38,364 nucleotides of DNA from Caldimicrobium sp. Lineage in GTDB: Bacteria; Desulfobacterota; Thermodesulfobacteria; Thermodesulfobacteriales; Thermodesulfobacteriaceae. How positions within the stretch are numbered: the stretch's first letter is position 1; the number at the start of each line of letters is the position of its first letter. The DNA lies in contig JANXDB010000066.1 in assembly GCA_025060015.1 (NCBI GenBank), forward strand, positions 72,635 through 110,998, in the 5' to 3' direction. This document shows positions 1 through 38,364 of the stretch, in pieces. The notes beneath the pieces were generated by a model. It did no database searches. It was not told the origin of the DNA and saw nothing but the letters and a program-made list of their open reading frames with translations. Made by a program: the position numbers and the translations under genes.

Positions 1-1
1 A

Positions 2-1147
2 ACCCTGAAGGAGTATACAAAAATAGCCTTTGATATATCTGAGGAACTCTCTTTGCCTGTAATGATTAGAAGCCAAACAAGACTCCTTCATTGCTATAGC
101 CCTGTTAATCTTGGTGATATTCGCCATGAAAATTCCACTAGCCTGCAGAAGGATCCTCTACATCTCATCGCCATACCTCGCCATGTGATACCTCTTCATC
201 GTGAACTCAATGCCAAACAGGGAAAAATCAGGGAAACCCTAAAGAGATACAACTTTAACGAGATTCTTCCAGGAGAGGGCAAAAGAGGAATTATTGCCTG
301 TGGTCTTGCCTTCACCTATGCCATGGAATTAGGGGAAGCACTGCCCATTTTGAAAATTAACGCTTATCCTGTGGATGAGGACCTTTTGCGTGATTTTGTC
401 AAAGATTTAGAGGAGGTCATAGTCTTAGAAGAGGGCTATCCATTAGTGGAAGAGCGAGTGAGATGTCTTCATCCTAGAGTGCGTGGTAAAATCTCTGGAG
501 ATCTCCCTTTAGAAGGTGAGCTTGGGCCTGATCCGGTGCTAAAGCTTTTCGGAAAAAAAAGAGAGGTGCAACCTGAGACTACCCCACCAAGACCGCCTGT
601 CCTCTGTCCAGGGTGTCCACATAGAGAATTTTATAAAGCCCTTCTTGAGGCCAATCCAACTTTTGTCACCGGAGATATCGGATGTTACACCTTGGGTGCC
701 TTACCTCCTCTATCTGCTCTTGATACCTGCCTTTGCATGGGGGCTAGCATCAGCAAAGCCATTGGTATGGCTAAACAGGGTGTAAAGAGAGTGGCAGCGG
801 TGATCGGTGATTCAACCTTTTGGCACACTGGCATACCTGCACTTATTGATGCTGTCTGGAATAAAGCCAATATCTTAGTTTGTATCCTTGATAACTCTGT
901 GGTCGCAATGACAGGGCATCAACCAACCCCTCACTTAGGTATCACTGCCAAAGGTGATGAGGGGAAAGCTATTGATTTAGCGGAACTTTGCAGGGCCTGT
1001 GGAGCAGATTCTGTGGTAGAGGTTGACCCTCTGAAAAAAGAAGAACTCCTCTCCTCCATAAAAAGGGGTCTTGAAACCCCAGGGGTTCACGTGGTTATAG
1101 CTAAAAGACCCTGTGTTTTGATTGCCGGTAAACTTAAAAAGAATTAA
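2..1147 (+). CDS. iorA: Indolepyruvate ferredoxin oxidoreductase, alpha subunit (5'-truncated by window edge)
   Basis: The alpha subunit oxidatively decarboxylates aryl-pyruvates from aromatic amino acid transamination to aryl-acetyl-CoA, passing electrons to ferredoxin. The frame is open from the first whole codon at position 2, so the true start lies outside the window. The C-terminal half shows the thiamine-diphosphate part: a CPGCPH motif, then GDIGCYTLGALPP and GDSTFWHTGIPAL followed by LDNSVVAMTGHQ. It stops at KRPCVLIAGKLKKN. Well-studied IorA proteins continue there into a ferredoxin domain with two CxxCxxCxxxC clusters, which is absent here. The stop overlaps the convergent ACT gene by 4 nt. 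Its partner iorB is about 3.5 kb away on the other strand, which is unusual because iorAB are normally adjacent. Confidence 0.9.
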   Translation, partial: TLKEYTKIAFDISEELSLPVMIRSQTRLLHCYSPVNLGDIRHENSTSLQKDPLHLIAIPRHVIPLHRELNAKQGKIRETLKRYNFNEILPGEGKRGIIACGLAFTYAMELGEALPILKINAYPVDEDLLRDFVKDLEEVIVLEEGYPLVEERVRCLHPRVRGKISGDLPLEGELGPDPVLKLFGKKREVQPETTPPRPPVLCPGCPHREFYKALLEANPTFVTGDIGCYTLGALPPLSALDTCLCMGASISKAIGMAKQGVKRVAAVIGDSTFWHTGIPALIDAVWNKANILVCILDNSVVAMTGHQPTPHLGITAKGDEGKAIDLAELCRACGADSVVEVDPLKKEELLSSIKRGLETPGVHVVIAKRPCVLIAGKLKKN

Positions 1148-1575
1148 ATATTTTCTATTGTTTGGCTATCAAAGAGTTTTATACCCCTTTGGGAGAGGAT
1201 ATCGATGGTCTTGTCTAAATTGTTGGTTCTCAGGACCACAACTGCCTCCTCTCCACTCTTTTCTACAAAGGCATAGAGGTATTCAACGTTTATATCGGCT
1301 TCATATAGATATTTCAAAACTTCTGCTAATCCACCTGGTCTATCCTTTACTCCAATGGCTACAACATTAGTTATTTTGGTGGTAAAACCTGTTTCCTCTA
1401 AGGCTCTTTTAGCGGCATCTGCATTGTTAACGATCATTCTTAAGATCCCAAAGTCTGAGGTATCGGCAATGGTTAAGGCTCTTATGTTTATACCTTCTTT
1501 AGCTAAAACAGACAAGGCTTCATAAAGCCTACCCTTTTTATTTTCTAAAAAAACTGATAACTGTTTGATCTTCAT
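1144..1575 (-). CDS. Tandem ACT-domain protein (copy 1)
   Basis: A 143-residue protein made of two ACT domains (about 1-70 and 71-143), small ligand-binding folds that usually sense amino acids. Typical ACT features are LSVFLENKKGRLYEALSVL in the first half and GVKDRPGGLAEVLKYL in the second. I start it at the ATG at 1575 because AAGGAGG lies six to eight bases upstream; an upstream GTG would fall inside that ribosome site. The paaK stop upstream is embedded in the same site (TAAGGAGG), suggesting coupled translation. Its place beside phenylacetate-CoA ligase suggests sensing of an aromatic amino acid or aryl-acetate; this is inference. It resembles the ACT protein at 2915-3346. Confidence 0.88.
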   Translation of the reverse strand: MKIKQLSVFLENKKGRLYEALSVLAKEGINIRALTIADTSDFGILRMIVNNADAAKRALEETGFTTKITNVVAIGVKDRPGGLAEVLKYLYEADINVEYLYAFVEKSGEEAVVVLRTNNLDKTIDILSQRGIKLFDSQTIENI

Positions 1576-1588
1576 AATATACACCTCC

Positions 1589-2893
1589 TTAGCTCAGACC
1601 TCTTTTATCTATTACCCTCTTTGCCTTACCTTCACTTCTGGGTAGACTCTTGGGCTCTACTAAGGTTACCGCTACCCTTATACCAACTGTCTCTTCTATC
1701 CTCTTTTCAAGTTTCTTTTTGAGCCCCTCCATGGTCTTCACATCATCAGAAAAGGTCTCTTTAGAGACTTCGACCTGCACTTCTATTTCATCCAAATGAT
1801 GAGGTCTGGTGAGTATAATTTGATAGTGTGGTTCAACACCTTGCACCTCAAGGATTGCCTTTTCTATCTGATAGGGGAATAACATCACCCCTCTGACCTT
1901 TATCATATCATCACTTCTACCTTGAATCCGTTTCACCCTTCTTAATGTCCTTCCACAGGAACATTCTCCTGTAATAAGGGCCGTAATATCTCTTGTTCTA
2001 AATCTAAGCATAGGCACTCCTTCCTTGGTAAGGGTAGTTAAAACCAATTCCCCAGTCCTTCCTTCTGGGAGAATTTCACCTGTCTCAGGCTCGATTATCT
2101 CTGGATAAAAGTGATCCTCTTGGATATGAATCCCCTGTTGAGCTTGACACTCATGTCCCACACCAGGACCGATTATTTCAGTGAGTCCATATACATTATA
2201 GGCCTTGAGCCCAAATCTTTTCTCGATCTCTTTTCTCATTTCTTCTGTCCACATTTCCGCCCCAAAACTTCCAGCCTTTAATTTCAAGGTGGAGGGCTCA
2301 ATTCCCATTTCATCTTTGGCATACTCAGCTAAATATAGAGCATAAGAGGGTGTGCAACAAAGCACAGTGGTGCCAAAGTCCCTCATAAGTTCTATCTGCC
2401 TGCGGGTGTTTCCCGCTGAAGCTGGCACAATAGTTGCACCAACCGTTAAAGCACCGTAATGGAATCCTAACCCTCCGGTGAACAAGCCATAACCATAGGC
2501 TATCTGGACTATATCCTCCTTAGTTACCCCCATCATGGTGATGGAGCGTGCCATTACCTCTTTCCAGACTCCGATATCCCCTCTGGTATATCCCATGACC
2601 ACTGGTTTTCCAGTAGTTCCACTGGAAGAGTGGATTTCCACAATCTCTGAAAGAGGAACAGCAAACATACCGAAGGGGTAAACCTCTCTTAGATCTGCCT
2701 TACTTGTATATGGAATATATTTGATATCATCCAATGTTCTTATATCCTCAGGCTTTAAGCCTACTTCGTCAAATTTTTTCTTATAATAGGGAACCCTTTC
2801 ATAGGCGTATTTTACTACCTTTTTTAACCTTTCTAACTGGAGTTCCCTAAGTCTCTCAACCGAGATGGTTTCCATCTCTTTATTCCAGAACAT
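1589..2893 (-). CDS. paaK: Phenylacetate-CoA ligase (copy 1)
   Basis: An AMP-forming enzyme of 434 residues that joins CoA to phenylacetate or a related aryl-acetate. Seen here: the P-loop-like [15 protein letters not shown] near residue 90, [15 protein letters not shown] in the middle, [18 protein letters not shown], and the C-terminal [12 protein letters not shown] with the mobile-domain lysine. Length matches the family. GGAGGGAG precedes the ATG. In anaerobes that carry IorAB, such ligases can run in reverse, making ATP from aryl-acetyl-CoA, or can activate aryl-acetates; the sequence does not tell which. It is the first of two paaK-ACT pairs. Confidence 0.93.
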
Positions 2894-2914
2894 CCTGCTC
2901 TCCCTCCTTGCTGA

Positions 2915-3346
2915 TTATGCTTTGAGTTGCGAGGAATCTAAAAAGTTAAACCCTTCATCCTTCAAATTATCCCAGGTGTTTTGGGGATCTTCCACCTCAA
3001 AGACAAAAAAGGCCCTCTTTCTCGTCTCAGCCACGTAAACCAGGGCACTCTCGATGTTAATACCCTTTTTGCTGATTTTTTTTACCACCTCATAAAGCCC
3101 TCCCGGTTTATCTACAAGCTCAATTCCAAAGGCAGGAAGTTTGGCTACCGTAAAACCCCTCTCTTTGAAACGCTGATAAGCCCTTTCAACATCATCAACT
3201 AAAAATTTTATAACACCAAAGTCTTTGACACTTGCAATGGAAAAGCCAAGAATATTTATGCCCTCCTCAGCTAAAAGTCCAGTTATCTTCTCCAATTTAC
3301 CAGGCCTGTTTTCTGCAAAGATACTGAGAATCTCCACCAGCTTCAT
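2915..3346 (-). CDS. Tandem ACT-domain protein (copy 2)
   Basis: 143 residues with two ACT domains: LSIFAENRPGKLEKITGLL near the N-terminus and GIELVDKPGGLYEVVKKI in the second half. It is a clear paralogue of the ACT protein at 1144-1575 and also follows a paaK gene, so the paaK-ACT pair appears to have been duplicated as a unit. The ATG at 3346 has a GGAGG about 14 nt upstream, which is rather far, and that site begins at the paaK stop. ACT domains usually bind amino acids; the ligand here is unknown. Confidence 0.87.
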   Translation of the reverse strand: MKLVEILSIFAENRPGKLEKITGLLAEEGINILGFSIASVKDFGVIKFLVDDVERAYQRFKERGFTVAKLPAFGIELVDKPGGLYEVVKKISKKGINIESALVYVAETRKRAFFVFEVEDPQNTWDNLKDEGFNFLDSSQLKA

Positions 3347-3367
3347 GGTAATGTCTGTTTCCTCCTT

Positions 3368-4669
3368 TTAAAGAATTCTGTTATCTATTACCCTCTTTGC
3401 TTTTCCCTCAGAAACAGGCAGAGTGCCTGACTCAACAAGTTCCACCTTTGGTCTTACCTGTAAAGCTTGTTTCAATCTATCAGTGATCTCATCCCTTAAT
3501 TTTATAAGCCTTTCAATTCTTCCATCAAAGAACTCTCTGTCAACTTCTACCTTCACTGTCATTTCATCGTATCCATCAAGGATTATCTGATAGTTTTGAG
3601 CAACGCCCTTTATACCCATCAAAACACTCTCAATCTGCTGGGGAAAGATATTCACTCCTCTTACGATGAACATATCATCACTCCTCCCAAGGATTCGAGC
3701 GATCTTTATATGACTTCTACCACAGGGACAAGGCTCTTCAACCAGAGTGGTAAGATCTTTAGTGCGATACCTAATGAGAGGCATGGCATTTCTGTTAAGA
3801 GTGGTGAGCACTAGCTCACCAACTTCACCAGGAAGAACCCTCTCGCCAGTCTTTGGATTAATCACCTCTACGAGGAAGGCATCTTCCCAGAGATGTAATC
3901 CTCCCCGTGCAGGACATTCAAAGCCTACACCTGGTCCTCCCATTTCCGATAGTCCATAACAGTTGTAGACTTTAACACCCAGCATGTCCTCAATTTTGCC
4001 TCTAGTCTCCTCAGAGTATGATTCTGCTCCTAAATAAGCTCTTTTTAAATGGATGTCCCTTCCAGGCTTAAGACCTTTTTCCCTAATTATGGTGGCAACA
4101 TAGAGGGCATAGCTTGGTGTCATATGAATACAAGTTGTGCCAAAGGTTTGCATAAGTTCAATCTGTCTCTCTGTATTCCCTGGTCCTGCTGGGATTACCA
4201 ACATGCCAAGAAGCTCTGCTCCGTAATGCATCACTAAAGCTCCGGTAAAGAGACCGTAGGTCATAGAATTTTGAAGGACATCCCTGGCTTTAGCCCCACT
4301 CATGACTAAAGAACGAGCAATAAGCTCGGCTTGCGCCAGTATGTCTCTTTTACTGAAAAAAATTGCCTTTGGTTTTCCTGTGGTCCCACTTGAAGTATGC
4401 AGTCGCACTACCTTCTCTAAAGGCTCTGCTAACAGACCATAGGGGTAATCTACAAAAAGATCCTCCTTAGTGGTAAAGGGAAAATATCTGATATCATCAG
4501 GGCTCTTTAGGGAAGATGGCCTTATACCTGCTTGCCTGAACTTTTTCCTGTAATGTGGAACTCTTCTATAAACTCTGTTAAGAATACTTTTCAGTCTTTT
4601 TAATTGTAGGGCCCTTAAGTCCTCTTTACTTAGAAGTTCAACTTTGGGATTGAAGTAGTTTTTCTCCAA
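3368..4669 (-). CDS. paaK: Phenylacetate-CoA ligase (copy 2)
   Basis: Second AMP-forming aryl-acetate CoA ligase, about 433 residues. Motifs: [52 protein letters not shown] and the C-terminal [13 protein letters not shown] choose a TTG start at 4669 because GAGGAGGG sits eight bases before it, and the protein then begins like copy 1. A TTG at 4687 is also open but would lie on that ribosome site. The chosen start overlaps iorB by 32 nt. Two ligases in one operon may have different substrates (for example phenylacetate and indoleacetate); this is inference. Confidence 0.9.
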   Translation of the reverse strand: MEKNYFNPKVELLSKEDLRALQLKRLKSILNRVYRRVPHYRKKFRQAGIRPSSLKSPDDIRYFPFTTKEDLFVDYPYGLLAEPLEKVVRLHTSSGTTGKPKAIFFSKRDILAQAELIARSLVMSGAKARDVLQNSMTYGLFTGALVMHYGAELLGMLVIPAGPGNTERQIELMQTFGTTCIHMTPSYALYVATIIREKGLKPGRDIHLKRAYLGAESYSEETRGKIEDMLGVKVYNCYGLSEMGGPGVGFECPARGGLHLWEDAFLVEVINPKTGERVLPGEVGELVLTTLNRNAMPLIRYRTKDLTTLVEEPCPCGRSHIKIARILGRSDDMFIVRGVNIFPQQIESVLMGIKGVAQNYQIILDGYDEMTVKVEVDREFFDGRIERLIKLRDEITDRLKQALQVRPKVELVESGTLPVSEGKAKRVIDNRIL

Positions 4670-5237
4670 GGACTCTACCCTCCTCAAAGGCTCTGATGTT
4701 GAGATCTACGGTCTTTCCAGGCACAGACTGTGTTATGGTTTCTCTCCAGATTTCCTCTTCAAAGGGCAAAAAAAGTGAGAGAACTCCTAATAGCACAGAG
4801 TTTTCTACCTTCGAGCTTCCCAACTTTTGAGCCACATCTTGAGCCTTCAGAGGAATGGCTTTATGACCTTTTTCCTTGATCCTTGACAAAACATTCTGGG
4901 GATACTGATTCACATCAAGGGCAGGAGGCACAATCTGTTTCTCATTGAGTATAACTATTCCCTCTGGTTTTAGGTAATGGAGATATCTTAAGGCTTCCAT
5001 TTCCTCTAACGCCAACATTATATCTGCTTCACCTGTGGGAATAGAAGGAGAATAGACCTTTCCTCCAAATCGAACCTGCCCTATGACTGAACCCCCTCTT
5101 TGAGCCATACCGTGTATCTCGCTTTCCTTCACATCAAATCCACTTTTCAAGGCACAATGGGCAATTATTCTGCTTGCCAGAACAATGCCCTGTCCACCTG
5201 TTCCAGCCAATAATACATTTATCACCCTGTCTGCCAT
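4638..5237 (-). CDS. iorB: Indolepyruvate ferredoxin oxidoreductase, beta subunit
   Basis: The 199-residue gamma-type pyruvate oxidoreductase domain that pairs with IorA. The N-terminus shows LLAGTGGQGIVLASRIIAHCAL, followed by KESEIHGMAQRGGSVIGQVRFG, both hallmarks of this subunit family. It is the first gene of the minus-strand paaK/ACT operon, so the ligases would be made together with the oxidoreductase whose aryl-acetyl-CoA product they use. A possible promoter lies at 5277-5305. Separation from iorA onto the opposite strand is unusual. Confidence 0.92.
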   Translation of the reverse strand: MADRVINVLLAGTGGQGIVLASRIIAHCALKSGFDVKESEIHGMAQRGGSVIGQVRFGGKVYSPSIPTGEADIMLALEEMEALRYLHYLKPEGIVILNEKQIVPPALDVNQYPQNVLSRIKEKGHKAIPLKAQDVAQKLGSSKVENSVLLGVLSLFLPFEEEIWRETITQSVPGKTVDLNIRAFEEGRVLGEKLLQSQS

Positions 5238-5276
5238 AGCTCTTCTCTCTGAAGTGTTTTTTCCAAGGAGATTAAC

Positions 5277-5305
5277 ATATTTTTAAATTTAAACAAGATT
5301 GACAA
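5277..5305 (-). promoter_or_regulatory. Candidate sigma70-type promoter of the iorB operon
   Basis: Reading the minus strand, TTGTCA (5305-5300) is separated by 17 bases from AAATAT (5282-5277). Transcription would start about 30-40 nt before the iorB ATG at 5237. The -35 is good and the -10 is mediocre. Confidence 0.4.
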
Positions 5306-5359
5306 CATGGTCGGAATTTAACTGGAGCGTTTTTCTCCTCTGATCATAGATAAGAACCA

Positions 5360-6001
5360 TTAAAATAAAGCGAATCTTCTTCGGTAAATCAAATATCTCT
5401 CGTAATCCACATAGGTATCGATATCAAAAAGAGGAGGCATTAGGAAATAAGGAACATCTCTTAATCTATCCAACGTTTCCTTTAAAAGGTTAGGAGTTTC
5501 AAAAGGTAGATCATCAAAAAGGATATATTGCCTTTCATATATGGTAGAGTTCATCCCCAAGATAACATAGCCACCGTCGTCGGAGGGAATAATTACCACT
5601 GGGTATTCTACTAATCTCCTTAGGCACTCATCAAGGTGTTGGTCCTCAATAAAAGGACAATCTGCTCCAAGAAGCAAGACTCTGGAGATACCTTGAGAAA
5701 AGAGATAATCTCCTGCCCTTTTTAACCTCTCTCCTAATGAAAATCCCTCCTGAGGGATAAATTTCCATCTCTCTTTTAAATTAAAGAGTGCAAAGACCTC
5801 CTCTCCAGGCGTTCCTAAGTAGAATCCAAATAGGGCTACTTTGCTTTTCTGGGTGTAAGTCTCAATGGTTTTGACAGTCTTTGCCAATAGTTCAACATAG
5901 ATTTGAAGGGCCTTGCTCTTACCTAACACCTTGGCAAGGCGTGTTTTAACCTTACCCTCCTCTGGAACCTTAAAGAAAAGAGCTATAGCCTCCTTTGACA
6001 T
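5360..6001 (-). CDS. TIGR04282-type transferase (rSAM/selenodomain-associated transferase 1)
   Basis: 213 residues. The N-terminus FFKVPEEGKVKTRLAKVLG and the core LLLGADCPFIEDQHLDECL and DDGGYVILGM match the GT-A-like transferase family named for its co-occurrence with ArsS-type radical SAM proteins. It probably transfers a sugar or other group from a nucleotide-activated donor; the substrate is not established. It is the last gene of the minus-strand ArsS-like cluster, 14 nt after the Fe-S/VTT gene. Unlike its upstream neighbours its frame is intact. Confidence 0.8.
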   Translation of the reverse strand: MSKEAIALFFKVPEEGKVKTRLAKVLGKSKALQIYVELLAKTVKTIETYTQKSKVALFGFYLGTPGEEVFALFNLKERWKFIPQEGFSLGERLKRAGDYLFSQGISRVLLLGADCPFIEDQHLDECLRRLVEYPVVIIPSDDGGYVILGMNSTIYERQYILFDDLPFETPNLLKETLDRLRDVPYFLMPPLFDIDTYVDYERYLIYRRRFALF

Positions 6002-6015
6002 TTGGCTTTAAGTTT

Positions 6016-7689
6016 TCAAATCTTCCATCTCCTATTGAGAGCCTTCAAAATAACAGAAAGGATCGTTAGTAGAATTAAGACAAAGATAAGGGGCAAAAAG
6101 TTTTTATTCAATATCAGCTCCTGCAAAGAATAACCAAAGAAGGTGTAAGCAAAACAAGCCGGCATCATAAAGAAAAAGGTTGTTAAAACATAGGCTTTTA
6201 GTGATATAGGAGTTAGCCCAAAGAGGTAATTTATCACCGGAAAAGGAAAGAAGGGAAAAAGCCTAGCAAAGGCTAAAGCCTTCCAGCCATGTTGTTCTGT
6301 CTTTTTCTTAATGTAATTCCAACGCATAACACCCAATCTGATGTATAGGGCATCCTTAAATAGATATCTACTCAGTAAAAAAGAAACCGTTGCACCTAAG
6401 GTTGCACCAGTCAAGGCAAAGACTGCTCCCCAAAGCGGTCCCCAAAGAAAACCTGCCAAGAGAGTTAACCCCAGGCTAGTGATAAATAGACTCGGAGCTA
6501 TGGCATAGAAAAACAGGTAAAGCAAATAAGAAAGGGGATTATGGGAGAGGGACAAAAGAAGGGATCTCAAATCCTCGAGATCTTGAAAAAAAACCTTTAA
6601 AGGGCCTCCTATGGCAAATATAATAATGGTTAGGAGAAAAAGGAAAATTAAACCTTTGGAATTAAATAGTTTTCTCCAAAGGGATAACCATAGTCGATTT
6701 AACCACTTATTTAAGGAACTTAATGGTTTAGATCCTAGTTCAATGCCTGGTAAAAATTCTAGCAAGTGAAAGGACTTTGGGTGAGTTCTCAAAAAGCGGT
6801 TTTTACAGCCCATGCAGAGAGTTATAATTGATTCTGAAGATGCCTTGACCAAAGCATTTCTCAGAAAACTTTCAGAAACCTCCTTATCAAAGCATGCTCC
6901 ACCACCTGCGCCGCAACAGGCAGGTATTCTCTGGGCTTTACCCCTGTCAATTGAAAATTTCTCACAGATTCTCTGCCTTAGATCCTCGAATTGAAAAAGA
7001 GGACAGGGAAGATGTAAAAAGGTGAAATCTGGCAGATTGGAAAAGGCATCCCTGGGGAGAACCACTAAAACATGATCCACCTTGACATTTTCACCAAAAC
7101 GATTAAAGATCTTATAACAGTTAAAACATCCTGTTATCACCCTTTTTATGCCAAAATATTCAAACCTCCCTTTGAAATCCTTCCATACATCATTTACATC
7201 CTCGAAGGCACCTAACTGGTAGAGGGGATCAAAGCAGCAATCAAGGATAAGGCCTACTTTCCTTTGTGGAAGGTGCCTTTTCAATAGCTTAAGAGTAGTC
7301 TTAACTACAGTGGGAGATGTTCCTCCTAAGCTACATCCAGGCCAAAAGGCAACCTCAGCCCTCTCCCAATGGGAAAAGGGGAAAGAATGGCCCCTTTGGG
7401 CAAATTCTAAGGCACTTTTTTTAAGCTGTAAGGCTAAAGCTGATTTCTTTGGTAAAAGCTTACTTTTTGTGACAAGGAGAGCATAGCCTGGTTTCAAACC
7501 CTCTGGGCAGACTATATTACAGGCAAAACAGTTGGTGCAGAGGAATATCTCTTCTCTTTCCTCTTTGATAAGCTCACCTGGGAGCCCAAACCTTCTAAGA
7601 AAAGGACAAAGCCTTTGACAAACTCCACATCCTTAACATCTAAGTAAGAGCTCCGAAACATCCTGTTCCGAAAAGGGCTGTGCAACCAT
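6016..7689 (-). pseudogene. Ferredoxin/CCG-domain Fe-S protein fused to a VTT membrane domain, interrupted by TAA
   Basis: Read through one stop, this is a 557-residue three-part protein. ATG at 7689 has GGAG nine bases upstream and overlaps the ArsS end by 50 nt. Residues 18-28 are C-x2-C-x2-C-x3-CP and residues 51-61 repeat that pattern, giving a two-[4Fe-4S] ferredoxin. Next comes an HdrB/GlpC-like region (FWPGCSLGG, CFNCYKIF, CCGAGGGACFD, CMGCKNRF). The last ~220 residues are a hydrophobic TVP38/DedA-like (VTT) domain. Codon 19 (7635-7633) is TAA, exactly between the first two cluster cysteines, with the frame perfect on both sides. So the stop is a nonsense change, not a gene boundary. 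A TTG restart at 7497 would lose both clusters. Probably a pseudogene, unless only the downstream part is used. Confidence 0.72.
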
Positions 7690-9608
7690 AACAATGGTCT
7701 CCAATCTTTATGGTCCCTCCTTCCAAAACCTCCAACCCTAATTTTCTTAAGGCAAAAACATCCTTTGGATGATCTATGCTTAGCCCTAAGGCCTGATTGA
7801 AATCACAGTCATAAAGTTTGCCCTCTGGAGATATACTTAAAAAATTAAGGCACATAAGTCTATTTAGGGTTTTTTTCATTGAAATTTTTAAAAAGAAGAT
7901 CATAATACTCCTCATACTTCCTTTCGGCTAAGAGATACTCTTTAAATCTTCCCAAAGGTAAGTTATTAAGAAATCCCTGAAGGTCTCTTTTAAAGAGCCT
8001 TTGCTCTTTACCAGGGCTAATTCCGTGGGATTAACCATGAGATAAAGAGGATATTTCCAACCGAAACCCTCTGCTGTCAAATCCTTAAGAACACGAAGTG
8101 CTCTTTTAAAAAAGCCCTTTCCTCTAAAAAAGTCCACTTTTTCCTCCCTAATGTGGGGAAAGGAGGCAATGAGTTTTACCCCTATGGTCTTAAAAAGCCC
8201 GATCAAATCCCATCTCTTTTCCAAAGCAGTTAGATTGGTCCGGAAGAAGATCTCCTTAGAAAAAGGGCTGATATCTTCTAAAAAATTTGATACAAAAGGG
8301 TTTAGCTCAGGCGCTCCTCCTGTTATATCAACGACAAGCCCTGGATTTCTTTTAGCAACTTCGACTATTGCTTCCATAACCTCTTCCTGCATAATAGTGC
8401 CATCAGGTCCTGCGTTGAGATGACAGTGAAGACAATTTTCATTACATCTATAGCCAAGATTTACCTGAAGAACCTCTATTTTCCCCTTGGTCAAGGCTTT
8501 ATTGAGGATACGGAGTTTTTCCTCAAAGGGTTTAAACTCATCCTTCCCAAATTGGATGCCACAGCAGGCTTCTTCAATCCTTTCTGCATCCCCCAAGGCT
8601 TCCTCCAAAAAAATAAACTGATCTTTGGCATACCTTTTAAGATTTCTATAACTTCTATCACAAATAGCTATCCTTTTTCCAACCTCATAGAGGTGCCCTT
8701 CAGTATCCTCAACCCTTTTAAAGGGTCCGATATAGATTACCTCCCTTTCTTTATCAATACAGACACCATCTTCACCTTTATAAGCCTCAATTGTTATGGA
8801 TCAAAAGACTATTCCCTCTATAACCTTCCAGGGATTCTTTTCATAATTAAGAATCCTCACACTGACAAACCCAGCTTTGATAAAGGCATCTATGAACCTA
8901 TCTTCTTTCATGGCACCCGAAATACATCCTGCCCAAAGATCAGGATCTATCCTCAAATACTCTGGAACCTCCCTATCTGATACAATATCACTTATCACTG
9001 CCCTTCCATGGGGCTTTAAGACCCTATAAATCTCCTGAAAAAGGATCCCCTTGTCTTCAGTTTTAACCAAGTTTAATACGCAGTTAGATACGACGGTATC
9101 GATAGAATTATCAGGAATCAGGGGCTCGTTAGTCTCGAGATAGGTAATAAAGGACTCAAGTTTAATAAGATCCTCGCTATTTTTGATGGGATTTTCTTTT
9201 AAAAAGGAGTCAAGCCTCTCTAAATCAAGCTTTAGGTTTTGAATCTTTGCCTTTATAAATTCTGTGTTCCAGTATCCAAGCTTTTCAGCTATTTCCCTTT
9301 GATATTTTCTAGCTAAACTTAGCATACTTTCATTGAAATCGACACCCATCACTCTTCCACTGGGTCCTACAATTTGAGCCATGATGTAGCAATTTTTACC
9401 AGCTCCACAGCCTAAATCAAGAACAATCTCTCCTTCCCTGACATAATAAGTGGGATCCCCACAGCCATAGTCTCGCTCTGAAATTTCCTGGGGAAGGATC
9501 TCCAATAACTTCTTGTTCTTGTATTCCACTGGACAACATAGAGACGATTCTTTCCTCTGAGCTGCCCTTTTTTAGGTCTCCAACACAGCTTCTTCCATAG
9601 AAACTCAC
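7640..9608 (-). pseudogene. Methyltransferase-ArsS radical SAM fusion, broken by a UGA and frame changes
   Basis: Residues from the 9608 GTG (FYGRSCVGDLKKGSSEE) lead, after a one-base frame change near 9551-9556, into SSLCCPVEYKNKKLLEILP and a class I methyltransferase (LDLGCGAGKNC, VVSNCVLNLV, LWAGCISGAMKEDRF). At 8803-8801 a UGA follows EGIVF; beyond it the same frame runs on (SITIEAYKGEDG ... ACCG) without any ATG or GTG into the ArsS-type radical SAM core (NLGYRCNENCLHCHLNAGP). Near 7950 the frame jumps to NNLPLGRFKEYL, with about ten expected residues missing. An A7 run at 7876-7870 restores the frame for LMCLNFLSISPEGKLYDCDF and the C-terminal HCYGCTALFGTGCFGAL. Related genes act in arsenosugar-like biosynthesis. 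As sequenced it cannot give one full-length protein. Confidence 0.75.
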
Positions 9609-9645
9609 CCCAAAAGAGTGGTAATTATCTAGAGTTTTAACCTAT

Positions 9646-10077
9646 TTACTTCTTTTTTAGAAGCTCCGGATAGGGCCAACCAGCAATACCACCCTTTAAT
9701 ATGTATAGTTTCTTCTCAGGAACTTCCTTTGACTTTGGATAATCATAGGTATTCTGAGCCCCGCTTCTGCCCCTTGGACATACGATAACCACAGGATCTT
9801 GGGGATTGTTATTGATAATGGGCAATGCCTTATCCAACCTTCTTTTTAACTCATCGGTATTTGCCGGAAAGGCATTGGTCTCAATGGATCCCTTGAAATG
9901 GGCCTTAGCAAAATCCTCAGGCGGTTGTATATCAACGATGATAACCTATCTCCCGGTTTGCAACCACTTCTTGAATTCCTCTGGTTCAAGAAAATTTGTA
10001 GCTAAGGCAACATTTACCAGTGAAATGATGAAAAAACTAACAAGCAATGATAACCTAATGCTTACTCTTTCCACCAT
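9646..10077 (-). pseudogene. Secreted rhodanese-domain protein interrupted by TAG
   Basis: From the ATG at 10077 (GGAGGGGATGAG just upstream) the frame gives a signal peptide (LSLLVSFFIISLVNVALA) then EPEEFKKWLQTGR, an in-frame TAG at codon 44 (9948-9946), and VIIVDIQPPEDFAKAHFKGS. It ends with the rhodanese active-site loop CPRGRSGA and LYILKGGIAGWPYPELL. Read through, it is 143 residues. The protein would sit in the periplasm and handle sulfur or a similar group on its active-site cysteine. Downstream the loop YDYPKSKEVPEKK has a proline where a helix residue would be expected, in line with relaxed constraint. It is second in the minus-strand cluster, after the GT2-type transferase. Confidence 0.72.
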
Positions 10078-10158
10078 AACTCATCCCCTCCATTGAAATT
10101 TCTCAAAATACTAACTAATATCCTTGCCAAGTCAAATAATATTTTGATAAAGTCTTTT

Positions 10159-10836
10159 TTATTTATAGATTTTTGATAATAAATTCGGAGATACACCCAA
10201 CAGATAGAGAAAAATGAGCAGATTGTTTCTAAGACTAACGATAAAAGGAAATAGGGGAATCTTTGAGAGATGTTTTCTTGAGGAAACAACTATCTTGTGA
10301 GGAAAATTCTTAGGTGGACAAAGCTTTCTCAGCCTCAAAACAAAATCTAAATCCTCTAAAAAAGGAATAGCACTGAATTCATCTGCTTCAAAATATAATT
10401 TTCTCTCTATAAAAAGCCCTTGATCCCCGTAGGGCAAAGAAAAGATTCTTGCCCTGAGGTTAATCAATCTCTCAAGGATAGAGAGGGAAAGGCCTCTTTT
10501 TACATCAAAAACCAACTCAAAGAATCCTGCTCTTATGCCACTCAAGTAAAGTCCTCTTAGGTCAATTTTTTCTGTGAAATAGGTATCGGCATGCAGGAAT
10601 AAGAGTAGTTCTCCGCAAGAGGCAAGAGCTCCCTTTTTAAGTTGACTACCTCTTCCCTTTTCAGCATTTATAACTCTTGCTCCTTGTTTAATGGCAATCT
10701 TGCAGGTTTCATCATTACTACCTCCGTCAACCACTTTGACCTCGTCTGGGTCTACGTAGGCCAGACTTTTTAGAAGCCTGCCTAAGCGTTTCTCCTCGTT
10801 GTAAGTGGGAATTATGACTGAAAGGGTGAGGCGCAT
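10159..10836 (-). CDS. TIGR04283-type glycosyltransferase (rSAM/selenodomain-associated transferase 2)
   Basis: 225 residues. A GT2-like N-terminus (LSVIIPTYNEEKRLGRLLKSL) is followed by VKVVDGGSNDETCKIAIKQGARV, GRGSQLKKGA and LLLFLHADT, the signature run of this subfamily. A hydrophobic C-terminus (PFIVSLRNNLLIFLYLLGV) suggests membrane contact. It is the first gene of the ArsS-like cluster, and together with the TIGR04282-type gene at the other end it brackets the broken genes. The frame is intact. The substrate is unknown. Confidence 0.82.
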   Translation of the reverse strand: MRLTLSVIIPTYNEEKRLGRLLKSLAYVDPDEVKVVDGGSNDETCKIAIKQGARVINAEKGRGSQLKKGALASCGELLLFLHADTYFTEKIDLRGLYLSGIRAGFFELVFDVKRGLSLSILERLINLRARIFSLPYGDQGLFIERKLYFEADEFSAIPFLEDLDFVLRLRKLCPPKNFPHKIVVSSRKHLSKIPLFPFIVSLRNNLLIFLYLLGVSPNLLSKIYK

Positions 10837-10933
10837 GATCTCTTTTCACACCCCCCTTATATTTAAAACCTAAAATATCATTTTAAATAAATATACTCAT
10901 TATGAAAAACCTTGCAGAAGAAATCACTGGCAA

Positions 10934-10961
10934 TTGACTTTTTTTAATTCTATATTAAAAA
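10934..10961 (+). promoter_or_regulatory. Candidate promoter of the porin gene
   Basis: TTGACT (10934-10939), a 16-base spacer, then TAAAAA (10956-10961). Predicted start of transcription is near 10968, about 22 nt before the ATG. It matches the TTGNNN-16-TAAAAT pattern of several other promoters in this window. Confidence 0.45.
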
Positions 10962-10989
10962 TTTATCAAACATTTTGAGGAGGGAAAAG

Positions 10990-12393
10990 ATGAAGCGAGC
11001 CCTCATTAGTTCCATGGCAGGCCTTGGCCTTCTATCGGCAGTATCTCTCTCCTATGGAGTTGATCACAAGATTGGTGCTCAATTGAGATTCAGATACGAA
11101 AACTGGGATAATTTGATTACCTTAGGCACAAACACAGGCCTAAATTCGCTAAAAGATCGCTCTTTCTTTCGCCTAAGAGCCATGCTCTGGGATGATATCA
11201 AATTCAACAATCAAACTAGTCTTCGTGTAAGACTAAACACCGAACCTAAGTATCAAATGGGTCCCTTTTACTTTATGTTAAAGGATCCTGAAAAAAGAAA
11301 ATTTGACCAGGATGAGATTGTCATTGATAATCTTTATTTAGATCTAAAAAAGCCGGGAGGTTTACCTGTAAATTTTAGAATTGGCAGACAGGACTTCCTT
11401 GGTCCTGACACCTACGGGGAGGGTTTTTTAATCCTTGATGGCACCCCTGGAGATGGGTCAAGGACCTTTTATTTCAATGCTTTCAAGGCCCAACTGCTCC
11501 TTCATCCCAAGCATACCTTGGATCTCGTTTTTGTAAAGCAGACTGAAAGAGATATATATCTGCCAAGCATACGCCCCTCCTATGATGATGGTCGTGGTAA
11601 CGGTTTTATACAGCACAAAAAGAGACTCACAGGGTCAGATGAGTTTGCCTTTTGGGCCTATGGAAGAAGCAAGCTTACCCCTAACCTTAATCTTGAGCCC
11701 TATTACATCTACAAAAAAGAGGAAAAATCAACCACTGACAGATGGATAACCATCCCAGCAAGTTATTTACATAACATCGGAGCAAGGGCAGTATATGCCT
11801 TTTCCAAGGACTTCAAAATCAGGGCTGAATTAGTGCATCAATTCGGCGACTACACCAAAGACGGAAGAGACCGCAGGGCATGGGGGGGATATGCCTTTTT
11901 GGAAAAGTCTTTACCAAACTGTCCATCTAAACCTACCATAGAACTTGGCTATATTTATCTCTCAGGTGACGACCCCAAATCTAAAAAAGACGAAGCCTTT
12001 AATCCCCTGTTTTCAAGGAATCCAAATTGGAATGAGCTGATTATTTACACCTATCTTTTAGAGACGGATAATAGAGGAGGGGCTATACCAGGATATTGGA
12101 CAAATCTCAGGATGCCTATGATTAGACTGAAAGCAACCCCTCTAAAGGATTTGAATCTCACTCTTAGTTATCAGAAACTCTATGCCGATGAGAAAACAAA
12201 TAGCACTCGCACCTCCATGTTTTCAAACAAAGGAAAAGATAGGGGAGATCTCTATGTTTTTATAGCCAATTATAAGTTTACCAAGTCCCTAGACGGAATG
12301 CTTCAATATGAGGTTTTTGACCCAGATGATTTTTATAGTAAAGAAGCCAAAACTGCCCACTTCTTCAGAGCTCAGATTCAGTGGAGATACTAA
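10990..12393 (+). CDS. Outer-membrane beta-barrel porin, alginate-export/AlgE-like
   Basis: 467 residues starting at ATG 10990, preceded by GAGGAGGG. The first ~22 residues are a signal peptide (KRALISSMAGLGLLSAVSLSYG). The rest is made of alternating amphipathic strands with many aromatic girdle residues and ends in FFRAQIQWRY, a C-terminal aromatic as expected for outer-membrane insertion. Features such as FRIGRQDFLGPDTYGEGFLILDG resemble the alginate_exp porin family. It probably lets small solutes through the outer membrane; the cargo cannot be read from the sequence. It stands alone with its own promoter and a hairpin terminator. Confidence 0.8.
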   Translation: MKRALISSMAGLGLLSAVSLSYGVDHKIGAQLRFRYENWDNLITLGTNTGLNSLKDRSFFRLRAMLWDDIKFNNQTSLRVRLNTEPKYQMGPFYFMLKDPEKRKFDQDEIVIDNLYLDLKKPGGLPVNFRIGRQDFLGPDTYGEGFLILDGTPGDGSRTFYFNAFKAQLLLHPKHTLDLVFVKQTERDIYLPSIRPSYDDGRGNGFIQHKKRLTGSDEFAFWAYGRSKLTPNLNLEPYYIYKKEEKSTTDRWITIPASYLHNIGARAVYAFSKDFKIRAELVHQFGDYTKDGRDRRAWGGYAFLEKSLPNCPSKPTIELGYIYLSGDDPKSKKDEAFNPLFSRNPNWNELIIYTYLLETDNRGGAIPGYWTNLRMPMIRLKATPLKDLNLTLSYQKLYADEKTNSTRTSMFSNKGKDRGDLYVFIANYKFTKSLDGMLQYEVFDPDDFYSKEAKTAHFFRAQIQWRY

Positions 12394-12404
12394 CCAATCC
12401 TTAA

Positions 12405-12430
12405 GGGGGAAAATTGGCTCCCCCCACTTT
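12405..12430 (+). terminator. Hairpin terminator after the porin gene
   Basis: GGGGGA (12405-12410) pairs with TCCCCC (12419-12424) around an 8-base loop, followed within two bases by TTTT. The T-run is short, so it may be a weak terminator. Confidence 0.5.
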
Positions 12431-12507
12431 TCTATTCAATTCAATCTTAGTTTGGGATGTAATTTTCCAAAAAAGAGTTAAACTTGAGGAAAACTCAAGG
12501 AGGCTTC

Positions 12508-12834
12508 ATGTCTATGGAACAAGTGGTTTTTCTATATGTGACTACTTCCTCAATGGAGGAAGCAGAAAAGATAGGGAAAATACTTCTGGAGAGACGGCTC
12601 TGTGCCTGTGTAAATATTTACGATGGCGTTAAATCTCATTACTGGTGGCAGGGTAAGATAGAGAGTTCTACCGAGGCTATAATGATTGTGAAAACAAGAG
12701 AGACTCTTCTAAATGAGGCAGAAAGGATAATTAAGGAAAACCATAGTTATACTACGCCATGCATTGCAAAGATTCCTGTAGAAATAATCTTTAAACCTTT
12801 TGAAGAATGGTTGCTTAAGGAGACTAAGGAATAA
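12508..12834 (+). CDS. cutA: Divalent-cation tolerance protein CutA
   Basis: 108 residues, the usual size for the trimeric CutA1 family. Seen: VVFLYVTTSSMEEAEKIGKI, RRLCACVNIY, YWWQGKIESSTEAIMIVKTR and IKENHSYTTPCIAKIPV. The ATG at 12508 is chosen because AAGGAGG lies six bases upstream; an earlier TTG is in frame but has no ribosome site. CutA has been linked to copper tolerance but its biochemical role is unsettled. It precedes hisF by only six bases, so the two are probably co-transcribed. Confidence 0.92.
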   Translation: MSMEQVVFLYVTTSSMEEAEKIGKILLERRLCACVNIYDGVKSHYWWQGKIESSTEAIMIVKTRETLLNEAERIIKENHSYTTPCIAKIPVEIIFKPFEEWLLKETKE

Positions 12835-12840
12835 AAAAAC

Positions 12841-13620
12841 ATGCTTAGCAAACGAATTGTAGTCTGTCTTGATGTAAGAGATGGAAAGACCACCAAGGGT
12901 GTGAAATTCAAGGATAACATCGAAGTGGGAGATCCTGTGGAAATGGCAGAAAAATATTACCACGAGGGGGCCGATGAGATAGTCTTTTACGATATCACTG
13001 CCAGCGCAGAGCACCGTTCTATTATGATTGATGTGGTTAGGCGTACAGCGGAGCGTATATTCATTCCTTTCTCTGTGGGTGGTGGCATTAGAAATGTTGA
13101 GGACATGAGAGAGGTTCTGTTGGCTGGCGCCGAAAAGGTATCAGTTAACACTGCAGCCGTCCTAAATCCCAAGATCATCTATGACGGTGCTAAGGCCTTT
13201 GGTTCCCAATGCATTGTCCTGGGAATGGATGTAAAGAGAGTTGAAAGGTCTTCCAAAATTCCCTCTGGTTATGAGGTTTGGATCAAGGGAGGAAGAGAGC
13301 CCATGGGTATTGATGCTGTTGCCTGGGCAAAGGAAGCAGAAAATCTCGGTGCAGGAGAGATCGTGCTAAACTCTATAGATGCCGATGGGACCAAAGAGGG
13401 TTATGAACTGACAATTACCCAGATGATGGCTGAAGCGGTAAAAATCCCAGTTGTTGCCTCCGGTGGAGGAGGTCATCCAGAACATCTCTACGACGTCCTA
13501 ACCAAGGCTAAGGCTGATGCAGCACTTATCGCCTCAATGGTTCACTTTGGAATGTATACCATCAAGGAAATAAAGGAATATCTTGCTAAAAGGGGAGTCA
13601 AGGTTCGCCTCAAGTGGTAG
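12841..13620 (+). CDS. hisF: Imidazole glycerol phosphate synthase, cyclase subunit HisF
   Basis: 259-residue TIM barrel that closes the imidazole ring in histidine synthesis, using ammonia from HisH. The two catalytic aspartates are at the expected places, D11 ([10 protein letters not shown]) and D130 ([10 protein letters not shown]). The phosphate-binding loops [14 protein letters not shown] and [11 protein letters not shown] are present. HisH and other his genes are not in the window. The gene directly follows cutA, and its 3' end overlaps the convergent VTT gene by 11 nt. Confidence 0.96.
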
Positions 13621-14215
13621 AATTGGAGTTTAAATAGTTCTCCAATCGCTTCTTAAGAAGCAAAAAGCTTAAAAAAGCTACGGCAAAGGCTGAGGTAACT
13701 AGAATTATTCTCAGTGGATGACCGCCATAAACCACATCTCCTTGAATGGCTAAAGCTAAGGTGCCTGGTGCCCTGCCAATGGTTGAAACCACAATGAAAG
13801 ACTTAAAAGAAATGGGCATAAACCCAACTAAGTAGTTCAGAATATCTTTGGGAAAACCCGGGATAAGATAGAGTATAAAAACCCCGGTCAATCCATATTT
13901 TCGAAAGACTCTCTTTATCTTCACGTAGTAGGGATGAAATTCATATCTCTTTAGAAAATGTTTTCTAAAAGTCCTCACTAAGAGAAAGGCTAACATGGAC
14001 CCTAAGAGGATTCCCGTAGTGCTAAGTAAAAAACCCGGGATAGTCCCAAAGAGGAATCCTGCCATAAAACCGGTGACCTCTCCAGGAAGCGGTGCTATTA
14101 CTACCTGCAGAGCCTGAAGAATGGTAAAGAGGACCGCACCCAAAAGGGGATTTTCTCTTACCAGGTCTCGCAAGAGGGATCTATCTTCCCAGAGCGACAC
14201 AATCTCTTCCCACAT
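13610..14215 (-). CDS. TVP38/DedA-like (VTT domain) membrane protein
   Basis: 201 residues with about five or six hydrophobic segments. The core resembles the VTT/SNARE-associated Golgi protein family: [21 protein letters not shown], then [14 protein letters not shown] and [19 protein letters not shown] (the P-G-x-x-x-D-x-x-N-Y motif). Members include lipid scramblases and proteins linked to membrane integrity or selenite/metal uptake; the function here is not shown. It starts 2 nt after the radA stop and is the last gene of the argG-radA operon. A second VTT domain is fused to the Fe-S protein at 6016-7689. Confidence 0.85.
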
Positions 14216-14217
14216 TG

Positions 14218-15543
14218 CTAGGGCCCAAAAAGCCTTTCAATAACTTCCCTTAACTTGCTGAAGCTGAGTATTTCGAGCTTAAACTCCTTTACTTTTAAAT
14301 CCACACCCTTAGGTATAAAGGCTTTGGTAAAGCCCTTTTTCTCAGCTTCTCTGAGTCTAAGGGTGAGATCTCTCACAGGGCGTAGTTCTCCTGCTAAACC
14401 AACTTCACCGATAAAAAGGCTCCTTTCTGGCAACTCTCTTTCTATGTGACTTCCAACTAATGCCACTGCCACTGCTAAATCTGCACTGGGATCCCTAGTC
14501 CTAAAGCCCCCTGCAACTTTTACATAAACATCTCTGTCACTGAGATTGAAACCCACCTTTTTCTCCAGTATGGCACAAAGAAGACTTAATCTCACCTGGT
14601 CGAAGCCAACTGACTGCCTTCTTGGGAGGGCTAAATAGCTTTTTGTCACTAAAGCCTGAACTTCTACCAATATAGGCCTTGTGCCCTCAAGAACACAGAA
14701 AACAGCTCCATCTCCGGAGAGAAAGAGATCCTCATACTTTGTGTGGCTCTGTAGACCAGTTTCCGTCATCACAAAGACCCCAACCTCGTTAACGGCACCG
14801 AAACGATTTTTTATGGCCCTAAGGATCCTAAAACCCGTCTCCCTCTCTCCCTCAAGATACAAAACCACATCAACCAAATGTTCCAACACCTTGGGACCAG
14901 CTATAACTCCCTCTTTGGTAATATGACCCACAAGAAATATCGCTATATCCTCCTCCTTGGCAAGTCTAAGCAGAAAATTGGCACACTCCCTCACCTGTGA
15001 CACACTTCCGGGAGAAGAGCTTAGCTCTGGTAAATAAACTGTCTGGATAGAGTCAACAACCATAACCTTGGGCTTGAGCGCCGCTGGTAGATCTCTAAGT
15101 ACGCTAAGATCTGTATCTGAGATGAAGTGAAAATCTCCCCCTACTCCCAATCTATCTACCCGAAGTTTAACCTGTTCTGCAGATTCTTCAGCGGAAAAAT
15201 AGAGGACCCTTTGACCACCTTTGGCAAGAAAGGAAGCTGTCTGAGTGAGAAGGGTGGATTTTCCGATACCAGGATCTCCCCCGATTAGAATTAAAGAGGC
15301 TGGGACTATACCCCCTCCTAAGACCAGATCAAACTCCTCAAGCCCTGTGGATATCCTTGATCTTGAAACTAAGGTTATATCATCAAGCCTGAAAACGTTG
15401 ATCTTTCTTTGGTCGTCCTTTCTCTTTTTTCTTTCTTCATACTCCGAGGGCGTCTCCATCATGGAATTCCAGGAACCACAATCTGGACATCGTCCCATCC
15501 ACTTTAAGCTTTTATATCCACAGCTCTGACATTGAAAACTCAC
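14218..15543 (-). CDS. radA: DNA repair protein RadA
   Basis: 441 residues. Order: N-terminal zinc finger C5-x2-C8 ... C19-x2-C22, RecA-like ATPase with Walker A GDPGIGKST (about 89-97), the RadA-specific KNRFG motif (near 250), and a C-terminal Lon-like domain. RadA drives branch migration during homologous recombination. It starts at a GTG overlapping the upstream glycosyltransferase stop (GTGA), so translation is likely coupled. Confidence 0.96.
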   Translation of the reverse strand: MSFQCQSCGYKSLKWMGRCPDCGSWNSMMETPSEYEERKKRKDDQRKINVFRLDDITLVSRSRISTGLEEFDLVLGGGIVPASLILIGGDPGIGKSTLLTQTASFLAKGGQRVLYFSAEESAEQVKLRVDRLGVGGDFHFISDTDLSVLRDLPAALKPKVMVVDSIQTVYLPELSSSPGSVSQVRECANFLLRLAKEEDIAIFLVGHITKEGVIAGPKVLEHLVDVVLYLEGERETGFRILRAIKNRFGAVNEVGVFVMTETGLQSHTKYEDLFLSGDGAVFCVLEGTRPILVEVQALVTKSYLALPRRQSVGFDQVRLSLLCAILEKKVGFNLSDRDVYVKVAGGFRTRDPSADLAVAVALVGSHIERELPERSLFIGEVGLAGELRPVRDLTLRLREAEKKGFTKAFIPKGVDLKVKEFKLEILSFSKLREVIERLFGP

Positions 15544-17051
15544 CTTTCACCACCTTTGATAAAGATCCCCTTCCAAAGAGAATATACCTTTTCTTTCTTA
15601 CCGACCTTTAAAATTACCTCACCTAATTTCTTAGCCTCCCTTAGATATGGTGGTTCATCTAAATGCTTTTTTACCAAAAAAACCTCCTTTCCCTGCAACT
15701 CAGCGTCACTTCTCCATAAATGATATTGATTGTTGATTTTATTTTCAAGATTAAGCACATAGGGATGGGGATGTTCTGGGAGGTAAAAGGCTAAGGAGCT
15801 TGCAATTTCCCGATGGGAGGTCAAAAGAGGTAAAGTTCCATCATACCACCTCTTTACCTCTTCTGAAAGTTCTCTCCAGCCCATAAACTTGTAAAATATC
15901 TCAATAACTGGCTTGTCTCCTCCAAAAGGAAGAAGGTTAGGCTTTTTCGGCAAATGAGAGATAACCAGTGATAGAGACAAACTGATAAATAGGTTAACAT
16001 ATAGTAATAACCTTCGTCTCCTACTACCCATGGCTAAGTAACTAACCCAAAGATAGGACGTTAAGAAGAAGGGCATGATCCAGTTATGATTTATCACTTT
16101 AAAGAAGGCAAGCAGGAAAAGTAAAACCAAAGGGGGAAAGGAAAAAACATAGGCCAAGAGAAGAACCTTTAAACCGGATCCCTCCTCTTTCTCTGAAGGC
16201 TTTTTTGCCATATTTAGGTATTGTCTCAAGATGAAGCTAAAGAGCTTAAAGCCAAGGGATAGAAAAAGAGGAACAAAAAAGACTCCAAAGAGAATAAACA
16301 GGCCTCCGAAAAAGGATAAATAGTACTTCAAAGAAAGAGAGGTTTTGCCAAAGTGCTCGGCGGTATGTACAAAGAGTACAAAGCCCTTCTCTATGTTCCA
16401 CACCAGATTGGGAAGATAAATAAGCAGAGCTATGAGAGGTATCACCAAGGTCCTAAAATTCCATAACAGGTTCTTATCGAAAAGATAAAGGTATATTAGG
16501 CCAAGTGGTATAAATACAAACATGGTTTGCTTGGTAAGCATACCTAAACCAATGGAGATGCCAGTTAAAATAGCCCAGAGACAGCTGGGGTTGGTTATGA
16601 AGTTCACCAAGCCATAGAAGGATAGCATCCAGAAAAGGATTAGAGGGGGATCTATGGTCATAACGAAGCTATAGACCCAAAAAATCGGTGTAAAGGCGAG
16701 GGTAAAGAGAAAAAGCCTTCCGGCACTAAACCCAAAATGTCTACTCATCAAAACATATCCTAATGCCAGGGCAAAGGTGTTACAAAGAAGGGCCGGCAGA
16801 CGGACTGCCCATTCTGTGTTTCCCAAGTATTTAGTGGAGAGATAAATAAGCCAGGCTATCATGGGAGGTTTGCTGTAATATCCCCAGTCAAGAGCCCTTG
16901 ACCAGTCCCAGTAATAGGATTCGTCGTAGGATAGTGACAGAGGAAGCTCTACCAGATAGTAAAATTTCCCAACAAATAGTGCGAGTAAAAAAAGGCCTCC
17001 TCCACTTAAAAGATAGTCTACGAAGTATTTCCTCTTAAAGTCCCTAAACAT
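15540..17051 (-). CDS. GT39/ArnT-like membrane glycosyltransferase
   Basis: 503 residues with many membrane segments and a C-terminal soluble part. The first periplasmic loop carries LSYDESYYWDWSRALDWGYYSKPP, with the D-E pair used as catalytic/metal site by polyprenyl-phosphate-sugar transferases of the PMT/ArnT superfamily. It would transfer a sugar from an undecaprenyl-phosphate carrier to a lipid or protein in the periplasm. It overlaps the PAP2 phosphatase by 8 nt. The pairing suggests lipid A or cell-envelope modification (inference). Confidence 0.82.
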   Translation of the reverse strand: MFRDFKRKYFVDYLLSGGGLFLLALFVGKFYYLVELPLSLSYDESYYWDWSRALDWGYYSKPPMIAWLIYLSTKYLGNTEWAVRLPALLCNTFALALGYVLMSRHFGFSAGRLFLFTLAFTPIFWVYSFVMTIDPPLILFWMLSFYGLVNFITNPSCLWAILTGISIGLGMLTKQTMFVFIPLGLIYLYLFDKNLLWNFRTLVIPLIALLIYLPNLVWNIEKGFVLFVHTAEHFGKTSLSLKYYLSFFGGLFILFGVFFVPLFLSLGFKLFSFILRQYLNMAKKPSEKEEGSGLKVLLLAYVFSFPPLVLLFLLAFFKVINHNWIMPFFLTSYLWVSYLAMGSRRRRLLLYVNLFISLSLSLVISHLPKKPNLLPFGGDKPVIEIFYKFMGWRELSEEVKRWYDGTLPLLTSHREIASSLAFYLPEHPHPYVLNLENKINNQYHLWRSDAELQGKEVFLVKKHLDEPPYLREAKKLGEVILKVGKKEKVYSLWKGIFIKGGER

Positions 17052-17637
17052 AACTCCTTCTTATCATCCATTTGAGGAATAGAACTTTCACAAAGCCTAT
17101 GGTAAAACCGATGATAATACCTCCCATTATATCTCCTGGAAAATGATGCCCTAAGTATATCCTTGAGTAGCCGATTAGCAGTGCAAAGAGGATAAAAAGC
17201 GGACTTCCCTGGGGCAGAAGAAAAGAATAGAAAGTGCTTCCAAAGGCAGCATTAGACATGTGACAAGAAGGAAAACTTCGCGTCTTCTTATCGGTCCTTG
17301 GCTTTTCTAAAAATTTAAATTTATCTTCAGTGTAATAGTAGACATGACCCAACTGAACATAGGGCCTCTCCCTTTCGACCAGGGGTTTAACTATTTTTCC
17401 ACAGGTGAAGTCACTAAGCCCAAAGCCCAACCAAAGCAATCCAAAGGCAAAGAGAAATCTTTTAATCAAACCTTTCTTCAAGAAGAGCACTAAAAGCACA
17501 AAGGAAACGGATAGATATGAGGAAATAAGAACCTTCTCATTACTCAAAACTGGAAGAATTTTATCAAAAAGGGGATTTCTTAGGCCATTAATTAAGTAAA
17601 ATAAATGAACATCAATAGCTACTAATTTATCTATCAA
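17044..17637 (-). CDS. PAP2-family membrane phosphatase
   Basis: 197 residues with five or six membrane spans. The three acid phosphatase motifs are readable: [17 protein letters not shown] (PSGH-like, with Cys for Gly) and [12 protein letters not shown]. Such enzymes remove phosphate from undecaprenyl-diphosphate, lipid A or phosphatidate. Overlaps of 8 nt with the GT39 gene and 4 nt with the transaldolase gene show one operon. The substrate is probably a lipid phosphate; more cannot be said. Confidence 0.87.
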
Positions 17638-18290
17638 AGAATCTGAATACCAGCCTTTTTGGCGTCATCTATGAATTTGGAAAGCCCTATATCGGTTAAG
17701 GGATGTTTCAACATCTGTTCGATGACCTTGAAAGGAATGGTGGCGATGTCCACGCCTATGAGGGCACATCTACGAACGTGGTCTACATGTCTAATGGATG
17801 CCGCTATTACCTCGGTTTCGATACCAAAGTTTTCGTAGATACGCATGATCTCCTCGATCAAAAGTATCCCATCATGTCCGATATCATCGAGTCTTCCAAG
17901 AAAGGGAGAGACATAGGTAGCGCCAAGCTTTCCGGCAACTAGGGCTTGTAAGGAGGAAAAAACAAGGGTAACATTGGTCTTTATGCCCTCTTGAGAAAGC
18001 ACTTTAACAGCCTTTAGTCCTTCGGTGGTGAAAGGGATCTTTATTACCACGTTTTTGCCCAGTTTAGAAAGCTCTCGAGCCTCTTTGATCATTCCCTGAG
18101 CGGTGGTATCAATTACCTCCAGAGAAACAGGAAGATCGGGGACTTCTGCCAAAATCTCAAGAGCTGCCTCTTTCCATGGTTTTCCACTTTGAGATAATAG
18201 AGTTGGATTAGTGGTAACTCCATCGATGAGACCCCAGTCTTTTGCTTTCCTTATCTCTTCAATTTTGGCGGTATCCACAAAGATCTTCAT
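17634..18290 (-). CDS. tal: Transaldolase / fructose-6-phosphate aldolase family
   Basis: 218-residue short-type transaldolase barrel. The Schiff-base lysine is K84 in [18 protein letters not shown] near the N-terminus and [13 protein letters not shown] are family motifs. It moves a dihydroxyacetone unit in the non-oxidative pentose phosphate pathway, or acts as a fructose-6-phosphate aldolase; small members are hard to separate by sequence. It lies between argG and the PAP2 gene and overlaps the latter by 4 nt. Confidence 0.93.
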
Positions 18291-18312
18291 AATTCTCCTC
18301 CCAAAAACATCT

Positions 18313-19503
18313 CTATACAGTGTAATAATTTCTCAATCTTAGGCCCTGAAGCCTTATAAATCCCTCGGCATCCTTAGGATTATAGCCCTCTCCTTCTTCA
18401 AAACTCGCCAATTCTCTTTTATAGAGACTAAAGGGGCTTCTTCTTCCAACAACTATAACATTTCCTTTGTAAAGTTTAACTTTGACCGTTCCTGTAACCC
18501 TCTCTTGGGTGTCTTCAATCAATCTTTTGAGTGCTTGGAACTCAGGGCTAAACCAGTATCCATAGTAAATAAGCTCTGCAATCTTTGGCATAAGGTTATC
18601 CTTTAGCCTCATCACCTCTCTATCGAGGGTAATCTGTTCTAAGGCTCTGTGAGCTGTATGTAAAATGGTGCCCCCAGGGGTTTCATATACTCCCCTGCTT
18701 TTAATGCCTACATAACGATTTTCCACCACATCTACTCTTCCAATTCCATGAACTCCGCCAAGATAGTTCAACTTTTGAAGTAGTTCAACAGGACCTAAGG
18801 CTTCTCCATTCAGAGCCACAGGCTCTCCTTTATCAAAGTAGATCTCGAGATAGATAGGCTCTTTTGGAGCCTTTTCTGGAGATTGTGTCAGCAGAAACAT
18901 ATCCTCTGGAGGCTCTTGCCAAAGATCCTCAAGGATACCACCTTCATAACTAATGTGAAAAAGGTTGGCATCGATGCTATAGGGTTTTTCAGGGGTAACA
19001 GGAACATGGATACCCTTTTCCTTTGCGTAGGAAATGAGATCTGAACGCCCTTTGAAGTCCCACTCCCTCCAGGGAGCTATCACCTTAAGATGTGGGGCAA
19101 GGGCGTTGTAGGCAAGTTCAAAACGAACCTGATCATTTCCCTTTCCCGTGGCTCCATGCGCCAGGGCATCTGCTCCCTCTTTAAAGGCTATCTCCACCTG
19201 GGCTTTGGCTATGACTGGTCTTGCTAGGGAAGTGCCAAGCATGTACCAGTCTTCATAACGAGCATTGGCCTTAATAGCAAAAAAACAGTATTCCCTTACG
19301 AACTCCTCCTTCAAATCCTGTATGATAACCTTCTCGGCACCACAGTTTAAGCCCTTCCTTTTGATTTCATCCCAATCTTCCTCTTGCCCAAGGTCGGCAC
19401 AAAAGGCTATGACCGGACATTGGTATCTTTCAATTAGCCACTTTAAGATCACTGAAGTATCAAGGCCACCAGAGTATGCGAGCACTATTTTCTTAGGACT
19501 CAA
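18313..19503 (-). CDS. argG: Argininosuccinate synthase
   Basis: 396 residues, full length. It joins citrulline and aspartate using ATP in arginine synthesis. The N-type ATP loop [10 protein letters not shown] starts at residue 9, and [13 protein letters not shown] and the C-terminal substrate region are present. The start is a TTG at 19503 with AGGAGG six bases upstream; no ATG fits. argJ, an earlier arginine gene, is in the window near 25-26 kb but in a different operon. Confidence 0.96.
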
Positions 19504-19526
19504 AGAGGACCTCCTATTGAAAAGTG

Positions 19527-19841
19527 TTATTGTGATTGACTAAGTTTCTCCTCTACAGATTTAATCTTACTTACGATTCTCCCCACTGGGCCTTTACGAT
19601 AATCGATCTTCATATTACATACGATACGATTACAGTCTGGCTCAAGGATCTGAAAACATTTTCTGATAAGATCTAATATTTCTTCTATAGTTTCTGCTTC
19701 AACTGTTGTTTCCATCGGTGAGAAATGATAGGGAAGCCCTGATTCCTGTATAACCTTAAGGGCTCTTGCTACATAGGGACTCAGACTCTCTCCCTTGTCC
19801 AAAGGAAAAATGCTTATCGACAATAGCACACTCATAAGCAT
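19527..19841 (-). CDS. MTH1187/DUF77-type thiamine-binding-like protein
   Basis: About 104 residues. The N-terminus [29 protein letters not shown] and the later [19 protein letters not shown] are hallmarks of the small ferredoxin-like-fold DUF77/YkoF-related family, some of which bind thiamine. The start is uncertain: ATG at 19841 (weak GAGA upstream), ATG at 19835, or a TTG at 19871 that sits too close to GAGGAG. It is probably the first gene of the argG operon, 23 nt ahead of argG. Confidence 0.8.
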
Positions 19842-19909
19842 ATAATATATCTCTAAATCGCTCTTTATCAATACTCCTCATAACTTCAAATTATCAACTC
19901 CGTCCTTCT

Positions 19910-20167
19910 GAGGAAAATATTCAAAGTGTCCATTTGGTTTGTTAGCCAATAACTATGGACCAATCCCTTAACAACTCCTTTACTACCACTAAGAAATCAT
20001 ATGACATACCCTCAACAAGTAATAGAAATGGATTTAAGCCCTTTTTCGCACCTGACAGGTGCGAAATACCTTGCCTCAAAATAATGAAAATCTCGAAAAA
20101 TCTCGTCATACATGATTTGTCTTTTAATGGCATAGGGATATACATGTGTTGTCTGACACTTTTCCTC
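19910..20167. repeat. Possible small mobile-element relic with imperfect inverted ends
   Basis: This covers most of the ~340-nt stretch without a convincing gene (19842-20180). The left edge reads GAGGAAAA ... AAAGTGTC (19910-19930) and the right edge, read from the minus strand, reads GAGGAAAAGTGTC (20167-20155), with a 6-nt insertion in the left copy. A strong palindrome lies inside (20044-20066). No target duplication was seen at the edges. Short open frames on both strands (for example 19942-20343 minus) have no recognisable product. It may be a MITE or a decayed insertion sequence. Confidence 0.35.
20044..20066. repeat. Perfect 10-bp palindrome with 3-base centre
   Basis: TTTCGCACCT (20044-20053), GAC, then AGGTGCGAAA (20057-20066). 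The arms match perfectly. There is no run of T after it in either direction, so it is not a standard terminator. It could be a hairpin of a mobile element or a protein-binding site. Confidence 0.75.
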
Positions 20168-20180
20168 TTATGAATTTGAA

Positions 20181-20435
20181 TCAACTTAGTTGCATCCAAG
20201 CATCCTTTATAAATTGCCAGCCGGCCTTCACGAGAAGATATATCAGATAAAGACCTACACCAGCTATCATAACGGCAGCAGTTGTCAACAAAAAAAGTAG
20301 TAGCAACCCTAAAATTAAAATTCTTTTTCCCATTTTCTTCCAATAAAAAAACCCTCCTCTCAGAGTCTTATCCAATGCCTTTTCGATGAGCTTTTCTATC
20401 ATTTTGCTCAAAGACTTTTTTAAGATCTTTTTCAT
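20181..20435 (-). CDS. Small membrane protein, unknown function
   Basis: 84 residues. The first ~30 form a highly basic amphipathic helix (KKILKKSLSKMIEKLIEKAL); residues about 37-70 are hydrophobic (ILILGLLLLFLLTTAAVMIAGVGLYLIYLL) with room for one or two spans. No family was recognised. It runs divergently from prfB and has a good extended -10 promoter (20476-20484), which supports it being real. A GGAG lies 13 nt before the ATG, a bit far. Confidence 0.6.
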   Translation of the reverse strand: MKKILKKSLSKMIEKLIEKALDKTLRGGFFYWKKMGKRILILGLLLLFLLTTAAVMIAGVGLYLIYLLVKAGWQFIKDAWMQLS

Positions 20436-20475
20436 AAGTGAATTCTTACTCCAGGAGGCTGCTGTTTATCCTTTA

Positions 20476-20484
20476 ATTATACCA
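20476..20484 (-). promoter_or_regulatory. Extended -10 promoter for the small membrane protein
   Basis: On the minus strand TGGTATAAT is a perfect extended -10 (TGnTATAAT) about 40 nt before the ATG at 20435. No clear -35 is seen at 16-18 bases, which extended -10 promoters can lack. Confidence 0.45.
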
Positions 20485-20536
20485 TTTATGCGTTATATTT
20501 ATAGCGTATCAAAAACAGGGAAGGAGAGGAAGTAAA

Positions 20537-21713
20537 ATGGCCATACAGATCCTTTCAAAGGACATCAAGAGAGATCTGCTTTCAACATACAAAAACATAG
20601 ACTTTGAGCGTCACCTCAGAAACTTAGAGGAAAAACTTACCGATCTCAGGGGGTGTCTTTGACCCAGAGGGTTTAACCAAAAGACTACAAAAGATAGAGG
20701 AAAAAATCCAAAGCTCGCAGGCCTGGGATTCCTCGGATATTCGTCAATTACTTAAAGAGCGTGCCCAGATTGTTGATAGGCTTTCCATTTTTGAAAAATT
20801 AGAACGCTCCTTTAGGGATCTAACCGAGTGGTTCTATTTATACAAAGAGGAAGGCTCTTCTGAGATCCTAGAAAATCTTCTTCAGGAATTCCAGGAATTC
20901 GAAGAGTTTCTACATCGAGAAGAAGCAAAGCTTTTACTTGCCGAGGACTATGATCATGCTAACGCCATTCTTAGTCTCCATGCAGGAACTGGAGGAACGG
21001 ATGCTCAGGATTTTGCAGAAATGCTCTTGAGGATGTATGCCCGCTGGGCAGAAAAAAAAGGCTACAGGGTCAAAGTGGTAGACTTGCTCCCAGGTGAAGA
21101 AGCAGGTATCAAAAATGCAACGCTCCTTATCGAAGGTCCTTGGGCTTACGGGCTTTTGAAAGGAGAGAAAGGAATTCACAGACTTATAAGAATCTCCCCC
21201 TTTGATGCTAATGCCAGAAGACACACCTCCTTTGTTTCAGTTACCGTCATCCCAGAGATTGAAGAGGACATAGAAGTAGAGATAAGACCAGAGGATCTGA
21301 AAATTGAAACTATGAGAGCTAGTGGTCACGGTGGCCAACATGTCAACAAAACTGAAACAGCGGTAAGAATTACCCATCTACCCACAGGCATAATAGTTAC
21401 TTGCCAGAACGAAAGAAGCCAACATCTAAACAAAATGACTGCTTTGAAGATATTAAAGGCTAAACTTTACCAGATAGAGAAACAAAAACTGGAAGAGAAA
21501 AAAGAGAGTCTTATAGGAGAAAAGAAAGAGATCTCCTGGGGGAATCAAATCCGAAGTTACATCTTGCATCCCTATAAGGTGATAAAGGATCATCGCACAC
21601 AGCTTGAAATCTTTAAAGTGGAGGAAGTCTTAGATGGAGAGATAGACTCCTTCATAAGGGAGTATCTGCTTTGGTACACCAAAGGAAAGACAAATCAAAA
21701 GGGAGGCTCATAA
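20537..21713 (+). CDS. prfB: Peptide chain release factor 2 with programmed +1 frameshift
   Basis: RF2 ends translation at UGA and UAA. ATG 20537 has GGAGAGGAAG upstream and opens 41 codons ending in RGCL, followed by UGA at 20660-20662. Slipping +1 at CUU resumes as GAC (20661) and runs 350 more residues to the TAA at 21711-21713. The total is about 391 residues. RF2 hallmarks: SPFDANARRHTSF (the SPF stop-codon reading motif) and GHGGQHVNKTETAVRITH (the GGQ motif). A start at 21021 would be only a fragment. The segment before the shift is longer than the 25 codons of E. coli. The TAA overlaps the carA ATG (TAATG). Confidence 0.95.
20648..20663 (+). promoter_or_regulatory. prfB programmed +1 frameshift site
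   Basis: AGGGGGTGTCTTTGAC: an internal Shine-Dalgarno (AGGGGG), three bases, then the slip codon CTT, UGA and C. Spacing and slip codon are the same as in the well-known E. coli prfB site. When RF2 is scarce the ribosome pauses at UGA and slips forward, so the gene regulates itself. Confidence 0.95.
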
Positions 21714-22855
21714 TGAAAAGAGAAAAGATAAAGGCCCTGGTGATGTTAGAGGATGGTACTCACTTTTGGGGTTACTCCTTTACAATTAGGGGAGAAACCT
21801 TTGGAGAAGTTGTTTTTAATACAGGAATCACCGGCTATCAGGAAATCCTAACCGATCCCTCATACTATGGCCAAATCGTAACCATGGCCTATCCCCTCAT
21901 CGGTAATTACGGCATAAACTATGAGGACAACGAAAGTAAAACCATTCAGGTTGCAGGTTTCATAGTGAGAGAGTATCAGCCCTTTTTCAGCAACTGGAGG
22001 GCAGAAAAGTCTCTGAGCGACTGGCTTTCCGAACATAACATACTTGGGGTAACTGGAGTGGACACCAGAGCTTTGACGAGACACATAAGAAACTTTGGTG
22101 CCATGAAAGGTGGTATAACAACAGAAACCCTTAATCCACGGGAATTTCTGGAAAAGATTAAAAACAGTCCCGACTATGTAGGACGAGATCTCATTCAGTA
22201 CGTTACCACCGATAGGCCCTATTTCTACGACAAAGATGGAATTGACTACCAAACCACTACCTTTAAAAACCGGTCAAATTACAGGATAGCTGTCTTAGAC
22301 TGTGGCCTCAAATACAATCAGTTAAGACTCTTTGCCGAAAGAAAGGCAGAATGTCTTGTGTTTCCTGCAAAGACCTCTGCCGCCGAGATTCTGAGCCACA
22401 ACCCTGATGGCATCTTTCTCTCCAACGGGCCAGGAGATCCTGCCCCCTTGAGATACGTTGTGGATACGGTAAAGGAGCTTCTTGGTAAAAAGCCTATCTT
22501 TGGTATCTGCCTTGGCCATCAAATCCTTGGACAGGCCTTAGGAGCCGCCACTTATAAATTAAAATTTGGCCATAGAGGCATAAACAACCCTGTTTTAAAT
22601 CTCCTAAATAAGAGAGTGGAGATAACTTCCCAAAATCATGGTTTTTGTGTAAGAGCTGAAGAGTTGCCAAAGGAAGTGATAGTGACCCATCTTAACCTTA
22701 ATGACAATACCTTAGAAGGTATTTATCACCCTGAGCTTAGAGCTTTCTCTGTGCAATACCATCCAGAAAACGCCCCAGGACCACATGATTCTATTTATCT
22801 CTTTGAGGCCTTCTTCAGACTAATCGAAGGAAAGCATGAAAATCTCTACACTTAA
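21713..22855 (+). CDS. carA: Carbamoyl phosphate synthase, small (glutaminase) subunit
   Basis: 380 residues. Releases ammonia from glutamine for carbamoyl phosphate, which feeds arginine and pyrimidine synthesis. The triad is readable: nucleophile C266 in GICLGHQ, H350 and E352 in QYHPE. The N-terminal CarA domain (GYSFTIRGETFGEVVFNTG) is complete. ATG 21713 shares one base with the prfB stop; GGGAGG inside prfB is the ribosome site. carB is not in the window. Confidence 0.96.
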   Translation: MKREKIKALVMLEDGTHFWGYSFTIRGETFGEVVFNTGITGYQEILTDPSYYGQIVTMAYPLIGNYGINYEDNESKTIQVAGFIVREYQPFFSNWRAEKSLSDWLSEHNILGVTGVDTRALTRHIRNFGAMKGGITTETLNPREFLEKIKNSPDYVGRDLIQYVTTDRPYFYDKDGIDYQTTTFKNRSNYRIAVLDCGLKYNQLRLFAERKAECLVFPAKTSAAEILSHNPDGIFLSNGPGDPAPLRYVVDTVKELLGKKPIFGICLGHQILGQALGAATYKLKFGHRGINNPVLNLLNKRVEITSQNHGFCVRAEELPKEVIVTHLNLNDNTLEGIYHPELRAFSVQYHPENAPGPHDSIYLFEAFFRLIEGKHENLYT

Positions 22856-23759
22856 GGACTCTCCTCTTGAGGGGGAGAGAGTTATAACCATAGGGGCCTT
22901 CGATGGCATCCATCTGGGACATCAGGCCTTGATCAATAGGACCCTTGAACTAGCCAAGGCCTTAACCTTATCCCCAGCCCTGGTTACCTTTGATCCTCAC
23001 CCCAGAAAAATCATACAACCCCACCTTGACCTAAAACTTTTAACACCTCTGGAAGAAAAAATAGGGATCCTTGAAAATACAGGAGTTCCCGAGGTTATAC
23101 TAATTCCCTTCACCAAGTCACTGGCTGAATTATCGGCTGACATCTTTATAGAGAGATATTTAGTTGATCTGATCAAGGCAAAAGCAGTGGTTGTTGGTTT
23201 TAATTTTCGGTTTGGGAGAGCAAGGACAGGTGATGGTAGATTTCTTCAGGAGATGGGACAGAAATACGATTTTCAGGTTGAGGTTATTCCTCCCATAACA
23301 ATGGATGGTAAAACGATCTCAAGCACCACTATAAGAGAATTATTAAAAAACGCTGAACTTGACCTTGCTAACAAGTTCTTGGGAAGACCCTATACTTTAA
23401 AGGGAAAGGTTATTCGAGGAAAGGGTAGGGGGAAGCAATTGGGCTTTCCCACGGCAAACTTGGATATATCCCCTGAAAAACTAATTCCCGCCCCTGGGGT
23501 CTATGCCGTAAAGGCAAGAATTAAAGAAACCAGCTTCAATGGTGCCATGAACATCGGAATTAAACCCACCTTTCAAGATAAACACATTTCCGTTGAAGTT
23601 CACTTACTTGATTGTGAACCTCAAAAAAACCTTTACGGAGAGTATATGGAGGTTTCCTTAATCAAGTACATTAGACAGGAAAAGAAATTTTCTTCACCAG
23701 AGGAACTTATCTCTCAGATACAAAGGGACTGTCAAAAAGTGTTAGAAATCCTTTCCTAA
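22836..23759 (+). CDS. ribF: Bifunctional riboflavin kinase / FMN adenylyltransferase
   Basis: 307 residues. The N-terminal nucleotidyltransferase has GAFDGIHLGHQALI and FNFRFGRARTGD; the C-terminal kinase has GRPYTLKGKVIRGKGRGKQL and GFPTANLDI. Makes FMN then FAD. It overlaps carA by 20 nt, and its end overlaps the convergent HTH gene by 4 nt. Confidence 0.95.
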   Translation: MKISTLKDSPLEGERVITIGAFDGIHLGHQALINRTLELAKALTLSPALVTFDPHPRKIIQPHLDLKLLTPLEEKIGILENTGVPEVILIPFTKSLAELSADIFIERYLVDLIKAKAVVVGFNFRFGRARTGDGRFLQEMGQKYDFQVEVIPPITMDGKTISSTTIRELLKNAELDLANKFLGRPYTLKGKVIRGKGRGKQLGFPTANLDISPEKLIPAPGVYAVKARIKETSFNGAMNIGIKPTFQDKHISVEVHLLDCEPQKNLYGEYMEVSLIKYIRQEKKFSSPEELISQIQRDCQKVLEILS

Positions 23760-23989
23760 CCCTTGTGTTTCCTTTTCAATTCCTCAACAAAGGCATCATA
23801 TACATTTATTTTTTTGCCCACTTTCTTTGGCACTTCAATGCCTCTTTTTCTCAACTCATTAACAATTTTATTAACCTGAAATTTACTAATACCTATTTTC
23901 TCCGCTATCTGTGCAGCGCTCATGATTGCATAATTTTCATACACGTATCTTACATCATCAAGCGTAATTACTCTACTTCTTTTTCTCAT
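23756..23989 (-). CDS. Small helix-turn-helix DNA-binding protein
   Basis: 77 residues. About residues 22-50 (MSAAQIAEKIGISKFQVNKIVNELRKRG, broken here as MSAAQIAEKIGIS / KFQVNKIVNELRKRG) form a clear helix-turn-helix; both ends are basic. AAGGAGG precedes the ATG and a good promoter is at 24017-24044. Likely a transcription factor or nucleoid-associated protein; the target is unknown. No effector domain is present, so it may act as a dimer without ligand. Confidence 0.8.
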   Translation of the reverse strand: MRKRSRVITLDDVRYVYENYAIMSAAQIAEKIGISKFQVNKIVNELRKRGIEVPKKVGKKINVYDAFVEELKRKHKG

Positions 23990-24016
23990 TCTTTATCCTC
24001 CTTTTTTTTCTAAAAA

Positions 24017-24044
24017 ATTTTAATGGATGTTTTAAACTTGTCAA
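24017..24044 (-). promoter_or_regulatory. Promoter of the small HTH gene
   Basis: Minus strand: consensus TTGACA (24044-24039), 16 bases, TAAAAT (24022-24017). It lies just past the surE stop, so the HTH gene has its own start of transcription. Confidence 0.65.
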
Positions 24045-24062
24045 GATCTAAGATTTCAAATT

Positions 24063-24827
24063 TTATATGTGAATACTCTCTAAGATTTTTCCTTCACTTA
24101 AAATTTTCAATTCTGCATAGGAGGTAAGATCAAAATGAACTGGTGTTATGGTGATATATCCCTCTTTTAGAGAGACTACATCGGTGTATGGTGAGTTCTC
24201 CAAATGTTCCTCAGCTCCTTGCCAGTAATATATCTTTCCATGAAGATCCCTTCTCTTCTCGAAGACCTCTTTAAGCTTTGCAGTTGATTGCTTCACAACT
24301 CTTATACCCTTTATCTCGTTAGGATTGAGATGTGGTATGTTGATATTTAAACAAAAAGGTCTTTCTAAACAAACTTTATCAACATTTTTAATAAAATTGC
24401 TGATAAAATAAGAGGCATAACAATAATCAATATCTTCATAGGCATCTATAGATACCGCAATACCGGAATAACCCAGAATCTTTGCCTCTGTAGCAGCAGA
24501 AACTGTACCTGAGTATAACACATTTATACCTACATTTGCTCCCCTATTTATACCAGATATAACCAAATCAACAGGACCTACAAGCTCGTAGATGGCAAGC
24601 TTTACACAATCTGCAGGAGTGCCTGAAACGGCATATCCCCAGAATAATTTACCCCTTCTAATCTCTTGGACTCTTAGTGGATAGTGTATGGTTATGGCAT
24701 GTCCCACGGCACTTCGTTCTGCCTCTGGTGCAACAATGTATACCTCATGCTCAAGTGATAAGGCATGGTATAATCCACAGAGACCATCGGCATAAATTCC
24801 ATCATCATTGGTTAGTAAAATCTTCAT
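24063..24827 (-). CDS. surE: 5'/3'-nucleotidase SurE
   Basis: 254 residues from ATG 24827 (AGGGAG eight bases upstream; an upstream TTG at 24833 is less likely). Family motifs: MKILLTNDDGIYADGL with the metal-binding DD pair, APEAERSAVGHAIT, SGTPADCVKLA and SGINRGANVG. Dephosphorylates nucleoside monophosphates and is tied to stationary-phase survival. It starts 2 nt after the stop of a four-cysteine miniprotein. Confidence 0.95.
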   Translation of the reverse strand: MKILLTNDDGIYADGLCGLYHALSLEHEVYIVAPEAERSAVGHAITIHYPLRVQEIRRGKLFWGYAVSGTPADCVKLAIYELVGPVDLVISGINRGANVGINVLYSGTVSAATEAKILGYSGIAVSIDAYEDIDYCYASYFISNFIKNVDKVCLERPFCLNINIPHLNPNEIKGIRVVKQSTAKLKEVFEKRRDLHGKIYYWQGAEEHLENSPYTDVVSLKEGYITITPVHFDLTSYAELKILSEGKILESIHI

Positions 24828-24829
24828 AA

Positions 24830-24997
24830 TCAAAACTCCCTGAACTTTGACTTAAAGTGTAGTAAACACTGTTTTCTAAACTGACAATATTCCTTGGGGT
24901 GTTGGCAACCTATTTCAAGTAGGACCCACTCCTTGTATTTTTCACAATAGAGCCTCTCCCGATCTGCCTCTTTGGATTTCTCCTCTTTCATATCCAT
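24830..24997 (-). CDS. Four-cysteine miniprotein, unknown function
   Basis: 55 residues between argJ and surE. The ATG at 24997 touches the argJ stop (TAGATG) and its TGA is 2 nt from the surE ATG, so it fills the space exactly. It has a charged N-terminus (MDMKEEKSKEADRERLYCEK) and cysteines at 18, 31, 38 and 44 with a histidine at 33, which could bind zinc or form a CHCH-like disulfide hairpin. No family was recognised. The exact fit in the operon is the main evidence that it is a gene. Confidence 0.65.
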   Translation of the reverse strand: MDMKEEKSKEADRERLYCEKYKEWVLLEIGCQHPKEYCQFRKQCLLHFKSKFREF

Positions 24998-26146
24998 CTA
25001 GCTCCTATAGGATGCGTTAATTCTAATGTACTCTTCGGTAAGATCACAGGTAAATATTTCATAACTCTGTTTTCCTTTTTTGAGATTGATCAGCAGCTCT
25101 ATTTCGGACTTAGCAAGTTCTTCCTTGAATGTCTTCTCCGCTCCCTGCGGTTTCAAATTCTGAATCCAAGGAACTTTGTTTAAGTATAATTCCACTTCAG
25201 AAGGATCAAGGGCAATTCCTGTTTTACCAAGACTTGCAAATATTCGCCCCCAGTTGGGATCCTCTCCGTAGAAGGCAGTTTTAACGAGAGGAGATTCAGC
25301 TACTGCCCTTGCAAGGATTTTTGCTTCCTCTTTGGTTTTTGCTCCTTTAACCACTATTCTTATCACCTTGGAAGCACCCTCCCCATCTTTTACAATGAGA
25401 TAGGCTAATTCTCTCAATGTCCGCTGAAAAGAATCGGCAAAATCATCCCAATCATCTACCTGCTTTTTACCACTTGCCAGGGCATAGACGGTATCGTTGG
25501 TGCTAGTTTCTCCGTCAACGGTTATGCGATTAAAACTATTTTCAACACCCCTAACCAAGAGACTCCTTAAATCCTCTTTTTGAATTGATGCATCAGTTAA
25601 AATAAAAGCAAGCATAGTTGCCATGTTAGGGGCAATCATCCCTGCTCCCTTGGCAATTCCCAAAAGAGCAATTCCATCCTTCGTGGTCTTAGACACAATC
25701 TTTGGAAAGGTATCAGTGGTCATTATAGCTTGAGCAAAGAGACTGTAATTGTTAGTAGATAAGGTCTCGATAAGAATCGGAAGTTTCGGTATGATTGTCT
25801 CAACGGGAAGAGGTTCACCAATGACTCCGGTTGAAGCAGGCAAAAGTTCTTCGGGTGATATTTTCAAAAGTTTTGCCGTTTCTTCAATCAATTTAAGTGC
25901 CCTATGGAGACCATCCTCTCCTGTGCAAGCATTGGCAACACCACTATTTACAAGAATAGCTCTGGTGACTGAACTTCTTAGGTGTTTTTTCCCGATAATA
26001 ACAGGAGCTGCCTTAACAGAATTTCTGGTAAAAACACCACTGGCCACACCCTTATTTTGACAAAGTATTAATCCCAAATCCAATTTATCCCTTTTTCTTA
26101 TACCACAGGCTATGGCAGAGAATAAAAAACCCTCGGGTATATGCAT
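24998..26146 (-). CDS. argJ: Bifunctional glutamate N-acetyltransferase/amino-acid acetyltransferase ArgJ
   Basis: 382 residues; recycles the acetyl group from N-acetylornithine to glutamate in arginine synthesis. The self-cleavage region reads KGAGMIAPNMATMLAFILTDA, with the conserved Thr nucleophile after Ala-Thr-Met context, and FNRITVDGETSTNDTV and GEDPNWGRI follow. AGGGGGCGAG precedes the ATG. Third gene of the PilZ-PyrE operon. Confidence 0.95.
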   Translation of the reverse strand: MHIPEGFLFSAIACGIRKRDKLDLGLILCQNKGVASGVFTRNSVKAAPVIIGKKHLRSSVTRAILVNSGVANACTGEDGLHRALKLIEETAKLLKISPEELLPASTGVIGEPLPVETIIPKLPILIETLSTNNYSLFAQAIMTTDTFPKIVSKTTKDGIALLGIAKGAGMIAPNMATMLAFILTDASIQKEDLRSLLVRGVENSFNRITVDGETSTNDTVYALASGKKQVDDWDDFADSFQRTLRELAYLIVKDGEGASKVIRIVVKGAKTKEEAKILARAVAESPLVKTAFYGEDPNWGRIFASLGKTGIALDPSEVELYLNKVPWIQNLKPQGAEKTFKEELAKSEIELLINLKKGKQSYEIFTCDLTEEYIRINASYRS

Positions 26147-26163
26147 AAACTCGCCCCCTGATT

Positions 26164-26919
26164 TTAGTGACCTTTTACCAATAGTAGTATACCTGTTATT
26201 AGAAGCATGACATTCACCATGTAGTAGTAAACTCTATTGGAGAGCCTACTGTAAAGCTTTTGCCCCAAATACAAGCCCATTATTACAAAAGGTAAAATCA
26301 AGATATAGGTCTTAAATATATCATAGGTTATATTTCCTACTAATAGATGATTTATAACAGCATTCAAAGCTATGAAAGCAAAGATAAGCTGTAGAGTAGC
26401 CTTGAATAGATCCTTATCCAAGCGTAAAAAAGATAGATAAATGATTAGAGGAGGGCCTGGAGTGTTCAGCAATCCACCGAGCATACCAGCTATGAGAGCA
26501 CTAGAAAGTCCCAGGGGATTACTGAAAAGTTTACTATCTATCTCATGACTATAAACCACCTCTTTGTTATATCGATATCTGTACATTTCCCATATAAAAA
26601 AAAACACAATAGCCACAAACAGTGTTATTCGGAGCAAGTACTCTGAAGCCAGGTTAAATCCCTGTATACCCAGGATTACCCCTATAGTTAGGGCCAAAAA
26701 GAACCTTAGCGGAATTTTAAAGATCTTTTTTTCCTTGAGAATTATAACCAGCAGCACATTTATTGTGAGGGAGTATAGCGCCATGAGAGGGACTGCCTGT
26801 TTAACCCCTGTGAATAGAGCAAGCAAAGGAAGAGCAGTCAATGCAAAGGCAAACCCCACTAAACCATGAATAAGACCAGACAAAAACAACACCAAAGCTA
26901 CAAGATAAAGTTTTTCCAT
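26164..26919 (-). CDS. TauE/SafE-family membrane exporter
   Basis: 251 residues with about eight hydrophobic segments. The N-terminal GLIHGLVGFAFALTALPLLAL and the mid GMLGGLLNTPGPPLIIYL are typical repeats of the TauE/SafE family, which moves sulfite, sulfoacetate or related anions. No ribosome site is evident, but the upstream stop is 7 nt away, so reinitiation is likely. The substrate is not determined. Confidence 0.85.
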   Translation of the reverse strand: MEKLYLVALVLFLSGLIHGLVGFAFALTALPLLALFTGVKQAVPLMALYSLTINVLLVIILKEKKIFKIPLRFFLALTIGVILGIQGFNLASEYLLRITLFVAIVFFFIWEMYRYRYNKEVVYSHEIDSKLFSNPLGLSSALIAGMLGGLLNTPGPPLIIYLSFLRLDKDLFKATLQLIFAFIALNAVINHLLVGNITYDIFKTYILILPFVIMGLYLGQKLYSRLSNRVYYYMVNVMLLITGILLLVKGH

Positions 26920-26925
26920 TTTGAA

Positions 26926-27900
26926 TTAAAGCTCTTGGGAGTGCTTATGAAAAGCTGAGATTATCTCTGATAAGGTAAAAAAGGCATAAAGATCATAGCC
27001 CTCAACTCTTAACTTTTCTTTTCCTCCCTCTTCTCTATCGATTAAGCTTAAAACATTAATTATCCTAAGACCTTCCTTTTTACAGGCGTCAATGGCTTTT
27101 AGGAGAGACCCTCCTGTGGTTACTACATCTTCTACCAGTGCAATAGGCATACCAGGGTAGAAGTTTCCTTCGATCTGTCTCTCTGTGCCATATTTTTTGG
27201 GTTCCTTTCTAATCAAAAGACCCTCTAAATTTACCCCCTCCTCCAAAGCCTCTGACAGAGTTGCACACACGATAGGGTCTGCCCCTAGGCTCATGCCTGC
27301 AATGCCTTCAATTTGATAATCTCTAAGAGCTTCCCAGAAAAGTCTTCCTATCATCTTAAATGTAGGACCAAATAGGGTTATCTTTCGACAGTCTAAATAG
27401 TAAGGACTTTCTTTGCCACTTGAAAGCTTGAAGGGCTGCTGTGGTCTGTATAACAATGCCCTATCTAAAATATAGGGCATTATTTCAGCTTTGATATGAA
27501 AGAAATTCAATAACTTTATCATCCTAGGAAGGGGATGGATATCATGTAAAAACCTATTAATCTCAGCCTCAGCCTTAGTTAAAGATTCAAGATTATAATA
27601 GAAGTATTTTTTGATATGCTCAAAGGATTGTTCGTTTATGGAGGTTAACCTGAGAGCAAATCCCACATCATCTGTCCTAATTACCTTTCCTTTCATGAAT
27701 ACTTTTATAGGTGGTTCCGTTTCCTTAAGGATGAAAACTAAAGCTACCTCCTCATAAAGATCTGGCTTTGCATCAGAACTATAGATATAGACACCACCTA
27801 AGCCAATGTCCCTGAATTTACCTCTGAATGAACCCTTTTGGCAAAGGACTTCTACATGCTCCTCAAAGGGTAATCTGAAATATTTTCTCTTTTCAATCAT
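26926..27900 (-). CDS. pyrE: PilZ domain fused to orotate phosphoribosyltransferase
   Basis: 324 residues. Residues 1-~110 look like a PilZ domain, the c-di-GMP receptor: R5-x3-R9 (EKRKYFRL) and DIGLGG at 31-36, where the usual [DN]xSxxG serine is Gly33. Residues ~140-324 are PyrE: PFKLSSGKESPYYLDCRK, catalytic-loop lysines in RKEPKKYGTERQIEG, and the PRPP loop ALVEDVVTTGGS (about 254-265). PyrE makes OMP for pyrimidine synthesis. The fusion suggests nucleotide second-messenger control of pyrimidine synthesis, but the Ser-to-Gly change leaves ligand binding open. No ribosome site; a promoter puts the RNA start next to the ATG, so the message may be leaderless. Confidence 0.88.
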   Translation of the reverse strand: MIEKRKYFRLPFEEHVEVLCQKGSFRGKFRDIGLGGVYIYSSDAKPDLYEEVALVFILKETEPPIKVFMKGKVIRTDDVGFALRLTSINEQSFEHIKKYFYYNLESLTKAEAEINRFLHDIHPLPRMIKLLNFFHIKAEIMPYILDRALLYRPQQPFKLSSGKESPYYLDCRKITLFGPTFKMIGRLFWEALRDYQIEGIAGMSLGADPIVCATLSEALEEGVNLEGLLIRKEPKKYGTERQIEGNFYPGMPIALVEDVVTTGGSLLKAIDACKKEGLRIINVLSLIDREEGGKEKLRVEGYDLYAFFTLSEIISAFHKHSQEL

Positions 27901-27906
27901 AACTAT

Positions 27907-27934
27907 ATTTTATTCTAAAAAATTTTTAAGACAA
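27907..27934 (-). promoter_or_regulatory. Promoter of the PilZ-PyrE operon (leaderless)
   Basis: Minus strand: TTGTCT (27934-27929), 16 bases, TAAAAT (27912-27907), then only six bases to the ATG at 27900. RNA would begin at or next to the start codon, which agrees with the lack of a Shine-Dalgarno. Confidence 0.55.
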
Positions 27935-28016
27935 GTTTAATGGGAAAAATTCGTAAAAATTTCTTTTTTCTCATTATAAAATATTTAAAATTTCTATAAA
28001 CATGCCATAATTATTC

Positions 28017-28044
28017 TTGAAAAACAATTAAAAATGATTAAAAT
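28017..28044 (+). promoter_or_regulatory. Promoter of the selenoperoxiredoxin genes
   Basis: TTGAAA (28017-28022), 16 bases, TAAAAT (28039-28044). RNA start near 28051 leaves about 20 nt with GAGGAGGTG before the ATG. The divergent spacer to the PilZ-PyrE gene (27901-28071) is very AT-rich; no specific redox-regulator site could be called. Confidence 0.6.
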
Positions 28045-28071
28045 TTTGAAAAAACACAGAGGAGGTGTCTT

Positions 28072-28677
28072 ATGTGTATAAGACCAGGCGTTAAAGCTCC
28101 TGATTTTACAGCCCAGGCAAGTTTTCCAGGCGGTGAAATTGGAACCATCAAATTATCAGATTATGCTGGTAAGTGGGTAGTGCTCATGTTTTATCCTGCT
28201 GATTTCACCTTTGTCTGACCTACAGAGATGGCAGCAGTTGCTGCCAAGGCTGGAGATCTATCTAGATTAAACACAACTCTTCTTGCCATAAGCATTGATA
28301 CTGTTTTTAGCCACATAGTATGGAATGAGACAGAGCTAAGCAAGTTAATTCCAGGTGGATTTCCCTTTCCCATGGTATCTGATCTGAGTGGTAAGATCGG
28401 ACAGCTTTACGGCGTTTACGATGAAAACTTGAATTTAGATTTAAGAGGCACCTTTATCATTGATCCTGATGGAGTTATTCAGGTAGCACAGGTTTACAAT
28501 GCTCCCATTGGTAGAAACTTTGACGAATTAGTGAGGGCCATTGAAGCTGCTCAACATGTAAGAAACGCTGAAGGCAAAGAGGCCTGTCCCGCAGATTGGA
28601 AACCAGGGGCAGCTACTTTAAAACCATCAAAGGATCTCATAGGAAAGGTTTATCAATCCTGGGGAAGACAGGGATAG
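28072..28677 (+). CDS. Selenocysteine-containing 2-Cys peroxiredoxin (copy 1)
   Basis: Reduces hydrogen or organic peroxides. ATG 28072 follows GAGGAGGTG. Codon 49 is TGA (28216-28218) at the peroxidatic site: [20 protein letters not shown], i.e. P42-x3-T46-x2-U49 where relatives have Cys. The frame continues to a TAG at 28675-28677, giving 201 residues. R148 (APIGRN) and the resolving C172 (EACPADW) are in place, as in typical AhpC/Prx1-type enzymes, so a selenenylsulfide U49-C172 bridge between subunits is expected. A SECIS-like hairpin follows the UGA. Calling from the Met at 28228 would lose the whole active-site half. Needs SelA/SelB/SelC/SelD, which are not in the window. Confidence 0.93.
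28216..28246 (+). promoter_or_regulatory. UGA(Sec) codon and SECIS-like hairpin, copy 1
   Basis: TGA at 28216-28218, ten bases, then a 7-bp stem TGGCAGC (28229-28235) / GCTGCCA (28240-28246) closing an AGTT loop. The loop lies about 20 nt after the UGA, within the bacterial SECIS range, and carries the G-U expected for SelB binding. The same hairpin follows the UGA in copy 2. Confidence 0.85.
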
Positions 28678-28693
28678 GTCTTCCACAGGCAAG

Positions 28694-28721
28694 AGGGCAG
28701 GTAGTCCTGCTCTCCTGCCCT
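28694..28721 (+). other. Inverted repeat between the two peroxiredoxin genes
   Basis: AGGGCAGG (28694-28701) can pair with CCTGCCCT (28714-28721), or GGGCAGG (28695-28701) can pair with the nearer CCTGCTC (28706-28712) using one G-T. The two hairpins exclude each other. There is no T-run, so it is not a clear terminator; it may shape or stabilise the shared message. Confidence 0.5.
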
Positions 28722-28756
28722 AATAAATAAGTATAATCATCTTGGGGAGGCATCCG

Positions 28757-29371
28757 ATGAACATCCGACCTGGTATGAAGGCACCTGCCTTTGAAGTTCA
28801 GGCCTATTTCAACGATGGACAGATAAAGAATGTCAAACTCTCTGATTATAATGGTAAGTGGTTGATCTTGTTTTTCTATCCAGCTGATTTCACCTTTGTC
28901 TGACCAACAGAAATGGCAGCAGTTGCTGCCAAAGCGGAAGACCTAAAGAGGTTAAATACCGAACTTTTAGCTATAAGTATTGACACCGTATTCGTTCACA
29001 AAGTTTGGCAGGAGACAGAACTGAGCAAACTAATTCCAGGAGGCTTCCCTTATCCCATGGCTTGGGATATTGAGGGTAAAGTGGGCAGGCTATATGGTGT
29101 TTATGCAGAAGAAATGGGTATCAATCTTAGAGGCACCTTTCTCATTGATCCCGAGGGAATCGTTAGAGTAGTCCAAATATATGACGCACCCATTGGCAGA
29201 AACTATGAAGAGATAGTAAGGATGACCGAGGCAGCTCAATATGTTCGTGCATCAGGTGGAGCAGAGGCTTGCCCAGCCAATTGGAAACCAGGTAAAAGCA
29301 CCATCAAACCGTCTGCAGAACTAGCTGGTAGGGTATATGAAATATGGAATCCAAGTGAACTAGATAATTAA
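28757..29371 (+). CDS. Selenocysteine-containing 2-Cys peroxiredoxin (copy 2)
   Basis: Paralogue of the gene 79 nt upstream. ATG 28757 follows GGGGAGG. TGA at codon 49 (28901-28903) again replaces the peroxidatic cysteine (DFTFV-U-PTEMAA); the frame runs to 29371, giving 204 residues. R148 and the resolving C172 (EACPANW) are conserved. Most substitutions against copy 1 are conservative, and the DNA around the UGA and hairpin is nearly identical while flanking DNA has drifted. Copy 2 probably arose by tandem duplication and differs at the N-terminal surface ([14 protein letters not shown]) and the C-terminal tail, hinting at different substrates or partners. Confidence 0.93.
28901..28931 (+). 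promoter_or_regulatory. UGA(Sec) codon and SECIS-like hairpin, copy 2
   Basis: TGA at 28901-28903, ten bases, stem TGGCAGC (28914-28920) / GCTGCCA (28925-28931) with loop AGTT. Stem, loop and spacing are identical to copy 1. Confidence 0.85.
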
Positions 29372-29406
29372 AAGATCTACTGAAGTGAATATTAATACTC
29401 TGCATG

Positions 29407-29429
29407 AGACTCAATTCATGATTGAGTCT
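29407..29429 (+). other. Perfect 9-bp hairpin after the second peroxiredoxin
   Basis: AGACTCAAT (29407-29415), loop TCATG, ATTGAGTCT (29421-29429). No T-run follows, so it may protect the mRNA 3' end or act with a factor rather than as a simple terminator. Confidence 0.55.
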
Positions 29430-29442
29430 AAGTCAGTCTTGT

Positions 29443-29479
29443 AAATTCCCCTTGGAATTTCATCTCTCAAGATTATATT
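29443..29479 (+). promoter_or_regulatory. Promoter of the AI-2E-type transporter operon, overlapping a small palindrome
   Basis: TTGGAA (29452-29457), 16 bases, TATATT (29474-29479), then seven bases to the ATG at 29487. There is no Shine-Dalgarno, so a leaderless message is likely. The palindrome AAATTCC-CCTT-GGAATTT (29443-29460) covers the -35 and could be an operator. Confidence 0.5.
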
Positions 29480-29486
29480 AGTCAAC

Positions 29487-30563
29487 ATGAAAAGACAGGG
29501 AACGGAAATAAATTTCTCCATTATAATTGCCCTCTCTCTTATAATCATTGGTCTATTTGCTTACCTAATTGTCCCTTTTTTTATGATAATATTTTGGGGA
29601 AGCCTGCTTGCCTTCTTTCTCTATCCTATATACAGTAAAATCTTAAACCAATTCAAAAATAAGAAAACTATCTCTGCTCTTACAACTCTTTTCATCTTCA
29701 TCTTCTTTATCTTAACGCCCTTATTTTTTTTAGGCTTCCAACTTTTCTTACAGATTGAAAGCAATCTTCAATATCTAAACGAACTCTCAATTTTTAAAAT
29801 AATTGAATACCTACAAAGTTTAAAAGAGAAACCACTTCTATCCAAAGTATATCCACATTTAGAGCCTTATCTTGAATCCTTTCAATCACAACTTCCCCAA
29901 CATATACCCAAAATTACTGAAAAACTTCTTCTCTCCTTAAGCGGGATGCTTACCTGGAGTTTTGGCCTGGTATTTAAACTCTTTCTCACTCTATTCACTC
30001 TCTACTACTTTCTTGTGGACGGAGAGAGAATTATTCAAATTATAAAGGAATTAATTCCGGGCTCTGAAGACAGAAAAGACATAATCTTAAAAAGAATTGC
30101 CCTCATCATTGAAGGAGTCCTCTTCGGAAATCTTTTAACAGCCCTCATACAAGGAGCTCTTTCTCTCTTTATTTACTTGATCTTAGGATTATCCTCATAT
30201 GCCATACTAGCCTTTTTAACTATCCTTGCCTCCTTTTTACCTTTTTTTGGAACCGCACTTATCTGGATTCCTGCCTCTTTATACCTTATTATTACAGGCA
30301 GTTATATCAAAGGTATTATCCTTATTATTTATTCCGCCCTAATAGTATCACAGGTAGACAATCTCATTAAACCGCTTCTCATTGGAGGTAAAACCAAAAT
30401 CCACAATTTACTGATGTTTTTTGCCGTTTTAGGTGGTTTAGCGCGCTTTGGTCTGACAGGCATATTTCTGGGACCGATAATTTTAGGCCTTTTTCTCTCC
30501 ATCATAGAAATATACAAAGCTCATCTTCTGAATAATCATACGACATCATCAGAAAACCATTAA
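29487..30563 (+). CDS. AI-2E-family (PerM-like) membrane transporter
   Basis: 358 residues with about eight membrane spans and a large loop between spans 3 and 4 (ESNLQYLNELSIFKIIEYLQ region), the layout of this family. The C-terminal half shows GNLLTALIQGALSLFIYLILG, FLPFFGTALIWIPASLYLI and GGLARFGLTGIFLGPIILG, which are typical. Members export varied small molecules or act as sodium/proton exchangers; despite the name most do not move autoinducer-2. First gene of an operon with mutM, an RluA-type synthase and coaE. Confidence 0.88.
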   Translation: MKRQGTEINFSIIIALSLIIIGLFAYLIVPFFMIIFWGSLLAFFLYPIYSKILNQFKNKKTISALTTLFIFIFFILTPLFFLGFQLFLQIESNLQYLNELSIFKIIEYLQSLKEKPLLSKVYPHLEPYLESFQSQLPQHIPKITEKLLLSLSGMLTWSFGLVFKLFLTLFTLYYFLVDGERIIQIIKELIPGSEDRKDIILKRIALIIEGVLFGNLLTALIQGALSLFIYLILGLSSYAILAFLTILASFLPFFGTALIWIPASLYLIITGSYIKGIILIIYSALIVSQVDNLIKPLLIGGKTKIHNLLMFFAVLGGLARFGLTGIFLGPIILGLFLSIIEIYKAHLLNNHTTSSENH

Positions 30564-30589
30564 ACTTCAGCTTAGAGTGATGATAATCC

Positions 30590-31408
30590 ATGCCTGAGCT
30601 TCCTGAAATCGAGACCATAAAAAGAGACCTAGAGAGAACACTTCTGCATGATAAACTAATTGAAGTTAGGGTTTTTGACAAAGATTTCATATCCAAAAGA
30701 GGACCTGGTACTCAAGAACTGAAAACTCTTATCTCACAGGATCTCACCTCAATAGAAAGGAAAGGAAAGATATTAATTTTGAAATTTTCCTCAAAGGCCC
30801 TTCTTTTTCACCTAGGTATGACAGGAGCTCTTATTTACCAAAAGGATCACCCTCCAATAGATAGGGGAAAACACCTGATCCTAAATCTATCCTTTCAGGG
30901 TGGACAACTAATCTTTAGAGACATAAGAAAGTTCAGTAGAATCTGGATAATTCCTAATAATGGTCTCCACCCCTGGTTAGACGACAATTTAGGACCAGAT
31001 GCCCTAGAAATCTCTAAAGAGGCCTTCTTTAATCTGATGCAGAAAACCAATAGAAGGGTTAAAACTATCCTCCTAGACCAGAAGAGAATAGCCGGCCTTG
31101 GTAATATATATGCCGATGAACTCCTTTTTAGGGCAAAGATTAGTCCTCTTCGCCCAGCTAATTCCCTGTTACCAGAAGAAATTGAGCTTCTCTATGAACA
31201 CATGCGACAATTGCTTAGCGAGGCAATTGAACTAAGGGGGTCGTCCATTAAAGACTATGTTGATGGATTAGGCCTAAAGGGGTTTTTCCAGGAGAGACAT
31301 CAGGTCTATGGAAAGAGAAATCTTCCCTGTCAAAAATGTGGAAATCCTTTGGTGTTCACCATCATAAACAGCAGAGGCACCACCTTCTGTCCTTCTTGCC
31401 AAAGATGA
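30590..31408 (+). CDS. mutM: Formamidopyrimidine-DNA glycosylase
   Basis: 272 residues. Removes oxidised purines such as 8-oxoguanine from DNA. The catalytic N-terminus PELPEIETI (P2, E3), H2TH region (LDQKRIAGLGNIYADELLF) and C-terminal zinc finger (CQKCGNPLVF ... TTFCPSCQR) are all complete. The TGA overlaps the next ATG (ATGA). Confidence 0.96.
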   Translation: MPELPEIETIKRDLERTLLHDKLIEVRVFDKDFISKRGPGTQELKTLISQDLTSIERKGKILILKFSSKALLFHLGMTGALIYQKDHPPIDRGKHLILNLSFQGGQLIFRDIRKFSRIWIIPNNGLHPWLDDNLGPDALEISKEAFFNLMQKTNRRVKTILLDQKRIAGLGNIYADELLFRAKISPLRPANSLLPEEIELLYEHMRQLLSEAIELRGSSIKDYVDGLGLKGFFQERHQVYGKRNLPCQKCGNPLVFTIINSRGTTFCPSCQR

Positions 31409-32322
31409 CCAAAACATACACCTTCATCGTCTTTGATGATGAAGTGGGATTAAGAATAGATCATTTCCTCAAAGCCAAACTACCAGAGCTAACTCGTTCC
31501 CGTATACAGAAGCTTATTGAAGAAGGTCTTGTAACTTCACAGGGAGTTTCACTAAAAGCTGCCAAAAAGACTCAAAAAAACATGGAGATCTCTGTGCAGA
31601 TACCACCTGAGGAGAGCCTTGATCTGATACCTGAAGAAGTTCCATTAGATATCCTCTATGAAGATGATGATTTAGCGGTAATTTTTAAGCCAGCTTCAGT
31701 GGTGGTGCATCCTGCCCCAGGTCATTCAAAAGGCACCTTGGTACATGGACTTCTCCTTAGGCTTAAAAATCTCTCAGGCATAGGAGGAAAACTTAGACCA
31801 GGAATCGTCCACAGACTGGATAAAGATACCTCAGGACTCATGATTGTGGCAAAAAATGACAAATCCCATCAAGCTCTAATTAACTCCTTTAAGAAAAGAG
31901 AAATCCAAAAGGAGTATTTAGCACTTACCTATGGGCATATTAAACCACCACGAGGGAAGATTGAAAAACCCATTGGAAGACACCCTAAAATTAGAAACAA
32001 AATGGCTACCCTTACCATAGGTAAGGAAGCCATTACAGAATATGAAGTCATTAAGTACTTCAAAAGGGCATCCCTTGTCCTTGCAAAACCTATTACCGGT
32101 AGGACTCATCAACTGAGAGTTCACTTTAGTTCCCTTGGTCATCCTATCCTGGGAGACCCCCTTTATGGAGGACAAAAAAGAGATCTTCCCAAAGCACCTC
32201 GTCTTATGCTCCATGCTGCTAAAATCTCCTTTTTTCATCCAAGTAAAAAAACCATCCTAAGTTTTGAAAAAGAGCCTCCAAGTGATTTTCAGGAATATCT
32301 TAAGGTGCTAGAGGATGACTAA
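31405..32322 (+). CDS. RluA/RluD-family 23S rRNA pseudouridine synthase
   Basis: 305 residues. N-terminal S4-like RNA-binding domain (LRIDHFLKAKLPELTRSRIQ) then the catalytic domain with the signature GIVHRLDKDTSGLMIVAKND, holding the catalytic Asp, and TGRTHQLRVHFSSLGHPILGD. Presence of S4 plus length suggest an RluD-like enzyme, but the exact rRNA or tRNA target cannot be assigned. It overlaps mutM by 4 nt and coaE by 8 nt. Confidence 0.93.
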   Translation: MTKTYTFIVFDDEVGLRIDHFLKAKLPELTRSRIQKLIEEGLVTSQGVSLKAAKKTQKNMEISVQIPPEESLDLIPEEVPLDILYEDDDLAVIFKPASVVVHPAPGHSKGTLVHGLLLRLKNLSGIGGKLRPGIVHRLDKDTSGLMIVAKNDKSHQALINSFKKREIQKEYLALTYGHIKPPRGKIEKPIGRHPKIRNKMATLTIGKEAITEYEVIKYFKRASLVLAKPITGRTHQLRVHFSSLGHPILGDPLYGGQKRDLPKAPRLMLHAAKISFFHPSKKTILSFEKEPPSDFQEYLKVLEDD

Positions 32323-32920
32323 GACAATTGCTATCACAGGAGGTATAGCTTCGGGCAAGAGTACCCTTTTAAAGATCCTTAATGAGCTGAATTTTCCAGT
32401 GCTCTCCTGTGATGAGGTTATTAGAGAATTTTACCAGGACGAGAATATAAAAGAAAAGCTTCGGCGCCTCATAGGTGAGGAATTCTTTTCCGATAAAATT
32501 CACCCTGATAAAACCAAGATCTTAGAGAGATTGGTTAAGGATGAGACTTTTAAGAGGAAATTGGAAGAGTTTTTTCACCCTCTGGTATTAAAAAAAATAC
32601 AAGCCTTTGTAGAAGAGTGCCGTGACAAGGGAGAGGTCCTTGCCTTTGTTGAAGTGCCTCTTCTCTTTGAGATAGGGTGGGAAGGATATTTCGATGAGAT
32701 CTGGGTCATAACCTGCTCTGAAGAAACCCAAAGAAAGAGACTGAGAGAAAAACCTACCTGGGAATTACGTTTAAAACTCGTGGAAAAACAGCTCCCTCTC
32801 TCTGAAAAGATAAAAAGGGCAAAAGTGGTTCTCTCTTCAGAAATAACCCTCGAAGAGCTTAAAAGAAGGGTTAAAGATATTCTAAAGGACTATTTAGGAG
32901 ATCTTTCCCCTCAGAGGTAA
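32315..32920 (+). CDS. coaE: Dephospho-CoA kinase
   Basis: 201 residues; last step of CoA synthesis. P-loop GGIASGKST at 9-17, CDEVIREFY and the lid EVPLLFEIGWEGYFDEIWVI region are typical. Its last 50 nt overlap the convergent ribD, coding on both strands. Confidence 0.95.
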   Translation: MTKTIAITGGIASGKSTLLKILNELNFPVLSCDEVIREFYQDENIKEKLRRLIGEEFFSDKIHPDKTKILERLVKDETFKRKLEEFFHPLVLKKIQAFVEECRDKGEVLAFVEVPLLFEIGWEGYFDEIWVITCSEETQRKRLREKPTWELRLKLVEKQLPLSEKIKRAKVVLSSEITLEELKRRVKDILKDYLGDLSPQR

Positions 32921-34010
32921 GACCATGGATTAGAAGACAATTTCCAATCTTCTTGGTGTTTACCTCTGGAATACGGTAAGCCTCAGAAAGTCTTATAAGT
33001 GGCTTTGCAGAAAAACTAAATACTCCCAAGGGATCTCCAATGATTATAGGTGAAAGGATCAAAAAAAGCTCATCCACAAGTCCCTCAGCTAAAAAGGCAC
33101 CATGAAGTTTACCTCCGCCCTCAATCAAAAGAGAACTAAGATTGGATTTATAAGCCCTTTCTATAAAGGATTTTAGATCAAGATGTCCCCTCCTCTGGGG
33201 TATTTTCCATATCTCTACTCCTCTTTCTTTAAAGGGCTTTAAAATCCTCTCTGAAACCTCCTCAGCACATACCAAGACCGTTTTCTTGTCCTCTTCAACC
33301 CTAAAGACTCTATGGTCAGGAGATAACTTGGCTTTGGTGTCGAGAATAATTCTTAGGGGATTTTTACCTTTAACCAAACGAGTTGTTAGCTCTGGATCAT
33401 CTTTCTCCACAGTTGCTCTTCCAACCACAATAGCGTCTACCATGCTTCTAAGCTTATGAGCAAAAACTCTTGATCTTTCATCGGAAATCCATTTTGAGTC
33501 TCCGCTTGACACCGCTATCCTTCCATCTAAACTTTGGGCAACCTTAATCATAATCCAGGGTCTAGCCCTCAATATGCGAGATAAAAAGAACCTTGTCAGA
33601 TACTTAACCTCATTAGCTAAAACGCCCACTTTTACTTCTAGTCCAAAATCTTTTAAGATTTCAATTCCTCTCTGGGCCAAAGGATTTGGATCCCTAATTC
33701 CGCAGACCACTCTCTTGATTCCTGCCTCAATTATAGCAGAAGTGCAGGGTGGGGTTTTTCCATAGTGGGCACAGGGCTCCAAAGTCACGTAAAGATAAGC
33801 ACCACGAGTTTTATTTTGCCCCCTTTCAATAGCTACTCTTTCAGCATGGGGTAATCCATAGGCTTGGTGATAGCCTTTGGCTATTATCTCCCCAGTACTT
33901 GGATCAACCAAGACTGCTCCAACAGGAGGATTAGGTGAAGTCTTTCCCAATCCCTTATAAGCCTCCTTCAAAGCAATCTTCATGTATTTTAGATCATCAA
34001 TAATTGACAT
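32871..34010 (-). CDS. ribD: Bifunctional riboflavin deaminase/reductase
   Basis: 379 residues. N-terminal deaminase with the zinc site HAERVAIERG and PCAHYGKTPPC, after SPNPPVGAVLVD; C-terminal reductase with SGDSKWISDERSR, VGRATVEKDDPELTTR and LLIEGGGKLHGAFL. Second and third steps of riboflavin synthesis. It is the last gene of the flavin-reductase operon, so flavin making and a flavin-using enzyme are linked; ribF is elsewhere in the window. Confidence 0.95.
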   Translation of the reverse strand: MSIIDDLKYMKIALKEAYKGLGKTSPNPPVGAVLVDPSTGEIIAKGYHQAYGLPHAERVAIERGQNKTRGAYLYVTLEPCAHYGKTPPCTSAIIEAGIKRVVCGIRDPNPLAQRGIEILKDFGLEVKVGVLANEVKYLTRFFLSRILRARPWIMIKVAQSLDGRIAVSSGDSKWISDERSRVFAHKLRSMVDAIVVGRATVEKDDPELTTRLVKGKNPLRIILDTKAKLSPDHRVFRVEEDKKTVLVCAEEVSERILKPFKERGVEIWKIPQRRGHLDLKSFIERAYKSNLSSLLIEGGGKLHGAFLAEGLVDELFLILSPIIIGDPLGVFSFSAKPLIRLSEAYRIPEVNTKKIGNCLLIHGLTSEGKDLLNSPLEYL

Positions 34011-34022
34011 CAGAACCGAATC

Positions 34023-34499
34023 TTACCTTTTTCTTAGCGCAAGTGACTTAATGGATAGCATGACTTGAAGCCTACTGAAATCAATTCTTTCTCTCTCTCT
34101 TTTTTCGTTTGTTATGGCGTTGACTTTTCTCTTATAGGTTCTAATCTTCTCCACAATCTTTGCGTAATACTCCTCATCCTCTACATAGAGTGGTTTGCTT
34201 CGCATTTGACCTAAATGTAGGAGAAGAACACTTAATTTTTTAATCTTGCCAAGAGCCTCTTGATGGTCTTCATCTAAAGCCTCTTCTAATTTTTCAATCT
34301 CCTTTTTCAACTCCACTTCCTTAGGTAAAAATCCTGCATTTTTGAGCATGCGATAGGCTATTCTCAACTCCTCGGGCACAAAGGGGTCTTCCTTGAGATC
34401 TAGGGGCTTACCCTTTAATTCAAGATCGTCAAAATCTCCCCTTTCTATGGCCTCACTTATCCGCTCTTCTGCTATTTTTTTGAAAATGCTAAAAGGCAA
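34023..34499 (-). CDS. DUF1992 / DnaJ-homologue C28-like protein
   Basis: 158 residues. IAEERISEAIERGDFDDLELKGKPLDL is the DUF1992 hallmark (a stretch also seen in eukaryotic DNAJC28). Mostly helical and charged; cytoplasmic. The function is unknown. It sits 12 nt ahead of ribD and 9 nt after the TPR-like protein. Confidence 0.87.
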   Translation of the reverse strand: MPFSIFKKIAEERISEAIERGDFDDLELKGKPLDLKEDPFVPEELRIAYRMLKNAGFLPKEVELKKEIEKLEEALDEDHQEALGKIKKLSVLLLHLGQMRSKPLYVEDEEYYAKIVEKIRTYKRKVNAITNEKRERERIDFSRLQVMLSIKSLALRKR

Positions 34500-34508
34500 A
34501 GGAGATCC

Positions 34509-35117
34509 TCAGGACCTTTGTAATTGAAAAAGCTTGAACTCTATCAAGCCTCTTAAATAACTGCTTTCGGTTTCCTTCAACAGCTCTTGATAAAGTTTTA
34601 TGGCTTCACTCTTGTTTTGTCTCTCCTTTATCCTTGCTTGATCAAATAGGATAGATCCCTTTAGCAGAGTTTCCTTTTCAAGGGCCTTGGAATAGAGTTT
34701 AAAGGCCTCCTCCATCTTTCCCTCTTCCTCTAAAATCTTTGCCTCTGCATAAAAGGTAAGTCCTTCAGCTTTCCCTCTGTAAAGACTCTTTAAATTGGAA
34801 AGCTCTTCCTTCAAATCCTTGACATCTCCTTTATGAAGAGAGGTATTCCACAATATCAGTATCGCCTGTGAACCAGCAGTGGTTCTTCCATATTTTTTAA
34901 CAAACTCTCTTAAACTCTTAAGATCTCTTCCCTTGTGTATGATATTTGTAAACTCTTCGAAGGCCTTTTTATCCTTGTTTTTTTGGTAATAAACCCAAGC
35001 CCCATTGATCATGATAAGTAATACTAATCCTAGGACTATGTTTAGTAATAAGGTTAGATGTTTTTGAAGAAAATCCTTCAGTCTTTCGTGAAACCTTAGC
35101 AGTTTGTCTTCTTCCAT
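34509..35117 (-). CDS. Membrane-anchored TPR-like (YfgM-like) protein
   Basis: 202 residues. A single span (LLLNIVLGLVLLIMINGAWVYY, about 19-40) is followed by helical repeats, e.g. EAKILEEEGKMEEAFKLYSKALEKE, fitting tetratricopeptide-type packing outside the membrane. YfgM-like proteins assist folding of secreted proteins; that role here is inferred. The ATG directly follows the flavin reductase stop (TAAATG). Confidence 0.75.
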   Translation of the reverse strand: MEEDKLLRFHERLKDFLQKHLTLLLNIVLGLVLLIMINGAWVYYQKNKDKKAFEEFTNIIHKGRDLKSLREFVKKYGRTTAGSQAILILWNTSLHKGDVKDLKEELSNLKSLYRGKAEGLTFYAEAKILEEEGKMEEAFKLYSKALEKETLLKGSILFDQARIKERQNKSEAIKLYQELLKETESSYLRGLIEFKLFQLQRS

Positions 35118-35597
35118 TTAGGCCTCAACTCCTCCAAAATAATCATCCCACTTGAAAAGAAGCGGAGCTCTGTTCTCATCGAGAATCTCATAATCCATCA
35201 CTTCTCCTACAACAATAATATGATCTCCAGTTTCGTACTGGTAAGTCACCTCACACTCAAAATAGGCAATAGCAGATAGCAAAACAGGCGAACCCTTCAA
35301 AGCATGCTTGTATGAAATCCCTTCAAACTTATTGACCTTCCTTCCACTTTTAAAGCCAAATAACCGAGCAAGGTCCACTTGATCTTCTCCAAGGACATTA
35401 ATACAAAAGGTTTTAGATTTTTGAATAAGTTCATAGGTATATCTCTGCGGAGCTATTGATACTCCAAGTAATCTGGGTTTAAAGGATACCTGTGAAACCC
35501 AAGCAGCAGTCATGCCGTTAATGATCCCGTCTGCCTGAGAGGTGACGATGAAAACTCCCTGTGGTATGTATGTTGTTATTATTTTTTGCAATCCCAT
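35118..35597 (-). CDS. Flavin reductase-like FMN-binding protein
   Basis: 159 residues. GVFIVTSQADGIINGMTAAWVSQVSFKP and LLGVSIAPQRYTYELI are the flavin-reductase-domain signature. Similar small proteins in anaerobes pass electrons from NAD(P)H or rubredoxin to flavin or oxygen/high-potential acceptors; the partner is unknown. AGGAGGAG precedes the ATG and a strong promoter is at 35627-35655. First gene of a four-gene operon. Confidence 0.88.
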   Translation of the reverse strand: MGLQKIITTYIPQGVFIVTSQADGIINGMTAAWVSQVSFKPRLLGVSIAPQRYTYELIQKSKTFCINVLGEDQVDLARLFGFKSGRKVNKFEGISYKHALKGSPVLLSAIAYFECEVTYQYETGDHIIVVGEVMDYEILDENRAPLLFKWDDYFGGVEA

Positions 35598-35626
35598 AGT
35601 CTCCTCCTAAGCCAAGTTATTAAAAT

Positions 35627-35655
35627 ATTTTAAATTAAAAGCCCTGGGGAGTCAA
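35627..35655 (-). promoter_or_regulatory. Promoter of the flavin reductase-ribD operon
   Basis: Minus strand: TTGACT (35655-35650), 17 bases, TAAAAT (35632-35627). RNA start near 35620, about 22 nt before the ATG. The remaining 35656-35839 is AT-rich without a recognisable gene. Confidence 0.6.
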
Positions 35656-35839
35656 TAGGTTAACAGTTTTTCAGAGCTTTCTAAGAACTTTTTGATTCCC
35701 TGGTATCTTAAAATTATGAAACTTCAGAATATGGTCTTCAGAGTTTCGAACTTTTGTCCTTTAGCGTGGGAGGTTGATGGGACTCCTTATACATCAAATC
35801 AAAAAGCCGTTTTTTCTATGACAATATTTAAGACGTTTT

Positions 35840-37684
35840 TTAATTAGCAACAGTTGATGGGACTTGAGTAGGAAGATGCTTTACTTGGTGACTTGTGCTC
35901 TGCATTATAGCCAACCAGATAGGACAGGCTATTTTGCCCCCTGTTTCTCCCTTAAGTAGGGTTTTAGCTTTATCATATCCCACCCATACCCCACAGGTGT
36001 AATCCGCAGTATAGGCTACAAACCAAGCATCTTTGTAATCCTGGGTGGTTCCGGTCTTACCCCCAGAGGGCACTCCTAGAGAAGCAGCGCATCTTCCAGT
36101 GCCACCTCTAATGACCTCCTGTAAAAATCCATTCATTATGGCTGTGGTTTCTGAGGTGTAAACCTGCTTTGCTTCATTTTGAGTTCTATATATCTCTTTA
36201 CCATCGTAGATTTTATCATAGATGGCCTCGATGAATCTCGGGGTTATCTTATGGCCCAAAGTCGGAAATACTGTAAAGGCTGCCGTTAGATCTAGAGGAG
36301 AAATTTCATAGGTCCCTAAGGCCACACTTAAATTAATTGGTTGGGGAAATTTCAAATCCATTCTCCTGACCATATCAATGAGGTTTTCCATGCCTAAAAT
36401 TACAGCAATTCTTACTGCAACTGTATTTCTCGATAAAGCTAAAGCTTGTCTTAAGGTTATAGGTCCCAAATATTTTCCATCATAGTTCCCTGGACTCCAG
36501 TCTTCGCCAGCATTTGCTCCTGGCAAGGTTATAGGCTCATCAGGCAAAACAGCATCAGGTGAAATCAAACCCTTCTCAATAGCCTCAGCCCATAAGAAGG
36601 GTTTAAAAGCTGAACCCGCTTGCCTTTTTCCTAAAATAGCACGATTGTAAGCTGACTGGAGGTAGTTTTTTCCTCCGAGAAGAAATCTTACCCCTCCATC
36701 AGTGTTGTCCATACATACAGCAGCTATTTCTGGTAAATCACCTCTGTATTGTTTAGTAAGGATATTCACAGCTGATTCTGTTCCCCTTTTTTGCCAATCG
36801 ACATCAAGGGTAGTTACAACCTTTAAGCCTCCCCACTCAAAAACCTCCTTTGGTAATAATCTCTCTAACTCTGCTTTGACCACATCAATAAAGTAAGCAC
36901 TATGCGCTGGGATGTTTACATTATGTGGGTTAAGCCTTAAAGGCTGGGTTAAAAGTTGATTTGCCAAATCCCAAGAGATGAATCCCACCTCTGCCATTCT
37001 TCTTATAACATAGTTTCTTCGTGACAAGGCAGCCGATGGGTTATTTAGTGGACTGTATTTTACAGGACCAGGAGGTAACCCTGCTAATGTGGCTGCCTCC
37101 AGGAGATCCAGTTCCCAAACATGTTTTCCAAAATAGGTTAGAGAGGCTGCCTCAACTCCATAGGCACCTTCACCAAGATAAATATGGTTCATGTAGATAT
37201 TGAGGATTTCCTCTTTGGATAGATATCTCTCCATTTGCCAGGCGAGAATCATTTCTTTAAATTTCCTTGAAAAGGTTCTTTCTGGAGTTAACAGTAAAGA
37301 TTTTGCCACTTGTTGAGTAATAGTGCTTCCGCCTTGGACAATCCGTCCAGAAATTAGATTTCTAAATAAGGCTCTTAACAAGCTGAAGAAATCAATCCCC
37401 TTGTGTTTGAAAAAATTGGCATCTTCTGCAGCCAAAAAGGCTTTGACAACGTGTGGCGGGATCTTTTTTATTGATACATAGATCCTTCTCTCCTCACCTA
37501 GATAGCCAATGACCTTACCTTTGTGATCAACAAGCAGGATTGCCTGTTTGGGCTGATAGTTTTTAAGCTTGGAAATGCTTGGCAAACTGATTTTAAGATA
37601 CAGAAACAGTATTAATCCCATAGTGCTGAGAAAGAGAATAAAGATTAACAATATAAGACCTATTAATTTAGCAAGGGAATTCAT
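35840..37684 (-). CDS. Class A penicillin-binding protein (PBP1A-like)
   Basis: 614 residues. N-terminal membrane anchor (LIGLILLIFILFLSTMGLILFLYL), GT51 glycosyltransferase with EDANFFKHKGIDFFS and GGSTITQQVAKSLLL, then the transpeptidase: nucleophile in GSAFKPF (SxxK), SRNTVAVR (SxN) and SGGKTGTTQ (KTG). It polymerises and cross-links peptidoglycan. It is shorter than E. coli PBP1A (about 850) and seems to lack the OB-fold insert, as in many thermophile homologues. It follows the rRNA operon on the same strand after a terminator; no ribosome site is obvious. Confidence 0.94.
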   Translation of the reverse strand: MNSLAKLIGLILLIFILFLSTMGLILFLYLKISLPSISKLKNYQPKQAILLVDHKGKVIGYLGEERRIYVSIKKIPPHVVKAFLAAEDANFFKHKGIDFFSLLRALFRNLISGRIVQGGSTITQQVAKSLLLTPERTFSRKFKEMILAWQMERYLSKEEILNIYMNHIYLGEGAYGVEAASLTYFGKHVWELDLLEAATLAGLPPGPVKYSPLNNPSAALSRRNYVIRRMAEVGFISWDLANQLLTQPLRLNPHNVNIPAHSAYFIDVVKAELERLLPKEVFEWGGLKVVTTLDVDWQKRGTESAVNILTKQYRGDLPEIAAVCMDNTDGGVRFLLGGKNYLQSAYNRAILGKRQAGSAFKPFLWAEAIEKGLISPDAVLPDEPITLPGANAGEDWSPGNYDGKYLGPITLRQALALSRNTVAVRIAVILGMENLIDMVRRMDLKFPQPINLSVALGTYEISPLDLTAAFTVFPTLGHKITPRFIEAIYDKIYDGKEIYRTQNEAKQVYTSETTAIMNGFLQEVIRGGTGRCAASLGVPSGGKTGTTQDYKDAWFVAYTADYTCGVWVGYDKAKTLLKGETGGKIACPIWLAIMQSTSHQVKHLPTQVPSTVAN

Positions 37685-37733
37685 CTTGAATGGACTATTT
37701 TATCTGGAAAAGAGGAAATATTCAAGTGAATAT

Positions 37734-37739
37734 AAAAAA
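37734..37739 (-). terminator. U-run after 5S rRNA
   Basis: Six A on the plus strand give UUUUUU immediately after the 5S terminal helix (ending GUGCCCGGG), which would act as the terminator stem. Confidence 0.6.
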
Positions 37740-37857
37740 CCCGGGCACCGTCCTACTCTCCCAAGCGGGTAACCGCTCAGTACCATCGGCCCTGGAGGGC
37801 TTAACGACCGTGTTCGGAATGGGAACGGGTGTTGCCCCTCCGGTATGGGCACCCGGG
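37740..37857 (-). rRNA. rrf: 5S ribosomal RNA
   Basis: About 118 nt on the minus strand. CCCGGGTGCC at the 5' end can pair with GGTGCCCGGG at the 3' end (helix I); the conserved CCCATTCCGAACACGG and GATGGTACTG segments are present. GC content is high, in contrast to the surrounding genes, which suggests a thermophile. Confidence 0.95.
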
Positions 37858-37949
37858 AAAAATTTACATAGTAGTAATAATAAATTGATAAAAATTTAAC
37901 AAAATCTATTAAAACAAGTAAATAGGGAGACCTTGAAGATTTTAAGCTG

Positions 37950-38364
<415 letters not shown>

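Follow-up and report, generated by a model that had tools for sequence, protein, structure and literature searches.

The window analysed here is a stretch of 38,364 nucleotides from a Caldimicrobium sp. genome (contig JANXDB010000066.1 of assembly GCA_025060015.1). One uninterrupted open reading frame within it encodes a 324-residue protein, in which a PilZ domain is followed by an orotate phosphoribosyltransferase (OPRT), PyrE (Table 1). The fusion gene heads a tight row of genes on the same strand, comprising tauE, argJ, an open reading frame for 55 residues (p55), and surE; the first two spacings are gaps of 6 and 17 bp, argJ and p55 abut, and p55 and surE overlap by 4 bp. The p55 product has four cysteines and has no convincing family match in Pfam and NCBIfam.

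Table 1. Features of the pilZ-pyrE locus, in window coordinates
Feature	Position	Strand	Basis or remark
pilZ-pyrE fusion gene, 324 aa	26926..27900	(-)	Open reading frame; Pfam PilZ and TIGR00336
PilZ half, aa 1-121	27538..27900	(-)	Pfam, AF2 model, Foldseek
RxxxR motif (R5-K-Y-F-R9)	27874..27888	(-)	Invariant in 21/21 fusions
Second PilZ motif (D31-x-G33-x-x-G36)	27793..27810	(-)	DIGLGG in the window protein
Junction, aa 122-135	27496..27537	(-)	Continues into the first helix of the PyrE half
PyrE (orotate phosphoribosyltransferase) half, aa 136-324	26929..27495	(-)	TIGR00336, structural Z
Active-site loop RKEPKKYGTERQIEGN, aa 231-246	27163..27210	(-)	Resembles known OPRT loops
PRPP-binding motif VEDVVTTGGS, aa 256-265	27106..27135	(-)	Alignment of fusions
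TauE/SafE family transporter	26164..26919	(-)	Pfam PF01925; beside the fusion in Caldimicrobium-type loci
argJ	24998..26146	(-)	Profile matches; conserved neighbour
55-aa ORF (p55)	24830..24997	(-)	40-85% identity in 7 related loci
surE nucleotidase	24063..24833	(-)	Profile matches; conserved neighbour

The initial annotation, made from the sequence, had described a PilZ domain preceding a complete PyrE, with RxxxR present and a second motif of the form DxGxxG, and each element of that description is borne out. The Pfam PilZ profile (PF07238) matches residues 3–101 with a score of 47.4 bits, where the cut-off is 22.5 (E = 2.6e-12), the NCBIfam pyrE profile TIGR00336 matches residues 156–312 with 118.1 bits against an equivalog-domain cut-off of 106.8, the folds of both halves are matched by known structures, and the two PilZ motifs read as listed in Table 1. 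The fusion is neither a chance juxtaposition nor an assembly error, since it is present at full length in 21 genomes of the order, single-contig assemblies among them. It is also the sole full pyrE of the source genome, which is 99% complete, and so must encode a working enzyme.

For the full-length protein, the AF2 model reaches a pLDDT of 85 and a pTM of 0.68, and its relative placement of the two halves is perhaps unreliable. A fold search with this full model gave phosphoribosyltransferases alone among the matches listed, and the PilZ half was therefore modelled separately (pLDDT 83.6). It folds in the model into a six-stranded β-barrel followed by two C-terminal helices (residues 90–104 and 107–119), which in turn run into the long helix, residues 123–148, that opens the PyrE half. 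In a Foldseek search, the top PDB matches of the isolated PilZ half are PA4608/MapZ, followed by the PilZ domains of Alg44 and CeSA; all eight PDB chains with E ≤ 0.001 are PilZ proteins, several of them c-di-GMP complexes, and structure prediction thus agrees with the assignment of the N-terminal domain. A profile built from the 21 PilZ halves matches PA4608/MapZ with E = 1.5e-6 (profile positions 2–116 to chain positions 7–119), a match that spans both the barrel and the C-terminal helices.

The PyrE half superimposes on OPRT structures with Z scores of 22–23 and rmsd values of 1.7–2.0 Å, including Z = 23.1 to 2p1z and Z = 22.6 to the Mycobacterium tuberculosis enzyme. In the alignment of all fusions, residues R231, K232, E233, K235, Y237, and G238 of the active-site loop are invariant, as are E257, D258, T261, T262, G263, and S265 of the PRPP-binding motif. 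The fusion protein is predicted to have orotate phosphoribosyltransferase activity. Several unfused relatives have a histidine (KGHGT) at the position of Y237 (27190–27192); the tyrosine is not specific to fusions, as an unfused PyrE (L015) likewise reads KKYGT.

Among the Caldimicrobium-type loci, those that extend far enough retain the order fusion-tauE-argJ-p55-surE-HTH, and three further loci (L054, L056, and L058) have the same order without tauE. In Thermodesulfobacterium, the fusion lies behind fur and feoA and ahead of a pstS-like binding-protein gene; argJ-surE is found further downstream in two of these loci (L049 and L050), and none was seen in three others (L052, L057, and L059). 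The pstS-like gene in L052 is followed by genes for a response regulator and a histidine kinase (5219–9793). The operon partners first proposed for the fusion are thus all present, but the nucleotide-metabolism theme read into them is weak, because the Thermodesulfobacterium context is fur-feoA and pstS-like, with argJ-surE further downstream or not seen. An arginine–pyrimidine association, as argB-pyrE or pyrE-argJ, is more constant. Elsewhere in the window, two tandem peroxiredoxin genes lie on the forward strand, at 28742–29371 and, as an upstream copy, at about 28073–28677. The former has an in-frame TGA at the position of the peroxidatic cysteine (FTFV-TGA-PTE), the upstream copy is seemingly interrupted at about the same point, and a strong match to tRNA-Sec (84 bits) is present in the source genome; the two are probably selenocysteine proteins.

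Full-length fusions are present in 21 of the 41 genomes of the order, all from one family: seven of seven genomes in the window's genus, 13 of 14 in a second, and the one genome of a third. The sole non-carrier in the second genus is a genome that is 70% complete, in which there was no match. Stand-alone PyrE is encoded in two other genera of the family (seven genomes) and by all 11 genomes from other families of the order; no PyrE was found in one family genome that is 64% complete. Among 395 genomes sampled from the phylum, there were 10 full-length matches, all from the window's own family, and the remaining matches listed cover PyrE only, bar one spurious read-through extension. The latter, in genome G136 (L014), had suggested a PilZ gene upstream of pyrE, a reading that was rejected: the match starts at residue 49 and runs through a stop, and the upstream frame encodes a SurA-like protein. 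A scan of 84,980 species with two PyrE peptides as query, which divergent fusions would escape, recovered 16 fusions, labelled Caldimicrobium, Thermodesulfobacterium, Thermodesulfatator, Thermodesulfobacteriaceae, or Thermodesulfobacteriota. In a tree of the PyrE halves, a single branch with support of 100/99 separates all 21 distinct fusions from the rest, which indicates that the PilZ–PyrE fusion arose once.

A separate PilZ gene resembling the fused half is present in five genomes of the sister genera (G289, G364, G415, G417, and G418) and in G269, from another family. Where their start is clear, these stand-alone proteins are about 121–126 residues long; they match residues 1–124 of the fusion with 79–98 bits and end at about the fusion junction. 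Because the match takes in the linker-like stretch of the fusion as well (...SLTHLRRLLYFNLPDADQAERELRDLLGEA), the fusion seems to have been assembled from two complete genes. In G289, the stand-alone pyrE and the PilZ gene occupy separate loci, the latter adjoining a radA-like gene, with trxA- and trxB-like genes. The pyrE of the same genome is overlapped by 4 bp by an argB-like amino-acid kinase gene (L108, 5966–7386). In G269, another PilZ gene (L106), about 0.75 kb from pyrE and on the opposite strand, was set aside as a different PilZ (28.6 and 35.9 bits), not of the fused type. A search of the fused genomes for a second copy of the fused PilZ type found none, except at the C-terminal ends of chemoreceptors in two of them. 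These chemoreceptors (HAMP and MCPsignal domains), from the window's genus, are encoded at L111, 2107–4065 (-), and L112, 568–2547 (+); L119 of genome G405 is probably a chemoreceptor with a like PilZ domain, judged by PilZ match and length only. In a PilZ tree, which is short and has weak inner branches, the fused domains lie apart from the stand-alone ones.

The initial annotation had also suggested a search for further fusions and for the residue in their second motif. Across the 21 fusions found, position 33 is Ser in 18, Gly in two, and Ala in one, position 31 is Asp or Asn in all, and position 36 is Gly in 19. The complete [DN]xSxxG motif is present in 16 of the 21, the fusions of T. geofontis and T. 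thermophilum among them; the window protein, with DxGxxG, departs from it and has this Ser-to-Gly change in common only with its nearest relative among the fusions, L044, at 73% identity. The other departures are an Ala at the Ser position in L011 and loss of the last Gly in L045 and L046, Gly to Ser being among the changes, so that all five (S to G, S to A, last G to S) fall in or near Caldimicrobium. Ala also occupies the Ser position in five of the six stand-alone counterparts, and L119, a 661-residue frame with a PilZ of the fused type, also reads DxGxxG. Given this spread of Ser, Ala, and Gly across fusions, stand-alone counterparts, and L119, the Ser position appears to tolerate small residues in the fusion lineage, and the alignment marks DxGxxG as a local change rather than a hallmark of the fusion family. 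The residue preceding R5 is Lys or Arg in 20 of the 21 fusions; a basic residue just before RxxxR favours dimeric c-di-GMP binding. In solved PilZ complexes, the Asp, Ser, and Gly of the second motif contact the base and ribose (PMC7288161). The Ser-to-Gly change of the window protein may weaken c-di-GMP binding without abolishing it, and the departures on the Caldimicrobium side could mean weakened or lost binding there.

Taken further, the departures in five of 21 fusions, the window's included, would fit a PilZ half that has lost or is losing its ligand and now serves as a structural extension, for stability or dimerisation, of a thermophilic PyrE; some PilZ proteins are indeed adaptors that do not bind c-di-GMP (PMC7288161). 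We regard this as unlikely. R5 and R9 are two of just five PilZ-half residues after Met1 that are fully invariant, in fusions that are about 48–73% identical to the window protein, and the five motif positions, taken together, show stronger conservation than randomly drawn sets of positions in the PilZ half (p ~0.0009, a rough value, as the sequences are related). Sister genera of the same family, moreover, manage without a PilZ domain on PyrE. For close pairs, dN/dS is 0.06–0.16 in the PilZ half and 0.03–0.13 in the PyrE half, and two more distant pairs give 0.22–0.23 in the PilZ half; by this measure the PilZ half is under purifying selection similar to that on the PyrE half, and is maintained rather than freely drifting.

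A putative source of the ligand is encoded throughout the family, with GGDEF domains in 30 of 30 genomes. The source genome does not lack candidate diguanylate cyclases: three of its seven GGDEF proteins have an intact GG[DE]EF site, one further GGDEF protein has an EALLR motif, and of two other PilZ genes one has both canonical motifs.

On balance, we lean toward reading the fusion as a c-di-GMP-responsive orotate phosphoribosyltransferase that derives from a single joining of two complete genes. A stand-alone PilZ protein like PA4608/MapZ, of about 121–126 residues and with two C-terminal helices, would have been linked to the only PyrE of the cell in the common ancestor of Caldimicrobium and Thermodesulfobacterium, and the joined gene would then have taken the place of the separate pyrE. 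The PilZ half would bind c-di-GMP, and binding would move its C-terminal helices, which in the model lead straight into the first helix of PyrE; this movement would change the PyrE dimer or the mobile loop of the enzyme, and UMP synthesis, together with PRPP use, would thereby be matched to the motile or sessile state. High c-di-GMP more likely reduces PyrE activity, by analogy with MapZ, which in its c-di-GMP-bound form inhibits a partner enzyme (PMC7288161); activation, as in BcsA, is possible. The broader proposition is that, in a whole bacterial family, de novo pyrimidine synthesis is under allosteric control by c-di-GMP through a MapZ-like PilZ domain in PyrE, with the motile/sessile signal directly setting UMP production and PRPP consumption; we advance it tentatively, as having slightly less than an even chance. 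The tie between pyrimidine synthesis and a second messenger that was originally suggested thus draws support from motif conservation, fold, family-wide GGDEF domains, and purifying selection, but its two central steps, binding and an effect on catalysis, are inferred only.

A PilZ half that binds c-di-GMP could instead dock or localise the enzyme, through a flagellar, secretion, or pyrimidine-enzyme partner, with catalysis unchanged. The closest solved relative, MapZ/PA4608, does act by binding a partner protein, CheR1 (5xly, 5y4r), and related PilZ domains are found on chemoreceptors in the same family, but the covalent link to a metabolic enzyme, made helix to helix, suggests that the PilZ half acts in cis, and no conserved partner was identified; we consider docking quite unlikely. 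We know of no PilZ domain with an established ligand other than c-di-GMP. Sensing of another nucleotide (GTP, ppGpp, UMP/UTP, or another cyclic dinucleotide) as ordinary metabolic feedback is very improbable: such feedback on the pyrimidine pathway would make physiological sense and the Ser position is relaxed (S/A/G), but the RxxxR, D/N, and G positions are c-di-GMP contacts in solved PilZ complexes (PMC7288161).

If the fusion is indeed a c-di-GMP-responsive PyrE, pyrimidine supply in this family of thermophilic sulfur bacteria would be tuned by the signal that decides between swimming and settling. c-di-GMP is best known for its control of motility, biofilm matrix, and development, and examples in primary metabolism are few. 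A PilZ sensor covalently joined to an essential and assayable enzyme would offer a clean test of lifestyle-tuned nucleotide synthesis, for which the sister genera supply the unfused parts for comparison. Literature searches for PilZ with orotate phosphoribosyltransferase found no description of such a fusion, the papers listed being unrelated, and a search for Thermodesulfobacterium with PilZ found nothing. The initial annotation's view that a link between a second messenger and pyrimidine synthesis is undescribed appears to stand for the fusion itself but not for the wider subject, as UMP synthesis is reported to be linked to the biofilm matrix in Escherichia coli by another route (PMC3281075). 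With 221 PilZ architectures in Pfam (PMC7288161), the PilZ–PyrE fusion could be on record in databases and still have gone undiscussed.

The two halves and their combination can be set against known systems. The PilZ half has the barrel, RxxxR, second motif, and C-terminal helices in common with the single-domain protein PA4608/MapZ of Pseudomonas aeruginosa (2l74, 5xly, 5y4r), which is stand-alone and inhibits the methyltransferase CheR1 in trans, whereas the PilZ domain of the fusion is in cis to PyrE. The PyrE half has the fold, PRPP motif, and active-site loop of bacterial PyrE from M. tuberculosis (5hkf), Corynebacterium diphtheriae (2p1z), and Streptococcus pyogenes (2aee), none of which has a second-messenger domain. 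UMP synthase, in the form of OPRT-ODC fusions, likewise places PyrE in a multidomain protein, but there PyrE is joined to the enzyme that catalyses the following pathway step, whereas the partner in PilZ–PyrE is a sensor domain. GlgX of Streptomyces venezuelae is, to our knowledge, not a PilZ fusion. It is nevertheless a metabolic enzyme under direct c-di-GMP regulation (PMC9530166), acting in glycogen breakdown as opposed to pyrimidine synthesis, and what is new here thus appears to be the PilZ–PyrE fusion, direct control of a metabolic enzyme by c-di-GMP being already known. In BcsA, Alg44, YcgR, MrkH, and other PilZ effectors, as in the fusion, a PilZ domain is fused to or part of the output protein; c-di-GMP controls the output of these effectors (PMC7288161), as it would in the fusion. 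The outputs there are exopolysaccharide synthesis, flagella, or transcription, whereas in PilZ–PyrE the output would be core nucleotide synthesis.
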